Below are positions 1 through 64,000 of a stretch of 64,000 nt of DNA, piece after piece. Within the stretch, counting starts at the first letter, position 1. Each line of letters starts with the position of its first letter. Made by a program: the position numbers and the translations under genes. The stretch covers positions 154,908 through 218,907 of the forward strand of contig JAIBDZ010000002.1 in the NCBI GenBank assembly GCA_024685975.1, read 5' to 3'. The notes under the pieces were generated by a model that worked only from the letters and a program-made list of their open reading frames with translations, did no database searches and was not told the DNA's origin. The stretch is from Piscirickettsiaceae bacterium (GTDB lineage Bacteria > Pseudomonadota > Gammaproteobacteria > Nitrosococcales > Methylophagaceae).

Positions 1-454
1 AATAGAGGCACAAAATGGCGAATGGGGTTTATTAATCGTCAGTGATAGCTGTGATAACACCTGTGAACAACAGCTTTATCGCATGCAGCAACTTTACCTA
101 TCAATGGGTAAAGAAGCCGAACGCTTACAAACTGTCTGGGTATCAAATGCTGAAAAGCGCCAACAAAGTGACTTATCTGTTGACGTTGCCTTAGCGGATA
201 ACACTGTAGAGCAAACAAACACAGCAAAACCACAATTTGAATTACCGGGTGAAATGACCTTTAAGAAAATGATTCAAATGAATGACTCGGCTATCTTTAA
301 TTGGTTTTCACAACAAGATATTCATTGGCAAGATCAAAGTATTTTTCTCATCGACCCTCTCGGCAATATGGTTTTACGTTTTAACCCTGAACTTAATGGC
401 CGCGACATGATGTCTGACATTAAGTGGTTATTTAAAGCGTCACGCGTCGGTTAA
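1..454 (+). CDS. SCO-like thioredoxin-fold cytochrome oxidase assembly protein (5' truncated by window edge)
   Basis: The open frame runs in from the left edge (frame of base 2) and stops at 454, so the true start lies outside. The visible part holds a Cys-x3-Cys (SDSCDNTCEQQ) shortly after a hydrophobic strand, and near the end FLIDPLGNMVLRF, the usual closing strands of a thioredoxin/SCO-type fold. It sits 15 bp before ctaA, the place where gammaproteobacteria carry a small thioredoxin-like protein between SURF1 and COX15. A role in oxidase metallation or assembly is inferred from this position, not proven by sequence. Confidence 0.7.
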   Translation, partial: IEAQNGEWGLLIVSDSCDNTCEQQLYRMQQLYLSMGKEAERLQTVWVSNAEKRQQSDLSVDVALADNTVEQTNTAKPQFELPGEMTFKKMIQMNDSAIFNWFSQQDIHWQDQSIFLIDPLGNMVLRFNPELNGRDMMSDIKWLFKASRVG

Positions 455-469
455 ATAGAAGGAATTATC

Positions 470-1429
470 GTGCTTCATAAACTTGCCAAACTTGCTTTCA
501 TTATGGCCTTTATTGTGGTCACTTTAGGCGCATTAACGCGTTTACTTGACTCAGGTCTCGGCTGCCCAGACTGGCCTGGTTGTTATGGACAAATTATTCC
601 ACCGAGTGCTGAGCATCATGCCACTGTTGATGAAGGTAAAGCATGGATGGAAATGATCCATCGCTATATGGCATCCAGTTTAGGTTTAGTCATTTTAATC
701 ATGACTATTATCGCCCACCGTGCAGAAGGTATTAGCCCTCAGGCAAAATCAATTAGTCGTATTTTATTAGCCCTTGTGATCGTACAAGGCTTATTTGGCA
801 TGTGGACCGTTACATTAAAACTATTGCCACAAGTCGTCACACTACATTTATTAGGCGGCATGACAGTCTTAGCAACCTTATTTTGGTTTGTACTCGTCTT
901 GGGTAAGCCTAAGCCCGTCACCATTCCTCGAAGACCTCAATTTTTTGCCCTATTGGCACTCATACTCTTATCATGCCAAATTGCATTAGGTGGTTGGACA
1001 AGTAGTACTTATTCTGGCCTCGCCTGTACTGATTTCCCTACCTGTGATGGTCATATTGTCCCGCCTCTCACTTTTGATGAATCATTTCACCTGACTGAAT
1101 TCAGCGATCGTAATTACGAAGGTGGTCACTTATCTTCTGAGGCACGAGTAACGATTCAATATATACATCGCGTGATGGCTTTAATTGTCACTATCACGAT
1201 TTTGACATTATTTTTCAAATTAAGACAAATACCTGCTTTGAGAAACAAGGCATCGATTTTATTAGGCTTTTTAGTATTGCAAGTCTCATTAGGCATTAGT
1301 ACCGCCGTCATGATGTTACCTCTGCCTTTGGCCTTATTACACAATACTGGTGCAGCCTTCTTATTGCTCGCAGTAATCTACGTTAACCATGCCATTTTCT
1401 CAGCTAACATCGCTGATGAAGGCAAATAG
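470..1429 (+). CDS. ctaA: Heme A synthase (COX15/CtaA family)
   Basis: Integral membrane enzyme that oxidises heme O to heme A for aa3-type oxidases. The 319-aa protein has about eight hydrophobic segments in two homologous halves. Each half has a conserved Cys pair in a periplasmic loop (GLGCPDWPGC near residue 30, GLACTDFPTC near 185) and heme-ligand His positions (MIHRYMAS, LHLLGG, YIHRVMA, LLHNTG). The start is GTG with an AGAAGG Shine-Dalgarno 7-8 nt upstream. It lies between the SCO-like gene and ctaB, probably in one operon. Confidence 0.93.
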   Translation: MLHKLAKLAFIMAFIVVTLGALTRLLDSGLGCPDWPGCYGQIIPPSAEHHATVDEGKAWMEMIHRYMASSLGLVILIMTIIAHRAEGISPQAKSISRILLALVIVQGLFGMWTVTLKLLPQVVTLHLLGGMTVLATLFWFVLVLGKPKPVTIPRRPQFFALLALILLSCQIALGGWTSSTYSGLACTDFPTCDGHIVPPLTFDESFHLTEFSDRNYEGGHLSSEARVTIQYIHRVMALIVTITILTLFFKLRQIPALRNKASILLGFLVLQVSLGISTAVMMLPLPLALLHNTGAAFLLLAVIYVNHAIFSANIADEGK

Positions 1430-1450
1430 CACAAGCTTTTCATAGGTGAT

Positions 1451-2359
1451 ATGATGAATACCATGACTTCAGTAACAACAACAGAAAGAGCGACTTGGAA
1501 AGACTATCTCGACTTATGCAAACCCAAAGTCGTGGTCCTCATGCTCGTCACCGTTTTGGTCGGCGCGTTATTGGCCGTTCCATCATTACCAGACTTATTC
1601 ACCCTCACCGTCGCGTTAATTGGCATTGGTGCTTGTGCTGGTAGCGGTGCTGCTATCAATCATATGATTGATCATCGTTTAGATACCCAAATGGCTCGAA
1701 CACAAAACAGACCCATTGCAAAAGGACGTGTACGCCCTGAACAAGGTCTTATCTTCGCCCTACTCCTTGCTGTTGGTGGTTTTGCCCTATTATGGTTTGT
1801 CATCAACCCAATTACAGCCTGGTTAAGCCTTGCATCATTATTAGGTTATGCTGTTGTATACACTTTATTTTTAAAGCGTGCGACACCTCAAAACATCACA
1901 ATTGGCGGCCTAGCTGGTGCCATGCCACCATTATTAGGTTGGACGGCGATGACAGGCCAAATCGACCATAATGCGTTATTGCTCGTATTAATTATCTTTG
2001 CTTGGACGCCACCCCATTTTTGGGCTTTGGCCATTCACAAAAAAGATGAGTACGCCAAAGCAGATATTCCAATGTTACCCGTCACCCACGGTGTGCAATT
2101 TACACGTATCCACATCGTGCTATACAGCCTATTATTATTTGCATCAACATTGATGCCTTTCATCTCAGGCTTAAGTGGTTGGCTCTATATGGTCGGTATG
2201 ATATTACTTAATATTCGCCAATTTTGGATGGTAAAACGTTTATTTAATGATGCTGATACTAAAGCACCTATGGACTTATTCAAATACTCAATACAATATT
2301 TATTGTGGTTATTTGTCTTGATCTTGGTTGACCATTACGTCATCACAACGTCATTTTAA
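1451..2359 (+). CDS. ctaB: Protoheme IX farnesyltransferase (heme O synthase)
   Basis: UbiA-family membrane prenyltransferase converting heme B to heme O, the step before CtaA. The 302-aa protein shows the prenyl-diphosphate-binding motif NHMIDHRLDTQMART with its N-x3-D-x3-D pattern, the NRPIAKGR signature right after it, and about nine membrane segments. Length is normal for CyoE/CtaB. It follows ctaA by 21 bp and is the last gene before a hairpin. Symbol ctaB (cyoE in enterobacteria) is chosen for the heme A context. Confidence 0.95.
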   Translation: MMNTMTSVTTTERATWKDYLDLCKPKVVVLMLVTVLVGALLAVPSLPDLFTLTVALIGIGACAGSGAAINHMIDHRLDTQMARTQNRPIAKGRVRPEQGLIFALLLAVGGFALLWFVINPITAWLSLASLLGYAVVYTLFLKRATPQNITIGGLAGAMPPLLGWTAMTGQIDHNALLLVLIIFAWTPPHFWALAIHKKDEYAKADIPMLPVTHGVQFTRIHIVLYSLLLFASTLMPFISGLSGWLYMVGMILLNIRQFWMVKRLFNDADTKAPMDLFKYSIQYLLWLFVLILVDHYVITTSF

Positions 2360-2373
2360 CTCCGTCATATGAG

Positions 2374-2408
2374 TGAGCTTGTCCATCTCTAGGGCAAGCT
2401 CATTTATA
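2374..2408 (+). terminator. Probable terminator after ctaB
   Basis: A 10-bp stem (GAGCTTGTCC / GGGCAAGCTC, one G-U) with a 7-nt loop lies 15 bp after the ctaB stop and is followed by ATTTAT. The T-run is weak, so efficiency is uncertain. It sits between convergent genes. Confidence 0.55.
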
Positions 2409-2512
2409 CCTTGCAACACCCCCACACATTAAGACTCCCCAAAACTAGCTTCACGACGTAGTTGTGTATTCATGAATAGTTCAAGCTCGACGTCATCATG
2501 ATATATCACCCA

Positions 2513-4624
2513 TTAAGGTTTCTTAATATAGTGTTCTTCAACCATGGAAGCCGATACAGGTTTACCGTAATAATAACCTTGTAACTCTGTACAGCCCATT
2601 TCAATCAAGAGCGCTTTTTGTTCGCTTGTTTCAACGCCTTCAGCAATTGTATTCAAGCCTAAATTACAGGCTAATTGCACAATCGTTTGGGCGATAGCGG
2701 CATCTTTTGAATTAGTCACCACTTCATCAACAAACGACTTATCAATCTTTAAGGTATCAAGTGGAAAATTCTTAAGATAATTTAATGATGAATAGCCAGT
2801 GCCAAAATCATCAATCGCTAACTTAACGCCAATCTCTTTAAGCGCCATTAATAAAGAAATGGTTTCAGACACATCTTTAATAATTGCTGTTTCTGTAATT
2901 TCCAGCTCCAACATGTCAGCATTCAACCCTGTTGACTCCAACACATGTTGGACTTGTTTGGGTAAATACGAACACGTAAATTGCAAAGCGGACAGGTTCA
3001 CCGCCATACGGAAATCTTTTTGTAGCGTTTGCTCCCATTTCTTTGCCTGTAGGCATGCTTGGTTTAATACCCAATTACCAATCGGGATAATCAAGCCACT
3101 TCTTTCCGCTATTTCAATAAATTCATAGGGGCCAACCAATCCTTTCTTAGGATGATTCCAACGTAATAATGCCTCAAAGCCAATCACCTCTTCCGTGTGA
3201 GCATCGACTTGTGGTTGATAAAACAACTCAAATTCATCACGGTCTAACGCCAACCTTAAATCAAACTCGACTTCCAACTGCTTTTTCAAATAAGTATTCA
3301 TACTCTCAGAAAAAAACTGATACGTATTTCGGCCATTTTCTTTGGCTTGATACATTGCAGCATCAGCATGTTGCAATAGGCTTTGCAGATCGGAGCTATC
3401 ATCAGGATAAAAAGCTAAACCAATACTGGCCGACACTCGGAGCCCATATTCTTTCAGTAAAAAAGGCGCTTCAAAAGACTGAATAATACGTTGCGCTATC
3501 GTCGCTACTTCATCAATCGCATCAACACCGCCCAACAACACTGTAAATTCATCACCGGCAAACCGTGCTACATGCGACGATTTATTTGATGTTACTCCAG
3601 CAGGCAAGATATCTTCAGTGAGACGGATACAGTCCTTAATTCTTGTCGCCACCTGACATAACACATCATCACCAATATGATGTCCATAGGTATCATTAAT
3701 GTATTTAAAGCGATCAATGTCGATAAATAATAAGCTGAGCTTTTCTTGTCGACGATCAGCATGGCTAATGGCTTTTTCTAATTTTTCAATAAATAAGCGA
3801 CGATTAGGCAAGCCCGTCAACGTATCGTAATAAGCGTAATAAGTGATTTCTTGCTCAGATTTTTTACGATTGGTAATATCTTGCAACGTGCCCACAATAC
3901 GCCAATTACCTAACTCATTGATAATCTCCGTTCGGTCATGAATGGTAAAAACCTCGCCATTAGCGTGACAAATACGGTATTCAATATCATAAGCTTGTTT
4001 GTTTTTGATCGCAGCTCGTACAGCGGACTTAAACAAAGCCCTATCATCAGGATGAACGATACGTAGCGCCAAAGCAAAATAAAACCGAACGTTTTGAGGT
4101 TCCATCCCTAATAATCTGAATGTTTCATCAGAACAATTTACGCTTGATGATTTAAAGTCCCACTCCCATGAACCAATACGAGCCATTGATTGTGCTTTCG
4201 CTAATTTATTTTTATTCTGATTTAACTCGCGTAATGTTTTACTACCTTTCAAAATATATTGCACACGATGACTAAATAACGGCCATTTAAGTGGCTTAGT
4301 CATAAAGTCTGTGGCACCGGCTTCAAACGCAGCTTCAATATCTTGTGGTTGCTCTAATCCCGTCACCATCACAATCGCACAATGGCGTTCTTTGCATAAT
4401 GACGTTAATCGTCGACAACATTCGAAGCCATCCATGCCCGGCATAGTGACATCTAATAAAGTTAACTCTGGTAAATACTGTTTAAATTGACTGATCGCTT
4501 CATCGCCAGATTCAGCTTCCACAATCTGTAAGTCACTTTGACTTAATGCTTGCTTCATCAATAAGCGAATCACCGGATCATCATCAACAATCAATACCGT
4601 GTCTGCAGTGTCCAATTCTGCCAT
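2513..4624 (-). CDS. REC-PAS-GGDEF-EAL response regulator (c-di-GMP turnover)
   Basis: A 703-aa cytoplasmic regulator. An N-terminal receiver has acidic triad DDD and phosphoacceptor Asp58 (LLDVT), followed by a PAS domain (~140-255), a GGDEF domain (motif AGDEF, usually catalytically competent) and an EAL domain. EAL residues look intact: EALLRW, ELEITET, DDFGTGYSS, KIDKSF and EGVET. No RxxD inhibitory site precedes AGDEF. It is the last gene of a four-gene operon and its ATG overlaps the kinase stop in TAATG, so it is the natural phosphate acceptor of the upstream HPt domain. Net cyclase or phosphodiesterase output cannot be read from sequence. Confidence 0.92.
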   Translation of the reverse strand: MAELDTADTVLIVDDDPVIRLLMKQALSQSDLQIVEAESGDEAISQFKQYLPELTLLDVTMPGMDGFECCRRLTSLCKERHCAIVMVTGLEQPQDIEAAFEAGATDFMTKPLKWPLFSHRVQYILKGSKTLRELNQNKNKLAKAQSMARIGSWEWDFKSSSVNCSDETFRLLGMEPQNVRFYFALALRIVHPDDRALFKSAVRAAIKNKQAYDIEYRICHANGEVFTIHDRTEIINELGNWRIVGTLQDITNRKKSEQEITYYAYYDTLTGLPNRRLFIEKLEKAISHADRRQEKLSLLFIDIDRFKYINDTYGHHIGDDVLCQVATRIKDCIRLTEDILPAGVTSNKSSHVARFAGDEFTVLLGGVDAIDEVATIAQRIIQSFEAPFLLKEYGLRVSASIGLAFYPDDSSDLQSLLQHADAAMYQAKENGRNTYQFFSESMNTYLKKQLEVEFDLRLALDRDEFELFYQPQVDAHTEEVIGFEALLRWNHPKKGLVGPYEFIEIAERSGLIIPIGNWVLNQACLQAKKWEQTLQKDFRMAVNLSALQFTCSYLPKQVQHVLESTGLNADMLELEITETAIIKDVSETISLLMALKEIGVKLAIDDFGTGYSSLNYLKNFPLDTLKIDKSFVDEVVTNSKDAAIAQTIVQLACNLGLNTIAEGVETSEQKALLIEMGCTELQGYYYGKPVSASMVEEHYIKKP

Positions 4625-6972
4625 TAGCCATACTCCGTCATTTTTTTATCTAAGGCCAATTTCGTCTCTACATAATATTGTTCCATATTTGCCAATAAAA
4701 CGTCTGTTTTGTTCAATTGACCTAGTCGACTATCACTTTCTATTTCTTTTGCAAGCTCAGCCATAGACACAGCACCCACATTCGCTGAGCTCGACTTTAA
4801 TGCATGAGCATCTTTGAATAACGCGGTATGGTCACCTTCATCAAAAGCCTGATGCATTTTCTGCATTAACTTGGGACAAGTTTGAAGGTAAATGGTAATC
4901 ACTTGGCGAACAATATCTGTACTTCCATCAACAGACATCGCCAATATATCGTCTAATACCGTTGTATCCAATAGCGTCTTACCTTCATCATGAGGCAGAG
5001 TTTCACTTACTCCTGTTTCAGTCGATTCACTCACTGCTATCTCTATCGGCAACCATTTTGCCAACAATTGTGCCAAATTTATCCGTGTAAATGGTTTGAT
5101 TAATACATCATTCGCGCCAGCACGTCGAAACGTTTTACTTACTTGTGGTTGGGTATCTGCTGTTAATGCAATGATAGGCGTAGTCTTATTCAGGCCCTCT
5201 TCGACCTGTTCTCTGATCATTTTAGTGGCGGCTATACCATCCATACCAGGCATGTGATAATCCATAAAAATGACGTCATATTGATGCTCAAAAGCTTTAT
5301 CAACAGCTTCTTGTCCATTATTAACCACATCACATTCATGCCCGAAAGTCCCCAATAGACTCTTCACAATCAATTGATTAACAGGATTATCTTCAGCAAC
5401 TAAAATACGAGCAGACACCGCATGACTGTTTGCCAATAAAGGCGTTGTTTTCAGCTCATCTTCCTTCAAGACATTCACTGTATTGACCGGTATTTTAAAC
5501 CAAAAATCACTGCCAACTTCGCGACCACTATCCACACCAAACGAGCCTTGCATCAGTTCGACTAATTGCTTACAAATTGCCAAACCTAAACCAGTCCCTC
5601 CATATTGACGCGTAATCGAGCTGTCGGCCTGAGTAAAGGGCGAAAATAAGCTCTCCAAGGCATCGTTATCAATCCCTATACCGGTATCAATCACATGAAA
5701 TGATAATATAACTTCTGACCCTATTGCTTCGCTATCAACCACCACCGTCACTTGGCCTTGTGGCGTAAACTTAATGGCATTATTGATTAAATTGTTCAGT
5801 ACTTGACGCAGCCGCATACTATCGCCTAAATAATGACGGCCCGTCTGCTGATTTAATTCAAGCTTTAACGTCAGGTCATTTTTATCCGCCAGCGGGCGAA
5901 AAGTCTCCATGATTGACTGCATAAATTGCTCAAGGTCAAATGGCCTCATTTCAAGCTCAACTTTATTGGCCTCTAGCTTAGAAAAATCAAGTACTTCATT
6001 CAGCAACGATAATAAGTCTTGCGACGAATCATGCAGCATATAAACAATGTCTTTTATATCTTTATCAAAATCATAGGTTTTTAATAATTCTGAGAAACCA
6101 ATGATGCCATTTAAAGGCGTGCGGACTTCATGGCTCATCATCGCGATGAACTCTGTCTGAGCACGATTGCCTTCGTTGGCTAATGACAGTGCCGACTCTA
6201 ACTCTTCAGTTCTTTGTAGAATACGTTGTTCAAGTTCAGCATTAATCGTTTGAAGCTGTTGTCCCCGCTCTTCGACTTCTGCCAACATCGTATTAAAGCT
6301 CTCGGCTAACGCATTAAACTCTGAAGTATTCCCCATCGGAGCTCGCTGTCCATAATTCTTTGTATCAGTAATATTATGAATCACATTCAATAACTGATGC
6401 AGTGGGCGAGAAAACATCGTTTGCAGTAACAACATCAACGCAAAGCTAATGATGAATGCAACGACAGATGTCAGAATAACGACTTGATAAAAATGATTTA
6501 ATTCACTTTTTAAAGAGCTCAAGTCATCTTCTAAATAGACCAGCCCAACCGTCTCACCGTCACTGATCATAGGCATATAACAATACATACCTCGGTCGGT
6601 CATATGGATATGGGCATGATTCTGCTTGAGTAAGTTTTCCACCATGGCAAGATCCGGCAAATCCATTTTTTGTTCACGATGGTATCGACTAAATAAGCGG
6701 CCAGCACTATCAAAAATAACGGCGCTTAATAAATCCGAGCGACTCTTTAAGCCACTCAATGTTTCTTCTGCTGCGACTGGATCGTTAAACACAACCGCTG
6801 AGATGCTATTGGTCGCAATTAATTGGCTTAGTGACGATAATTCATCATAAGCTTGCTCTTGAGCCGCTTGTTGTTGATTTTTTATAATCGAGTACGAAAT
6901 CAAGATAATCACTAAGGTCACAAGCGACATCATTGACAACATTAGCTTAGTTTTCAGTGAGTTAAACATCAT
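4624..6972 (-). CDS. CHASE8 hybrid histidine kinase with REC and HPt
   Basis: A 782-aa membrane kinase. It has TM1 ~9-29, a periplasmic CHASE8-like sensor ~35-150 (ISAVVFNDPVAAEETL), TM2 ~164-186, HAMP ~187-240, a coiled coil, HisKA with His281 (MSHEVRTPLNG), HATPase (NNLINNAIKF, DTGIGI, GGTGLGLAI), a receiver with Asp571 (FMDYHMPGMDG) and a C-terminal HPt with His723 (DAHALKSSSANVG). The likely relay is H281-D571-H723-Asp58 of the downstream regulator. CHASE8 is the sensor of YfiN/TpbB, the partner of YfiR, and a YfiR homologue is encoded immediately upstream (ATGA overlap). Confidence 0.92.
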   Translation of the reverse strand: MMFNSLKTKLMLSMMSLVTLVIILISYSIIKNQQQAAQEQAYDELSSLSQLIATNSISAVVFNDPVAAEETLSGLKSRSDLLSAVIFDSAGRLFSRYHREQKMDLPDLAMVENLLKQNHAHIHMTDRGMYCYMPMISDGETVGLVYLEDDLSSLKSELNHFYQVVILTSVVAFIISFALMLLLQTMFSRPLHQLLNVIHNITDTKNYGQRAPMGNTSEFNALAESFNTMLAEVEERGQQLQTINAELEQRILQRTEELESALSLANEGNRAQTEFIAMMSHEVRTPLNGIIGFSELLKTYDFDKDIKDIVYMLHDSSQDLLSLLNEVLDFSKLEANKVELEMRPFDLEQFMQSIMETFRPLADKNDLTLKLELNQQTGRHYLGDSMRLRQVLNNLINNAIKFTPQGQVTVVVDSEAIGSEVILSFHVIDTGIGIDNDALESLFSPFTQADSSITRQYGGTGLGLAICKQLVELMQGSFGVDSGREVGSDFWFKIPVNTVNVLKEDELKTTPLLANSHAVSARILVAEDNPVNQLIVKSLLGTFGHECDVVNNGQEAVDKAFEHQYDVIFMDYHMPGMDGIAATKMIREQVEEGLNKTTPIIALTADTQPQVSKTFRRAGANDVLIKPFTRINLAQLLAKWLPIEIAVSESTETGVSETLPHDEGKTLLDTTVLDDILAMSVDGSTDIVRQVITIYLQTCPKLMQKMHQAFDEGDHTALFKDAHALKSSSANVGAVSMAELAKEIESDSRLGQLNKTDVLLANMEQYYVETKLALDKKMTEYG

Positions 6973-7514
6973 TTCTTCTGCTTCACTTGTACAGCAAGTT
7001 TAAGCACTTGAGAGCTTAACATCAGGCCTTGCTGTTCTAATTGTTCTAAATTCACTTTAAATCGTAACTTATTGTCTTGATTAACAATTTCTATCATGCC
7101 GCCATCATCAATAAACCCCGTCATATCAGACACAGTGAGAATTGGCTTTTTATCGAGGTAAAGCAATAGACGTTTGAGTTTATGTCGGTCTTGATTATCA
7201 ACATAAATCAACTGGCATTGCGCCGTATCATTCACGCTTGTCACTTGTTTTAAGCGTATCTTTTTCTCAGCGACCGTCTTATTGGTGAGCTTTTCAAATC
7301 CGTTTCGATAAGCTGAATTAAAATAACAAAAAGTCAGATACTCATGCCCAGACGTTTCCGGCCAATGGGTATATTTTGCAAAGTTATAACTTAATGCTGC
7401 TTTAATTGCTTCTGAATTACTTTGTTGTGATGAGGCGATAAGTGGAAGCAATAATAACCCAAAGACCGCTAACCATAGCCAGCTTTTAACGTGTTGAAGA
7501 AACAAGTTCACCAT
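6969..7514 (-). CDS. YfiR-family periplasmic protein (DUF4154)
   Basis: A 181-aa protein with an N-terminal signal/anchor (WLWLAVFGLLLLPLIASS), then the family pattern: KAALSYNFAKYTHWP, TFCYFN, CQLIYVD, KPILTVSDMTGFIDDGGMIEIV, KLRFKVNLEQLEQQGLMLSSQVLKLA. In Pseudomonas, YfiR is a periplasmic repressor of the CHASE8 diguanylate cyclase YfiN. Here it is coupled by TAATG to a TonB-dependent receptor upstream and by ATGA to a CHASE8 histidine kinase downstream. Control of the kinase's sensor is inferred. Confidence 0.88.
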   Translation of the reverse strand: MVNLFLQHVKSWLWLAVFGLLLLPLIASSQQSNSEAIKAALSYNFAKYTHWPETSGHEYLTFCYFNSAYRNGFEKLTNKTVAEKKIRLKQVTSVNDTAQCQLIYVDNQDRHKLKRLLLYLDKKPILTVSDMTGFIDDGGMIEIVNQDNKLRFKVNLEQLEQQGLMLSSQVLKLAVQVKQKK

Positions 7515-9562
7515 TAGAACTGAACCGTCACTTTCCCATAATACGTCGGCTCTATACGGTATGGAATAGAAAATAACTCAGATTCAAACTCCGTGTGAGC
7601 ACCATAAAATAAATTTTTACCGTAAGCGGATAGCGTCACTTTCGGAGTAATACGCCAATTCACGCCAAGATCGACACCATGATAACTATCTACAGGATTG
7701 TAGGTCTGGGTATGACCACTAATAGGAGCGACATCATCAACATAACGCCATGTTGCATTAACATCGACATTTTGATGTACAGCCCAGTCGATATCAAATG
7801 TCGCAATATGTTTAGGCGCCGTCGTATTTTGAGGTTGTACGCCAGGAAATTTGCTTTGGATATAGCCATAATTGAGTTTAAATTTAACTGTATCCGTCGC
7901 TAACCACTGACTTGAGAATTCAAGCCCGTAACTATGGCCCGCTAAACTATTACCAAACTCAACGTCTTGAATGATATATCCCGGCAATGACACAAAATCG
8001 GTGGTAACTTGATCCGCATCACGTAGGTCATCATAATCATTATAAAAAACAGTACTATCTATCGAGAAAGAAGAAGTCGGAGAAAAACGATACCCTAACT
8101 CATACGTTAACAATGATTCTGACTCATATTCATCTTGTCCTTTATATCTCACCACAACAGGTAATGGCGAGACATTGGGCGCAACAAAAGGCGGAATCAC
8201 ATTAGCAACGAAGTTCACATTATTTTCTGTACGCGAAGGCGTTCGCACAGAATAAGACACCGATGACCATAATTTGTGCTGTTCATTGAGTTTCCATAAC
8301 AACCTAGCATTTGGCTGCCACTCAAAACCCGTGTAGGTATTGTCTTCGACCCGTGTTGCTAACGTCAGCCAAAGTGCATCCTTCGCTAATGTGATTTCAT
8401 CACTCACAAAGGCGCTCCATAAATTGGTACTGGTCTGATTTGAGTCACTAAAAATATTAGGGTGAGAACCGATCGTTTCTCTATTATGACGAAACCCTAA
8501 TCCCCAGCGGATATTATGACGTTCGCGAAATTGAAATTGATGTTGGAACTCGAGATCAAAGGTTTTTGTTTCACTCGTAAAAAAACCTTCGTCTCTGCTC
8601 ACGTAATCAACATAACCTTGCACGCTATACTCTGATCTTGCAGATAACGCTTGGTTAAATTTGGCGAGCAAATTCCACCCCTTGGAATCAACATTATCTT
8701 GCGACGTTGAAGCATAAGGCGCAGCCAATGTTGGAAGATACAAAACTTGATTCATTCTCGTTTTGTATAAATCAGAGCTCAATTGCAAGGTTGCAGAATG
8801 AGGCAAATCTATATCGACTCGCCCACCGACTTGTTGCTCAGTCCAATCATTATCAGTATCGAGATTTGTCGTCGATGCTAAAGCAAGATCAGGGTTAATG
8901 TCTTTTGCTTCATGCTCTAAAGAATCTCGTTTAAACGTTTTAGCATAACCGCGAGCGGTCGTATTATCAGTTAATTTCCCACCATAACGAAACCCTGCAA
9001 ACCCTTGATTATAATCACCTATGCCAATTTCGGCATAGCCACCTAAGGTCTCAGCGCTATGTTTGGTCACGATGTTAATGACACCATTAACCGCATTCGA
9101 TCCCCACATAGCAGCATTGGGGCCACGGATAACTTCGATACGTTCAATATCGGCCATTAACGTATCTTGCACTTCCCAATAAACACCAGAGAATACAGGT
9201 GAGTAAAGTGTTCTTCCATCCATTAACACTAATAATTTATTGTTAAATCGACCATTAAATCCGCGGCTGCTGACCGCCCATTTCTGTGAGTCAATTTGTG
9301 CAACGTGCAAACCAGGCACGCCTTTTAAAGCTTGTGGGATCGATGTCAACCCCCTACGCTGGATTTCTTCAGAGCTGATGACGTAGACTGCTGCGGGCGA
9401 ATTAGATAAAGGCTGGGCTTGGCGTGCAACAGAAGTCACTTCAACATCTAATAGCTCTTTCAAACTGAGCTCAAATGCATCGACCTCTTGCTCTTCTTGT
9501 GCTGAAACTGAGACTGACAATATCCCTAATGTACAACACATTCCATATAGTATTTTTTTCAT
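7514..9562 (-). CDS. TonB-dependent outer membrane receptor
   Basis: A 682-aa outer membrane transporter or sensor. It has a signal peptide (~1-21, ending SVSA), a short linker FELSLKELLDVEVTSV, a plug domain (~45-170: IQRRGLTSIPQALKGVPG, SSRGFNGRFNNKLLVLMDGR, IERIEVIRGPNAAMWGSNAVNGVINIVTK) and a 22-strand-type barrel ending in YYGKVTVQF with terminal Phe. No STN signalling domain is seen between signal peptide and plug. The ligand is unknown. It heads the operon and its stop overlaps yfiR in TAATG. Confidence 0.92.
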   Translation of the reverse strand: MKKILYGMCCTLGILSVSVSAQEEQEVDAFELSLKELLDVEVTSVARQAQPLSNSPAAVYVISSEEIQRRGLTSIPQALKGVPGLHVAQIDSQKWAVSSRGFNGRFNNKLLVLMDGRTLYSPVFSGVYWEVQDTLMADIERIEVIRGPNAAMWGSNAVNGVINIVTKHSAETLGGYAEIGIGDYNQGFAGFRYGGKLTDNTTARGYAKTFKRDSLEHEAKDINPDLALASTTNLDTDNDWTEQQVGGRVDIDLPHSATLQLSSDLYKTRMNQVLYLPTLAAPYASTSQDNVDSKGWNLLAKFNQALSARSEYSVQGYVDYVSRDEGFFTSETKTFDLEFQHQFQFRERHNIRWGLGFRHNRETIGSHPNIFSDSNQTSTNLWSAFVSDEITLAKDALWLTLATRVEDNTYTGFEWQPNARLLWKLNEQHKLWSSVSYSVRTPSRTENNVNFVANVIPPFVAPNVSPLPVVVRYKGQDEYESESLLTYELGYRFSPTSSFSIDSTVFYNDYDDLRDADQVTTDFVSLPGYIIQDVEFGNSLAGHSYGLEFSSQWLATDTVKFKLNYGYIQSKFPGVQPQNTTAPKHIATFDIDWAVHQNVDVNATWRYVDDVAPISGHTQTYNPVDSYHGVDLGVNWRITPKVTLSAYGKNLFYGAHTEFESELFSIPYRIEPTYYGKVTVQF

Positions 9563-9874
9563 ATCAACACCCGCCCCCAGGCACTTTTTATCCTTAGATT
9601 ACATATAATTAAATCGAATATCGTCGCCTTAGTTCACATAAATGCTTTATATCTATTCAAGCAATCGAGCTCTCAGCCGATATTTTTCAACCTCATTAAC
9701 CTAATTATCGGCACAAAACCAAAATAGATGACACACTGCCATTATAAATTGATGGTAAACCATTAAAACAAGGCATAAGCACGTATTTTTGTTCCACTTA
9801 TCATTACGATATAATGCAGACCCAGCTGATGGCTTCCACTAGGTTAAAACCTCGCCCTACTCCACTTCAATATC
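9563..9874. other. Divergent intergenic region (312 bp)
   Basis: This AT-rich region separates the TonB receptor operon (minus) from the MHYT-LytTR gene (plus) and must hold both promoters. Apart from the plus-strand TATAAT described separately, I see no hairpin, repeat or short gene. Confidence 0.5.
9788..9815 (+). promoter_or_regulatory. Candidate sigma70 promoter for the MHYT-LytTR gene
   Basis: TTTGTT, 16 nt, then a perfect TATAAT (9810-9815), about 60 bp before the ATG. The -35 is weak, so this is a sequence-match prediction only. Confidence 0.4.
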
Positions 9875-10984
9875 ATGATTATGTTTAGTCACAACCTTTG
9901 GTTATTAGGGCTTTCTTTCTTAGTGTCTTTTGCAGGATGTTATGCCGTATTGTATTTAATCGATAACATCAACCAAACCCATATTAATAAATTACGGCTG
10001 CATATTTCCATCATTGCATTGATATTAGGCACTAGTATGTGGGCAGCCCACTTCATCAGTATGCTTGCGATGAATTTTGACGCACCAGTGACCTATCAGG
10101 CTCAAATGACGTTGGTATCAGGCCTGATTGCAGTGGCCTTAGCTGGTATTGCAGTTTACCTTGTCTACCTCAATAACCAAACGCCTCACCGATTGCTAAT
10201 AGGAGGATCTTTATTAGCTCTTGGTTTAGTCTTAATGCACTTTATCGGTATGAGTGCCTTTCGATCGAATCACTATGTTATGGAGCTTCAACCGATATGG
10301 ATAGTACCTAGTGTCATTTTTGCCGTATTGGTTTCAACGGGAGCTTTATGGCTGACGTTGAAAAAGAAGGTGCACAGCAACAGCCTTGTCAGTGCGAGCC
10401 TCCTCGCTATCGCGATTTGCAGCGTTCATCATTTTTCCATGTTAGCATCGCATTTTGTGCCAAGTGATCAACCAGAAACACTCAGCTCGCCCGTCATCGC
10501 CAGTCACACTCTGGCTATTTACGTTTCTCTAGCTGTCTTTGCCCTTATTGTGACGGCTTTACTGACCTTGGTTCAACCTGCCCCAGATATATCCTCAACC
10601 AATACAAGCACATCGCCAACACAGCAAGAAGACACATCGGAAATATTGATTAAACATCAATTTCTACCAGTCGAACGCTTTGATAAAACAGAGTTCTTGA
10701 ATTTATACGATATTTTATATGTACAAGCAGACTCGCACTACTCGAAAGTTTATTGTCAGCATGAAACTTATTTTTGTAATTTATCGATTACAGCATTAGA
10801 AGAACGGCTGCCTAACGATCGCTTTTTACGTGTTCACCGTAGCTTTATTGCCAATATTATGAATATTAAAAGCTTTAAAAAAGACGCCGATAAAGCCACA
10901 CTATTATTCGATAGAGATGAAGATCACACCATCCCCGTCAGCAGACAACGATTAAAACAAGTGCAAAATGCACTCGGTGTGTAA
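9875..10984 (+). CDS. MHYT-domain membrane LytTR transcription regulator
   Basis: A 369-aa membrane-anchored DNA-binding protein. Residues ~1-240 form about seven hydrophobic helices with three MHYT-like repeats (AAHFISMLAMNF, LMHFIGMSAF, VHHFSMLASHF), a domain proposed to sense gases or copper. Residues ~265-369 are a LytTR domain (LYDILYVQADSHYSKVYC, LEERLPNDRFLRVHRSFIANI, TIPVSRQRLKQV). The same architecture occurs in CoxC and CoxH of Oligotropha. A second ATG at 9881 is an alternative start. The nearest candidate target is the PfpI-family gene downstream, whose upstream region has LytTR-spaced repeats. Confidence 0.85.
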   Translation: MIMFSHNLWLLGLSFLVSFAGCYAVLYLIDNINQTHINKLRLHISIIALILGTSMWAAHFISMLAMNFDAPVTYQAQMTLVSGLIAVALAGIAVYLVYLNNQTPHRLLIGGSLLALGLVLMHFIGMSAFRSNHYVMELQPIWIVPSVIFAVLVSTGALWLTLKKKVHSNSLVSASLLAIAICSVHHFSMLASHFVPSDQPETLSSPVIASHTLAIYVSLAVFALIVTALLTLVQPAPDISSTNTSTSPTQQEDTSEILIKHQFLPVERFDKTEFLNLYDILYVQADSHYSKVYCQHETYFCNLSITALEERLPNDRFLRVHRSFIANIMNIKSFKKDADKATLLFDRDEDHTIPVSRQRLKQVQNALGV

Positions 10985-11295
10985 CCCTACCCTCACGCTG
11001 CTCATCGACAACTTCCCAACACGCTAAACGCCCCGCCACTCATGTCTCATATCAGGTCATTCGTGCGATAGCGCCATAAAAGCCGATACTATTCATATCG
11101 TTACGTCAATTGTTCAGCCCAACCATATAGCCTGCCGCAAGAGTGACCACTCCTCTGCCATTACTGCAAACCAGTCTGCCATTCGTGCATACATACCCCA
11201 TTTCATGCATTCCTAAAGCATCCGACACAAACTCATTGTAGATTTCTCTCAGCTCATCACGAGTTATTTATGACAATTTAATTGGAGACGTTTAT
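10985..11295. other. Intergenic region (311 bp) with spaced repeats
   Basis: Non-coding space between the MHYT-LytTR gene and the PfpI gene. It holds the repeat cluster at 11154-11210 and an earlier isolated CATTCGTGC at 11058-11066 that exactly matches the middle repeat. No hairpin terminator is visible after the regulator. Confidence 0.5.
11154..11210 (+). promoter_or_regulatory. Three spaced direct repeats, candidate LytTR operator
   Basis: TCTGCCATTACTGCAAAC at 11154 and TCTGCCATTCGTGCATAC at 11175 repeat with a 21-bp period (two helical turns). A third, looser copy, CCCATTTCATGCATTC, follows about 20 bp on. LytTR proteins typically bind direct repeats spaced by about two turns. The cluster is 85-140 bp upstream of the PfpI gene. 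Confidence 0.5.
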
Positions 11296-12009
11296 ATGAA
11301 AACTGATGAAAAAATCATTGCCTTTCTTTTATACCCAGGTTTGTCACTGCTCGATATGGTTGGTCCATACAGCGTGTTGTCTAATTTAGGGAGGGGCTAC
11401 CGTACTGTTGTTGTCGGTGAGCAAGCCGATTCTATACCCGATGACTTTGGCTTAGGCATTACCCCTCACTTTTCTATTGATGAGATGCCAGAGCCAGACA
11501 TCTTAATTGTGCCCGGTGCCGATCTAGCCACCTTCACCACCATGGCGAACGATAAGCTCATGAACTACATCCGTACAGCGGGAGAAAAAGCAGAGATCCT
11601 AGCTTCCGTGTGCACAGGTGCGTGTATTCTTGCTGCTGCAGGGTTCTTACAAGGACGCAAAGCAACGACACATTGGGCCTACGCACCTTATTTAGAAAAA
11701 TTAGGCGTCGACTATGTCAAAGAACGTTGGGTCGAAGATGGTAAATTTATCACCGCCGCTGGAGTATCAGCCGGAATTGATATGGCATTACACCTTGCTG
11801 CACGTCTAGCCGATGTTGATGCATCTAAAGCGGTACAACTTTATTGTGAATACGATCCACCACCACCATTTGGCGGGCCTGATTGGACAATGGCTAACGA
11901 AGCCGATATTTCACGTGCTTCCGCTGTCAACCTAAGTGAAAGACTGGCTGATATGAAAACTGTTTTAGCCAATAAACCCGATCTTTTGGCATTGTTTAAC
12001 GACAACTAA
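11296..12009 (+). CDS. DJ-1/PfpI family protein, isonitrile-hydratase-like
   Basis: A 237-aa class I glutamine-amidotransferase-fold enzyme. The nucleophile elbow is SVCTGACILAAAGFLQGRKATTHW, as in isocyanide hydratase (InhA), with the partner acidic residue near the N-terminus (LLDMVGP) and AAGVSAGIDMALHL later. The C-terminus (YCEYDPPPPFGGPDW) is also typical of that subfamily. The substrate is not determined by sequence; a stress or glyoxalase-type role is the alternative. GGAG lies 8 nt before the ATG. Confidence 0.82.
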   Translation: MKTDEKIIAFLLYPGLSLLDMVGPYSVLSNLGRGYRTVVVGEQADSIPDDFGLGITPHFSIDEMPEPDILIVPGADLATFTTMANDKLMNYIRTAGEKAEILASVCTGACILAAAGFLQGRKATTHWAYAPYLEKLGVDYVKERWVEDGKFITAAGVSAGIDMALHLAARLADVDASKAVQLYCEYDPPPPFGGPDWTMANEADISRASAVNLSERLADMKTVLANKPDLLALFNDN

Positions 12010-12026
12010 AATCGACTCATCAATTA

Positions 12027-12073
12027 AAGGCCAACGTATTCAATCACTGCCAATACGTTGGCCTTCTTTTTTT
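12027..12073 (+). terminator. Rho-independent terminator
   Basis: A perfect 14-bp stem, AAGGCCAACGTATT / AATACGTTGGCCTT, with an 11-nt loop followed by CTTTTTTT. It lies 18 bp after the PfpI stop and between convergent genes. Confidence 0.93.
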
Positions 12074-12098
12074 AAAGATAAGTAATATAGTGTATTGA

Positions 12099-12992
12099 TT
12101 AAGGCCGTTTTACCTTCAATTGCTCATGGATAGACGTCAACATAAAGTCAAGGAAACACTTTAATTTTACCGAGTCTTGATACGGTGCATAAGAAACTGC
12201 ATTAATGGGTTGATAGTAATCAATCGTCGATGTTTCTAATATCGGCAACAACTTTCCTGCCATTAAATCGTGGCTTGTCATAAAATCGGCTAAGCAGACA
12301 ATCCCCATCCCACTTAATGCCGCTTGTCTTATCAAAGAACCACTACTCACCGTTAAAAAAGGGTCAATCGTAAGTCCATCTGCCCCCTCTTGCTTTAAAG
12401 GCCAATGATTAAGACTAAGTGGGTGAGAAAAACCAATGCATCGATGTTGTTTGAGCTCGGCAGGAGATGTAGGAAGGCCATACTGTTCTATGTAACTAGG
12501 ACTTGCGAGTATACGTAATTTAGACCGCCCTATTGAGCGATAATGTAAGGTCGAATCTTTCATATCACCAATTCTAAACGCCATATCCACTTGTTTTTCT
12601 ATCAAATTAATCTGTTCGTCAAAACTCGCTAGTTCTATCTCGATCTTTGGGTATTGCACAAAAAAGTCATTCAAATAAGGCAAAATGCAATGTTCTAAAA
12701 AAGGCGTTGGAGCATCAATTTTTATTTTGCCGTGCGGACTTACGCTCACATTATCTTCAATGTCATTAATCACGTTTAATGCCTGTTGTGCTTTCTCAGC
12801 AATAATACGTCCTTGTTCTGTCACATTAATTCGTCTGGTTGTGCGCGTAAAAAGAGAGACGTTCAATTGCTTTTCTAATTGACTTATTTTACGACTGATT
12901 GCGGAAGGTGTCTGCCCTAAAAGCTCAGCAGCATTGGTAAAACTTCCGCTGTGATATACCGAAACCAATACCCTTAACTGCTCGATAGTCAT
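12099..12992 (-). CDS. LysR-family transcription regulator
   Basis: A 297-aa regulator: N-terminal winged helix (MTIEQLRVLVSVYHSGSFTNAAELLGQTPSAISRKISQLEKQLNVSLFTRTTRR, residues 1-55 region) and a periplasmic-binding-protein-like effector domain (~88-290), of the AaeR/DmlR-like group by its D..FR.G pattern. It is divergent from an SDR gene across a 104-bp gap that contains a 10-bp inverted repeat, the classical layout for a LysR protein and its target. Confidence 0.9.
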   Translation of the reverse strand: MTIEQLRVLVSVYHSGSFTNAAELLGQTPSAISRKISQLEKQLNVSLFTRTTRRINVTEQGRIIAEKAQQALNVINDIEDNVSVSPHGKIKIDAPTPFLEHCILPYLNDFFVQYPKIEIELASFDEQINLIEKQVDMAFRIGDMKDSTLHYRSIGRSKLRILASPSYIEQYGLPTSPAELKQHRCIGFSHPLSLNHWPLKQEGADGLTIDPFLTVSSGSLIRQAALSGMGIVCLADFMTSHDLMAGKLLPILETSTIDYYQPINAVSYAPYQDSVKLKCFLDFMLTSIHEQLKVKRP

Positions 12993-13029
12993 CTCTATTT
13001 ATTCCAATTATGCACAAGTAATATTCTAT

Positions 13030-13071
13030 TAATGATATTTAAGTAAAATAGTCAAGCCGTTAATATCATTA
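13030..13071. promoter_or_regulatory. Perfect 10-bp inverted repeat in lysR-SDR intergenic region
   Basis: TAATGATATT (13030-13039) and AATATCATTA (13062-13071) are exact reverse complements with 22 bp between them. The right arm ends about 25 bp before the SDR start. This is a candidate operator for the neighbouring LysR protein, though arms are AT-rich. Confidence 0.5.
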
Positions 13072-13096
13072 CACCTTGAATTTAAGAGAGATAATG

Positions 13097-13885
13097 ATGA
13101 ATTTACAACTCACGAACAAAATAGCTTTAGTAACAGCATCAACCGGAGGAATAGGTCTGGAAATAGCCAAATCTCTCGCTTTTGAAGGTGCTACTGTGAT
13201 CATTAATGGCCGCACGTCAGAAAGTGTTAACCATGCAATATCCACTATTTTAACCGAGGTACCCAAAGCCAAACTACGCAGCCTTGTCGCAGACAATGCG
13301 ACATTAGAAGGAAATGAAACTACCATCAATCAATTTCCTCACATTGATATTTTAATTAACAACTTAGGTATTTATGAATCCGTTGAATTTTTAAATAGTA
13401 CTGATGAACAATGGCAGCACATTATGAATGTGAACATGATGAGTGGAGTCCGTTTATCACGTCACTACTTAAAAAACATGCTAGATGTAAATGATGGAAG
13501 AATCATCTTCATGTCTAGTGAGTCCGCAATTAATCCCGCCCCTGAAATGGCCCATTATAGTGCCACCAAAACAATGCAAATGTCCTTATCACGTAGTTTA
13601 GCTGAATTAACTAAAGGCTCGAAGGTGACGGTGAATACCGTTCTACCAGGCTCAACAAAAACAGAAGGAGTAAAACAATTTGTTCAAGATTTATTTCCTT
13701 CACTCGGCTACAAAGATGCCGAACAAAAGTTTATGAAAGAAAACCGCTCTACATCATTAATTGAACGGTTGATAGATCCCAAGGAAATAGCCGACTTTAC
13801 GACCTTCATCAGCAGTCCATTATCATCAGCTATTAATGGCGCTGCGCTGAGAGTGGATGGTGGCATTGTTCGATCAATATTTTAG
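13097..13885 (+). CDS. Short-chain dehydrogenase/reductase
   Basis: A classical SDR of about 262 aa: nucleotide-binding VTASTGGIG, NNLG motif, catalytic Ser (FMSSES) and YxxxK (YSATK), then VNTVLPGSTKTEG and a C-terminal INGAALRVDGG. The Rossmann motif is TASTGGIG rather than TGxxxGIG at the first Gly. ATG at 13097 has AAGAGAG 6 nt upstream; a TTG at 13076 and an ATG at 13094 are possible but less supported. Substrate unknown; regulation by the divergent LysR protein is likely. Confidence 0.85.
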   Translation: MNLQLTNKIALVTASTGGIGLEIAKSLAFEGATVIINGRTSESVNHAISTILTEVPKAKLRSLVADNATLEGNETTINQFPHIDILINNLGIYESVEFLNSTDEQWQHIMNVNMMSGVRLSRHYLKNMLDVNDGRIIFMSSESAINPAPEMAHYSATKTMQMSLSRSLAELTKGSKVTVNTVLPGSTKTEGVKQFVQDLFPSLGYKDAEQKFMKENRSTSLIERLIDPKEIADFTTFISSPLSSAINGAALRVDGGIVRSIF

Positions 13886-13955
13886 ACAAATACTGATCAT
13901 GATTAATGAAGTATCGACGACAAGTTTCCTTGCCGTCGATATCCATTTTTGTCAT

Positions 13956-14384
13956 TTAATAAGTTAATACTGTTGCGTCATCGTCCAGTAGCGCATCCAT
14001 ACCACCGCTAAACTGAATACCGTCAAGAACCTCATCTTTCTTCATACCAGCTACATTTGTCATACACATCCCACACATGATGACTTTGCCACCTTCAGTC
14101 ATGAAATCAGACAACATCGCTTTCAAGGATTTACCATTCGCATGTGAATGTTCGGGAATCGTCGTATCGGCAATACGTACACCTTCTACAGTCAACCAGA
14201 TAGTGACGGGAATGTTTTTCTGCTTCAATACCTGCGTACTCAATTCAATAGCCATGGTCGCGCGATTCATTTCATCACTTGTTAAATTAACAAATAATTT
14301 TTCACTATCATCAGCAAAAGCATTCGACGATGCCAGAACAAACAAAACGGCAAAAATGGTTGTTAATTTTTTTATTACTGTCAT
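13956..14384 (-). CDS. Periplasmic DsrE-family protein
   Basis: A 142-aa protein with a cleavable signal peptide (TTIFAVLFVLASSNAFA) and a DsrE/DsrF-like fold: MAIELSTQVLKQKNIPVTIWL, then MCGMCMTNVAGM carrying the reactive-type cysteines, then GMDALLDDDATVLTY. DsrE proteins handle sulfur or persulfide; export to the periplasm makes a redox/sulfur role plausible but unproven. AAGGATAT serves as ribosome site. A palindromic Fnr-like box lies 77 bp upstream. Confidence 0.8.
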   Translation of the reverse strand: MTVIKKLTTIFAVLFVLASSNAFADDSEKLFVNLTSDEMNRATMAIELSTQVLKQKNIPVTIWLTVEGVRIADTTIPEHSHANGKSLKAMLSDFMTEGGKVIMCGMCMTNVAGMKKDEVLDGIQFSGGMDALLDDDATVLTY

Positions 14385-14460
14385 GAGAGATATCCTTTAT
14401 GTTATGTCTTGGCTGATTTACCAAGAACCTAATCATTCTCTTATAATCAACCAACATCAC

Positions 14461-14478
14461 ATATGATTGAAATCATAT
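14461..14478. promoter_or_regulatory. Fnr/Crp-type palindromic operator upstream of dsrE-like gene
   Basis: ATATGAT-TGAA-ATCATAT is a perfect 7-bp palindrome around a 4-bp spacer. Its core ATGAT-N4-ATCAT is one base per arm away from the Fnr/Dnr consensus TTGAT-N4-ATCAA. It lies between the regulator's stop and the DsrE start. Confidence 0.6.
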
Positions 14479-14486
14479 ATGATACG

Positions 14487-15074
14487 TTATAACAATTTAA
14501 TTAAATGTCCCTCTCGTACAATGCTGTTGGCTTTCTCCAGATCGCTTAAAACTCGGTAAAAAGTCTCATGAGAAAGACCAATACGATAAGCCACGTCTTT
14601 TAATGAAATACAAAACTCAACCTCTCCCTTTTCATTCATTTCATGTTTTAAAAAGGCCAGTATTCGCTCTTTTGCTGAACGAATATTTTTAATTTCATTA
14701 ATGGCTCTTAAGCCGACTATTTGTTCCGCATAAATGACTAATAATTGTTTTGTAGCCAATGGCGTTTGTTCAAGATAGGTTAATAAATCTATCCTTCGAA
14801 GATAGCGTATATCCGTTTCCATATCGGCAATAGCAGAACAATGATAATTATCTGAAAATAATGATGCTTCAGCAATAATCTCTCCCCTATAAGCCACGTC
14901 TTGAATGACTGGAAAACCTTCCATTGTTTCTCGTTGTAATTTTAACCGCCCTGTCTCGATGAAATACATATTCACAACATCATCACTTTGATGAAAAAGA
15001 ATATCGCCTTTTTTAAGAGTGAGGCGTGCCGAGTTCAAATCAGTAAATATTGTTTTAAAAAAATAATTCATCAA
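14487..15074 (-). CDS. Crp/Fnr-family transcription regulator
   Basis: A 195-aa protein: cyclic-nucleotide-binding-like beta roll (~15-110: LKKGDILFHQSDDVVNMYFIETGRLKL, RGEIIAEASLF), a dimerisation helix, and a C-terminal winged helix (LKDVAYRIGLSHETFYRVLSDLEKA). Only one Cys lies in the sensor half, so no FNR-type Fe-S cluster is expected. It may be a heme/Dnr-like or ligand-free member. Palindromes resembling its family's site occur upstream of the DsrE gene and upstream of itself. Confidence 0.87.
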   Translation of the reverse strand: MMNYFFKTIFTDLNSARLTLKKGDILFHQSDDVVNMYFIETGRLKLQRETMEGFPVIQDVAYRGEIIAEASLFSDNYHCSAIADMETDIRYLRRIDLLTYLEQTPLATKQLLVIYAEQIVGLRAINEIKNIRSAKERILAFLKHEMNEKGEVEFCISLKDVAYRIGLSHETFYRVLSDLEKANSIVREGHLIKLL

Positions 15075-15144
15075 GCCCCACTTATCAATACCGCATTATC
15101 TTTAGCTACTATTATCAAAGTCATTGTCTACGAGAGAAGGTCAT

Positions 15145-15158
15145 TTGATTTTAAACAA
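15145..15158. promoter_or_regulatory. Fnr-like half-degenerate box upstream of the Crp/Fnr gene
   Basis: TTGAT-TTTA-AACAA matches TTGAT-N4-ATCAA at 9 of 10 positions, about 70 bp before the regulator's ATG. Autoregulation is a plausible reading. Confidence 0.45.
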
Positions 15159-15203
15159 ACCTAGATATAACTAAGCCAATAAAATGAAATAAATGATAAT
15201 TGC

Positions 15204-16325
15204 CTAGCTAATTGCCACTGATTTACGAAATCGTGCCAATGCAAATAAAAAACATACTGTACCAATGGCTAACAAGGCAAGAAAGTACGGCCACACAACA
15301 TCCCACCCTGCGCCTCTATATAAAATAGCTTGGGCGAATTTGACAAAATGGGTAGTGGGTGCAATCAACATAATGTTCTGCACCATGTCAGGCATACTTT
15401 CACGAGGCGTCACCCCACCAGATAACATTTGTAATGGTAATAAGGTTAGGATCATTAATAAGCCTAGTTGCGGCATTGTGCGTGCTTGTGTCCCCAATAA
15501 TATACCTAAAGATGTTGTGGCAAAAAGGTGTATTGAGGTACCTAATAAAAATAGAGCTGCCGATCCATGAAGCGGAACTTGCAAGAAACCTTTAATCACG
15601 ACAAATAGTGAAAATATCACAAAGAGCATAATCACCAAACCATTGGCCCATATTTTAGCCGCAACAATTTCGAAGGGAGTGACAGGCATAACCAGTAAAT
15701 GTTCTAGTGTGCCATGTTCTCGTTCCCGGATGACAGCGGCCCCCGTAAGAATAATGGCTATCATGGTAATGACATTCATTAGCTCCATCACACTGCCAAA
15801 CCAAACGCTGGTTAAGTTTGGATTAAACATGATGTGAGAGGATTGTTGGATGGGGAGTGTGTAGATAGCACGATAACCTTCAACAAATTCATTGATTTCT
15901 GCATTGATGATTGTCTGAATATAGTTATCTCCGATAAAAGCTTGTGTCATCCGTGTCGCATCAATATTAACTTGCAGTGTGGGTTGCTTGCCTGCTAAGA
16001 CATCACGTTCAAAGTTTGGCGGGATGTCGAGTACAAACGTATAGGCGCCATAATCCAGCGATGAATCCACGTCACTTAATAAAATACTATCGGGCGTCTT
16101 GAAATAAGGGCCATAAAAGGCATTAATAATTCGTTGAGACAAATGTGATTGGTCTTCATCAACAACAGCAATAGGCGCATTCTTTAATTCTATAGAGGAG
16201 ACTGATGACACCACATAGATCAAGCCCGTAAAGGAAAAAATGACAAATATTAGTAAGACTTTGTCTTGCAACAGACTACGTATTTCTTTGATCCCCAACT
16301 GAAAAATATTACTGTCATATTGCAT
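15204..16325 (-). CDS. ABC-2 type permease (YhhJ-like)
   Basis: A 373-aa inner-membrane subunit: one N-terminal helix (VLLIFVIFSFTGLIYVVSS), a large periplasmic domain, then five C-terminal helices with the ABC-2 signature VIREREHGTLEHLLVMPVTPFEIVAAKIWANGL. It is the third gene of the membrane fusion / fused ATPase-permease / permease set, 2 bp after the fused gene. It likely pairs with that gene's membrane half in an export complex. Confidence 0.9.
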   Translation of the reverse strand: MQYDSNIFQLGIKEIRSLLQDKVLLIFVIFSFTGLIYVVSSVSSIELKNAPIAVVDEDQSHLSQRIINAFYGPYFKTPDSILLSDVDSSLDYGAYTFVLDIPPNFERDVLAGKQPTLQVNIDATRMTQAFIGDNYIQTIINAEINEFVEGYRAIYTLPIQQSSHIMFNPNLTSVWFGSVMELMNVITMIAIILTGAAVIREREHGTLEHLLVMPVTPFEIVAAKIWANGLVIMLFVIFSLFVVIKGFLQVPLHGSAALFLLGTSIHLFATTSLGILLGTQARTMPQLGLLMILTLLPLQMLSGGVTPRESMPDMVQNIMLIAPTTHFVKFAQAILYRGAGWDVVWPYFLALLAIGTVCFLFALARFRKSVAIS

Positions 16326-16327
16326 CG

Positions 16328-19087
16328 TTATTTATCCTGCTTGGGGAGTAAAAAGACACTGACCAAAGTTAATACTGGAATAAAGGCTAGTAAGGGCAAA
16401 AACTGAGCAGATAGTTCTGAAAAAGTGAGCGCTTTGCTGAAGACACCACGGCATGCTTCAAGAAAATAAGTGGTTGGAAAGAGTTTGCCGATGACTGCTG
16501 CCAACCCATCCAAGGAAGTGATGGGATCAATCAGGCCACAAAAATTAATCGCAATCATCAACACGAGCACTGAGGTAGCAGCCAAGGCAGAAATTTGTGT
16601 TTTTGTAAAAGCCGAAATCAAAAGGCCTACGCCCGTTGTGGCGGTAACATACAGTAATGCAGCAACACTAAGTGCCCACAGACTGCCTTTTAATGGTACA
16701 CCGAAGGCGTAAATTGCAAGTAAGACTAATCCAAAAAAACTGATCATACTGACCAGAATATAGGGTAACTGTTTGCCGATAAGAAATTCCAACCGCGTGA
16801 CCGGTGTGACATATAAGTTGGTAATCGAGCCGAATTCTTTTTCACGTACGACGCCGAGCGCCATTAAAATAGCGGGAATAAAGACTAATAACAAAGGTAT
16901 GACCGCTGGCACCATCGCTTCTATGCTTTTGAAGTCTTGATTGTAACGGTAACGTGATGCGAGATCTGCTGGCACAAGATTCGGGACAACACCGTAAGTT
17001 CGAAGCGAAAGATCTGTTAAGTAAGCATAGTATATGCCTGAGATATAGCCTTTTATGGTTTCTGCTCGAAAAGGCATTGCGCCATCAATCCACACCACGA
17101 TTTCAGGCGTTCTATCACGTTTTAATGCTTGCCCAAAGTTTGGGGGGATTTCTACTGCGACACTAAGTTCGCCACTACGCATACGCTTGTCCAGTTCTGC
17201 GGGACTTTTAATGTCCGCTTTCTGGATAAAATAACGGGAGCCCGCCATATTTTGAATATAGTCTCGGCTTTCAGGCGTTTGATCTTGATCCATCACGGCA
17301 AAGCTTAGATCTTCTACATCAAAGGTGATGCCGTAGCCTAAAATAAACATTAAGATGATCGAGCCCAACAAAGCAAAGGTTAGTCTAATGGGATCACGCC
17401 AGAGTTCGAGCGCCTCACGGTGGGCATAGCCGAATAACCGCAGTAGGCTAAAAGATTTATTGTTCGTCGTTGAAACCTTCGGCGATGCATTTCTCTTTGA
17501 GTCAGGAGTGATTAATGTGGTAGGGCTAGGCTCAGAATCGGCCACTGCTTGTTCTAGGTAAGCGATGAATGCGTCTTCAAGTGTGTTGACATTACGTGAC
17601 TCACATAATGCTGCGGGGGTATCGTTAGCCAGTATTTTGCCTGCATGCATCAACGATATGCGATCACAACGCGCTGCTTCATCCATAAAATGGGTCGAAA
17701 TAAAAATCGTTACACCTTGTTCACGAGCTAGTTCGATTAGTAGTTTCCAAAAGTCATCTCGCGCGATGGGATCTACCCCGGATGTCGGTTCATCAAGGAT
17801 CAGCATTTCAGGATTATGTACCACCGCCACGGCGAGGGATAAGCGCTGACGAATACCAAGCGGTAGCGCTTCGGGATAGTCATCGCGGTATGCCTCGAGA
17901 TTAAACCGTGTGATCAATGTTTTGACGCGATCTTGTATTTGCTCAGCCGGTAAATGGAATAGACGAGCATGTAAGATTAGGTTTTGTTGTACAGAAAGTT
18001 CGTTGTAGAGTGAGAAGGCTTGAGACATATAGCCGACGCGTTTACGGGTTTCTATATTTTCCGCCTCTATTTTTTGGCCAAATAATTTAGCTTCACCGCT
18101 GGTTGCTGGTTGCAACCCTGTTAGCAACTTCATGGTCGTGGTTTTACCGCAACCATTGGAACCGAGAAAACCAAAAATTTCACCGCGTTCAATGCTTAAA
18201 TTAACATTATCGACAGCGGTGAAATCACCATAACGTTTGGTTAATGCCGATGCAGTAATCGCAGCTTCGGTATCATCTGAGTTATTTTGGCGAGGTGGTA
18301 CAACAAGCGCATGATGATCGTGACGTTTTTGTTCTGGAAGTAGAGAAATAAAGGCCGCATCAAGTGTTGATTGTCCTGTCTGAGCTTTAATGTCACTTGG
18401 TTGGCCTTGGCCGATGACTTTACCGTCATCCATGGCAACTAACCAGTCAAACCCCTCGGCTTCTTCCATATAAGCGGTGGCAACTAATACGCTCATGTTT
18501 TGTTGGCGATGACGAATGCGTTCGATTAGCTCCCAGAATTGACGGCGAGACAATGGATCAACTCCGGTAGTTGGTTCATCTAAAATTAAAAGCTGAGGGT
18601 CATGAATTAAAGCACAACATAAACCGAGTTTTTGTTTCATACCGCCTGACAGTTTATCGGCGGGACGATCAGCGAAAGCTTCTAATCCGGTACTTTTTAG
18701 CAGATCTTTAATTCGCTGCTCGCGCTCTTGGCGCTTTTGACCAAAAAGGCGTCCAAAAAAATCTATATTTTCAAAGACAGATAAGGTGGGGTATAAATTT
18801 TTACCTAAGCCTTGAGGCATATAGGCAATCTGAGGTGATACTTCAGAGCGAAAGTGAGCACTACCCATATTACCGCCCAATACTTCCACATCACCAGACT
18901 GAATTTCACGTGCTCCAGCAACAAGGGCCAAAAGATTCGACTTGCCAACACCATCAGGACCGATCAACCCCATTATCTTGCCAGCAGGAAATTCCAAATT
19001 GATATCATCTAACGCAACAGTTTCACCATAGCATTGCGTCACTTTCGTTAGCTTGGCAACAGCGGCGGACTGTGTCATATCAGACAT
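16328..19087 (-). CDS. Fused double ATPase-permease ABC transporter (RbbA/YhiH-like)
   Basis: A 919-aa fusion of two ABC ATPase domains and one ABC-2 permease. NBD1 has Walker A GPDGVGKS (43-50), signature [11 protein letters not shown] and Walker [17 protein letters not shown]2 has GSNGCGKTT, a variant signature [11 protein letters not shown] and [13 protein letters not shown]. The membrane half from ~550 ends with the [30 protein letters not shown] signature and helices. This architecture is that of E. coli RbbA/YhiH, encoded with an HlyD-like YhiI and permease YhhJ, exactly as here. The start overlaps the upstream stop in TAATG. Confidence 0.92.
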
Positions 19088-20154
19088 TATTCAGGCACTC
19101 TTACTCGCAACTGTTCTGGCCATTCTTTTGCAGGTGCTAATAGTAGATAAGCCAGTCCCGGTACTCCTGTTTTTACTTCGTCAATATGATCTTTGAGGAG
19201 CTGCGGGTCGATTTTCACTTTGATACGAAACATCAGTTTGTCACGCTCATCTCTGGTTTCAACTGATTTTGGCGTAAACTGGGCTTGTGGGGATACAAAG
19301 GAGACCTTGGCGGGTATTGTATATTGCGGAATAGCGTCAAGCACAATGCGGGCCTCAGAGCCAATTGTAACTTTACTTGCTTCGGAAGTTGGTAAGTAGA
19401 TGCTCATATACACATCAGTAAGATCTAATACCGATAATACTTTGCCGCCACTACCTAAAACTTCACCTGGTTCTGCGAGCCGATATAATACTCGACCATG
19501 AATCGGCGTCTTCAAGGTGCTGTCGGCAATATTACTTTTTAACCGCTCAATACGTGCTTTAGCTGCTTCAATTCCTGCATCGGCCTGTACAACTTTTACA
19601 TTAGCGGCTTTTAGCGCTGCTTGAGCTAAAGTATACGTCATGCTTTGCTGCTCAACTTTTTCCCTAGAAATATGACCTTTTTTCATCAGCGCTTGAAAAC
19701 GGTTTAATTCAGTTTGAGCAAATGTAAGCTCGCTTTTGTGCTGTTCAACGATGGCAAGTGCGTATTTACGTGCTTCCAGTGCTTCACGTAATCCTGCATT
19801 TGCTTCACGTAGTTGTGCATTAAGATCATCCGTGTCTATTACCGCTAAAGCTTGGTCGGCCTGGACCATATCGCCTTCTTGCACCATGACCTGAACTAAA
19901 CGACCTGCTATTTTAGTTGCGATATCATATTCTGTTGCTTCAATACGCCCGTTACCAAACGTGACGCTTTCCGGCAGTTGATCAGATTTTAGAATATAGT
20001 TTTTAACTTGATGGATTATGCCCGAAGAAGAGTCTGATTTTTCGGACGGTTGATCAGATTGTTTTACTTTCCATGCATACCAAACACCACCACCAGCTAT
20101 TAAACCAACTAGAATAATGACAGTCATTTTTGTGAATGCAGATTTAGCGATCAT
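19087..20154 (-). CDS. HlyD-family membrane fusion protein (YhiI-like)
   Basis: A 355-aa periplasmic adaptor: an N-terminal membrane anchor ([19 protein letters not shown]), split lipoyl/barrel-sandwich halves ([24 protein letters not shown] and [27 protein letters not shown]), a long helical hairpin (~110-210) and a beta-barrel part. It links the two ABC proteins to an outer-membrane channel. It heads the three-gene operon, with AGGAAA before the ATG. Confidence 0.9.
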
Positions 20155-20372
20155 GATAATGTTTCCTAGTTACGACTAAATTGGGGTGTCCGTTTCTAAG
20201 TTAATCTGATGCCATTATCATATCAATAATATGTGTATTAGAACGTTAGTTGATGATATTTTTTCCGGCAAGTAAGAGTACCCTTTAGTCAAAATTTAAA
20301 ATCTTAATATATCAAGAGTCATGTTCTATTGATGACTAAAAATATTACAACATTGTGAGGCAAGTTATTCAG

Positions 20373-20714
20373 ATGGGAAAAGGTCAAGGTGAATTGAATT
20401 TGGATTATTTAGAAGACGCTCCAACTATTCAACAACTTAATGAGATGACAGATGATATTCTGCTGGAGTTTGGTGCACCATGGTGTACACATTGTCAATT
20501 AGCACAGCCCCTAGTGCAAAACGTGTTAACTAGTCATCCTAAACTGTCGCATATCAAGATCTATGACGGCAAGGGCAAACTACTCGGGCGAGCCTTCAAG
20601 GTTAAACTTTGGCCTACTTTGATATTACTCAGAAATGGGAAAGAGATAGATCGTCTTGTACGCCCCCTACATATGGATGATATTCATCATTTAGTGTCCC
20701 AATCAAAGTATTAA
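20373..20714 (+). CDS. Thioredoxin-family protein
   Basis: A small cytoplasmic thioredoxin-fold protein (~113 aa) with active site FGAPWCTHCQLAQP and the cis-Pro loop KLWPTLILLRNGKEI. The frame is open from a GTG at 20355, but ATG at 20373 has GAGG 12 nt upstream and gives a natural N-terminus. WCTHC differs from WCGPC, so a reducing or isomerase function is uncertain. Stands alone between two divergent/convergent minus-strand operons. Confidence 0.8.
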   Translation: MGKGQGELNLDYLEDAPTIQQLNEMTDDILLEFGAPWCTHCQLAQPLVQNVLTSHPKLSHIKIYDGKGKLLGRAFKVKLWPTLILLRNGKEIDRLVRPLHMDDIHHLVSQSKY

Positions 20715-20739
20715 GCGCTTGTCTTTACGACATTATTAA

Positions 20740-23469
20740 TTACATTCTCCTAAGTGCTAGACGAAGCTGTTTTTCCGTTTCGATAATAACGAATAAGACA
20801 ATGCCTGTACCGAGGATCAATACACCATCCCAAAATGGGATAGAAACTGTTGAAAAAACCGCTTGTAGGAAGGGCAAATAAGTCATCGCTAATTGCGCGA
20901 TGGTAATGACGATAACCACCGTCCACACCATTTTTGTGCCTCGAACCATCTTCCATGTCAGCGACGTACCATAGATGTTACGAATGAAAAACAAATGAAA
21001 AATTTCCATCACGACCAATGTATTTAATGAAATCGTCCGGGCAAGCTCTAATGAGTAACCACGATCGATAGCAAATTGATACATGCCAAATACACCGACA
21101 AGAAACAAAGTCGACACCAGAACAATATGCCAAACAAGCTCTCCCGTCAGTAAGGCCTCATGACGGGGTCGCGGTGGCCTTCGCATGGTGTTATCTTCTG
21201 TCGGTTCAAAAGCAAGCGCCATGCCTAATGTGACAGCGGTAATCAAATTAACCCAAAGAATTTGCATAGGCGTAATCGGCAACATCATTCCCATCAGCAA
21301 AGCCACAATAATCGTCATCCCTTCACCGGCATTAGTCGGCAGTGTCCAGCTAATGACTTTCTTAATATTATCGTAAACAGTACGGCCTTCTCGCACCGCA
21401 GCGGCAATAGAAACAAAGTTATCATCAGCTAGCACCAGATCCGCCGCTTCTTTGGCAGCTTCTGACCCTTTCTGCCCCATCGCGATTCCAGCATCTGCTC
21501 TTTTCAGTGCAGGTGCATCATTGACACCATCTCCTGTCATCGCCACTGTCATACCATGCGATTGCAGCGCCATCACTAAACGTAATTTATTTTCAGGACT
21601 AGTTCGAGCAAAAATGTCACAGTCCAATACAGCCTGGCCAAGTGCCGCATCATCCATTCCATCAAGATCTTTGCCAGTGAGGACTTTAGCTGTATTCTGC
21701 AATCCAACCTGTTGCCCAATTGCAGCAGCCGTTTTAGCATGATCACCTGTAATCATCTTTACTCGAATTCCAGCATCATGACACTCTGCCACCGCAGCAA
21801 CCGCTTCTGCACGAGGTGGATCAATCATCCCCACCATGCCTAATAAAGTCAGCTTGCCAGCTATATCACTATGAACTAACGATCGCTTATCTCCATTAAC
21901 CGCCTGAGTCGCAAAAGCTAAAACACGCTGACCTTGACCAGCAATATTATCTGCTTGCTCATACCAATAATGTGTATCTAATGGCTCTGTTTGACCATCA
22001 ATACCCCGTTGATCGTGACACATTGCTATAACCTGTTCGGGTGCGCCTTTAACAAATACAACAGCATGATTTTCAACATCGTGGTTAAGTGTCGCCATAT
22101 AACGATGTTTGGCATCAAATGGAATAGCGACAGTGCGTGTCCATATGGATTGTTCTTTACGGGTATCGACAGTCATTTTTCCGGCGAATGTCAACAAAGC
22201 CCCTTCCATCGGATCGCCTTCTACATGCCATTCATTTTCAGACTCTCTCAAACTCGCATCATTACATAGCGTCGCAGCACGAGCGAGCTCATCTAATACA
22301 AGATGTTCTGACACCGATACATGTGTTTGATCCAGCTTCAAGGCTCCTTTTGGCTCGTAGCCTCGACCTTCTAGAGAAAATAAATATTGATGCGTCAACA
22401 CAGAAGCGACCATCATTTCATTACGCGTCAATGTCCCTGTTTTATCAGTACAAATAACCGAGACGGAACCCAATGTTTCAATAGCCGGTAAATGGCGAAC
22501 AATGGCATTACGTCTCGCCATCGCCTGCACACCAATTGCCAGCGTAATGGTCAATACAGCTGGTAGGCCTTCAGGAATCGCTGCGACAGATAAGCCAACG
22601 ACCGGCATAAATATGTCGTTAAAGCTATAACCAGCAACATAATAACCAAATAATATCAACAGAAAAGCAATCAACAAAATCATGATGGTCAGCCACTTAG
22701 CAAACACATTCATCTGCGTCACTAATGGCGTCGTTAATGTTTCTACTTCAGACAATAAACCACTAATACGGCCAATTTCGGTACCTGCACCTGTCGCAAC
22801 GACGACACCTTTTCCTTGACCACTAGCCACCAAGGTACCGGAATACACCATACAAGACCGATCACCAAGAGATGCTTCTTTTTCGACAGGCTTAGTTTGT
22901 TTGTCTACTGGAAGCGATTCCCCCGTCAACACGGCCTCTTGTATTGCTAGACCATGAGCAGTCAGCAACCTCATATCAGCAGGCACTTTATCCCCGGCTT
23001 CTAATAAAACAATATCGCCCACAACTAATTGATCACCACCGATACTGATCCGCTCCCCATCACGAATCACATTGGCATGAGGAGCGAGCATATAACGAAT
23101 AGCTTCCATCGCTTTTTCAGCTTTACCTTCTTGAATAAAGCCAATAAAAGCATTGGCCAATACCACCGCCATGATGACCACAGTATCAACCCAATGCCCC
23201 AGCAAAGCCGTGATGATGGCAGAACCGATCAGGACATAAATCAGAATATTATGAAAATGTAATAAAAAACGTATTAGCCCGCTCTGCTGTTCCTTTTCAG
23301 GCAAGCGATTAGGCCCATATTGTTCATAACGACTTTTAGCTTCATCTGTACTCAACCCGGTTTGAAGTGACGTCTGTAGTTTCTCAAGCGACGAGTCATG
23401 AGTGAGGTGATGCCATAAAGAGGACATCTCAACGTCAACGTCACCTTGTTTAGCATATCTACTCGCCAT
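20740..23469 (-). CDS. P2-type cation-transporting ATPase
   Basis: A 909-aa P-type ATPase: N-terminal cation-ATPase domain, actuator motif LTGESLPV, PEGLPAVLTITLAIG in the M4 ion site, phosphorylation motif ICTDKTGTLTRNEM (Asp near 340), the GDGVNDAPALKRADAGIAMG hinge, and about ten helices. PEGL places it with P2 (Ca2+/Na+-type) rather than heavy-metal pumps. The transported ion cannot be fixed from sequence; the N-terminal CxxC expected of copper pumps is absent. AAGGAG lies 7 nt before ATG. Confidence 0.92.
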   Translation of the reverse strand: MASRYAKQGDVDVEMSSLWHHLTHDSSLEKLQTSLQTGLSTDEAKSRYEQYGPNRLPEKEQQSGLIRFLLHFHNILIYVLIGSAIITALLGHWVDTVVIMAVVLANAFIGFIQEGKAEKAMEAIRYMLAPHANVIRDGERISIGGDQLVVGDIVLLEAGDKVPADMRLLTAHGLAIQEAVLTGESLPVDKQTKPVEKEASLGDRSCMVYSGTLVASGQGKGVVVATGAGTEIGRISGLLSEVETLTTPLVTQMNVFAKWLTIMILLIAFLLILFGYYVAGYSFNDIFMPVVGLSVAAIPEGLPAVLTITLAIGVQAMARRNAIVRHLPAIETLGSVSVICTDKTGTLTRNEMMVASVLTHQYLFSLEGRGYEPKGALKLDQTHVSVSEHLVLDELARAATLCNDASLRESENEWHVEGDPMEGALLTFAGKMTVDTRKEQSIWTRTVAIPFDAKHRYMATLNHDVENHAVVFVKGAPEQVIAMCHDQRGIDGQTEPLDTHYWYEQADNIAGQGQRVLAFATQAVNGDKRSLVHSDIAGKLTLLGMVGMIDPPRAEAVAAVAECHDAGIRVKMITGDHAKTAAAIGQQVGLQNTAKVLTGKDLDGMDDAALGQAVLDCDIFARTSPENKLRLVMALQSHGMTVAMTGDGVNDAPALKRADAGIAMGQKGSEAAKEAADLVLADDNFVSIAAAVREGRTVYDNIKKVISWTLPTNAGEGMTIIVALLMGMMLPITPMQILWVNLITAVTLGMALAFEPTEDNTMRRPPRPRHEALLTGELVWHIVLVSTLFLVGVFGMYQFAIDRGYSLELARTISLNTLVVMEIFHLFFIRNIYGTSLTWKMVRGTKMVWTVVIVITIAQLAMTYLPFLQAVFSTVSIPFWDGVLILGTGIVLFVIIETEKQLRLALRRM

Positions 23470-23617
23470 GAATGAACTCCTTCAAACCAAGAATATCCGA
23501 CCGTTTTGATGAACGGCTAAGCTTTTACATCGTATTGTTTAATCTATTCCAGCTAATGCAATGCTGTTTCTGAATTTGGTTTATAGGAAAATAAAGCATG
23601 AACATGACATTGCGTAT

Positions 23618-23979
23618 TCAACCCTCTTTTTTCTCTTGAGAAAGAGTCCAGTTATAAGCTTCCTCATAACTGTCACAATATTGCGTATTCTTGTTTTTAC
23701 TGCGTATGAACATCGCGTGCTCCCACGGATCATGGGTTGCCGTTTCGTGTTTTACAATATAAGCAATAGACTTAAAACGCGTCAGGCAAGATAAGATATT
23801 GTCATTACAAGGAATTTGACAATTATTGGCAATGCCATCAAAAATTAACCGACTGCCAGTGGGAATGTTCAGTTGATCTAGTTCTTCTAATATTTCATTA
23901 CCACATTCAGAGCAACTGTCCACTTTGGAAAGCTTCAGGTAATAAATATTATCAATCACTTTTTTATCAGATTAATCAT
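23618..23979 (-). CDS. Small Cys-rich hypothetical protein with a slippery heptamer at its start
   Basis: Not a recognised family. The 113-aa frame begins at GTG 23959 with no ribosome site. A strong AAGGAGG lies 6 nt before an ATG at 23979 whose frame reads seven codons (MINLIKK) and stops at TGA overlapping the GTG. That short frame ends in A AAA AAG TGA. Slipping back one base at A AAA AAG reads straight into GTG ATT GAT, giving one continuous protein of about 120 aa. Six cysteines (including SCSECGN) and a C-terminal FIRSKNKNTQYCDSYEEAYNWTL are visible. Alternatives are a one-base deletion in an A7 run, or reinitiation at the GTGA overlap. Confidence 0.6.
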
Positions 23980-24258
23980 TTTATCCTCCTTATTGAAAGT
24001 GAGAACTTAATTCATCGATCTGTTCGACAGGTTCAAAAAACACATTGTTTAATCATCTAATTGATTAAGCCTGTTATACGATAATAGTCATACTTATATT
24101 ACTTTTTCAACCAATAAATCGGTGGATTTACTATCGGAGAGATGATAAAGCACTGCACTTGCCAGTAGGAGTAATGATAGTTATTTTTATCTTAAACTTA
24201 ACTGCTTTAGGATCGATATTATCCATAATATTTTGTCCTGTTAAATGGCTTGTTATAT
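23980..24258. other. Intergenic region with an inverted repeat and a doubtful 31-codon ORF
   Basis: An inverted repeat TTAATCA-N6-TGATTAA (24049-24068) lies 70 bp before the ATG of the Cys-rich gene and could be an operator. A minus-strand ATG at 24226, with AGGA 10 nt upstream, reads 31 codons to a TAG at 24131. It has no recognisable similarity and may be chance. Confidence 0.35.
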
Positions 24259-24948
24259 TTATTTCTTCAAATTCACAGCTATAATTTTTTCAACGATTCC
24301 GCCCATGGTTTTCGACTGGATTTCTGGTTTCAAGTAGAGAGGAAGGTATTCACTTCCTGTACGATCAATATAGGCAGCTTTCAAACCTGCTGATAACGCA
24401 CCATGTGTATCCCAATCATGAGTCGCTACAAGGCGAAGATTTTCTACTGACTCTCCCAGAACTTCGGCTGCAAATTTATATACCTTCGGGTTTGGTTTGA
24501 AACTTCCAGTGTCCTCGACAGATATAATGGTATCGAAAAAATTTGTTAATCCCGAATTATTCATTTGAGCAGTGATAAGATCCAGAGAAGAGTTGGAGAA
24601 AGCCACCGTTTTAAAACCGCTCGAACGCAACTTATTTAAAGCCTCTTTAATATCTGCATGTGGCGGTAAATTCGAAAAATAGGTTAATAATTCATTACAT
24701 TTTTCATCCGTTAAGCGACAATTATAATGTGCAGCAACAGATCTAAGCATTGCATTCGCTAATTCAGCAAAATTTGAACTGACACTTGTGGAAATACAAA
24801 CAGTAGAAGAATGTAATAGCTTTGAAAACCATAGTGATAAAGCTTCTTCACTACCGAAGACATCTCTAAATTTGGGCTTCAAAGACTCTAAATTTAGAAC
24901 AGTTTCATTTATGTCAAAAAGTATGACTTCTTTTTTCATTATTGACAT
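24259..24948 (-). CDS. HAD-superfamily hydrolase, type II haloacid dehalogenase-like
   Basis: A 229-aa HAD protein. The nucleophile Asp is in ILFDINETVLNL, with motif II Ser in TVAFSNSSLDL, Lys in SFKPNPKVYKFAAEVL, and motif III in VATHDWDTHGALSAGLKAAYIDR; these are typical of (S)-2-haloacid dehalogenases, whose motif I is usually FDxYGT. INET in place of YGT is a deviation, so a different phosphatase or dehalogenase substrate is possible. Codon use is more AT-rich than in flanking genes. An internal ATG four codons in (MKKEVILFD) is an alternative start. Confidence 0.82.
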   Translation of the reverse strand: MSIMKKEVILFDINETVLNLESLKPKFRDVFGSEEALSLWFSKLLHSSTVCISTSVSSNFAELANAMLRSVAAHYNCRLTDEKCNELLTYFSNLPPHADIKEALNKLRSSGFKTVAFSNSSLDLITAQMNNSGLTNFFDTIISVEDTGSFKPNPKVYKFAAEVLGESVENLRLVATHDWDTHGALSAGLKAAYIDRTGSEYLPLYLKPEIQSKTMGGIVEKIIAVNLKK

Positions 24949-25295
24949 CTACACTCACTTTACGAATAAACATAATTAAGGTTTAAGAGAGATTTTATCC
25001 GCTAACATATTATAAACTCAAAAAAATAAAACCATAGCAAACGTCTTTGTTCCAGTTAAATTGGAAACGGAATATAGCGATTATTTATTAAGTGTGTCCA
25101 TTTTGAACTTTTCATCATTCTCGTAAAACTGAATCATTTTATAATCATTAGATTTGTCACCTTATTATTCTTACCTTCAGCCAGTTCAGGACAATGATAA
25201 TGCTTCCCCAAATATATTCACGTACCGACTTACCTAATTATAAATATATGTTATAAAGGATTTAGATACCTTAATAATCGTTGGTACGTTAGCCT
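24949..25295. other. Divergent AT-rich intergenic region (347 bp)
   Basis: It separates the HAD gene (minus) from the diguanylate cyclase (plus). ACGTACC (25220-25226) and GGTACGT (25283-25289) form a 7-bp inverted repeat just before the cyclase ATG. Otherwise I see no gene or clear promoter. Confidence 0.4.
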
Positions 25296-26771
25296 ATGAG
25301 CAAGCGAAAAAAGAGCCTTGCCTATTGCATACTGCTTTGCATGTTGATTGGCGCAATGGCTCTCTATGAACTTCGATATTCCTTGTTGCAGGAAGAAACA
25401 AAAGCAGGCAATCGGGTAACAAGCACCAGCCTTTTGTTAGGAGAATGGATCAAAGGCGCATTTGTTGCCTCTGATTATATTCTGCGTGATATTGTTTACA
25501 CGATCCCCGTTTCAGCACTTCAATTTCCGGCAACCAATACTGAAGAGAATGCACGCATCTCAAAATACATTGATGACAAACGCAAGACATTCCCCCATGC
25601 AGTAGGTGTAGGCCTAAACGACAAAAACTGCATCATGACCCATACCACATCAATCGTCGGCTTTGATGCCAGCAATCGTGAATGGTGCAGCGTGCCAAAG
25701 AACAATCAAAATATTCAAACATACGTATCAAACATGTTTACCAGTAATACGGATGAGCTGATAGTGATCCAGTCTCGGAAATTTCCTGGAAATGAGTTTA
25801 ATGGCTTGGCCGGCATTGGCATAGATTTGAAATTCTTTTCAACATGGCTTGAAAAAGTGTCGATCAAGACTCACGGCGTTTTAGCCATTACCGATCTCAA
25901 TGGCAAGCTATTAGCAAGAAAGCCAGCCAAACCAGAATCCTTAGGCAAACCAGGGAAAAACCCGATACTCGAAGCCTTTATTACTTCCGGTGAAAACTTC
26001 ACCACATTTCGGACCATTTCTCCGTTTGACCAAGAACCGCGTATCTATGGTCTTCGTAAAGTGGAAGGGTTACCGTTTATTGTTGTCGTGGGCGAAGCTG
26101 ATCAAGACTGGCTAACAGATTGGAGAAAGCGTGCCAGATTGACGGTTGGTGCCCTTGTTATCTTGTGGTCTCTGGCGTTTTATACGCTTTATATATACTG
26201 GAAACGGTTGAATAACCTTGCCGAACTGCAAAAAATGCGTGATGAACTTGAAGAACTCAGCCTCACCGACACCTTGACCGGATTAGCCAATCGCCGTCGT
26301 TTCAACGATGTTTTGGATACCGAATGCCATCGTTTGCGTCGGATAAATGCCCCCATTTCTGTCATCATGATTGATGTCGATTCATTTAAGGCCTTCAACG
26401 ATACTTATGGCCACTTAGCTGGCGATGAATGCCTCAAATTAATAGCTGACGTTATCCAAAGTAAAGTCAAACGACCTCAGGATCTGGCAGCACGTTACGG
26501 CGGTGAGGAATTTTTATGTATTTTGCCTGAAACTGAACACGCAGGTGCTGTCGCTATTGCGATGAATATAAAGGATGGCATTGCAGATTTAGGCATTCAA
26601 CATGAAGGTTCTACAACCGAAAATTACGTTACCGCCAGTTTAGGCGTGGCTACCTTCGTTTGTGATGAAGAGACTAATACTGACACTATCATAAATTTAG
26701 CTGACGAACGGCTCTACACAGCTAAGAAAAATGGACGGAATCAGGTGGCCTCAGAAATGACTGAATCGTAA
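25296..26771 (+). CDS. Membrane diguanylate cyclase with dCACHE-type sensor
   Basis: A 491-aa protein: TM1 ~8-26, a periplasmic double-CACHE-like sensor (~35-275), TM2 ~283-303, a short coiled coil and a C-terminal GGDEF domain (~320-485). The signature is RYGGEEF, preceded five residues earlier by RPQD, a canonical RxxD product-inhibition site, so it should be an active, feedback-limited cyclase. No good ribosome site precedes the ATG, and an in-frame TAG two codons upstream excludes longer starts. It converges on the rim cluster. Confidence 0.9.
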   Translation: MSKRKKSLAYCILLCMLIGAMALYELRYSLLQEETKAGNRVTSTSLLLGEWIKGAFVASDYILRDIVYTIPVSALQFPATNTEENARISKYIDDKRKTFPHAVGVGLNDKNCIMTHTTSIVGFDASNREWCSVPKNNQNIQTYVSNMFTSNTDELIVIQSRKFPGNEFNGLAGIGIDLKFFSTWLEKVSIKTHGVLAITDLNGKLLARKPAKPESLGKPGKNPILEAFITSGENFTTFRTISPFDQEPRIYGLRKVEGLPFIVVVGEADQDWLTDWRKRARLTVGALVILWSLAFYTLYIYWKRLNNLAELQKMRDELEELSLTDTLTGLANRRRFNDVLDTECHRLRRINAPISVIMIDVDSFKAFNDTYGHLAGDECLKLIADVIQSKVKRPQDLAARYGGEEFLCILPETEHAGAVAIAMNIKDGIADLGIQHEGSTTENYVTASLGVATFVCDEETNTDTIINLADERLYTAKKNGRNQVASEMTES

Positions 26772-26781
26772 ATCAACAAGC

Positions 26782-27822
26782 TTAAACAATAACCGGTTCT
26801 TCAACTAATTCAGGTGGGTTTAACGCATCTTCATTTTGTAATGTGTCTATCTGTGCTTCCAGCAATGAGGTCTGATGACTACGGCCAATATGGAACAAGG
26901 CTTCTCCCTCGTATATCAACGGAATATTAGTACGACCGATGATAATGCCATCTGACGAGGCTTCAATCAGTTCATCACTCTGCACAGCGGGATCAGAGAT
27001 ATACCCTAGAACATCGCCTTTTGACACCATATCGCCTAACTTGACCTTGGCCCGTAAAATGCCACTTTTAGGCGCTCTGACCCAAGTACTAGAACGCAAC
27101 ACGACTGTTTGCTTTGATTTTCTCGCTTTCCCCTTAACGATCATGTCCATTTCACGCATGACACTAAGAATGCCGCGCAGCGCAACACGTATAGACACTT
27201 CATCAAAGCGTAGCGCTTCGCCTGACTCATACACCATGACAGAAGTGGATTCATTAGCAGCCGCATGTCGTAAAGAACCTTCTGGTGCCGCTGAATGTAA
27301 TAAGACGGGGGCAGCAAAACTACGCGCTAACCTGTTGAGTTGCTCATCCTCAAGATCAGCCCTGATCTGTGGAAAGTTATCTCGATTAATAGCAGCCGTA
27401 TGTAAATCTATGCCCAGATCAGACCGTTCAACAATTTCTGTCATAAAAATATTAGCAAGCCTGCCCGCTAAAGAACCTGAATGTGACCCCGGAAAAGAAC
27501 GATTTAAATCACGTCGGTCGGGTAAATATCTAGAGTGAGCGTCAAAGCCAAACACATTCACGACAGGTATCGCGAGCAGTGTCCCTTTCAGCTGTTTGAT
27601 CGGGCGAAGTGATAATATTCTTCGAATCACTTCCACACCATTAATCTCATCGCCATGTATTGCGGCACTGATAAATAAAACCGGCCCCTCTTTTTTGCCA
27701 TGCACAACATGTACTGGCATGGTGACAGTGGTATCTGAATGCAATCCAGGTAACGGCAGGTGAATCACTTTTATTTCACCTGGCTGTACCACTTCACTGC
27801 CTATATTAAATGGTTTTCTCAT
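26782..27822 (-). CDS. Succinylglutamate desuccinylase / aspartoacylase family protein
   Basis: A 346-aa zinc carboxypeptidase-fold enzyme: Zn ligands in SAAIHGDEINGVEV and GIDLHTA, substrate Arg region RDLNRSFPGS, and a C-terminal barrel domain (SGILRAKVKLGDMVSKGDVLGYI). The family removes acyl groups from amino acids. Here it follows a RimB-like protease (4-bp overlap) and a RimK ligase, so it probably acts on glutamylated or related peptide products. The exact substrate is unknown. Confidence 0.85.
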   Translation of the reverse strand: MRKPFNIGSEVVQPGEIKVIHLPLPGLHSDTTVTMPVHVVHGKKEGPVLFISAAIHGDEINGVEVIRRILSLRPIKQLKGTLLAIPVVNVFGFDAHSRYLPDRRDLNRSFPGSHSGSLAGRLANIFMTEIVERSDLGIDLHTAAINRDNFPQIRADLEDEQLNRLARSFAAPVLLHSAAPEGSLRHAAANESTSVMVYESGEALRFDEVSIRVALRGILSVMREMDMIVKGKARKSKQTVVLRSSTWVRAPKSGILRAKVKLGDMVSKGDVLGYISDPAVQSDELIEASSDGIIIGRTNIPLIYEGEALFHIGRSHQTSLLEAQIDTLQNEDALNPPELVEEPVIV

Positions 27823-28301
27823 CCGTCTACGTCACTATGATGGTTATTTTCTTTATCCTTTTTAAGAGATCGCTTTTTACGTTTGCCAATAAGATAAGAT
27901 TTTCCGGGATCGACCAAATACTTTCCCTTCATGGTGGTACGTCCAATCAGCATACGAAACCCCATATTATCCCGATTGGTCAATGTGACTTCGGCAGTGT
28001 GGACAACAGAGCCAATGACAATTTGGGTCTCAATTACATAACGCGACTCAGTATGACCGCCCGAATCTCGCACAACGCGCTGATCAAAAAGCGGCGCCTG
28101 ACATTCAATGACTTTATCCGAATCTCTTTGATTTGGGTGAAGACTAAATTTAACAAACTCCTGACCCGACACATTGATTAATTCAACATCAAAGGCATGT
28201 AGCGTCGATGTTCTCGCTCCGGTATCAATTTTTGCCTTTATTTGGTCAATATTCAGATCAGGCAGAGATACCCATTCTCTCCACCCAAGAGTATCAGTCA
28301 T
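27819..28301 (-). CDS. RimB-like retropepsin-fold peptidase (PF05618 family)
   Basis: A 160-aa protein opening with GWREWVSLPDLNIDQIKAKIDTGARTSTLHA. The DTGA is the aspartic-protease-like motif of this family, long annotated as ATP-dependent zinc protease and shown as RimB in Pseudomonas. The tail has TNRDNMGFRMLIGRTTMKGKYLVDPGKSYL. It overlaps both neighbours and sits between rimK and the aspartoacylase gene, supporting a shared pathway of glutamate-tail addition and removal. Confidence 0.85.
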   Translation of the reverse strand: MTDTLGWREWVSLPDLNIDQIKAKIDTGARTSTLHAFDVELINVSGQEFVKFSLHPNQRDSDKVIECQAPLFDQRVVRDSGGHTESRYVIETQIVIGSVVHTAEVTLTNRDNMGFRMLIGRTTMKGKYLVDPGKSYLIGKRKKRSLKKDKENNHHSDVDG

Positions 28302-29508
28302 CTTCAGGATTCTCAGATTGAGTGGCTGCCGTGTCTGGTAAGTCTTGAACCTTAGGGTGACGTCTGCGTTGTGTTTTAGCCGGTACCATTCCTCTCATCG
28401 ATTCTAGTTTGCCAAAACATAATAATTTATCATCTGGTTCTAAAACACGGCTCATATTGGGGTTTGGTATGACTTTATTCCCCCGATATAAAGTGAGTAC
28501 ATTGAGATCCTTCTCAGAAAAATCAGTTTCTGATAATTTTTTACCAATATATTCAGAGCCTTCAGGCACATATATTTCATTGACACCATAACCCTTACTG
28601 ACAGTAAGCCTTTGACGAATATCAATTTCTGGGAAATCAACCTGTGCACAAATGTAGTCAATAATAGACCCGGCCACATCGAGCTGAGTGCAAGTTTCAA
28701 TACCTTCCAGACCAGGTGAAGAATTCACTTCCATTATTTGAGGGCCCGTTGCACTTTCCAACATATCAACACCGGCAATGGTTAAGCCCATTATTTGGGT
28801 CGCACGAATAGCCGCCGTTTTATATTCCTCAGTCAGTTCAACTGGTTCAGCTAAGCCGCCCCGATGAACGTTACTCCGAAATTCTTGACCTTGTGCTACA
28901 CGCCGCATAGCTGCAACAACTCTGTCTCCAACTACAAACGCACGAATATCTTTGCCGCGGCTTTCAGCAACAAATTTTTGGATCAGAATATTTTGCTTTT
29001 GACTCTGTAGCAGTTCAATAATGGATTCTGCCGTTTCTACTGTTTCAGCGAGAAGCACACCAATACCTTGCGTACCCTCAATCAATTTAATAATGACCGG
29101 AGCACCGCCTACTCTTTCAATCGCAGGTAATACATCTTTTTTATCACGAACAAACGTGGTTTCAGGAATGCCAATGTGATGGCGTGCCAATATCTGCAAA
29201 CTGCGTAATTTATCACGTGAATTTGCGATCCCATGAGCCGTGTTAGCACAAAACACATCCATTTCCTGAAACTGCCTGACCACAGCCGTCCCATAATAGG
29301 TAATAGAAGCGCCTATTCTCGGTATGACCGCATCGTATGAACTCAGCTGTTTCTGACGAAAATATAAATCTGGAGCACCACGCTTAAGATCAATCGCAAA
29401 CTTCAAGGTATCTAATACTTTGACATTCACACCTCTATCTATAGCGGCTTCTTTTAATCGACGAGTACTATAAGCGTTAATAGATCGAGACAAGATGGCG
29501 AGCTTCAT
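28294..29508 (-). CDS. rimK: RimK-type alpha-L-glutamate ligase with C-terminal RCK/TrkA-C-like domain
   Basis: An ATP-grasp ligase that adds glutamates to a protein C-terminus (ribosomal S6 in E. coli). Start ATG 29508 (MKLAILSRS) has AGGA 8 nt upstream and matches RimK N-termini; the frame is open to 29544. Core motifs are LARHHIGIPETTFV, KLIEGTQGIGVLLAET, RAFVVGDRVVAAMRR and IMEVNSSPGLEGIE. After ~residue 290 comes an extra ~100 aa with an RCK_C-like pattern (EIYVPEGSEYIGKKLSETDF, NVIPNPN-like turn, LEPDDKLLCFG). This extension is absent from E. coli RimK and could bind a small ligand. Confidence 0.88.
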   Translation of the reverse strand: MKLAILSRSINAYSTRRLKEAAIDRGVNVKVLDTLKFAIDLKRGAPDLYFRQKQLSSYDAVIPRIGASITYYGTAVVRQFQEMDVFCANTAHGIANSRDKLRSLQILARHHIGIPETTFVRDKKDVLPAIERVGGAPVIIKLIEGTQGIGVLLAETVETAESIIELLQSQKQNILIQKFVAESRGKDIRAFVVGDRVVAAMRRVAQGQEFRSNVHRGGLAEPVELTEEYKTAAIRATQIMGLTIAGVDMLESATGPQIMEVNSSPGLEGIETCTQLDVAGSIIDYICAQVDFPEIDIRQRLTVSKGYGVNEIYVPEGSEYIGKKLSETDFSEKDLNVLTLYRGNKVIPNPNMSRVLEPDDKLLCFGKLESMRGMVPAKTQRRRHPKVQDLPDTAATQSENPEDD

Positions 29509-29544
29509 TCTTTTTTTCCTTTTCACGGGCACACAGATATACAA

Positions 29545-29942
29545 CAGTCATTTTTATAACTATTTAACTACCTTATATACCCATTCTTATTTTTTTGCAT
29601 GATTAAATTTTATGTCTTAGTCTTCGATAATGACGACAATTGAATCGCTGCCGTTTCTATACACATAAAACTAAAGATTAGGAAAAATATACTAAACCTT
29701 TATTATTGAACTAAACACTATTCAGCTATTCGTTATGCTTTGGCTCATCACGGAATAATTGGTTAATACATTCACGATATATTTTAAGCAGACCTGCGAT
29801 GTTCTGATAGAGAGCATTACTCTTCCGTAGGATGCTAAATTGTTTAACCTAAGTAAAATATCGGCTATATGCCTATATCTCTCATCAGGCCACAAATTTC
29901 CTTAAATTCTATGATACTTTTCATAGTTGAAATTTTTATAGA
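29545..29942. other. AT-rich spacer between rimK and the cassette array
   Basis: About 400 bp with no supported gene on either strand. It must hold the rimK promoter (minus). No hairpin, tRNA fragment or integrase remnant was recognised. Confidence 0.4.
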
Positions 29943-30066
29943 GCATAACGTCCGCGTTAAGTGGTTAGTAGTTAAACCACCCAAGCTAAAGCAATGTGAT
30001 TTAACACCAAAACCAAACCGCAAATATCAAACGTTGCGAATCCGTCTTAAACGCTTTGTTATGGGC
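29943..30066 (-). repeat. attC site of cassette 4 (YnfA), VPR/VCR-like
   Basis: On the minus strand it reads CCCATAACAAAGCGTTTAAG, then about 85 bp, then ACTTAACGCGGACGTTATGC. These ends pair with each other and closely resemble the Vibrio parahaemolyticus attC repeats, which also span about 120 bp. The YnfA stop codon lies inside R''. Confidence 0.88.
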
Positions 30067-30391
30067 TTCTAGGCGCGAACATTATGATTGCCATCCCTAG
30101 CAGTGCCACTGATACGCCGACAAGATCCCATAGAGTTGGGCGAATACCGTCAACTGCCCACAACCAAAGTATAGCTACGAATATATAAACCCCACCATAA
30201 GCGGCATAAACCCTACCCGCAGCTGTTGGATGAAGAGACAGTAACCAAGCAAACACTATAAGGAAGAATGCAGCCGGCAGCAAAAGCCAGACAGATTTAT
30301 CTTCTTTCAGCCAGAGATAAGGTAAATAACAACCCAATATTTCTGCAATTGCTGTAACAAAGAACAACCCGATTGTTTTCACTTCTAGCAA
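30059..30391 (-). CDS. YnfA-family small membrane protein (cassette gene)
   Basis: A 110-aa protein with four hydrophobic helices and the family signatures [49 protein letters not shown] and [16 protein letters not shown]0060/YnfA is related to small multidrug-resistance transporters; function is poorly defined. The start is TTG with AAGGA 7 nt upstream. Its TAA stop lies within the attC R'' box. Confidence 0.88.
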
Positions 30392-30417
30392 TTCAAATTC
30401 CTTATTTCACCTTTACC

Positions 30418-30535
30418 ACATAACACCGCGTTAATTGTCAGCAAGCCAAGAGTGGAGTTCGACCGCAGAAAATGCGGTAACACCCATGCGCGTAACGCAA
30501 CGAAGGTTTGATGTCCGGTTCAACACTTTATCAGG
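30418..30535 (-). repeat. Degenerate attC site of cassette 3
   Basis: The 3' end on the minus strand, ATTAACGCGGTGTTATGTG, matches the L'-R' half of the YnfA attC. The 5' half (CTGATAAAGTGTTGAACCGG) resembles AAAGCGTTTAAGACGG, but R'' has decayed from the expected RYYYAAC. Recombination at this site is probably weak. Confidence 0.65.
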
Positions 30536-30542
30536 TATTTTT

Positions 30543-31019
30543 TCAATGGAGGTGCTCATCATTTACTGTCTTCATATCCAGCGCAGGAAATCTGTGTTGA
30601 GCATGTTCTGTGTGACAAGCAACGCACGATTCTGTAAGTTTTGAGTAGTAGAAGCCAACGAGTTCCGTATTTTTCATTTCTGAAACATGCTCTAACATAC
30701 CAGCATATTCATGAAAATTTTTGTCCATACTGATAAATGATTTTGGCAGCTTTGTCCCAAGCTCTTGCCTTTGCTTATCCGTTATTTGCTGCTTAAGAAT
30801 AAAGCTATTTTTAATTTTCCCAGATATTTTGGCGACTTCATCCAGATTTCCCGATACATATGCAGGCAAAATAGATTGCATACCTTCCTGTAACGCCACC
30901 ATTTCTTTGGTAAGTAGATCTCGCAATTCAGGTGACAGCGACTCAACGCCTGACTCCGCCTTTACAACTGACGAAAACATCATTCCCATTACTACTAACG
31001 ATATTTTAATACTTTTCAC
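30543..31019 (-). CDS. Cytochrome c'-like periplasmic monoheme protein (cassette gene)
   Basis: A 158-aa exported protein: signal peptide ~1-21 (ISLVVMGMMFSSVVKA), a helical region, and a single C-terminal heme motif ESCVACHTEHAQHRFP near residue 132. The layout fits the cytochrome c'/c-556 helical-bundle group, which binds NO or transfers electrons. GTG start with AAGGTGG upstream. Cytochromes are unusual integron cargo. Confidence 0.75.
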   Translation of the reverse strand: MKSIKISLVVMGMMFSSVVKAESGVESLSPELRDLLTKEMVALQEGMQSILPAYVSGNLDEVAKISGKIKNSFILKQQITDKQRQELGTKLPKSFISMDKNFHEYAGMLEHVSEMKNTELVGFYYSKLTESCVACHTEHAQHRFPALDMKTVNDEHLH

Positions 31020-31050
31020 AATTAACCACCTTTTATACGTTTTTTAGTGT

Positions 31051-31126
31051 ACCTCACGCCGCCATAGTCGGCAGCCTTTAGGTTGTTCAACAACGAAATG
31101 ACGACGATTGAAGGCCTTGTTAGCCT
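31051..31126 (-). repeat. Short, degenerate attC site of cassette 2
   Basis: R'' is GGCTAAC followed by AAGGCC; the R' position reads GGCGTGAGGT, that is GTGAGGT where GTTAGGT is expected. R'' pairs perfectly with the first bases of its own cassette (GTTAGCC), which supports the call. The single T-to-G change at R' should cripple the core site. Confidence 0.6.
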
Positions 31127-32424
31127 TTTTTCGCTATTCTTGGTCTGATTTCTCTTTTTGCTATTTTCTGTAATAAAAACTCTGTGATCATTGCCGTTAG
31201 GACAAATGCAACAAGCACATAAACGACATGATCTGACATTCTGATGGCATAAACAAGAGCCAGTATCATGGCGATTAAACTAAGCAAAGCCGCGCTAAAA
31301 ACCAATAATTTCGAGCCATTGGTTTCGCCAATGATTTTTAGATGCCCAAGGTGAGTAACCGTGTGAACAAACAAAATGGATATTGAGCCAATAGCGGCTA
31401 TTTCAGACAAATCAAACAACAGCGACAAGATAATAATTAAAACACCACTAATGATTAACCCTTCTCGGCTATGTGCAATAGGTTTGCCAAACTGGGCTGG
31501 AAGCTCACCCTCTTTTGCTAATTGGTAAGTCACGTTTGTTACAGCATATAAATTAGCGTTAATCGCCGATGCTGTAGCAATTAATGCCGTAATGGCGACA
31601 ACAGTAAAGCCGACTTGACCAAATATCGGTAATGCCGCCTCTGCTAGAGCGAAGTCTTTAGCCGCGATGACTTTTTCAACCGGTAGATTACCAAAAACAG
31701 CAAAGGCAATAGCGACGTAAAGTACCATCACCAACAGGATGGCCGTCATCATGGCTTTAGGGAGAGTTTCAGACGGATTAGGCATATCCTCAGCCGTATT
31801 AGTGATGACTCGAAAACCTTCAAAAGCAAAAAAGGTAATCGCCAGACTAAAAAATATGTTGCCAGTGGCCGGGTAATAATTGGTCGACAATAACTCCGAG
31901 TTTACAAACATGAGTCCAGCTATTGATAAACCAGTTAATACAACAAATTTTATGCCAACAGTAACCCTTTCCCAAACAGCCACATCTTTTGCACCTTTAA
32001 GATTAATTAAAACAAATAAAACAATAATTCCGACAGAAAAGAAATGATGGATTATGCTAGACATTTGATTATCCGGTACGAATGTAGCCGCATAATTGCC
32101 AAATGCCTTGGCGACCAAGCTTAAAGACACTATCGCTGAAAAATACAGCATTAACCCCATCGTTCCGGTAAAAAAACCAACGCCGTAGGACTGTGATAAG
32201 TATTCTATTATGCCCCCAGAGGAAGGGTAACGAGCCCCTAATTTTCCCAATGAATAACCGCTAAATAAGGCAATGATCCCGCCGATGATAAATGAAATAT
32301 AAACGGCACTTCCTGATATCGCACTTGCTTCACCGAGCAGCGCAAATATCCCAGCACCTACCATGGCACCTATACCCATTGAAACAGCTGACCAGAAGCC
32401 AATAGGGGTTTTTGATTTATGCAT
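31120..32424 (-). CDS. APC-superfamily amino acid/amine permease (cassette gene)
   Basis: A 434-aa transporter with about twelve helices and the APC opening GFWSAVSMGIGAMVGAGIFALLGEA, followed by FAFEGFRVITNTAEDMPNPSETLPKAM in the TM6 region. The substrate is not evident. At 1.3 kb it is large cargo for a cassette. The stop TAA lies in the attC R'' box (GGCTAAC), a typical cassette layout. Confidence 0.88.
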   Translation of the reverse strand: MHKSKTPIGFWSAVSMGIGAMVGAGIFALLGEASAISGSAVYISFIIGGIIALFSGYSLGKLGARYPSSGGIIEYLSQSYGVGFFTGTMGLMLYFSAIVSLSLVAKAFGNYAATFVPDNQMSSIIHHFFSVGIIVLFVLINLKGAKDVAVWERVTVGIKFVVLTGLSIAGLMFVNSELLSTNYYPATGNIFFSLAITFFAFEGFRVITNTAEDMPNPSETLPKAMMTAILLVMVLYVAIAFAVFGNLPVEKVIAAKDFALAEAALPIFGQVGFTVVAITALIATASAINANLYAVTNVTYQLAKEGELPAQFGKPIAHSREGLIISGVLIIILSLLFDLSEIAAIGSISILFVHTVTHLGHLKIIGETNGSKLLVFSAALLSLIAMILALVYAIRMSDHVVYVLVAFVLTAMITEFLLQKIAKREIRPRIAKKG

Positions 32425-32443
32425 ACGAACCCTTGTTTTTAGA

Positions 32444-32543
32444 GGCTAACGCTAAGTACAGCGGCGACCTTGTAATGGAGGCGAAGTCGCAATGAAAAGG
32501 GCGTCCGGCGGCCACCGGCCGCGTACAGATACGCCTTGTTAAC
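32444..32543 (-). repeat. Canonical attC site of cassette 1
   Basis: Minus strand: AGTTAAC AAGGCGTATCTGTACGCGGC, a central part rich in GCCGG/CCGGC, then GCCGCTGTACTTAGCGTTAGCC. The ends form an imperfect palindrome with the unpaired bases usual for attC. Length is about 100 bp. Confidence 0.85.
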
Positions 32544-32910
32544 TGTTCATTTCACGACGACTGACCGGCATTCGAGTATCCGCAGTACGCAACTGCTGTT
32601 TGAAGCCTTGATTACCTCGGACTACTTCCTTGCCATTCTTATCGACGGTAACAAGCGTCTCTTTCTTAATATTCTTATACTGGCCGTTCAGTTCGTACTC
32701 AAAGCTAACGAGGTCAGTTTTGAATACCCATTGCTGTGAACCTAGCGCAAGAAAGCTGTATTTCTCTCCATCAATGACAAGTACGTGAAAGTGCAGAGCT
32801 TTCGTATTCCCTCCTTTACTTGGAGGTCTTGATTTTTCATTCGAATACTTTTGATATTCTTCAATCTTGGCTTTTTCTATCTTCACAGAAACCTCGATAC
32901 GTACAGTCAA
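32539..32910 (-). CDS. Hypothetical protein (first cassette gene)
   Basis: Family not recognised. The open frame gives 123 aa from a TTG at 32910; a GTG at 32886 with GAGG 5 nt upstream is an equally good start (about 115 aa). Charged helical N-terminus (KIEKAKIEEYQKYSNEK), then a beta-rich middle (HFHVLVIDGEKYSFLALG, QWVFKTDLVSFEYEL). No signal peptide or membrane segment. The gene fills nearly the whole cassette and its TAA is in the attC R''. Confidence 0.65.
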   Translation of the reverse strand: MTVRIEVSVKIEKAKIEEYQKYSNEKSRPPSKGGNTKALHFHVLVIDGEKYSFLALGSQQWVFKTDLVSFEYELNGQYKNIKKETLVTVDKNGKEVVRGNQGFKQQLRTADTRMPVSRREMNS

Positions 32911-32921
32911 ATGCAGTTAAC

Positions 32922-33434
32922 AATGGTTTATCAGATACTTTGTCTATTAATGTTTTATATATTTTCAAAAGGGACACAACAAAACCCGTTTAACAATTAA
33001 TGAGTTAGAGAAGGTTTTTAGACTCACCCATTTTTATCAAACACGTCCACTTTGCTATTTTTTTATCAAACTGTCAATCTGTCCGATAAATTAGCACAAA
33101 GAGAAAATTTGGATATTTATCGCTTTAATTCAGATACTTATAAAATAGTTAAAATTAAATTTATTAGGAATTTATCTACATGGTGTCATAGAGATGGCAC
33201 AATAAAAGACTGTCAAATTGATAGACCAACCTCGTCATAAGTGACGTTACAAACACTACTGGCTTAATTACACATTCACAATGTATTGAAATCAGCCATT
33301 ACCCTCACCCTTAAAACTCTGGTGCAAGCAGGTACTAGCCAAATACAGGTGGTATGGAGATATTTGAAGGGAAAATAAAACACAGAACGCTAGAAAGCAT
33401 CATGTTTGATATATTGATTTAGTAGGAGAAAATT
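32922..33434. other. 513-bp spacer between cassette array and tRNA-Cys
   Basis: AT-rich, with no convincing gene. A 62-codon plus-strand frame (33052-33240) lacks a ribosome site and family resemblance. No integrase, attI-type array or third tRNA was recognised. Confidence 0.45.
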
Positions 33435-33508
33435 TGGAGGCTGAGGTCGGAATCGAACCGGCGTACACGGAGTTGCAGTCCGCTGCATGACCACTCTGCC
33501 ACTCAGCC
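33435..33508 (-). tRNA. tRNA-Cys (anticodon GCA)
   Basis: A 74-nt cloverleaf with encoded CCA. Acceptor stem GGCTGAG/CTCAGCC, anticodon stem GCGGA/TCCGT around loop CTGCAAC, and T loop GGTTCGATTCC. It follows tRNA-Gly, as glyW-cysT does in E. coli. Confidence 0.97.
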
Positions 33509-33526
33509 AAATTTTAAATTGTACAA

Positions 33527-33556
33527 AATAAAAAGCCGCAGTGGAACCGCGGCTTT
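33527..33556 (-). terminator. Hairpin with T-run between tRNA-Gly and tRNA-Cys
   Basis: An 8-bp stem AAAGCCGC / GCGGCTTT with a 9-nt loop; on the minus strand it is followed by TTATTTT. It would end or attenuate tRNA-Gly transcription, so tRNA-Cys may rely on readthrough or processing. Confidence 0.7.
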
Positions 33557-33567
33557 ATATTTGTCTT

Positions 33568-33643
33568 TGGAGCGGAAAACGAGGTTCGAACTCGCGACCT
33601 CAACCTTGGCAAGGTTGCGCTCTACCAGCTGAGCTATTCCCGC
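33568..33643 (-). tRNA. tRNA-Gly (anticodon GCC)
   Basis: A 76-nt cloverleaf with encoded CCA: acceptor GCGGGAA, D arm GCTCAGCTGGTAGAGC, anticodon loop CTTGCCAAG, T arm GAGTTCGAACCTC. It lies 46 bp after pgsA, in the conserved uvrC-pgsA-glyW-cysT order. Confidence 0.97.
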
Positions 33644-33689
33644 TTTGAAGGTCTGCTATTATAGGGCCTCAAGATGAGATGTCAAGCAA

Positions 33690-34247
33690 TTATGACGATG
33701 ATTGTAACATTGGCCAAGCTGCCTTCAAATATGTGACCATTGAACTGATTGTAAGGGCTGTCGCAACGTACAATAAGGTCACACCTATTTCGAATAATGG
33801 AAAGTCAAAGATAGGCACATAATAAATCAAACAAGCAATTGATATCATTTGAAAAGCCGTTTTCAACTTGCCGACATAAGAGACTTTTACTGTGCTTCTT
33901 TCTCCTAATTCCGCCATCCATTCTCTTAGTGCAGAGACGGTGATTTCTCGTCCAATAATGACAACAACAGGTAATAAAATATACCAAGTTGGTGTTTTAT
34001 AGAGCACTAATAATAATGCAACGGCGACGATAAGCTTATCTGCAACCGGATCAATGAACGCCCCAAAAGGAGATGTTTGCTGCCAACGTCTCGCCAAATA
34101 CCCATCTAACCAATCGGTTAATCCAGCAATGATAAAAATGGCTGCAGACCAGATAGAGGCTGATGGATAAGGTAATAAGAAGATCCCAATTAACACCGGA
34201 ATCAAAGCAATACGCATTAAGGTCAAAATATTTGGAATCGTCAACAT
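33690..34247 (-). CDS. pgsA: CDP-diacylglycerol--glycerol-3-phosphate 3-phosphatidyltransferase
   Basis: Membrane enzyme making phosphatidylglycerophosphate. The CDP-alcohol phosphotransferase motif is complete in LTDWLDGYLARRWQQTSPFGAFIDPVADK (DG-x2-AR-x8-G-x3-D-x3-D). ATG 34247 begins MLTIPNILTLMRIALIP, the family N-terminus; the frame continues upstream to a TTG at 34274, which is unlikely. About 185 aa, normal length. Confidence 0.94.
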   Translation of the reverse strand: MLTIPNILTLMRIALIPVLIGIFLLPYPSASIWSAAIFIIAGLTDWLDGYLARRWQQTSPFGAFIDPVADKLIVAVALLLVLYKTPTWYILLPVVVIIGREITVSALREWMAELGERSTVKVSYVGKLKTAFQMISIACLIYYVPIFDFPLFEIGVTLLYVATALTISSMVTYLKAAWPMLQSSS

Positions 34248-34297
34248 GGCTCTTTCTTGATTATATTTACTCAACTAATAGTAGCATCATCAAGCGC

Positions 34298-36133
34298 TTA
34301 TTTCTCGTCATGAAACACATCATAGATTTTTTGGGCTAGTGCAGGACTAATTCCATCAACCGCAGCAATGTCTTCTACGCCTGCTCGTTGTATTTGTTGT
34401 AAACCGCCAAACTGCTTTAATAATTTCTGCCGACGTTTTGGCCCCATACCTTCTATACCTTCTAAAGGAGAAGTTTTTCTCGCTTTCGCACGTCGCTGCC
34501 TGTGACCCGTAATCGCAAAACGATGCGCCTCATCACGCACTTGCTGCAATAAGTGCAATGCTGGTGAATCAGGAGGTAAATCGACTTCGCCTTCTCGTCC
34601 GACTAAAAACAGGGTTTCTTCACCGGGTCGGCGCTCTGGTCCTTTGGCAATGCCTAACATAGGCACATCTAACTGTAATTCGGCCATCACGGCTTTGGCT
34701 TCTGATAATTGGCCTTTACCGCCATCGATTAACAATAAGTCAGGCCATTTCCCTTCACCTTTTTGCAAACGAGTATAGCGACGGGTTAATGCTTGATTCA
34801 TCGCGGCATAATCATCACCAGGCGTAATGCCATCAATATTAAACTTGCGATAATCACTTTTAATCGCCCCTTCAAGGCCAAAGACAACACACGATGCGAC
34901 GGTTCGCTCACCACGGGTATGACTAATATCGAAACATTCTAGCCGTGTCGGCATCTCATCCAATGCTAATGCAACTTGTAATGCCTCAAAGCGTTGCAAT
35001 AAATTAGATCGGCTGCTCAAACGCTGCATCAAACTAATCTCAGCATTCGTTAAGGCCATCTTCATCCACCTGACCCCTGCCCCTCTTTGTGGACTACGGA
35101 TCGTCACGCGATGTTCTGATTCGGTCTTCAATACTGCTTCTATCAACGCCATATCATCAAACTGATGACTGACCAAGACTTCATTCGGCACATTTTTACC
35201 CAAATAATATTGTGGAATAAAAGCTGATAACACTTCTTCAGCGCTACTGCCTGATGAGCCTTTTGGAAAATAACTCTTACTACCAAGGCTTCGGCCGCCG
35301 CGTATAAAGGCCACTTCCACCACCGCGATTCCATCGCGGTTGACCGCAGCCAACACATCCAAGTCACCTTGGTCGCCCGTAATATATTGACGTTCTTGTA
35401 CTTTTCTTAAATTAACGATTTTATCGCGTAATTCTGCTGCTTTTTCAAAATCTAACTCTTCAGATGCTGCCGTCATGTCTTGAGACAAATCATCCATAAT
35501 CTGTTGATTTTTGCCTTCCAAAAATAAAATAGTGTGATTGAGATCTTTTTGATAGTCGGCTTCAGACACCAAACCCACACAGGGCGCCGTACATCGCTTT
35601 ATTTGATATTGCAGACACGGTCTTGACCGATTTTGATAATAGGTATCATCACATTGTCGTATCGGAAAATGTTTTTGCAATAAATGGAGGCTTTCCCTTA
35701 CAGCGCCTGCACTAGGATAAGGGCCAAAATAGCGCCCTTCTTTGCGTTTTGTACCACGGTGCAAACCAATGCGAGGAAAAGGGCCAGCAGAAATATGAAG
35801 GTATGGATAGGTCTTATCATCGCGCAATAAGATGTTATAGCGCGGCATGAGGGCTTTAATTAGATTGTTTTCAAGAATTAAAGCTTCGTTTTCTGTATGG
35901 GTGACGGTGGTTTCGATATGGGCAATTTGTGCCACCATGACCCGATTTTTACTGGTCAAACCTGTGGCGCGAAAGTAGCTCGATACACGTTTTTTGAGAT
36001 TTTTTGCTTTACCGACGTAAATGACCGTATCGGTATTATCGATCATTCGATATACGCCAGGCCGACTGGTTAAAGTCTTGAGGAATGCCGCCGAATCAAA
36101 CGGCGTTGCAGTTTGATCCTGATTGTCCGTCAT
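34298..36133 (-). CDS. uvrC: UvrABC excinuclease subunit C
   Basis: A 611-aa nucleotide-excision-repair nuclease: GIY-YIG domain (SRPGVYRMIDNTDTVIYVGKAKNLKKR), Cys-rich segment (RSRPCLQYQIKRCTAPCVG), UVR domain (ELDFEKAAELRDKIVNLRKVQE), RNase H-like endonuclease (CFDISHTRGERTVASCVVF, LLIDGGKGQL) and C-terminal helix-hairpin-helix. It lies 30 bp downstream of a small membrane-peptide gene and 51 bp upstream of pgsA. Confidence 0.96.
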   Translation of the reverse strand: MTDNQDQTATPFDSAAFLKTLTSRPGVYRMIDNTDTVIYVGKAKNLKKRVSSYFRATGLTSKNRVMVAQIAHIETTVTHTENEALILENNLIKALMPRYNILLRDDKTYPYLHISAGPFPRIGLHRGTKRKEGRYFGPYPSAGAVRESLHLLQKHFPIRQCDDTYYQNRSRPCLQYQIKRCTAPCVGLVSEADYQKDLNHTILFLEGKNQQIMDDLSQDMTAASEELDFEKAAELRDKIVNLRKVQERQYITGDQGDLDVLAAVNRDGIAVVEVAFIRGGRSLGSKSYFPKGSSGSSAEEVLSAFIPQYYLGKNVPNEVLVSHQFDDMALIEAVLKTESEHRVTIRSPQRGAGVRWMKMALTNAEISLMQRLSSRSNLLQRFEALQVALALDEMPTRLECFDISHTRGERTVASCVVFGLEGAIKSDYRKFNIDGITPGDDYAAMNQALTRRYTRLQKGEGKWPDLLLIDGGKGQLSEAKAVMAELQLDVPMLGIAKGPERRPGEETLFLVGREGEVDLPPDSPALHLLQQVRDEAHRFAITGHRQRRAKARKTSPLEGIEGMGPKRRQKLLKQFGGLQQIQRAGVEDIAAVDGISPALAQKIYDVFHDEK

Positions 36134-36162
36134 ATCATTCCTGCCAAACTGGCTTTATTACA

Positions 36163-36333
36163 TCATCTTATTAAAGCATAAGCGCGGTATAAACTATACG
36201 CTGCCAACCCCCACAAGATAATCGCTTCAAGTTGAACTGAGTGTGCTTCAGCAGCATAAAATATAACACCGCCGGCAATCGCTTCACACAACGCAACCAC
36301 TTTTAAAATATTACTTTCATCACGTCCTTGCAC
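36163..36333 (-). CDS. 56-aa two-helix membrane peptide upstream of uvrC
   Basis: A GTG start with AGGAG exactly 5 nt upstream opens a 56-codon frame ending in TGA 29 bp before uvrC. The peptide has two hydrophobic segments (VVALCEAIAGGVIFYAA and AIILWGLAAYSLYRAYAL) separated by a short acidic/polar turn and ends in Arg. No family recognised. The ribosome site, the start spacing and the co-directional position make it a likely real gene of the uvrC-pgsA operon. Confidence 0.6.
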   Translation of the reverse strand: MQGRDESNILKVVALCEAIAGGVIFYAAEAHSVQLEAIILWGLAAYSLYRAYALIR

Positions 36334-36476
36334 GAATACTCCTATTAACGATTATCCCTATCATCAATCTGTCATTATCACACATTATCTATACGGGATA
36401 AAGCCACTGGCGTACACTAGTCTTATGATCACATTTTGTGTGAGAATACCTCGCTTTAATTACTTTACCAAAACTT

Positions 36477-39400
36477 ATGCCTGCCAATCTATTGAGCCCG
36501 CTCAACCCAAAACTGCCTGAAAAAAATATCGCGCAATATCAAGCAGGCCAGCTTTACGGCAGTGCACAAGGGCTATTGATCGCCAATGCAGCACAACAGC
36601 ATCACGGCCCCATTTTAGTTATCACTGATGATGCCGCCAGTGCCCACAAATTAGAAATCGAGGCCCAGTTTTATCTCACTGATAAATCATTACCGATCCT
36701 CCATTTCCCTGATTGGGAAACCTTACCTTACGATACCTTTTCACCTCATCAAGACATTATTTCTGAGCGATTAGAAACATTACACCAGCTCCCAGAGTTT
36801 GAACGTGGCATCTTGCTGGTGCCTATTTCGACCTTGATGCACCGTATTGCTCCCAAAAGCTTTTTGGATAGTAATACCTTATTTTTAAAAACCGGCGATA
36901 CTTTTGATATTGAACAATGGCGTCAAAAACTAGAACGCGCCGGCTATCGCTATGTATCGCAAGTCATGGAACATGGTGAATTTGCTGTTCGAGGCGCTAT
37001 CATTGATCTGTATCCTATGGGCAGTAAACTGCCTTATCGTATTGATTTATTCGATGATGAAATCGATACCTTAAGAACATTTGATCCTGAATCCCAACGC
37101 TCCATCGACACAATCGAGCATATTCGCCTATTACCGGCCCGTGAATTTCCGGTCACAGATGACAGTATTCAGTTATTCCGCCAGCAATTTCGTAACGCAT
37201 TTGAAGGCGATCCACAAAAAAGCCTTATCTATCGTGAAGTCAGCGATGGCAATATTCCAACGGGGATTGAATACTATCTACCGTTATTCCTAGAACAAAC
37301 CCAAAGTTTAATTGATTACCTTCCTCAAAAGACGTTGATCGTCAGCGCCGATGACCCGCATCAAGCCGCATCAAGCTTTTGGCAAGAAATCACCGAACGT
37401 TATGACCAACACCGAGTGAACCCAGAGCGTCCTTTATTGCCTCCCACTGATGTCTTTTTCCCTGTTGATGAGCTATTCGCAACATTTAAGCAATATCCTC
37501 ATTTACGCAGTCAAAGTTTTGAAATCGAAGCCAATAATCAAAAAGGTCAATTTAATTATCAAACCAGCTTGCCGCCACAGCTCACTTTAACCACTCAAAA
37601 TGATGCGCCTTGCCAAGCCTTAAAACACTTTATTCAACAGTTTGATGGTCGCATTTTATTTGCCGCAGAATCCGCCGGCCGCCGTGAAACCTTGCTCGAC
37701 TTACTGCGCGAGAATGACATTAACCTTCATGTCGTCAAAAGTTGGGATGACTTCACTCAGCAATCTCATTCGCTTTGCATTACTGTCGCGCCATTAGAAC
37801 AAGGTCTGGTATTACAACAAGATAATCTCGCCGTCATTGCCGAACCCCAATTGTTCGGACAACAGGTGATGCAACGCCGACGACGGAATCGTAAAAAACG
37901 TGATGCTGATGCCGTCATTAAAAACCTAGCCGAATTAAATATTGGCGATGCCGTTGTACATGAAGATCATGGTGTCGGCCGTTACCTCGGCCTACAAACA
38001 CTGGATGTCGGTGATGTCACGGCAGAATATGTCACCTTAGAATATGCCAAAGATGACAAATTATATGTCCCTGTCTCAGCCTTAGATCTCATCAGCCGTT
38101 ATTCAGGCGCAGCACCAGAATTAGCTCCGTTGCACAAGCTCGGCTCAGGACAATGGGAAAAAGCCAAACGCCGCGCCGCCGAAAAAGTCCGTGATGTGGC
38201 GGCTGAATTATTAGATATTTATGCTCAACGTGCCGCTTTCACGAAAGATCCCTTTGATAGCCCTGATGAGCAATACGCTAAATTTGTCTCAGCTTTTCCA
38301 TTTGAAACCACTCCAGATCAACAAGATGCGATTGATGCCGTTGTCGGTGATATGACCTCTTCTTCGCCAATGGACAGATTGGTCTGTGGTGATGTTGGTT
38401 TTGGTAAAACAGAAGTCGCTATGCGAGCAGCCTTTATCGCCGCACAAGCGGGTAAACAAGTCCTTGTTTTAGTACCAACGACATTATTAGCCCAACAGCA
38501 TTATGAGAACTTTAAAGACAGGTTTGCAGACTGGCCAGTCCATATCGAAGTCATGTCTCGTTTTCGCTCTAAAAAACAGCTAGATGCTGTCAAACAGGCG
38601 ATGACAGATGGCACGGCTGATATTGTTATCGGCACCCACAAATTATTACAGCAAGATATTCAGCCCAAACGCTTAGGTTTATTCATCTTAGATGAAGAAC
38701 ATCGTTTTGGCGTGACACAAAAAGAACAAATCAAAAAATATCGTGCCGAAATCGATGTCTTAACCTTAACGGCAACACCGATCCCAAGAACCTTAAATAT
38801 GTCGATTTCGGGCATTCGTGATCTGTCTATTATCGCCACACCGCCAGCACGACGTTTAGCCATCAAAACATTTGTACAACAATGGCAAACCGAGAATATT
38901 CGCGAAGGCATGTTACGTGAGATAAAACGCGGCGGCCAAGTCTACTTTTTGCACAATAAAGTGGATGATATCGACCGCATTGCAAGAGACATCGAAACCA
39001 TTATGCCGGAAGCGAAAGTCGCTATCGCCCATGGTCAAATGCGAGAACGCGAATTAGAGCAAGTCATGCTCGATTTTTATCATCAACGCTTTAATATTCT
39101 GGTGTGCACGACAATTATCGAGACAGGCATTGATATTCCGTCTGCCAATACCATTTTCATTGATCGCGCCGATAAACTAGGACTCGCTCAGTTATACCAA
39201 ATACGTGGCCGAGTCGGTCGCTCACATCATCGTGCTTATGCTTATTTATTGGTGCCGCCTAAAAAAGCGATGACCAAAGATGCCATTAAACGCTTAGAAG
39301 CTATCGAATCGATTGAAGATTTAGGCGCAGGATTCACGCTTGCGACACATGATATGGAGATCAGAGGTGCCGGAGAATTACTCGGTGATGATCAAAGTGG

Positions 39401-39947
39401 TCAAATGCAAGAAATCGGTTTTGGGTTATACAACGAATTATTAGAACGCGCCGTCAATGCCTTAAAATCAGGCAAAGAACCTTCGCTCAATATTAGCCAA
39501 CGTCAATTCATCGAAATAGACTTACACGTTCCGGCTTTAATTCCTAACGATTACTTGCCCGATGTGCATACCCGCCTCGTACTCTATAAACGCATTGCCG
39601 CAGCCAAAGACGATGAAGGCTTGCAAGAATTGCAAGTGGAAATGATTGACCGTTTTGGATTATTGCCAGAACAAGTGCAAACTTTATTTGCAATCCATCA
39701 ACTGCGTTTCCAAGCCAAGCTCATTGGCATTCGTAAGATTGATGTCTATGACCAAGGCGGTCGTATTCAATTTGATGAGTCACCTAATATTGATCCGATG
39801 ACCATCATTACCTTAATTCAAACCCAAAGCCAAAAATTTAAATTAGACGGCCAAGATAAATTGCGTTTTACTGAGTACATGCCGGAATCTCAAGACAGAA
39901 TTAACACATTGAGCAATATCTTAAATGAGCTCCAACAATCCCAATAA
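36477..39947 (+). CDS. mfd: Transcription-repair coupling factor
   Basis: A 1156-aa translocase that removes stalled RNA polymerase and recruits UvrA. N-terminal UvrB-like module, RNA-polymerase-interaction domain (DAVVHEDHGVGRYLGLQ, YVPVSALDLISRYSG), helicase motifs CGDVGFGKTEVAMRAAF, LDEEHRFGVTQKE, LTATPIPRTLNMS, the translocation motif GLAQLYQIRGRVGRSHHRAYAYLL, and a C-terminal D7 domain. Length is standard. Its last 23 bp overlap the following gene. The position opposite uvrC puts two NER genes back to back. Confidence 0.97.
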   Translation: MPANLLSPLNPKLPEKNIAQYQAGQLYGSAQGLLIANAAQQHHGPILVITDDAASAHKLEIEAQFYLTDKSLPILHFPDWETLPYDTFSPHQDIISERLETLHQLPEFERGILLVPISTLMHRIAPKSFLDSNTLFLKTGDTFDIEQWRQKLERAGYRYVSQVMEHGEFAVRGAIIDLYPMGSKLPYRIDLFDDEIDTLRTFDPESQRSIDTIEHIRLLPAREFPVTDDSIQLFRQQFRNAFEGDPQKSLIYREVSDGNIPTGIEYYLPLFLEQTQSLIDYLPQKTLIVSADDPHQAASSFWQEITERYDQHRVNPERPLLPPTDVFFPVDELFATFKQYPHLRSQSFEIEANNQKGQFNYQTSLPPQLTLTTQNDAPCQALKHFIQQFDGRILFAAESAGRRETLLDLLRENDINLHVVKSWDDFTQQSHSLCITVAPLEQGLVLQQDNLAVIAEPQLFGQQVMQRRRRNRKKRDADAVIKNLAELNIGDAVVHEDHGVGRYLGLQTLDVGDVTAEYVTLEYAKDDKLYVPVSALDLISRYSGAAPELAPLHKLGSGQWEKAKRRAAEKVRDVAAELLDIYAQRAAFTKDPFDSPDEQYAKFVSAFPFETTPDQQDAIDAVVGDMTSSSPMDRLVCGDVGFGKTEVAMRAAFIAAQAGKQVLVLVPTTLLAQQHYENFKDRFADWPVHIEVMSRFRSKKQLDAVKQAMTDGTADIVIGTHKLLQQDIQPKRLGLFILDEEHRFGVTQKEQIKKYRAEIDVLTLTATPIPRTLNMSISGIRDLSIIATPPARRLAIKTFVQQWQTENIREGMLREIKRGGQVYFLHNKVDDIDRIARDIETIMPEAKVAIAHGQMRERELEQVMLDFYHQRFNILVCTTIIETGIDIPSANTIFIDRADKLGLAQLYQIRGRVGRSHHRAYAYLLVPPKKAMTKDAIKRLEAIESIEDLGAGFTLATHDMEIRGAGELLGDDQSGQMQEIGFGLYNELLERAVNALKSGKEPSLNISQRQFIEIDLHVPALIPNDYLPDVHTRLVLYKRIAAAKDDEGLQELQVEMIDRFGLLPEQVQTLFAIHQLRFQAKLIGIRKIDVYDQGGRIQFDESPNIDPMTIITLIQTQSQKFKLDGQDKLRFTEYMPESQDRINTLSNILNELQQSQ

Positions 39948-41001
39948 TCGCCCTCTTAAAGGGCGTGGCGCAACCAACTCGCACGACAGTCGTTTTAATG
40001 AACATCAACGAGTTGCAGTAGATGATGGTTGGCACCAAGATATTGAACATGCCGAACGACAACACAAAACTCACGTTGACCTCGAAACAGTTAAAACGAT
40101 TATTTCGACAAATCAATCTCCAGATGTGCCATTTGAACAATCTATCAATCCGTACCGTGGCTGTGAACACGGCTGCATCTATTGTTTTGCACGCCCCACT
40201 CATGCCTATTTAAACCTATCACCTGGCCTTGATTTTGAAACCCAACTCACTGCCAAGCACAATGCCGCCAGTCAATTACGCCAGCAATTATTAGCCAAAA
40301 ACTATCAATGTAAATTAATTAATTTAGGGGCTAACACAGACCCGTATCAACCTATTGAACGCCAATACACGATCACGCGAGACATTTTAACGACGTTCAA
40401 TGAGCTCAATCATCCGTGCACGATTATTACCAAATCGGCCTTAATAGAACGTGATATTGATATTTTGACTGAGTTAGCCCAAAAAAACTTGGTGCAAGTC
40501 AATCTGTCTTTCACCACATTACAATCAGATCTCAGCCGCCGCCTTGAACCAAGAGCCAGTTCACCTAAACGCCGTCTACAAACCATTACCGCTCTTCGAG
40601 AAGCCAATATTCCCGTTAATATTTTATTAGCGCCTATCATTCCTGTCTTAACCGATCCTGAACTCGAAACCATCCTACAATCAGTTGCACAAGCCGGTGC
40701 GCAATCCGCAAATTTTATTTTGTTACGATTACCACGCGAAGTGAAACAACTGTTTATAGATTGGTTGCACCAACACTATCCAGATATGGCACAACACGTT
40801 ATTAACCAAATTCAAGATACTCGGCAAGGGCAGTATAACGATACCCGTTTTGAACACCGTGGCCGCGGTGAAGGGGTCATCGCCGATATGATTGCACAAC
40901 GCTTTAGACTGGCTCGTCAAAAGTATCAATTAGATCAAAATTTACCAGCACTCGATCACAGCCTTTTCCACCCGCATCCAACACAAATTTCATTATTTTA
41001 A
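39925..41001 (+). CDS. PA0069-family radical SAM protein
   Basis: A 358-aa protein with cluster motif RGCEHGCIYCFARPTHAYL (C-x3-C-x2-C), SINPY before it and KLINLGANTDPYQPIERQY after, as in the SplB-like PA0069 family. SplB itself repairs spore photoproduct in DNA; this bacterial family's substrate is unknown. The 23-bp overlap with mfd suggests co-expression, so a DNA-repair link is an attractive inference. Confidence 0.88.
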   Translation: MSSNNPNNRPLKGRGATNSHDSRFNEHQRVAVDDGWHQDIEHAERQHKTHVDLETVKTIISTNQSPDVPFEQSINPYRGCEHGCIYCFARPTHAYLNLSPGLDFETQLTAKHNAASQLRQQLLAKNYQCKLINLGANTDPYQPIERQYTITRDILTTFNELNHPCTIITKSALIERDIDILTELAQKNLVQVNLSFTTLQSDLSRRLEPRASSPKRRLQTITALREANIPVNILLAPIIPVLTDPELETILQSVAQAGAQSANFILLRLPREVKQLFIDWLHQHYPDMAQHVINQIQDTRQGQYNDTRFEHRGRGEGVIADMIAQRFRLARQKYQLDQNLPALDHSLFHPHPTQISLF

Positions 41002-41050
41002 TCCATCATGGAATAAAAACGCGGCGTTAATGTCTACTGATAAAAGTGAT

Positions 41051-41093
41051 ATAGCTTCTCTTAATTAATTGAAATTAAAGCTATTCCTTTTTT
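41051..41093 (+). terminator. Terminator after the mfd/radical SAM operon
   Basis: ATAGCT and TTAATT pair with AATTAA and AGCTAT across a small internal bulge, followed by TCCTTTTTT. It is AU-rich but well placed, 50 bp after the stop. Confidence 0.6.
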
Positions 41094-41132
41094 ATCCGAT
41101 ACCCTTTTTGAACACAGAAAAGAGTTCAGACT

Positions 41133-41369
41133 ATGATTGAATTACCAAGACATTATTTAACATCAGCCATCGCGACTAGCAAACCTGCCAATAATAAAGG
41201 CATACGATTTGAAGTCATTGCTGATGAAGAACAACCACCTCTTATTGCTGTGGAGCGCAGACGCACGCCTTCAAGACGTAAACCTGGCACACAACAAAGC
41301 AACAACACACCTATTGATCGCCGCGTCTCTCACGATCGTCGAAGACATGCTTTTAGCAGTAAGGCTTAA
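41133..41369 (+). CDS. Small arginine-rich hypothetical protein
   Basis: A 78-aa basic protein, no recognised family. The C-terminal half is dominated by Arg clusters (ERRRTPSRRK, DRRVSHDRRR). AAGAG lies about 11 nt before the ATG. It ends 4 bp into the convergent oxidoreductase. Could be a nucleic-acid- or ribosome-associated peptide, but nothing proves it. Confidence 0.5.
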   Translation: MIELPRHYLTSAIATSKPANNKGIRFEVIADEEQPPLIAVERRRTPSRRKPGTQQSNNTPIDRRVSHDRRRHAFSSKA

Positions 41370-42379
41370 ACTAAGGCTTCACGCTGTCCGCTATTGACTG
41401 ATGCCAATGCTGCCAGAATCACCTGACAGTTTTCCCGTGCATCCTGGATGGATAGTTGCGGCGTTTTGTTTGATAAAACACAGTCACTAAAGTGTTTGAT
41501 TTCTTCAACAAAATGATTAGCAATAGGAAGTTTTTCTTCGTATTGCTCACCGGCATCAGTCCACCAATGTAATACCGGTGCGTCATCTGGATTTTGCCAT
41601 ACCGTGTCGCACTTTATTCCACCTAAAGTACCAATAATTTCATATTCACTTCGGCGAGCCCGTTCGAAACTCATGTCAAAATGGGCAAAACGGCCATCAC
41701 CAAAATCCATCACGCCTGCCAAACTGACATCGGCGCCGTGATCATTAAGTTTCGCCATCGCGCTAACATGAGTTGGAGCATGGTCAAACCATTTACGCGC
41801 TGTATGCACCGCATAAGGCCCGATATCCCACATTGCGCCGCCACCATGTTCAATATCTCGATTAATACGGTACATTCTGGCTGGTTGCATGGGGAAAGAA
41901 AAACAAGTTCGTACCGTTCTGATCTCCCCAATTTGTCCTGATGCAATGATCTCCGCGACCCGCTCATGCTGAGGATGAAAACAATACATAAATCCTTCCA
42001 TCACCAATACATTTTGCTTTTGCGCCGCAGCCGCAATCAGATCAATATCTTCAACAGATAAAGCCATCGGTTTTTCAATCAAGACATGTTTGCCTTGAGC
42101 AATCACTTTTAATGCCCACTCAGTATGCTCTTCATTCGCCATCGGTAAATAAATCGCATCAATATCATCACGTTGTATCAAGGCATCAATATCGTCTAAA
42201 GCGACCGCTTTGGTATCACTCGGTGCATATTGCGATAACACTTCAGCTGCTGCGCCAGGTCTACGGCTCGCTATCGCGACAAGCTCAGCATTATCTGCTT
42301 CAATAATGGCCGGCATCAAACGCGCATTGACTCTAGCCGCACCTAAGATACCCCAACGTAATACTTTCTGCTGTGACAT
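41366..42379 (-). CDS. Gfo/Idh/MocA-family oxidoreductase
   Basis: A NAD(P)-dependent sugar-type dehydrogenase of about 337 aa: N-terminal Rossmann motif GILGAARVNARL, catalytic-loop LIEKPMALS, and RINRDIEHGGGAMWDIGPYAVHTAR of the C-terminal domain. ATG 42379 (MSQQKVLRWGIL) is chosen; an upstream ATG at 42391 and a TTG at 42394 are in frame. Substrate unknown. Confidence 0.88.
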   Translation of the reverse strand: MSQQKVLRWGILGAARVNARLMPAIIEADNAELVAIASRRPGAAAEVLSQYAPSDTKAVALDDIDALIQRDDIDAIYLPMANEEHTEWALKVIAQGKHVLIEKPMALSVEDIDLIAAAAQKQNVLVMEGFMYCFHPQHERVAEIIASGQIGEIRTVRTCFSFPMQPARMYRINRDIEHGGGAMWDIGPYAVHTARKWFDHAPTHVSAMAKLNDHGADVSLAGVMDFGDGRFAHFDMSFERARRSEYEIIGTLGGIKCDTVWQNPDDAPVLHWWTDAGEQYEEKLPIANHFVEEIKHFSDCVLSNKTPQLSIQDARENCQVILAALASVNSGQREALV

Positions 42380-42536
42380 AACATCTCTCATCAAGATAAA
42401 AACAGCGTTATCATACCCATGACCTTATCGAAACAGCAAACGCATAAACCCATGCACGTTTAGGTGTTTTTATCTGTCTTCGTTTCCCCTATGCTACCCC
42501 TATTGGTCGTGACATTAACTATAAAAGGAACACACT

Positions 42537-43043
42537 ATGACAATTGAAGTAGGTCAAACCCTTCCAGCGGGAGAACTGAGTGAATCAATCGAGTTTGATT
42601 CAGAAAACGGCTGTCCTTTAAAACCAGAAAACCAAGATGTGCTTGCGCTCACTAAAGGCAAAAAAGTCGTTATTTTTGGTGTTCCCGGCGCTTTTACCCC
42701 TTTATGTTCATCACAACATTTACCGGGCTACGTCGAACATGCCGATAGTATTAAAGCCAAAGGCGTGGATGACATTATCTGTTTATCGGTCAATGATGCC
42801 TTTGTCATGGCCGCTTGGGGACAACAAAACAAGGCGACTGGCAAAGTCAGAATGATGGGTGATGGTAGTGCAGCCTATACCAAAGCACTTGGATTAGATC
42901 GAGATCTAACCGGTGGCGGCATGGGCATTCGTTGTTACCGTTTTGCCATGATCGTAGAAGACGGCGTGGTCACTTACCTTGGCGTTGAAGGTTCGGGTGA
43001 ATTTGGTGTATCAAAAGCAGAAACCATTCTAGAACAACTATAA
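42537..43043 (+). CDS. Prx5-type peroxiredoxin
   Basis: A 168-aa thiol peroxidase. The peroxidatic Cys lies in VPGAFTPLCSSQHLPGYVEH, the Prx5-subfamily form of PxxxTxxC; further family blocks are CLSVNDAFVMAAWG and LGLDRDLTGGGMGIRCYRF. The later Cys (RCYRF) is not at the classical Prx5 resolving site, so it may act with glutathione or thioredoxin. AAAGGAA precedes the ATG by 8 nt. Confidence 0.92.
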   Translation: MTIEVGQTLPAGELSESIEFDSENGCPLKPENQDVLALTKGKKVVIFGVPGAFTPLCSSQHLPGYVEHADSIKAKGVDDIICLSVNDAFVMAAWGQQNKATGKVRMMGDGSAAYTKALGLDRDLTGGGMGIRCYRFAMIVEDGVVTYLGVEGSGEFGVSKAETILEQL

Positions 43044-43055
43044 AAATACGTTATC

Positions 43056-43087
43056 AAGGCTGGCTGAACAGTCAGCTGGCCTTTTTA
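43056..43087. terminator. Bidirectional terminator between prx and rpiA
   Basis: AAGGCTGGCTG / CAGCTGGCCTT pairs over 11 positions (two G-U) with a 6-nt loop and a TTTTT tail on the plus strand. The genes converge here and the rpiA stop overlaps it. Confidence 0.8.
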
Positions 43088-43771
43088 ATGCCGAATTGTC
43101 ACTCGTCCTTGTTTATCGGCAATCACAATACCGGAAGCCAAATCAATAAAAATACCGTGCTCCACTAGACCAGGAATCGCATTTAACTGCTGCTCTAAAA
43201 TAGTCATATCAGGTTTATCAGCAAAAAACACATCTAACACCAAACTCCCATAAGTTGTCATATGCAAACCATCGTCCGAAGCGTTGGGTCTTAGCTGTCC
43301 CGTTCCACCTAATTTCTTAACTTGTTCTAACACCAATTGCCAAGCAAAAGGCATGACCTCCATCGGAATAGGGTAATTTTCACCTAAATGACTCACCAAC
43401 TTACTATGATCGGCTAAAACATAAAATTGTTTCGCCGCACGCGCGAGTATTTTCTCTCTTACCAGATCAGAGCCACGCCCTTTTAGTAACATGTTATCTG
43501 GCGTCACCTCATCGGCACCATCAATATATAAATCTAGCTGCGTCACTTGTTCTATCGCTTGCTGTGGCAGTCCTACTTCTTTTGCCTTGATTGTGCTCAC
43601 CACAGAACTTGCTACGGTCACACAGGCTAATCCTTGACGATGACGTTCAGCTAAAGCATCAATAAAGTAATTAGCCGTAGAGCCTGTCCCTAACCCCACT
43701 ACCATGCCATCTTCGACCAACTCAGCAGCATAGTGTGCAACGGCTTGTTTTGCAGATAATGCATCAGACAT
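43085..43771 (-). CDS. rpiA: Ribose-5-phosphate isomerase A
   Basis: Interconverts ribose-5-P and ribulose-5-P. The 228-aa protein starts at ATG 43771 (MSDALSAKQAVAHYAA) with AAGGAG 6 nt upstream; the frame is open to 43849 but that extension is unlike the family. Motifs: VVGLGTGSTANYFIDAL, DLYIDGADEVTPDNMLLKGRG (catalytic Asp/Glu) and LVEHGIFIDLASGIVI. Confidence 0.95.
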   Translation of the reverse strand: MSDALSAKQAVAHYAAELVEDGMVVGLGTGSTANYFIDALAERHRQGLACVTVASSVVSTIKAKEVGLPQQAIEQVTQLDLYIDGADEVTPDNMLLKGRGSDLVREKILARAAKQFYVLADHSKLVSHLGENYPIPMEVMPFAWQLVLEQVKKLGGTGQLRPNASDDGLHMTTYGSLVLDVFFADKPDMTILEQQLNAIPGLVEHGIFIDLASGIVIADKQGRVTIRH

Positions 43772-43865
43772 TTTGTTCTCCTTTAATGCAGCAGATGCTG
43801 TTAAAATAACATTGATACCCATTGTGAAAACAAACGCACTCAATTGCAATCTTTAAGGATGACAA

Positions 43866-44747
43866 ATGAGCCATTTCGATGCCATAGTTCAAGATATAGA
43901 GCAAGCAACAGGCCATCAATTCACCACAGTTCAAACCAGTACTATTTCTGGAGGTGGCATTAATAGCGCCTTTAAACTCAGTGATGACAGCCGTACTTTT
44001 TTTGTCAAACTCAATGCGCCGAATATGGCCTATATGTTTGATGCAGAAGCACAAGGCCTCAGTGAACTTGCCGCCACACAATGTATTCGTATCCCCGAGG
44101 TCATCTGTCATGGTCAAACCCAAGAACACAGTTATTTGGTCTTAGAATATATTGATTGCCGAGGATTTACCCCTGCATCAAGTCGACTAATGGGTGAACA
44201 ATTAGCGCAACTACACCACATTCCCCAAACTTTTTTTGGCTGGCATAGCGATAATACGATTGGCAGCACACCGCAATATAACCCTCGGGAATATAATTGG
44301 CTTGTGTTTTGGCGGCAACATAGACTGGCTCAACAACTCAAATTTGCCAAACAAAATGGCTTTGCCTCCACCTTGCAAACCAAAGGCGAACAACTGCTCG
44401 CTGTCTTACCGTCTTTTTTTGATACTCAGCCTGTTCCGGCTTTATTACATGGTGATTTATGGAGCGGCAATGCTGCTGCCGATCATAACGGCAACCCCGT
44501 CATATTCGATCCTGCTTGTTATTATGGAGACAGAGAAGCCGATATCGCCATGACCGAATTATTTGGTGGTTTCAGTGCTGACTTTTACGACGCATATCAA
44601 GCCAGTTACCCGCTTGATGCTGGTTATCAAACACGAAAAACGCTCTATAATCTTTACCATATCATTAACCACGTCAACCTGTTTGGTGGTGGTTACTTAT
44701 CTCAAGCGACCAATATGATAGATCAATTATTATCAGAAACGCGTTAA
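43866..44747 (+). CDS. Fructosamine kinase family protein
   Basis: A 293-aa kinase-fold protein (YniA/FN3K family) that phosphorylates ketosamines or ribulosamines on glycated proteins. Catalytic loop LLHGDLWSGNAAAD, metal loop PVIFDPACYYGDREADIAMTELFGGF, and N-terminal GGGINSAFKL. It lies divergent from rpiA and 53 bp before a low-molecular-weight phosphatase, the same pairing (FN3K-related plus LMW phosphatase) seen in other bacteria. Confidence 0.9.
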   Translation: MSHFDAIVQDIEQATGHQFTTVQTSTISGGGINSAFKLSDDSRTFFVKLNAPNMAYMFDAEAQGLSELAATQCIRIPEVICHGQTQEHSYLVLEYIDCRGFTPASSRLMGEQLAQLHHIPQTFFGWHSDNTIGSTPQYNPREYNWLVFWRQHRLAQQLKFAKQNGFASTLQTKGEQLLAVLPSFFDTQPVPALLHGDLWSGNAAADHNGNPVIFDPACYYGDREADIAMTELFGGFSADFYDAYQASYPLDAGYQTRKTLYNLYHIINHVNLFGGGYLSQATNMIDQLLSETR

Positions 44748-44800
44748 GATTAACTTAAAAATACCTGTCTTTTTTTTATCACTATTTCGGATCCGTTGTT

Positions 44801-45274
44801 ATGAGTCAAATCAAAGTATTATTCGTCTGCATGGGCAATATTTGCCGTTCTCCTACAGCTGAAGGTGTCTTTACTCAACTTGTTCATGACAACAACCTAA
44901 GCAAACGCTTTCATATCGACTCGGCGGGCACCCATGCTTATCATGTAGGGAGCGATCCTGATAACAGAGCACAACAAACTGCCAAACAGCGCGGGATTAA
45001 CTTATCGCCTATTCGTGCCAGACAAGTACATGCTGATGATTTTGCCTTTTTTGATTATATCTTAGCGATGGATTCTGATAATTTTGCGTTGTTAATGGAT
45101 GCCTGTCCGACTGAATATCAACATAAAATAAAACGCTTTTTAGACTATGCACCCGATCAAGATGAACGTGACGTACCTGATCCTTATTATGGTGGTCCTC
45201 AAGGGTTTGAGCATGTGTTTGATTTAGTTGAAGAAGCCTCAAGAGGCTTCCTCAACGAAGCATTAGCGACTTAA
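44801..45274 (+). CDS. Low-molecular-weight protein-tyrosine phosphatase
   Basis: A 157-aa enzyme with the P-loop VLFVCMGNICRSPTAEG (C-x5-R-S) at the N-terminus and the general acid Asp in DVPDPYYGG. Length is standard. Following a fructosamine kinase gene, it may dephosphorylate fructosamine-6-phosphates or proteins. Ends in a 4-bp overlap with the convergent MaoC-like gene. Confidence 0.93.
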   Translation: MSQIKVLFVCMGNICRSPTAEGVFTQLVHDNNLSKRFHIDSAGTHAYHVGSDPDNRAQQTAKQRGINLSPIRARQVHADDFAFFDYILAMDSDNFALLMDACPTEYQHKIKRFLDYAPDQDERDVPDPYYGGPQGFEHVFDLVEEASRGFLNEALAT

Positions 45275-45945
45275 AAATACAATCGAACAATTGGTTCCGC
45301 AACACAAGCTATCCGTGAACTGTTTTCAATTTCAACAGTGACTTCACGGACGATTTCCAGTCCACGTTTCATAGGAATTAAACTAATGATGCGCGAGCGA
45401 GCCCGGATCTGCTTGCCCGATTTAACAGGAAAGGGAAAATGAACTCGGTTCAAACCATAATTGACGACCATTTTTGCTTCAGGATAAAGCTGTTGCTCTG
45501 GCTCAACACTCTTGGTTAATAAGGGCAGTAAAGCCAATGTCAAAAAACCTTGGCCGATGGTGGTTCTGAAAGGTGATTCTTTTTTCGCTCTTGCTGGATC
45601 GACATGGATCCATTGTCTATCGCCCGTAATTTCGGCAAATTGGTCAATGCAGTCTTGGCTCACTTCAAACCAATCACCGACAGATGTTTCTTGGCCTAAC
45701 ACGTCGTATAAACGAGAATAGACTTTTCTTAATGGCTCGCACTGTTTCAAATAATCCTGTTGTTGACGCGCTTCAGAATCAAAGAAATGTAGATAATGCG
45801 CTAAATAAGAAGGCGCTGATAACGAATTGACGACTCTTTCATTTAATGACGTTGGCAAATGTCTAATCGTAGACTCTAATCGCCCCATTAAGCTCGCCTC
45901 TTCAACGCGAGCGCCTTTTTTCTTCAAATTCCCTTTTAGTGACAT
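45271..45945 (-). CDS. MaoC-like hydratase-domain protein
   Basis: About 224 aa. Residues ~95-215 are a hot-dog MaoC domain with FAEITGDRQWIHVDPARAKKESPFRTTIGQGFLTL, the (R)-specific enoyl-CoA hydratase pattern, in which TIGQG replaces the more usual TIAHG (the catalytic His position reads Gln). An ~80-aa N-terminal extension precedes it. ATG 45945 has AGGAG 5 nt upstream; GTG 45951 is less likely. Lipid-metabolism role inferred. Confidence 0.82.
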   Translation of the reverse strand: MSLKGNLKKKGARVEEASLMGRLESTIRHLPTSLNERVVNSLSAPSYLAHYLHFFDSEARQQQDYLKQCEPLRKVYSRLYDVLGQETSVGDWFEVSQDCIDQFAEITGDRQWIHVDPARAKKESPFRTTIGQGFLTLALLPLLTKSVEPEQQLYPEAKMVVNYGLNRVHFPFPVKSGKQIRARSRIISLIPMKRGLEIVREVTVEIENSSRIACVAEPIVRLYF

Positions 45946-46110
45946 AACCACTCCTGTTTCACTACATTTAAAGTAAGATGACTCATAAAAACCTCATGCA
46001 GTTAACATACCAAATTATATTAATACCAGACTGAAATAGGATTAGCATAGCTAAAACCCGCAGCAGTAGGTAAAATACCTATTCTACACTCACCTTGGAA
46101 AATCCGTTTC

Positions 46111-47172
46111 ATGCTTTATAGCACAGACAATTTGCGTATAGCAGGCGTGCAAGAAGTCTTGCCACCGGCAAAATTACACCAACAATTGCCGCTTACTGAA
46201 ACCGCTTCTGAAACGGTTTTCAATGCGCGCCAACAAACTCAAGCTATTTTACAAGGTAAAGATGACAGATTGTTAATCATCGTCGGACCTTGTTCTATTC
46301 ATGATACTAAAGCCGCCGTTGAATATGCCAAACAACTCAAACCATTAATTGAAGAATTAAAAGGCGAGTTGCATATCATCATGCGAGTGTACTTTGAAAA
46401 GCCGCGCTCTGTTGTTGGTTGGAAAGGCTTAATCAATGATCCTTACCTTGATGGCAGCTTTAAAATTAATGATGGACTTCATTTAGCGCGTAAATTATTA
46501 CTCGATTTAGGTGATATGAATGTACCGGCTGCGACAGAATATTTAGACCTCATTAGTCCACAATACATTTCTGACCTTGTCTCTTGGGGAGCCATTGGTG
46601 CTCGAACAACAGAAAGTCAAGCACACCGTGAATTAGCATCCGGCTTATCCTGCCCGGTCGGCTTCAAAAATGCGACTGACGGCAGTTTACAAATTGCCAT
46701 TGATGCCTGTATTTCTGCATCAAATCCACATCATTTTATGTCGCTCACAAAAGAAGGCCAGTCAGCCATCTTTTCTACCACAGGTAATCCCGACTGCCAC
46801 ATTATTCTACGTGGTGGTAAAAAACCTAATTATGATGCTGATAGTGTTCAAGCCGCTGCAAAACAAATTGGTTTATCAGGACAAAAAGCGCATTTCATGA
46901 TTGATTGCAGTCATGCTAATAGCGGCAAAAACCATGTTCAACAAGAAAGTGTTTGCCGCGATGTAATAGCACAAATCAGTCAAGGTGAAGACCGTATTAT
47001 TGGTTTAATGTTAGAAAGCAATCTTGTCGCTGGCAGACAGGACCAAAAAGCAGGTGAGCCGTTGGTCTATGGCCAAAGCATCACCGATGCATGCATGGCA
47101 TGGGATAACACAGTGCCATTATTACGTGATTTAGCCTCATCTATTCGCGCTAGACGTAGTATAAAAAGCTAA
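46111..47172 (+). CDS. aroG: 3-deoxy-7-phosphoheptulonate synthase (class I AroG/F/H)
   Basis: The first step of the shikimate pathway (PEP + erythrose-4-P). The 353-aa protein has the class I blocks IIVGPCSIHDTKAAVEYA, MRVYFEKPRSVVGWKGLINDP, WGAIGARTTESQAHRELASG, GFKNATDGSLQIA, IDCSHANSGK and GLMLESNL. Closest by eye to AroG, but which amino acid feeds back cannot be told, so the symbol is tentative. Confidence 0.92.
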   Translation: MLYSTDNLRIAGVQEVLPPAKLHQQLPLTETASETVFNARQQTQAILQGKDDRLLIIVGPCSIHDTKAAVEYAKQLKPLIEELKGELHIIMRVYFEKPRSVVGWKGLINDPYLDGSFKINDGLHLARKLLLDLGDMNVPAATEYLDLISPQYISDLVSWGAIGARTTESQAHRELASGLSCPVGFKNATDGSLQIAIDACISASNPHHFMSLTKEGQSAIFSTTGNPDCHIILRGGKKPNYDADSVQAAAKQIGLSGQKAHFMIDCSHANSGKNHVQQESVCRDVIAQISQGEDRIIGLMLESNLVAGRQDQKAGEPLVYGQSITDACMAWDNTVPLLRDLASSIRARRSIKS

Positions 47173-47189
47173 CACATCACTACGAAAAC

Positions 47190-47237
47190 CTTGTCTTTTC
47201 GGCTATAATCTTCAAGTTAAAAGTCGAAAAAGACAAG
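47190..47237 (+). promoter_or_regulatory. Inverted repeat enclosing a TATAAT upstream of rsxA
   Basis: CTTGTCTTTTCG (47190-47201) and CGAAAAAGACAAG (47225-47237) pair over 12 bp with one bulged A. The 23-nt loop contains TATAAT (47204-47209). It lies 50-100 bp before rsxA and could be an operator or a 5'-leader hairpin. Confidence 0.4.
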
Positions 47238-47287
47238 CAAATACCGCTTGTTACGTCTTATTTCCGAGTAAAATAGTAGGTTATTGA

Positions 47288-47869
47288 ATGGCAGAATATG
47301 CCCTCATTTTAGTGAGCACCATCTTAGTCAATAACATAGTCCTAGTGAAATTCTTAGGGCTATGCCCTTTTATGGGCGTCTCCCGCAAATTAGAAACCGC
47401 TATGGGCATGGGGCTGGCTACGACATTTGTGCTCACTTTATCGTCTGTCACCAGCTATTTAGTCAATGAATATTTATTAGCACCACTAGGTATCGAGTTT
47501 CTACGCACGATTAGTTTTATCTTTGTGATTGCTGTTGTCGTGCAGTTTACTGAGCTTGTTGTGCATAAAACCAGCCCAATGTTGTATCAAGTTCTCGGCA
47601 TATTCCTACCCTTGATCACGACCAATTGTGCCGTGTTGGGTGTCGCACTATTAAATGTACAACAACAAAATGGCTTCATCGAGTCAGCCTTATATGGCTT
47701 TGGTGCCGCGATAGGGTTTTCTGTCGTGTTAGTTATTTTTGCTGCATTACGAGAACGCATTGCAGCAGCTGATGTCCCTATTCCCTTCCAAGGTGCTGCA
47801 ATTGGCCTTATCACAGCGGGGCTGATGTCGATGGCCTTTATGGGTTTCTCTGGCTTGGTGAAGTTCTAA
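47288..47869 (+). CDS. rsxA: Electron transport complex subunit RsxA/RnfA
   Basis: A 193-aa six-helix inner-membrane subunit of the Rnf/Rsx ferredoxin:NAD+ complex. The family signature [19 protein letters not shown] near the N-terminus carries the Cys that, with its partner in RsxE, forms the membrane [2Fe-2S] site. [12 protein letters not shown] follows. First of six contiguous rsx genes; ends 1 bp before rsxB. Confidence 0.96.
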
Positions 47870-47870
47870 G

Positions 47871-48431
47871 ATGCTGACCGCTGTACTCGCTATTGCGGCC
47901 TTAGCCCTGATCTTTGGTTTATTGTTAGGATATGCCGCTGTTCGCTTTAAAGTAGAAGGTGATCCTATTGTCGAGCAAATCGACAAACTATTGCCTCAAA
48001 CCCAATGTGGCCAATGTAGTTTTGCCGGCTGCCGGCCTTATGCAGAAGCGATTGCTGCAGATGAAGTCGATATTAACCGTTGTCCACCAGGCGGCGAAGC
48101 CACCATTCAGGCTCTAGCTGATTTATTAGAGCGAGATCCCAAACCGCTAGATGATGAATGTGGCATCGAAAAACCCAAAATGCTCGCCATTATTGATGAA
48201 GATCGTTGTATTGGTTGTACTTTATGTATTCAAGCCTGCCCCGTTGATGCCATTTTAGGGGCCGCGAAACAAATGCATACCGTCATTGCCGACGAATGCA
48301 CAGGCTGTGAATTATGTTTACCGCCTTGTCCCGTCGATTGTATTGATATGGTAGAACCTGAAATGACACCAGAAACATGGCGATGGCCAGAACCCGCCAT
48401 CTCGACAAAAACAACAGGCACATCGTCATGA
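47871..48431 (+). CDS. rsxB: Electron transport complex subunit RsxB/RnfB
   Basis: A 186-aa iron-sulfur subunit: N-terminal membrane helix, a [16 protein letters not shown] cluster motif, and two [4Fe-4S] ferredoxin motifs [16 protein letters not shown] and [16 protein letters not shown]. It passes electrons within the Rsx complex. The stop overlaps rsxC in ATGA. Confidence 0.96.
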
Positions 48432-49912
48432 GAAAGTTAGGACAATTTCCTGGCGGCTTGGTCTTGGAAGGCCACAAGGCACAATCAACACAGCACCCTA
48501 TTCAAATAGCCCCTTTAAGCCAATATTTAACGCTGCCGTTACAACAACATATTGGCCAAGCCGCTGATCCTATTGTCAAAGTCGGCCAATCCGTCTTAAA
48601 AGGCCAACAAATCGCAAAAGCTGATGGCCATGTTTCGGTCTGCCTACATGCCCCTAGCTCTGGCACCGTGGTCGCCATTGAGCCTCGCCCTATTCCCCAT
48701 CCTTCAGGCTTATCCGCGCCTTGCATCGTCATAGAAACGGATGGCAAAGACCAATGGACTGCACTGTCACCGACGCCTAACTATCAACACTGCTCTGAAC
48801 ACGATATTCGCCAAAAAATACGTGATGCCGGCATTGTAGGGTTAGGAGGGGCTGGTTTTCCAAGCTTTATCAAACTCAACCCAGGCGTACATCACTTTGT
48901 TGATACCTTAATTCTCAATGGCGTCGAATGTGAGCCTTATATCACTTGTGATGATGCGTTGATGCGAGAGCGAACCGACGGCATTCTAGATGGTGTCGCT
49001 ATCATGCGTCATGCACTTAAAGCCAAAGAATGCCTTATCGCCATTGAAGACAATAAGCCTGACGCTATTGCAGCAATGACCACAGCTCTAGCCTCGCGTG
49101 ATGATTGCCCTAATACCCAAGTTGTTGTCGTTCCCACACGATACCCCGCCGGTGGTGAAAAGCAACTCATTCAAGTTCTTACCCACAAACAAGTGCCTAA
49201 AAATGGCTTACCCATCGATTTAGGCATTGTGATGCATAATGTCGGCACCGCCTATGCCATCGGTCGAGCCATAATACATGGCGAACCACTTATTTCACGT
49301 ATCGTCACGGTGACCGGCAACGCCGTTCCTAATGCCGGTAATGTTGAAGTGTTATTAGGCACACCGATCACATCCTTATTGCAGCTCTTTGGAACCCAAT
49401 ACCAACAAGGGGATAGTTTAGTGCAAGGTGGTCCTATGATGGGGTATCAGTTATCAAGCGATACATTACCCATCACCAAAACAGCCAACTGTATTTTATA
49501 TGGTATTGATGAAGCTGAATCAGAACACACGGCCATGCCGTGTATTCGCTGTGGTGATTGTGCCACTGCCTGCCCAGCAAATTTATTACCACAGCAACTC
49601 TACTGGTATGCTAAAGCCAAAGATCTCGACAAAACACAACAATATAATTTGTTTGATTGCATCGAGTGTGGTTGCTGTAATTATGTCTGCCCAAGTCAAA
49701 TCCCGTTAGTGCAATATTTTAAATACGCTAAAACAGAAACCATGAATTTAGAACATGAACGTCATCAAGCGGATATTGCACGGGTCCGGCATGAAAATCG
49801 ACTAGCGCGTATCGAACAAGAAAAACAAGAAAAGGCCTTACGTCAGCAACAACGTAAAGCGGCACTTGCCGCAAGCCAAGCTGCAAAGCAAGCGAAACAG
49901 GACGCCTCATGA
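48428..49912 (+). CDS. rsxC: Electron transport complex subunit RsxC/RnfC
   Basis: A 494-aa NADH/FMN-binding peripheral subunit. ATG 48428 ([11 protein letters not shown]) is the family start. [14 protein letters not shown] and [14 protein letters not shown] mark the nucleotide site; two [4Fe-4S] motifs [12 protein letters not shown] and [17 protein letters not shown]. The C-terminal tail is a short charged coiled coil (~60 aa), lacking the long Ala/Lys repeats of E. coli RsxC. Confidence 0.95.
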
Positions 49913-50922
49913 TTCGGTTCAAACTCACTCCGCCCTATTTGTCTGCCAGCAATCAAGTCAGCGACCATATGCTACAGCTCATCTTAGCTTTGGTTCCTGC
50001 TATCTTAGCGTTGATGTGGTTTTTCGGCATGGGCGTTCTGATTCAAATCATCATCGCCAGCTTATCCGCATTATTGTTTGAAGCGGTCATGCTAATGTTA
50101 CGCCACAAACCGTTAAAACCATTCCTCACTGATGGTAGCGCCCTCGTCACCGCTTTATTATTAGCGATTGCCATCCCACCATTGGCACCTTGGTGGTTAA
50201 CTATCGTGGGTGTCTTTTTTGCCATCGTTTTTGCAAAACACCTTTATGGTGGATTGGGGTACAACCCATTCAATCCAGCCATGGCAGCCTATGTCTTATT
50301 ATTGATTTCATTCCCTGTTGAAATGACCAGCTGGTTAGCCGTTGATGCACCAGTCACTTTTAGCACGGCAGTCCAAGTCATTGCGACAGAGCAATGGCCG
50401 ACAACGATCCAACTTGACGCTGTTTCTGCTGCAACACCGTTAGATCATATGAAAACACAACTCGGCTTAGGCTTAACAACTGACGCCGTCTTAATGCAAG
50501 ACATTTATGCTGGCAATATAGGTAAAGGCTGGTTTTGGGTAAATCTCTTTTTTGCCTTAGGCGGCTTATTTCTACTTTATCGTAAAGTGATTTATTGGCA
50601 TATCCCTGTCGCCGTATTAAGTGGCCTATTCATCATCAGTGCTATCACATGGTTATTATCACCGGAGACCACTGCCTCACCCTTATTCCATTTATTCAGC
50701 GGTGGCACCATGATTGGTGCATTTTTCATTGCAACCGATCCTGTATCGGGCGCAACCACTCATTTAGGCAGGTTAATTTACGGAGCTGGCATCGGCATCC
50801 TCACTTATATCATTAGAACTTGGGGTGGTTACCCAGACGGTATTGCTTTTGCCGTATTATTGATGAACATGTTAGTGCCGTTAATTGATTATTACACCCA
50901 ACCCCGTGTTTACGGCAGTTAA
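49909..50922 (+). CDS. rsxD: Electron transport complex subunit RsxD/RnfD
   Basis: A 337-aa membrane subunit with about nine helices. The covalent FMN attachment Thr is in ATDPVSGATTHLGRLIYGAGIGI, and GGLGYNPFNPAMAAYV is conserved. Overlaps rsxC by 4 bp and precedes rsxG by 6 bp. Confidence 0.95.
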   Translation: MIRFKLTPPYLSASNQVSDHMLQLILALVPAILALMWFFGMGVLIQIIIASLSALLFEAVMLMLRHKPLKPFLTDGSALVTALLLAIAIPPLAPWWLTIVGVFFAIVFAKHLYGGLGYNPFNPAMAAYVLLLISFPVEMTSWLAVDAPVTFSTAVQVIATEQWPTTIQLDAVSAATPLDHMKTQLGLGLTTDAVLMQDIYAGNIGKGWFWVNLFFALGGLFLLYRKVIYWHIPVAVLSGLFIISAITWLLSPETTASPLFHLFSGGTMIGAFFIATDPVSGATTHLGRLIYGAGIGILTYIIRTWGGYPDGIAFAVLLMNMLVPLIDYYTQPRVYGS

Positions 50923-50928
50923 CCCATC

Positions 50929-51558
50929 ATGAATGCCATCCAAAAACATATCATTCAAATTGGGCTCACACTGGCGCTTTTTGCCATTATTGCAACCAGT
51001 ATTGTCGTCTTCACGGAGCATGTCACACATGACAAAATCATTGAAAATGAACGCCAAGCATTGCTCTCTGCCATTCATGCCTTAATCCCAGAACATGAAT
51101 ACAATAATGCGATACTGAATGATACCAAAACCATTGCCCCCAGCGAACAACTCGGGACGCAGACAACAACAACCGTGTATCGCGCCCGCTTTGACCAAGA
51201 AGATAAAGCGGTCATCCTAAGCAGTATTGCCCCAGATGGATATAACGGCAATATCACTATGCTGATTGCCATTTACCACTCAGGCGACATCGCAGGGGTA
51301 CGTATTATCAACCATAAAGAAACCCCAGGTTTAGGTGATAAAATAGAAGAAAGAAAATCAGATTGGATCAAACAATTTGCAGGATTATCGTTAACACAAC
51401 CATCCTCACAATTTTGGGCCGTCAAAAAAGATGGCGGTCAATTCGATCAATTTACCGGCGCAACCATTACGCCAAGAGCAGTAGTCAAGGCGATTAAAAA
51501 TGCATTAGACTACTTCCATCAACACCGTGACGAACTATTCGAACCCACACCTTCATGA
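50929..51558 (+). CDS. rsxG: Electron transport complex subunit RsxG/RnfG
   Basis: A 209-aa protein with one N-terminal membrane helix and a periplasmic FMN-binding domain; the flavinylation motif is [15 protein letters not shown] (Thr after GA). [12 protein letters not shown] is the family block. Overlaps rsxE by 4 bp. Confidence 0.95.
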
Positions 51559-52244
51559 CGAATCCTTATCGCGCAATTATCCAAGATGGTCTCTGGAAAA
51601 ATAACCCTGCTTTAGTGCAGTTATTAGGGTTATGTCCTTTGCTCGCCGTCAGTAATACCGTTATTAATGGTTTAGGACTTGGCTTAGCGACGATCTTAAC
51701 GCTCGTCGCCTCTAATGGCATTATTTCAGCTTGCCGGCAATATATTCCTGACGAAGCCAGACTACCGGTCTTTGTCATGGTTATCGCTGCAATTGTGACT
51801 GCCATAGAGCTCAGTATGAATGCATGGTTTCATGAGCTTTATCTTATTTTAGGCATTTTTATTCCCTTAATTGTCACCAATTGTGCCATCACAGGTCGCG
51901 CTGAAGCATTTGCGGCACGTAATCCTATTGGGCCATCGATAGTCGATGGATTCATGATGGGATTAGGATTTGCCTTAGTCTTGGTCCTATTAGGCGCAGG
52001 CCGTGAAATATTAGGACAAGGCACGCTATTCAGCCAAGCGCATTTAATGTTTGGTGAAGCTGCTCGTGGTTTTACAATTATTATTATTGATGATTATCGC
52101 GGCTTTTTAATGGCCATCTTACCGCCAGGCGCATTCATCGGCCTAGGCTTAATTGTCGCGTTGAAAAACATTATTGATGCCAGACAAACAAGTAAAGTCA
52201 GCAGTCCCGTTACATCATCTGACCCTGTAATCAGTTCTTCTTGA
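51555..52244 (+). CDS. rsxE: Electron transport complex subunit RsxE/RnfE
   Basis: A 229-aa membrane subunit homologous to Rsx[26 protein letters not shown] and [16 protein letters not shown] with conserved cysteines for the intramembrane cluster. Last rsx gene; nth follows after 4 bp, as in E. coli. Confidence 0.95.
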
Positions 52245-52248
52245 TATT

Positions 52249-52899
52249 ATGAATCAAACACAAAGACACCATTTTTTCGCTGCATTACAGGCGCAAAATC
52301 CCCATCCGACAACAGAGCTCAATTTCAGTACGCCTTTTGAATTACTGATCGCCGTCATCTTATCAGCACAAGCGACCGATGTCGGTGTCAATAAAGCAAC
52401 GGACAAACTCTATCCTGTCGCTAATACGCCCGAGGCCATTTATGCCCTCGGCGTTGATGGCTTAAAACAATATATAAAAACCATTGGGCTTTTTAATAGT
52501 AAAGCCGAAAATGTCATCAAAACATGCAAGATTTTAATCGATAAACATCACAGTAGCGTACCAGAAGATCGCGAAGCCTTAGAAGCCCTTCCCGGTGTTG
52601 GCAGAAAAACAGCCAATGTCGTGTTAAATACTGTCTTTCATCATCCCGTCATTGCAGTCGACACTCACTTATTTAGATTATCTAACCGAACAGGTTTAGC
52701 CAAAGGAAAAACGGTTCGTGCCGTTGAAGATAAATTGATGAAAGTTGTGCCCAAAGAATACATGCAAGACGCGCATCATTGGCTGATTTTACATGGTCGC
52801 TATGTGTGTGTTGCCAGAAAACCTTTGTGCGACCAATGCGTTGTTACAGAATATTGCGATGAGTTTCGTCGCCAACAGAAAAAGGTGCAAAAAACCTAA
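52249..52899 (+). CDS. nth: Endonuclease III
   Basis: A 216-aa DNA glycosylase/AP lyase for oxidised pyrimidines. Helix-hairpin-helix LPGVGRKTANVVLN with catalytic Lys, catalytic Asp in AVDTHLFRLSNR, and the [4Fe-4S] motif CVARKPLCDQCVVTEYC. Conserved position after rsxE. The stop overlaps the next start by one base (TAATG). Confidence 0.96.
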   Translation: MNQTQRHHFFAALQAQNPHPTTELNFSTPFELLIAVILSAQATDVGVNKATDKLYPVANTPEAIYALGVDGLKQYIKTIGLFNSKAENVIKTCKILIDKHHSSVPEDREALEALPGVGRKTANVVLNTVFHHPVIAVDTHLFRLSNRTGLAKGKTVRAVEDKLMKVVPKEYMQDAHHWLILHGRYVCVARKPLCDQCVVTEYCDEFRRQQKKVQKT

Positions 52900-53333
52900 T
52901 GTTCGGTCAAGACAGACAACAATTACGTCAGTTCTATCATGACGTCTGGAAGAAAATGCAGCAAAATCAAGCTTTATCGAGTTTAGAGCAACAGGTCGCC
53001 CAAGTGATTTCGGAACATCCCGAATACCATACTATTTTTAATAGCGAACAGCACGAACAAGAATATTTTGTCGAACAAGGCCAAACCAACCCTTACCTTC
53101 ACATGGGATTACATATTGCCTTGCACGAACAGATCAGTACCGATCGACCCGCTGGGATAAGACCGCTTTATCAACAATTACAAGCGCAATATCCCTCACC
53201 ACACGATGCTGAGCATCAAATGATGGAATGTTTAACCGAGTCTTTGTGGTTAGCACAACGTAATAACCAACCGCCTTCAGAGCAAGACTACCTTGCCAGT
53301 CTCACAAAGCTTGCTCAACAAAAGACCAGATAA
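52899..53333 (+). CDS. DUF1841 family protein
   Basis: A 144-aa soluble protein of unknown function recognised by MFGQDRQQLRQFYHDVWKK at the start, AQVISEHPEYH, and NPYLHMGLHIALHEQISTDRPAGI. Coupled to nth by TAATG. Confidence 0.85.
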   Translation: MFGQDRQQLRQFYHDVWKKMQQNQALSSLEQQVAQVISEHPEYHTIFNSEQHEQEYFVEQGQTNPYLHMGLHIALHEQISTDRPAGIRPLYQQLQAQYPSPHDAEHQMMECLTESLWLAQRNNQPPSEQDYLASLTKLAQQKTR

Positions 53334-53399
53334 ACTATAATAATGATATAACTGGCATAAGCCACAACGATTAATGAAGATAACCACTGAACCCAACCT

Positions 53400-54419
53400 A
53401 TGACCACGACGATGAAAGCCATTGGCTATCAACACCATGATGCGGCCCCGACGAGTTTTGAACAGCCGATGCCCCATGCAAAAGGGTATGATTTATTGGT
53501 CAAAATCGATGCCATCAGCATCAACCCTGTTGATACTAAAGTCAAAGCCAGCATTACATCACGACTTGAAACACCTCGTATTTTAGGTTGGGATGCCGTC
53601 GGTACCGTGTTAGAAGCAGGTGATAAAACCACTTTACTTGAAGTCGGCGACACTATTTTTTATGCGGGTGATATTTCACGTCCCGGCTGTTATGCCGATC
53701 ACCAATTAGTCGATGAACGTATTGCCGCTAAAGCCCCGGTTATCTTAAAACCAGAACAAAGCGCAGCAATGCCATTAACCAGTATTACCGCATGGGAAGC
53801 CTTGTTTTCACGTTTACGCATTTTCCCAAACTATGACGAAGGCAAAACCATTCTCATCATTGGCGGCGCTGGTGGCGTTGGCTCTATTACCATTCAATTA
53901 GCCAAAGTCGTCGCCAATTTAAATGTCGTCACCACCGCCTCACGACCAGAGTCTGAACAATGGTGCCGACGACTTGGTGCTGACCATGTCATCAACCACG
54001 ACCAAGATTTAATTGGGCAATACCGTAATCTCAATATTGATAAACCAGATTATATTCTTTGCTGTGGTGATACCGATCAGCACTTCGATGCCATGGCAGC
54101 GTTAATTGCGCCTGAAGGCATGATTTGCAGTTTAGTAAATAGCAAAAAAAGCTATGATATGAATGTGTTGAAAACAAAAAGTGCCGGTTTCATCTGGGAA
54201 TTTATGTTTACCCGCCCGATGTTCAAAACCAACAATATGACGGCCCATCACAATATTCTCAACAATATCGCCACGCTTTTAGATGAAGGCAAAATCATCA
54301 GCACACTCCGCCACACTTTAGGCCCCATCACACCCCAAAATATTAGCCAAGCCCACCGCCAGCTCTTATCTGGGCATACCTTGGGTAAAATCGCACTCAC
54401 CGCCATGCAATCACCATAA
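53400..54419 (+). CDS. Zinc-type alcohol dehydrogenase-like / quinone oxidoreductase (MDR family)
   Basis: A 339-aa medium-chain dehydrogenase: GroES-like N-terminal half (SINPVDTKVKAS, LGWDAVGTVLEAG) and a Rossmann half with IIGGAGGVGSITIQLAK. Catalytic zinc ligands of true alcohol dehydrogenases are missing, so it belongs with zeta-crystallin-like NADPH:quinone reductases. Substrate unknown. Confidence 0.87.
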   Translation: MTTTMKAIGYQHHDAAPTSFEQPMPHAKGYDLLVKIDAISINPVDTKVKASITSRLETPRILGWDAVGTVLEAGDKTTLLEVGDTIFYAGDISRPGCYADHQLVDERIAAKAPVILKPEQSAAMPLTSITAWEALFSRLRIFPNYDEGKTILIIGGAGGVGSITIQLAKVVANLNVVTTASRPESEQWCRRLGADHVINHDQDLIGQYRNLNIDKPDYILCCGDTDQHFDAMAALIAPEGMICSLVNSKKSYDMNVLKTKSAGFIWEFMFTRPMFKTNNMTAHHNILNNIATLLDEGKIISTLRHTLGPITPQNISQAHRQLLSGHTLGKIALTAMQSP

Positions 54420-54476
54420 TCCAAGTGAAATTTAGCATCGTATAATAGCGTCATTATTCGCTATAATGTTTCCATC

Positions 54477-54899
54477 ATGGCAGACTCAAATAACAGTAAA
54501 TTCATTCTAGGCAGCCTTGCCGTTATTGTCAGTTTACTTCTCTTAACCCAAGTGATTCTCTATAACGCATGGTCATTGGGTGAAAACATGCTCTCCGATC
54601 CACATTCATCAGAACAATCTCGCCAATTGATTGTCTCAGAAGATATAAAACCAGGAGAAAAAATCGTCCAAAGTGTCTGCAAACGCTGCCACGCCTTTGG
54701 CATGATGCGAGCACCTAAACTCGGGAGCGAGCGAGATTGGGCACCCCGCATCGAAAAAGGCAAAGCAGTCTTATACGATCATGCCCTCAACGGCTTTAAT
54801 AGAATGCCTGCACGGGGTGATCGCGATTTAAGCGATGAAGAAGTCAAAGCCGCCGTCGATTATATGCTGTCACTATTGGATTTTGATACCAACAAATAA
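54477..54899 (+). CDS. Membrane-anchored cytochrome c5-like protein
   Basis: A 140-aa protein: one N-terminal helix (ILGSLAVIVSLLLLTQVILYNAW), a linker, and a single heme motif VCKRCHAFGMMRAPKLG, with the sixth-ligand Met probably in FNRMPARG. Cytochrome c5 family. Likely a periplasmic electron carrier anchored to the inner membrane. Confidence 0.87.
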   Translation: MADSNNSKFILGSLAVIVSLLLLTQVILYNAWSLGENMLSDPHSSEQSRQLIVSEDIKPGEKIVQSVCKRCHAFGMMRAPKLGSERDWAPRIEKGKAVLYDHALNGFNRMPARGDRDLSDEEVKAAVDYMLSLLDFDTNK

Positions 54900-54950
54900 G
54901 CTACAATCAGGTAAACTAAACACAACACTTTTTTATGAAATACATCACTT

Positions 54951-55430
54951 ATGAATAAAGTACTACTCACACTAGCGAGCCTTCTCACCATTGCCGCCTT
55001 TTCATTATCAGGCAATGCCAGTCAAAGTATGTCACAAGGTCCTTATGACCCGAGTCGCGATGCTTTTCAAGACTTTGCTGATGCACAACAACAAGCCGAA
55101 GCAGAAGACAAGCTCATCTTAATTCAGATCGGTGGCAACTGGTGCACCTGGTGCCATAAGCTTGAACGCTTCTTTGATAAAACCGATAGCGTCAAACAAC
55201 TTCGTGACGAGACATTTGTGTCGATTAAAGTGAATGTCAGCCCAGAAAATGAAAATGAAGCATTCTTAAATGAAATGCCAGAATTCGAAGGATATCCATT
55301 CTTAGTGATTACTAATGCCCAAGGTGATATCCTCAACTCAAGAACTTCTGGCGCCCTAGAAGAAGGATTGGGGTATTCTGAAAATAAATTCACCGAATAT
55401 TTCACTTATTGGAAAAATACGGAACGTTAA
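54951..55430 (+). CDS. Exported thioredoxin-like protein (DUF255/SoxW-like)
   Basis: A 159-aa protein with a signal peptide (LLTLASLLTIAAFSLSGNAS) and a thioredoxin fold: GGNWCTWCHKLERFF as redox centre and EGYPFLVITNAQGDIL as the cis-Pro loop. A periplasmic thiol reductase, perhaps serving the adjacent cytochrome c maturation; that partnership is inferred from position. Confidence 0.82.
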   Translation: MNKVLLTLASLLTIAAFSLSGNASQSMSQGPYDPSRDAFQDFADAQQQAEAEDKLILIQIGGNWCTWCHKLERFFDKTDSVKQLRDETFVSIKVNVSPENENEAFLNEMPEFEGYPFLVITNAQGDILNSRTSGALEEGLGYSENKFTEYFTYWKNTER

Positions 55431-55462
55431 TCCTTATTTAATCGGACTAAAGAGAATCAATT

Positions 55463-56737
55463 ATGAAGCTTGAGACCCTTGCGCTACATCACGGCTACGA
55501 ATCGGAAGCAACCACCAAAGCCGCTGCCGTCCCGATTTATCAAACCACATCTTACACCTTTGATGATACGCAACATGGTGCTGACCTATTTGACTTAAAA
55601 GTCCCAGGCAATATCTACACCCGCATCATGAACCCCACCACCGACGTATTGGAAAAACGCGTCGCAGCAATGGAAGGCGGCATAGCAGGTTTGGCATTGG
55701 CTTCAGGCATGTCAGCCATCACTTATGCCATCCAATGTATTTGTGAAGTCGGTGATAATATCTTAAGCACCAGCCAACTCTATGGCGGAACATACAATTT
55801 ATTCGCCCATGCATTGCCAAGACAGGGTATCGAAGTCCGCATGTTATCTCATGATGACTTTGCTGGTTTTGAAGCTGCAATTGATGACAACACAAAAGCC
55901 ATCTTCTGTGAATCTATCGGTAACCCAGCAGGCAATATTGTTGATATCGAAAAACTAGCCGAAATAGCCCATAAACATGGCATTCCATTAATGGTCGATA
56001 ACACCGTCGCCACCCCATTCCTTTGTCGTCCTATCGACTTTGGTGCCGACATTATTATTCACTCATTAACCAAATATATCGGTGGCCATGGCACCTCTAT
56101 TGGCGGCATGATTGTTGACTCTGGAAAATTTGACTGGGCTGCCAATAAAGAACGCTTCCCCATTTTAAATGAACCCGACCCATCCTATCATGGCGTTGTG
56201 TACACAGAAGCATTAGGCCCTGCCGCTTTTATTGGCCGTTGCAGAGTCGCACCACTACGTAATACTGGTGCGGCCATCTCACCAATGAACTCATTCCAGA
56301 TCTTGCAGGGCTTAGAAACATTAGGCCTTAGAATGGAAAGACACTGTGACAATACAGAACAATTAGCTGAATACCTCAGCAATCATCCTAAAGTCGCTTG
56401 GGTGAATTACGCCACACTCAAAGACAGCCCATATTACGACACCTGCCAGAAGATCACCAAAGGCAAGGCATCAGGCATTTTGAGTTTTGGTATTAAAGGT
56501 CCAAAAGAAGCAGGCGGACAATTTATCGATGCCCTTCAAATGATCTTACGGCTTGTGAATATCGGTGATGCCAAGTCATTAGCTTGTCATCCAGCCACCA
56601 CTACACACCGCCAATTAAACGATGAAGAACTGGCCGCAGCCGGCGTCAGTGCAGATCTTATTCGGATCTCAGTCGGTATTGAAAATATTGACGACATCAT
56701 CGCTGATGTTAGTCAGGCATTGGACAGCGTGAAATAA
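55463..56737 (+). CDS. metY: O-acetylhomoserine aminocarboxypropyltransferase (MetY)
   Basis: A 424-aa PLP enzyme making homocysteine from O-acetylhomoserine and sulfide. Family blocks: TRIMNPTTDVLEKRVAAMEGG, SMQLYGGTYNLF-like STSQLYGGTYNLF, VDNTVATPFLCRP, and the PLP Lys in IIHSLTKYIGGHGTS, then SLACHPATTTHRQL. Length fits MetY rather than MetB/MetC. No SAM riboswitch lies in the 32-bp upstream gap. Confidence 0.93.
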   Translation: MKLETLALHHGYESEATTKAAAVPIYQTTSYTFDDTQHGADLFDLKVPGNIYTRIMNPTTDVLEKRVAAMEGGIAGLALASGMSAITYAIQCICEVGDNILSTSQLYGGTYNLFAHALPRQGIEVRMLSHDDFAGFEAAIDDNTKAIFCESIGNPAGNIVDIEKLAEIAHKHGIPLMVDNTVATPFLCRPIDFGADIIIHSLTKYIGGHGTSIGGMIVDSGKFDWAANKERFPILNEPDPSYHGVVYTEALGPAAFIGRCRVAPLRNTGAAISPMNSFQILQGLETLGLRMERHCDNTEQLAEYLSNHPKVAWVNYATLKDSPYYDTCQKITKGKASGILSFGIKGPKEAGGQFIDALQMILRLVNIGDAKSLACHPATTTHRQLNDEELAAAGVSADLIRISVGIENIDDIIADVSQALDSVK

Positions 56738-56748
56738 CCGCATCAAAC

Positions 56749-56779
56749 AAGGGGGACATAAATAAATCTGTCCCCTTTT
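56749..56779 (+). repeat. REP-like hairpin, left flank of transposase remnant; also acts as metY terminator candidate
   Basis: AAGGGGGACA pairs with TGTCCCCTT (one bulged G) and is followed by TTTTC. The right arm lies in the 20-bp sequence AAATAAATCTGTCCCCTTTT (56760-56779), repeated exactly at 56998-57017. It lies 11 bp after the metY stop. Confidence 0.75.
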
Positions 56780-56790
56780 CTCAATTGCTG

Positions 56791-56963
56791 TCATTTCTCT
56801 TCTCCATAATATTTAGAGGTATCTTTCCTGACACCCAACTTGTCTAATAACTTTTCTACTTCATCTCTTTTACTCGGCCTACAAACACCGTTTCTCGGTT
56901 ATGACCTCGTTGAACAATATGATGTGCTGTATTCTCTAATACGATTCTCGCCTGCCTTGGCAT
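56791..56963 (-). pseudogene. Internally deleted REP-associated tyrosine transposase (RAYT, Y1_Tnp) remnant
   Basis: From ATG 56963 the minus strand reads MPRQARIVLENTAHHIVQRG then HNRETVF, the unmistakable start of TnpA-REP/RAYT proteins including the HIVQRGHN block. The reading then changes frame at the likely deletion point, and the other frame reads RPSKRDEVEKLLDKLG to a TGA at 56791, a plausible C-terminal tail. The catalytic Tyr core is gone. It is bracketed by the 20-bp repeats described alongside. Confidence 0.78.
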
Positions 56964-56997
56964 TATTCTCTCCTTCCCTACTCCTTAAACTAATTAA

Positions 56998-57017
56998 AAA
57001 TAAATCTGTCCCCTTTT
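56998..57017 (+). repeat. Right copy of the 20-bp RAYT-associated repeat
   Basis: AAATAAATCTGTCCCCTTTT, identical in sequence and orientation to 56760-56779; a further partial TGTCCCCTTTTTT follows at 57019. Confidence 0.8.
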
Positions 57018-57056
57018 TTGTCCCCTTTTTTCGTTCCTCACTCACAAGTAATATCC

Positions 57057-57383
57057 TTATTTAAAAATAGTTTTAATCTTGCAAATCAGTTCATTGAAAA
57101 AGAGGCAATAATCTCGACAAATAAAATAAACGACATTCATCATTAGAGAAGTCATCGTCATATAAAAGAAAGAGATAACAAACCACAGATATATCCCTCC
57201 GGTATTTATTAATGCTGTTTTATCTTTTAGCAATAAACCGTTTCGATCCATTTCAGGACTCATTCTCATTACGTACCAAAGCATGTCAACGGATAATAAA
57301 AGAGATAACGGTGACCAAACAATTCTGCTAAACATTGATCGTTCGATAGTAAAAATCTGCTTAGCCTGTTCTTCTGTTGGCAT
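57057..57383 (-). CDS. Hypothetical membrane protein (second of pair)
   Basis: A 108-aa protein, no family recognised, with two hydrophobic stretches (~25-40 and ~65-88, LWFVISFFYMTMTSLMMNVVYF) and a short basic tail. Its ATG follows the upstream stop by one base (TGA-A-ATG), so the two genes are translationally coupled. Low-GC and possibly acquired with the adjacent repeat region. Confidence 0.55.
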   Translation of the reverse strand: MPTEEQAKQIFTIERSMFSRIVWSPLSLLLSVDMLWYVMRMSPEMDRNGLLLKDKTALINTGGIYLWFVISFFYMTMTSLMMNVVYFICRDYCLFFNELICKIKTIFK

Positions 57384-57384
57384 T

Positions 57385-57741
57385 TCAAATAATGCCTAAC
57401 GGACGGTTAGGCTTGTATCTGCTATATGGCGTAATAACAAATTGAGCTAGCTGAGAATATGGGGTGTTTTTCAAAAACGCATGCCAAGCTATTGCTTTAG
57501 GAATAAGCAACATAAAAGATAGCGCGATGAAAAAACTCACGGCTTCAGGTTGCTTTGCCACATCATCAAACGCATGCACAGCATTAAGAAATGACATTTT
57601 GTCGACTAAGTATTGGGCCAAAGCATGATCAGTCAAAATCGTCGGTGATAAAGTCACCGCAACAATATATTCAAAGGCCAAAATGTAGACCAACCAACGT
57701 GCATGGCTTTCTAATAAGAAGTATCGTAATGCATCTATCAT
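57385..57741 (-). CDS. Hypothetical membrane protein (first of pair)
   Basis: A 118-aa protein, no family recognised, with hydrophobic segments at ~17-35 (LVYILAFEYIVAVTLSPTIL) and ~70-88 (FFIALSFMLLIPKAIAW). The C-terminus is basic and Pro-rich (RYKPNRPLGII). Paired with the next gene one base downstream; together they could form a two-subunit membrane protein or be halves of an ancestral single protein. Confidence 0.55.
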   Translation of the reverse strand: MIDALRYFLLESHARWLVYILAFEYIVAVTLSPTILTDHALAQYLVDKMSFLNAVHAFDDVAKQPEAVSFFIALSFMLLIPKAIAWHAFLKNTPYSQLAQFVITPYSRYKPNRPLGII

Positions 57742-58069
57742 TATCGCTCCCTAATACTCTCATCTTTATATCGAAGCAAAGGCACCAAGAAAAACTCAAT
57801 CACGATACTCGTCAAGACGTACTCCTATCATTCATCATGAAAAAACAGCTTATCAATTCAATATGCTATGACGTAAAGCGGCCAACTATTCGGCTGTGAC
57901 TTGATATGGAGGTGGTGTTTTAGTGAGGGGTGTGAACCGTATCCATACAGGTCTTTACTTATCCTTATGATGAACGTTTAACTTACACGCCCATGCAACA
58001 TCTTTGTTGATAATATATAACATACAATATTAACTTGATTTATTACGACTCCACAAAGAGAAATTCAAT
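57742..58069. other. 328-bp intergenic region before the DUF808 gene
   Basis: It holds the promoters for the membrane-protein pair (minus) and the DUF808 gene (plus). I see no RNA gene or repeat in it. Confidence 0.4.
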
Positions 58070-58948
58070 ATGGCGAGCGGCTTATTACTTGTTTTAGATG
58101 ATATTGCCTTGTTACTAGATGATACGGCGGCACTCACTAAAGTTGCAGCCAAAAAGACGGCAGGATTATTAGGTGATGATTTGGCTGTCAATGCTGAAAA
58201 AGCGACGGGGTTTAGTGCCTCACGTGAGTTGCATGTCTTATGGGCGATTACAAAAGGTTCACTGTTAAATAAGCTGATTATTCTGCCGCTAGCTTTTCTA
58301 TTAAGTGCTTTTTTACCGCAATTGATTGTGCCTATTCTATTAGTTGGTGGTGCTTATTTAAGCTATGAAGGTGCAGAAAAGATTGTAGAGTGGCTATTTC
58401 CTCACGCGCACTTACATCAGGTTCATGCAAAACCCAATTTACTCAGTACAGAACAATTGGCAACGTTTGAACAGACTAAAATTAAAGATGCGATTCGAAC
58501 TGACTTTATTCTATCCATAGAAATTATTGTTATTACCTTGGCGACAGTGATCGGCCAAACTTTGCCGATGCAGATTGCCGTTGTCAGTGTGATTGCCTTA
58601 TTTGCCACCATTGGAGTCTATGGTTTGGTTGCCTTAATTGTCAGAATGGATGATATGGGCTTATCGTTGATTCAACAATCCAAACAGCAAAGTGGCCTTA
58701 TCGCTCAACTCAATCGTCAGGCCGGACACTCGCTCATCGCCCTATTACCTAAGCTTATCCGCATATTAGAAGTCATTGGTACTATTGCGATGTTATTAGT
58801 CGGCGGCGGTATGTTTGTTCATAATATCGACTGGGTTCATTCCCTTGTCCATTTCTTGCCCAGTTTATTAGCTGATTTAGTCTGTGGCTTAGTCGTTGGA
58901 GCAGTCTTGGTATGCATCATGCATATTGTTAAAAACAAGTCAGCTTAA
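58070..58948 (+). CDS. DUF808 family membrane protein (YedI-like)
   Basis: A 292-aa inner-membrane protein of unknown function identified by MASGLLLVLDDIALLLDDTAALTK at the N-terminus and LLGDDLAVNAEKATGFSASRELHVLW. About six membrane helices. AAAGAGA lies about 9 nt before the ATG. Followed by a c-di-GMP aptamer that has its own promoter. Confidence 0.9.
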   Translation: MASGLLLVLDDIALLLDDTAALTKVAAKKTAGLLGDDLAVNAEKATGFSASRELHVLWAITKGSLLNKLIILPLAFLLSAFLPQLIVPILLVGGAYLSYEGAEKIVEWLFPHAHLHQVHAKPNLLSTEQLATFEQTKIKDAIRTDFILSIEIIVITLATVIGQTLPMQIAVVSVIALFATIGVYGLVALIVRMDDMGLSLIQQSKQQSGLIAQLNRQAGHSLIALLPKLIRILEVIGTIAMLLVGGGMFVHNIDWVHSLVHFLPSLLADLVCGLVVGAVLVCIMHIVKNKSA

Positions 58949-58982
58949 TATATAAACTTCAATAAAAAGCTGTGATGACAAC

Positions 58983-59013
58983 TTGACCTAACATGATTAT
59001 ATGACAGTATAAT
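58983..59013 (+). promoter_or_regulatory. Candidate promoter for the c-di-GMP riboswitch RNA
   Basis: TTGACC (58983-58988), a 19-nt spacer, then a perfect TATAAT (59008-59013), placing a start near 59020, about 15 nt before the aptamer. The spacer is longer than the optimum of 17. Confidence 0.5.
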
Positions 59014-59035
59014 GACAGTTCAAGTTATAACAACA

Positions 59036-59116
59036 ACGCTTTAGCCAAACTTGGTGTGAACCAAGGACGGAAAGCTACAGGTCTTTTTATCCTGTATAAA
59101 AAGATGGCTGGGCTGC
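59036..59116 (+). ncRNA. c-di-GMP-I (GEMM-I) riboswitch aptamer
   Basis: The core reads AGCC-AAAC, then a perfect stem CTTGGT/ACCAAG closed by a GTGA (GNRA) tetraloop, then GGACGGAAAGC, then CTACAGGTC with a second arm TCTTTTTAT/ATAAAAAGA, and GATGGCTGGGCTGC closing the base (AGCC/GGCT). This is the GEMM-I layout of two parallel arms with a tetraloop and its receptor and the conserved GACGnAAAGC. It is followed by a terminator. No co-directional gene lies downstream within the window. Confidence 0.87.
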
Positions 59117-59123
59117 AAAATAC

Positions 59124-59153
59124 AAAAAACCCGCCAATGGCGGGTTTTTCTTT
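59124..59153 (+). terminator. Terminator of the riboswitch RNA, bidirectional with ahpF
   Basis: AAAAAACCCGCC, AAT loop, GGCGGGTTTTT with a TCTTT tail, 8 nt after the aptamer. The symmetrical A/T flanks let it also end ahpF transcription from the minus strand (ahpF stop 24 bp away). Confidence 0.93.
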
Positions 59154-59176
59154 ATCTCATGGTTGCTAAGCGAATA

Positions 59177-60739
59177 TTACGACGCTTCGCCGTCTTGTCT
59201 AATCAAATAGTCAAAAGCACTCAATGACGCTTTAGCCCCATCCCCCATCGCAATGATAATTTGTTTATATGGTGTCGTTGTCACATCACCAGCAGCAAAC
59301 ACACCATCCATTGAGGTCCGCGCATGGTCATCAACTTCAATCTCGCCATATTGGCTTAATTCGACTGAGCCTTTTAACCAGTCTGTATTTGGCACCAAAC
59401 CAATTTGAACAAACACAGCCGATAAAGCGATGCGGTGTTCTTCGTCAGACGCGCGATCAAGATAGACTAACTCTGTTACTTTACCATCAGCCCCTAATAC
59501 TTCCGTACTTTGAGCATTGGTCACCACTGTCACATTATTTAAGCTAAACAATTTTGTTTGTAAAACCGCATCGGCTCTTAAGTTTTCAGCATATTCTAAT
59601 AAGGTGACATGGTTCACTAAGCCAGCTAAATCAATCGCCGCTTCAACACCGGAATTACCACCACCGACAACAGCAACATCTTTACCTTTATATAAAGGAC
59701 CATCGCAATGTGGGCAATAAGCAACGCCGTGACCACGGTAAGTATCTTCACCGGGAATGCCTAATTCACGCCATTTAGCACCGGTCGCTAAAATAATCGT
59801 CCGGCTTTGTAATAACGCGCCGCTTTCTAACTCAAGCGTCAATTGACCCTCTTTAGTCGTTAGCGTTTTAGCCCGTTGCAGGTCCATGATGTCAACGCCA
59901 TAGCCTTTAACTTGTTGCTCTAATGCTGCGGTCAATTTAGGACCATCTGTTTCTTGCACAGAAATGAAGTTTTCGATCGTCAATGTGTCCATTAATTGGC
60001 CACCAAAACGCTCTCCCACCATACCGGTACGAATACCTTTACGTGCAGCATAAACCGCTGCCGCAGAAGCCGCAGGACCACCGCCTACAATCAACACATC
60101 AAAGGGATCTTTACGGTTAATTTTTTCGGCGACTTTGGCCTCAGCACCACTGTCTAATTTGGCGACGATTTCTGGTAATAACATCCGGCCTTGACCGAAG
60201 ACTTCACCATTTAAATAAACCGTAGGCACAGACATGATTTCACGCTGTTCAACTTCTTCAGGGTATAAACCACCATCAATCATGACGTGACTGATATTCG
60301 GGTTTAATATCGACATCATATTAAGCGCTTGAACAACATCGGGGCAGTTCTGGCATGACAATGAAATATATGTTTCAAAATGATAGTCACCGTCTAATGC
60401 TTTGATTTGCTCAATCGTATCTTCATCCAATTTCATTGGATGACCACCAGAGTGTAATAACGCTAAGACAAGTGACGTAAATTCGTGTCCCATTGGAATA
60501 CCAGCAAAACGTACATTCGCCGCTTTTCCAGAACGCGCAATAGCAAATGATGGGGTGCGTTCACTCGCATCATCTGATTTGCGTAAAGTAACCAACTGAG
60601 ACATTGTCGCAATTTCTTCAAGCAATTCACGCATTTCATTTGACTTGTCGCTGTCATCATAAGATGCAATCAACTCAACGGCATTCGTCAAATTGCCTAA
60701 ATAGCTTTTTAATTGGGTTGCGATATTTGTTTCTAACAT
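59177..60739 (-). CDS. ahpF: Alkyl hydroperoxide reductase subunit F
   Basis: A 520-aa NADH-dependent flavoprotein that reduces AhpC. N-terminal double thioredoxin-fold domain with [10 protein letters not shown], then a TrxB-like half: FAD motif [17 protein letters not shown], redox centre [11 protein letters not shown] motif [16 protein letters not shown], and C-terminal [15 protein letters not shown]. It follows ahpC after an 81-bp gap that holds a strong hairpin. Confidence 0.96.
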
Positions 60740-60773
60740 GATCGGTCTACTTTATTAAAAATTCAGTTAGTAA

Positions 60774-60795
60774 TGCCTGGGCAGAAGCCCAGGCA
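60774..60795 (-). promoter_or_regulatory. Intercistronic hairpin between ahpC and ahpF
   Basis: TGCCTGGGC-TTCT-GCCCAGGCA (minus strand): a perfect 9-bp GC-rich stem with a 4-nt loop, no adjoining T-run. It could protect the ahpC 3' end or partly terminate, giving more AhpC than AhpF. Confidence 0.65.
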
Positions 60796-60820
60796 CACTC
60801 GGATTAAACCTAAATTCAGC

Positions 60821-61387
60821 TTAGATTTTGCCGACAAGATCTAATGAAGGTGATAATGTTTCATCACCTGGCTGCCAAGAAGCAGGGCAAACTTCGCCTT
60901 CATGTGTTGCAATGTATTGTGCAGCTTGTACTTTACGAACAAGTTCTTTCGCACTACGGCCAATACCTAAGTCATGAACTTCAGCAACTTTGATCATGCC
61001 TTCTGGATCAACAACGAAAGTACCACGAAGTGCTAAACCTTCTTCTTCAATCATGACATCGAAGTTTCTGCTGATAACACCAGTAGGATCACCGATCATT
61101 GGGAATTTGATTTTAGCAATTGTGTCAGACGCATCATGCCAAGCTTTATGTGTGAAATGCGTATCAGTTGAGACTGAATACACTTCAACACCCATACCTT
61201 GAAGCTGCTCATAATGATCAGCAAGATCGCCTAATTCTGTAGGGCAGACGAAAGTGAAGTCAGCAGGATAGAAGAAAAATACTGACCATTTTCCTTTTGC
61301 ATCAGCATCAGAAACACTGACGTCTTTGCCGTTTTGGTAAGCAGTTGCGTTAAAAGGTTTGATCTCTGTATTAATTATTGAAGACAT
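60821..61387 (-). CDS. ahpC: Alkyl hydroperoxide reductase subunit C (2-Cys peroxiredoxin)
   Basis: A 188-aa typical 2-Cys peroxiredoxin: peroxidatic Cys in FYPADFTFVCPTELGDLADHY, resolving Cys in GEVCPASWQPGDETL, and GGLG-type region replaced by DPTGVISRNFDV, all as in enterobacterial AhpC. It is upstream of ahpF in the usual order. Confidence 0.97.
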   Translation of the reverse strand: MSSIINTEIKPFNATAYQNGKDVSVSDADAKGKWSVFFFYPADFTFVCPTELGDLADHYEQLQGMGVEVYSVSTDTHFTHKAWHDASDTIAKIKFPMIGDPTGVISRNFDVMIEEEGLALRGTFVVDPEGMIKVAEVHDLGIGRSAKELVRKVQAAQYIATHEGEVCPASWQPGDETLSPSLDLVGKI

Positions 61388-61689
61388 TCTTTTTTTTACT
61401 CCTCGTTGTGGTTATGTTGATATAAACAACGGAAGGAATTTTATAACCCTATAGAAGAAGACGCCAACAACTTGTTTCGATAATATCAATCGGCTAACAC
61501 GATTAATAGTCATAAAATTGAAACATTACTTCAATAACTAATGTAAGCAACTGATTCTGGTCTTATTTCAAATTCGGGTGATGTTATACCCTGAACTGAA
61601 AAAACCATGATGGCTTTTTTATCGTCATGTCATTAATCAACAGCAGGGCCTATTTTTGCGCTGAAAATTTGCGCTAAGTGAACATCGTG
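61388..61689. other. 302-bp region between rep and ahpC
   Basis: Contains the ahpC promoter region and, near the rep end, the hairpin described separately. I looked for the four-part OxyR pattern and found only an unconvincing ATAG half-site near 61460. Confidence 0.4.
61599..61620 (-). terminator. Weak terminator after rep
   Basis: AAAAAACCA-TGA-TGGCTTTTTT: a short stem with one A-C mismatch flanked by A and T runs, about 70 bp after the rep stop. Confidence 0.45.
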
Positions 61690-63702
61690 CTATTGCAGCA
61701 TGTCTCGAATATTAGAGAGGTGAGCTTTGCCTCGCTCTTTTCGCTCTTCAGGATCGACCTGACTTTTTTCTGTCGTCCAAATCAAATCATCGGGCGGTAA
61801 CTCACGTAAAAATCGGCTTTCTTCACAGGTCACCTTTTCGCCATAACGCTTGCGGCTATTGGCCATCGTAAACACTAGACTACGTTGTGCTCGCGTAATA
61901 CCAACATAAGCTAAGCGCCTTTCTTCTTCAATACTGTCTTCTTCGATACTAGTGCGATGAGGTAATATTTCTTCTTCCATGCCAATAATATAGACATGCG
62001 GGAATTCAAGCCCTTTTGCAGCATGCATGGTCATCAAATGCACTGCATCAGCTTGGTTCTCATCTTCTTGACGCTCAAGGATATCCATTAAAGTCAATCT
62101 TGCTGCAATATCGCCAATACTTTTTTGTTCCGTATCTCCGTCAATAATGCGTTCTATCCAAGCCAATAACTCTTCGACATTTTCCATTCGTCTCATCGCT
62201 TTATTGGGATCGCCCGTCACTTCTTCTAACCAAGCTCGATAATCGACTTCTTCAATCATATCTCGAATAGCCGCCATCATATCGCCTCGTTTCACTCTAT
62301 CGGCAATATCCACCAACCACTGACTAAAATGTTCAATATGGGCCATGGCTTTTGTGGATAATTTTTCAGCTAAACCTAGCTCAAAACACGCGCCAAACAA
62401 ACTGGTTTTGCGCTCTGCCGCATACTCACCTAATGTTTGTAATGTTGTCGCGCCAATGCCTCTTCGAGGGGTATTAATAACGCGTAAAAAAGCATTATCA
62501 TCATCTTGATTGGCCATGAGACGTAAATACGCCATCATATCTTTGACCTCTACACGAGAGAAAAAAGACGTGCCTCCTGTCAGAAAATACGGCACATTAT
62601 GTTCACGTAAAATACGTTCTATCGGCCGAGATTGATGGTTACTACGATACAAAATCGCATAATCTTTAAAGTCTGCTTGATGTTTCAACTTATGATAAAG
62701 CAACTCTGAGACGACTTTCTCTGACTCATGATCATCATCACGACAACCAATCACACGAATGGGATCGCCTTCCCCCATTGCACTCCACAACTGCTTGTCA
62801 AATAAATGCGGATTATGGCTAATCAAGCCATTGGCAACCCGTAAAATCCGCCCCATTGAACGATAATTTTGCTCAAGCTTAATCATCGTTAGTCGGGGAA
62901 AGTCTTGTTTTAATTGCGCCAAGTTTTCAGGTCGAGCACCACGCCATGAGTAAACAGATTGGTCATCATCTCCCACCACCGTTAATGCTTCACGGATCCC
63001 CACTAATTGTTTCACCAATTCATATTGGCAACCATTGGTATCTTGATATTCATCGACAAGTAAATAATGGATCCGAGCTTGCCAACGTTGCAACACCTCG
63101 GGATGAGCTCGATAGAGTAATACGGGTAACAAAATAAGATCATCAAAATCAACGCCGTTATAGGCTTTTAATGCGTCAACATAACGTTGATACACTTTTG
63201 CCGCCGATGCTTGGCTTTCATCTTCAGCTTGCTTTAATGCTTGTTCGGGCAAAATGAGCTGGTTTTTCCATTCTGAAATTTGCCATTGGCATTGTTCAGC
63301 ATGTTCGCTATCTGCCGCAAAATCACGCCCCATCAAGTCACGCAATACTGCCAAACTATCTTGTGCATCAAAAATAGAAAAACCGCTTCGATAGCCTAAA
63401 TGAGCAAACTCTTTTCGTAAGATCGTCAGCCCTAGGTTATGAAATGTTGACACCATCAAACCACGACTAGACACATCCCGTGCCGCCATCAGTTCAGCCA
63501 CACGCCCTTTCATTTCTCTTGCGGCTTTATTGGTAAAGGTCACCGCGGCTATATGCCTCGCTTGCACACCACATTGCTCGATTAGATAAGCAATTTTTCG
63601 TGTAATAACACGTGTCTTCCCACTACCCGCACCGGCTAACACCAGTAAAGGGCCATCAACATGACGTACAGCTTCACGTTGTTGTGGATTTAAATCTTGC
63701 AA
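61690..63702 (-). CDS. rep: ATP-dependent DNA helicase Rep
   Basis: A 670-aa UvrD/Rep-family SF1A helicase that clears proteins ahead of replication forks. Motifs: QQREAVRHVDGPLLVLAGAGSGKT (Q motif and Walker A), LVDEYQDTN, VVGDDDQSVYSWRGA, LEQNYRS, LMTMHAAKGLEFPHV and EERRLAYVGITRAQ. MNPQQREAV-like start and 670 aa match Rep (673 aa in E. coli) rather than UvrD. Confidence 0.94.
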   Translation of the reverse strand: MQDLNPQQREAVRHVDGPLLVLAGAGSGKTRVITRKIAYLIEQCGVQARHIAAVTFTNKAAREMKGRVAELMAARDVSSRGLMVSTFHNLGLTILRKEFAHLGYRSGFSIFDAQDSLAVLRDLMGRDFAADSEHAEQCQWQISEWKNQLILPEQALKQAEDESQASAAKVYQRYVDALKAYNGVDFDDLILLPVLLYRAHPEVLQRWQARIHYLLVDEYQDTNGCQYELVKQLVGIREALTVVGDDDQSVYSWRGARPENLAQLKQDFPRLTMIKLEQNYRSMGRILRVANGLISHNPHLFDKQLWSAMGEGDPIRVIGCRDDDHESEKVVSELLYHKLKHQADFKDYAILYRSNHQSRPIERILREHNVPYFLTGGTSFFSRVEVKDMMAYLRLMANQDDDNAFLRVINTPRRGIGATTLQTLGEYAAERKTSLFGACFELGLAEKLSTKAMAHIEHFSQWLVDIADRVKRGDMMAAIRDMIEEVDYRAWLEEVTGDPNKAMRRMENVEELLAWIERIIDGDTEQKSIGDIAARLTLMDILERQEDENQADAVHLMTMHAAKGLEFPHVYIIGMEEEILPHRTSIEEDSIEEERRLAYVGITRAQRSLVFTMANSRKRYGEKVTCEESRFLRELPPDDLIWTTEKSQVDPEERKERGKAHLSNIRDMLQ

Positions 63703-63823
63703 TGGGCAACCTCAGGAGAAATAGCGCTTAGTTGGCAAAGCACCAACGTTTATTTAGCCCGCCATAATATAACGAAAACCATGTTTTGCAATCTTTGTCT
63801 TAGCTTCCATCTACAAATAAATA

Positions 63824-64000
63824 TTAATGTCGAGTATCTAAGCGACGATAGCCAATGGCTTCCATTAAATGTGCTGTTGAAATTTGATCCACCGCAGCCA
63901 AATCAGCGATAGTCCGCGCCACTTTAATGATGCGATGATAAGCTCGCGCCGACAAACCAAGTCGAACCATTGCTTGCTCTAATAAATGATAATCTGCATC
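63824..64000 (-). CDS. ComM/YifB-family Mg-chelatase-like ATPase, C-terminal fragment (runs off window)
   Basis: The minus-strand frame enters at 64000 and stops at 63824, giving the last 58 residues: [19 protein letters not shown] and [12 protein letters not shown], the standard C-terminus of the ComM/YifB family, which promotes branch migration in natural transformation. The start lies beyond the window. Confidence 0.88.

Follow-up and report, generated by a model that had tools for sequence, protein, structure and literature searches.

The window analyzed here, a stretch of 64,000 nucleotides from a Piscirickettsiaceae bacterium, carries a c-di-GMP-I (GEMM-I) riboswitch aptamer that is followed at once by a strong terminator and then by a convergent gene. 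Comparison with related genomes gives good support to the view that this is a stand-alone c-di-GMP-I RNA that has been maintained. The aptamer, the terminator, the absence of a co-directional gene, and conservation beyond neutral expectation are all observed. The reading that we favor, with a confidence just short of even, is that the locus encodes a small RNA, with a promoter of its own and a ligand-independent terminator, and that this RNA most likely binds c-di-GMP as a buffer or decoy. The features of the locus are as follows.

58070..58948, plus strand: DUF808 family gene, co-directional and upstream (PF05661, E 1.2e-93)
58983..58988, plus strand: −35-like element TTGACC, from the sequence
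59008..59013, plus strand: −10-like element TATAAT, from the sequence, after a 19-nt spacer
59018..59152, plus strand: predicted transcript of ~130 to 135 nt, from the −10 box and the terminator
59034..59120, plus strand: c-di-GMP-I (GEMM-I) riboswitch aptamer (RF01051)
59125..59149, both strands: bidirectional intrinsic terminator with a CCCGCC-AAT-GGCGGG core, from a terminator scan
59177..60739, minus strand: ahpF, convergent (Pyr_redox_2 and Thioredoxin_3; stop at 59177)
60821..61387, minus strand: ahpC (AhpC-TSA)

The RF01051 covariance model matched positions 59034 to 59120 of the plus strand with 61.1 bits (E 1.7e-9; gathering score, 35), bearing out the full GEMM-I aptamer that had been claimed in the first-pass annotation. 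This was the top scorer among the 12 RF01051 matches in the window's genome (G000), a draft of 1.62 Mb in 23 contigs that is 68% complete. P2 with its GUGA loop and the core sequence were visible in the aptamer alignment, and the literature's G20 appears to be there as well. The TATAAT lies 22 nt upstream of 59036, at the position claimed, and the strong terminator described after the aptamer is the hairpin at 59125 to 59149, with 11 pairs, a 3-nt loop, and a T-run. Since this hairpin is terminator-like on the minus strand too, it can also close the convergent ahpF gene. None of 200 shuffles of the 135-nt RNA folded equally well (z −3.84); the MFE fold of the window RNA differs from the canonical GEMM-I fold, so ligand-free folding is a weak witness. 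Inspection by eye revealed no ORF with a ribosome site inside the RNA.

We found no co-directional gene 3′ of the RNA within the window. The plus-strand ORFs of at least 60 aa beyond 59153 are 63 to 92 aa long, and all except the last overlie minus-strand genes. When the longer of two overlapping ORFs is kept, the next plus-strand ORF lies ~6.4 kb downstream, in agreement with the earlier claim that no plus-strand gene is nearby. The converging gene had been named ahpF, and its two domains, with AhpC next in line, fit that name.

Such an arrangement was rare in a sample of 152 listed RF01051 matches from 39 genomes, 143 in the window's family and 9 outside it (41 of 95 genomes had matches, and the total is at least 152). 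On full loci, a following ORF was counted if it was on the plus strand, was at least 60 aa long, started within 120 nt, and was not half covered by a longer opposite ORF. By this rule, 145 of the 152 listed aptamers have a following ORF; the seven that have none are the window aptamer, its counterparts in two relatives (G003 and G012), G000:C18, G025:C17, and one each in G062 and G075. A looser count, made mostly with 300 nt of downstream sequence, gave 147 of the 152 listed, including a 61-aa TTG ORF that overlies the G012 helicase gene, and 133 of a subset of 141 listed matches had a plus-strand ORF within 100 nt. A terminator within 30 nt was found for 3 of the 152 listed aptamers (window, G003:C8, and G012:C16), all at the same locus, and at each of these the next gene is convergent, which is not the arrangement of a leader (cis) riboswitch.

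The other 11 aptamers of the window's genome (L093 to L099) sit a few tens of bases upstream of reading frames, and no terminator was found near any of them. The frame that follows the C18 aptamer (G000:C18:19407-19514, L099) lacks a usual start codon, having ATA after AAGGA, and is perhaps a decayed gene or one with an unusual start. Ten of the 11 downstream frames were readable as proteins, with signal-peptide-like N termini by eye, and their products are likely to be exported. Nine of these 10 proteins have a C-terminal VPxPAA tail that includes basic residues (PEP-CTERM type), and 1 has a variant of it; with NCBIfam, VPLPA-CTERM was above the cut-off in 1, PEP-CTERM/exosortase-type models were below the cut-off in 8, and 1 had no match. 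In Methylophaga nitratireducenticrescens, 4 of 7 leader c-di-GMP riboswitches are described as adjoining PEP-CTERM or VPLPA-CTERM genes (PMC12530212), and one riboswitch in strain GP59 is given a relative expression about twice that of its coding sequence (2,011 versus 936; PMC5918138). The window RNA shares with these leaders the aptamer class and, apparently, the bacterial family, but they precede a gene and it precedes none.

A wider scan of genome contigs for the P2 pattern returned 79 matches in 70 stretches. A strong terminator directly after the aptamer, together with a convergent gene, occurred only at L231 and L252, which are the G003 and G012 loci. Two stretches from Campylobacterota (L236 and L267) have a convergent next gene at ~195 nt and no terminator by the rule used; at L230 and L269, the first plus-strand ORF lies at 400 and 336 nt, respectively; and five stretches (L204, L229, L243, L255, and L258) ended too soon for the downstream side to be judged.

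At the G003 locus, the order is DUF808, aptamer, terminator, and then, convergently, ahpF, ahpC, and a gene that we take to encode a Rep-type helicase. In G012, the terminator is followed directly by the convergent Rep-type helicase gene, DUF808 and the aptamer lying ahead of it as before. Neither ahpF nor ahpC is at the G012 locus, and no AhpF ortholog was found in that genome (99% complete; best match, 35% identical). It follows that ahpF is not a required partner of the RNA. In the synteny comparison proposed in the first-pass annotation, aptamer and terminator without a downstream gene were kept in G003 and G012, and the ahpF partner is missing at the latter. G012 also carries two further, ordinary copies of the aptamer. 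A fourth genome, G013, has a degenerate copy that is convergent to ahpF and scored 33.4 bits with RF01051; no DUF808 match was found in G013. Convergent ahpF is therefore seen in the window, G003, and G013, and the gene immediately upstream is DUF808 in all three intact cases (G000, G003, and G012). DUF808 and ahpF face each other in G010 with no aptamer between them, and no aptamer at the Rfam threshold was found at the DUF808 loci of G021, G007, G006 (two loci), G001, and G010.

A unit model of aptamer plus terminator (R1) was built from the three intact copies, which score highest by construction (G003, 148.9 bits; G012, 147.4 bits; window, 129.2 bits). The informative part is the gap beneath G013, which scored 82.8 bits when all other listed matches in the 29 genomes of the genus reached at most 75.7 bits, and no additional listed match above 75.7 bits was found among 63 genomes of the order. 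A Rep tree that took 26 of the 29 genomes (G020, G024, and G028 had no full-length Rep) grouped the window, G003, G012, and G013 with G010, G018, and G022 in a seven-member fork, at a support of 91/91, which is below the starred level. G003 and G012 are sisters on this tree, and intact copies are known from three genomes only, two of them sisters.

The window was identical to G003 and G012, respectively, at fractions of 0.88 and 0.85 in the aptamer and 0.84 and 0.84 in the terminator hairpin, against 0.25 and 0.12 in the linker (8 sites), 0.39 and 0.45 in the upstream region, and 30 to 36%, near saturation, at four-fold degenerate sites of DUF808, ahpF, and rep (window versus G003 or G012). 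These are raw values from few species without base-composition correction, and because G003 and G012 are sisters, the window's comparisons with each are not two independent tests. Between G003 and G012 themselves, the contrast to neutral sites is smaller than that from the window (96% in the aptamer, 100% in the terminator, 75% of 12 linker sites, and 48 to 56% at four-fold sites). Two terminator pairs are altered on both sides in G003 and G012, from A-T to T-A and from C-G to T-A. The decayed G013 copy has 74 to 83% identity in the aptamer.

With aptamer and terminator identity so far above that of the four-fold sites, the unit appears to be a maintained element and not a relic. A remnant of a leader riboswitch of the ordinary kind, left behind after loss of its gene, might be expected from the ORFs that follow 145 of the 152 listed aptamers and from the decay of the G013 copy, but the identity of the window aptamer and terminator to those of G003 and G012 lies far above near-saturated neutral sites, with the caution that the two comparisons are not independent. 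This weighs against the unit being a relic in free decay in these three genomes, and we hold such an explanation to be very improbable. The suggestion made in the first-pass annotation that the regulated gene has been lost may describe how the RNA originated; as a description of a decaying relic, it does not fit.

A promoter-like pair, TTGACC and a −10-like hexamer, is present upstream of the aptamer at all four loci, including that of G013 without DUF808. In the window, TTGACC starts 60 nt before the AGCC of the aptamer (alignment column 33), and in G003, G012, and G013 it starts 43 to 44 nt before it (columns 47 to 48), placing the window pair ~16 nt farther upstream than that of the relatives. 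The spacers between the two elements, counted by hand, are 19 nt in the window, 17 nt in G003 and G013, and 18 nt in G012; being 19 nt, the window spacer caused its pair to be missed by a promoter scan set for 16 to 18 nt. Because the window TTGACC is offset from the relatives' place, the window pair is not taken as their aligned counterpart, and promoter conservation is demonstrated for the relatives only.

The promoter spacers of two relatives contain inverted repeats, one in G012 consisting of a C-run, TCTTT, and a G-run (L085 5860-5960) and one in G003 of the form GACCC...GGGTC (L083 1900-1960). These repeats were not seen in the window; they are possibly a regulator site or a product of chance.

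The same region bears on an alternative in which the aptamer is a 3′ UTR element of DUF808. The DUF808 mRNA would then run through the aptamer to the terminator, and c-di-GMP would alter its stability or 3′ processing, with the RNA released or not. A terminator scan of the plus strand found nothing between the DUF808 stop codon and the aptamer, and DUF808 adjoins the aptamer in all three intact cases and is unmatched in the genome with the decayed copy; this keeps the alternative alive, and the displacement of the window's promoter-like pair from its aligned place is in its favor too. It has to contend, however, with TTGACC and a −10-like hexamer at all four loci, one of them lacking DUF808, and with the aptamer-free DUF808 loci named above, and we consider it unlikely. 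The evidence supports the original proposal of a self-standing c-di-GMP RNA of ~130 nt, in that the unit recurs in G003 and G012 and, decayed, in G013, with a promoter-like pair and no co-directional gene.

The first-pass annotation had gone further and proposed that c-di-GMP controls readthrough of the terminator, yielding antisense RNA against ahpF-ahpC. Antisense-acting riboswitches have been put forward as a class, and the family most prone to this arrangement is that of the c-di-GMP riboswitches (152 antisense versus 2,554 sense); described members of the class include the ubiG SAM riboswitch of Clostridium acetobutylicum, the pocR cobalamin riboswitch of Listeria, and predicted c-di-GMP cases, and ahpF goes unnamed in the main text of the survey (PMC9943018). 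Like these, the window aptamer lies at the 3′ end of a convergent gene and is followed by a terminator, and the convergent gene is ahpF in G003 and G013 as well. Moreover, in the truncated window RNA, pairing is possible between the aptamer's GGCUGGG and the terminator's CCCGCC; in the truncated G012 RNA, the end of the terminator 5′ arm pairs with the leader, and that of G003 is partly paired. These alternative pairings nevertheless differ among the three orthologs, with none in common. A ligand-switched antiterminator was therefore rejected as a conserved mechanism, the folds of full and truncated RNAs giving a different 5′-arm pairing in each ortholog. The inner terminator pairs have a probability near 1 in all three orthologs, preventing the hairpin costs 16 to 23 kcal/mol, and terminator and aptamer do not overlap. 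Ortholog-specific pairings and a stable terminator leave ligand-gated readthrough into ahpF poorly supported. Unlike the described antisense-acting riboswitches, the window RNA and its orthologs showed no common antiterminator in folding and their convergent gene is not conserved, G012 having kept the RNA without ahpF. We regard antisense control of ahpF-ahpC as distinctly improbable, and the part of the annotation that aimed the RNA at ahpF found no support as a conserved role of the RNA.

A layout of promoter, aptamer, and terminator is also that of a trans-acting sRNA, which might base pair with a target through a site exposed or hidden upon c-di-GMP binding. The candidates for a seed among the unpaired parts, namely leader, linker, and P3 loop, are not the same in the window as in its relatives, however; no conserved seed is evident, and this makes such an sRNA rather improbable.

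A second, different set of such RNAs, often lacking a co-directional gene, was encountered in f35, another family of the same bacterial class, so that c-di-GMP-I aptamers with a convergent gene ahead of them are not confined to one lineage. In a phylum sample of 398 genomes, 34 with the RF01051 family (own genome included), we classified 63 matches outside the own genome. A terminator started within 60 nt in 6 of these, and the next gene was opposite or absent in 15 by the ORF rule, several of the 15 reflecting the limits of that rule. Six f35 matches from six genera (L340, L342, L349, L350, L351, and L369) have a common 3′ hairpin, GATATAGTGGGGGCTTRTC, and further down CTTTGC, mostly as CTTTGCGT, the complement of the aptamer core ACGCAAAG. 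A unit model built from these six matches scored above 100 bits in 34 of 118 f35 genomes; at E 1e-10, some match was found in 46 genomes, the weaker of which may be ordinary aptamers. Among 30 f35 loci (L403 to L432), 27 were classified, L404, L414, and L415 being left out because they did not match the motif; 17 have a convergent next gene and 10 a co-directional one, of which one is a doubtful 66-aa ORF. One convergent protein that we examined was a DUF885 protein, one co-directional protein had a GGDEF domain, and an Rfam scan of seven f35 loci matched the aptamer only. Unlike the window RNA, the f35 RNA has a platform that looks switchable, and it is the better candidate for gene control. 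Elsewhere, two tandem c-di-GMP-I-GGC aptamers stand in front of a 298-aa ORF (L363 and L377; G120:C36); after each of them comes a T-run hairpin of very high stability (−30.4 and −28.3 kcal/mol).

The occurrence of c-di-GMP-I aptamers in the genus was set beside that of GGDEF domains. G018 (1.5 Mb, 99% complete) and G022 (1.2 Mb, 84% complete) had neither a GGDEF match at E 1e-10 nor a c-di-GMP-I aptamer, and these two small genomes seem to have lost c-di-GMP signaling. The remaining 27 of the 29 genomes had 12 to 56 GGDEF matches each; even so, several (G011 and G015 are examples) lack a c-di-GMP-I aptamer, and the stand-alone copy is absent from G010, G011, and G015 despite their GGDEF matches, so the link to GGDEF is not strict. 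As the aptamer is absent without GGDEF but is also absent from some genomes with it, c-di-GMP seems to be necessary but not sufficient for the aptamer. In G003 (94% complete), which has 21 GGDEF matches, the stand-alone copy is the sole RF01051 match among all 118 candidates scored, a count that depends on an assembly of ~260 contigs. A buffer RNA in G003 could not, then, merely serve other riboswitches of the same class.

These observations are consistent with the following sequence of events. RNA polymerase would start at the RNA's own sigma-70-like promoter, make the c-di-GMP-I aptamer with a short leader, and stop at the strong, ligand-independent terminator, whose hairpin could end the convergent gene too. 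The product, of ~130 nt, would be almost wholly aptamer and terminator, and it would act by binding c-di-GMP, as a buffer or decoy, and not by switching a neighboring gene. A buffer or decoy is favored because the conserved parts are the ligand-binding domain and the end signal, which are all that holding c-di-GMP needs. For such a role, the RNA must be abundant. Transcription, ligand binding, abundance, and the buffering role are what we infer from the sequence. The narrower idea, that this is a dedicated c-di-GMP buffer RNA with a minimal aptamer, a promoter of its own, and a constitutive terminator, selected across species of one genus for setting the level of free c-di-GMP, is put forward more tentatively.

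We found one precedent for a c-di-GMP aptamer RNA without a gene, the merRNA of Bdellovibrio bacteriovorus, described as a massively expressed, c-di-GMP riboswitch-containing noncoding RNA of 445 nt (PMC3627812). Its authors proposed a reservoir or sponge role, which they presented as not yet validated, and reported no conservation outside the Bdellovibrio lineage (PMC3627812); in flagellar stator mutants, merRNA levels are reported to be lower (PMC11323537). The window RNA is like merRNA in being a c-di-GMP aptamer RNA without a conserved downstream ORF and unlike it in its length of ~130 nt, the likeness being drawn from aptamer and layout. With RF01051 leaders, the window RNA shares the aptamer class, but it has no cis gene. 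Among the open-licence PMC papers listed, we recognized no description of this locus.

Riboswitch aptamers are usually interpreted as switches of the next gene. Here, an RNA appears to have been retained over a time in which neutral sites became nearly randomized, without a gene to switch and with its convergent neighbor changed in one species. This is also a caution that an aptamer facing a convergent gene need not be an antisense regulator. The idea behind merRNA, of an RNA that buffers or stores a second messenger, becomes testable in a second lineage with a minimal RNA. If an RNA sponge does set c-di-GMP in these bacteria, models of signaling built from enzymes and protein receptors would miss a component.
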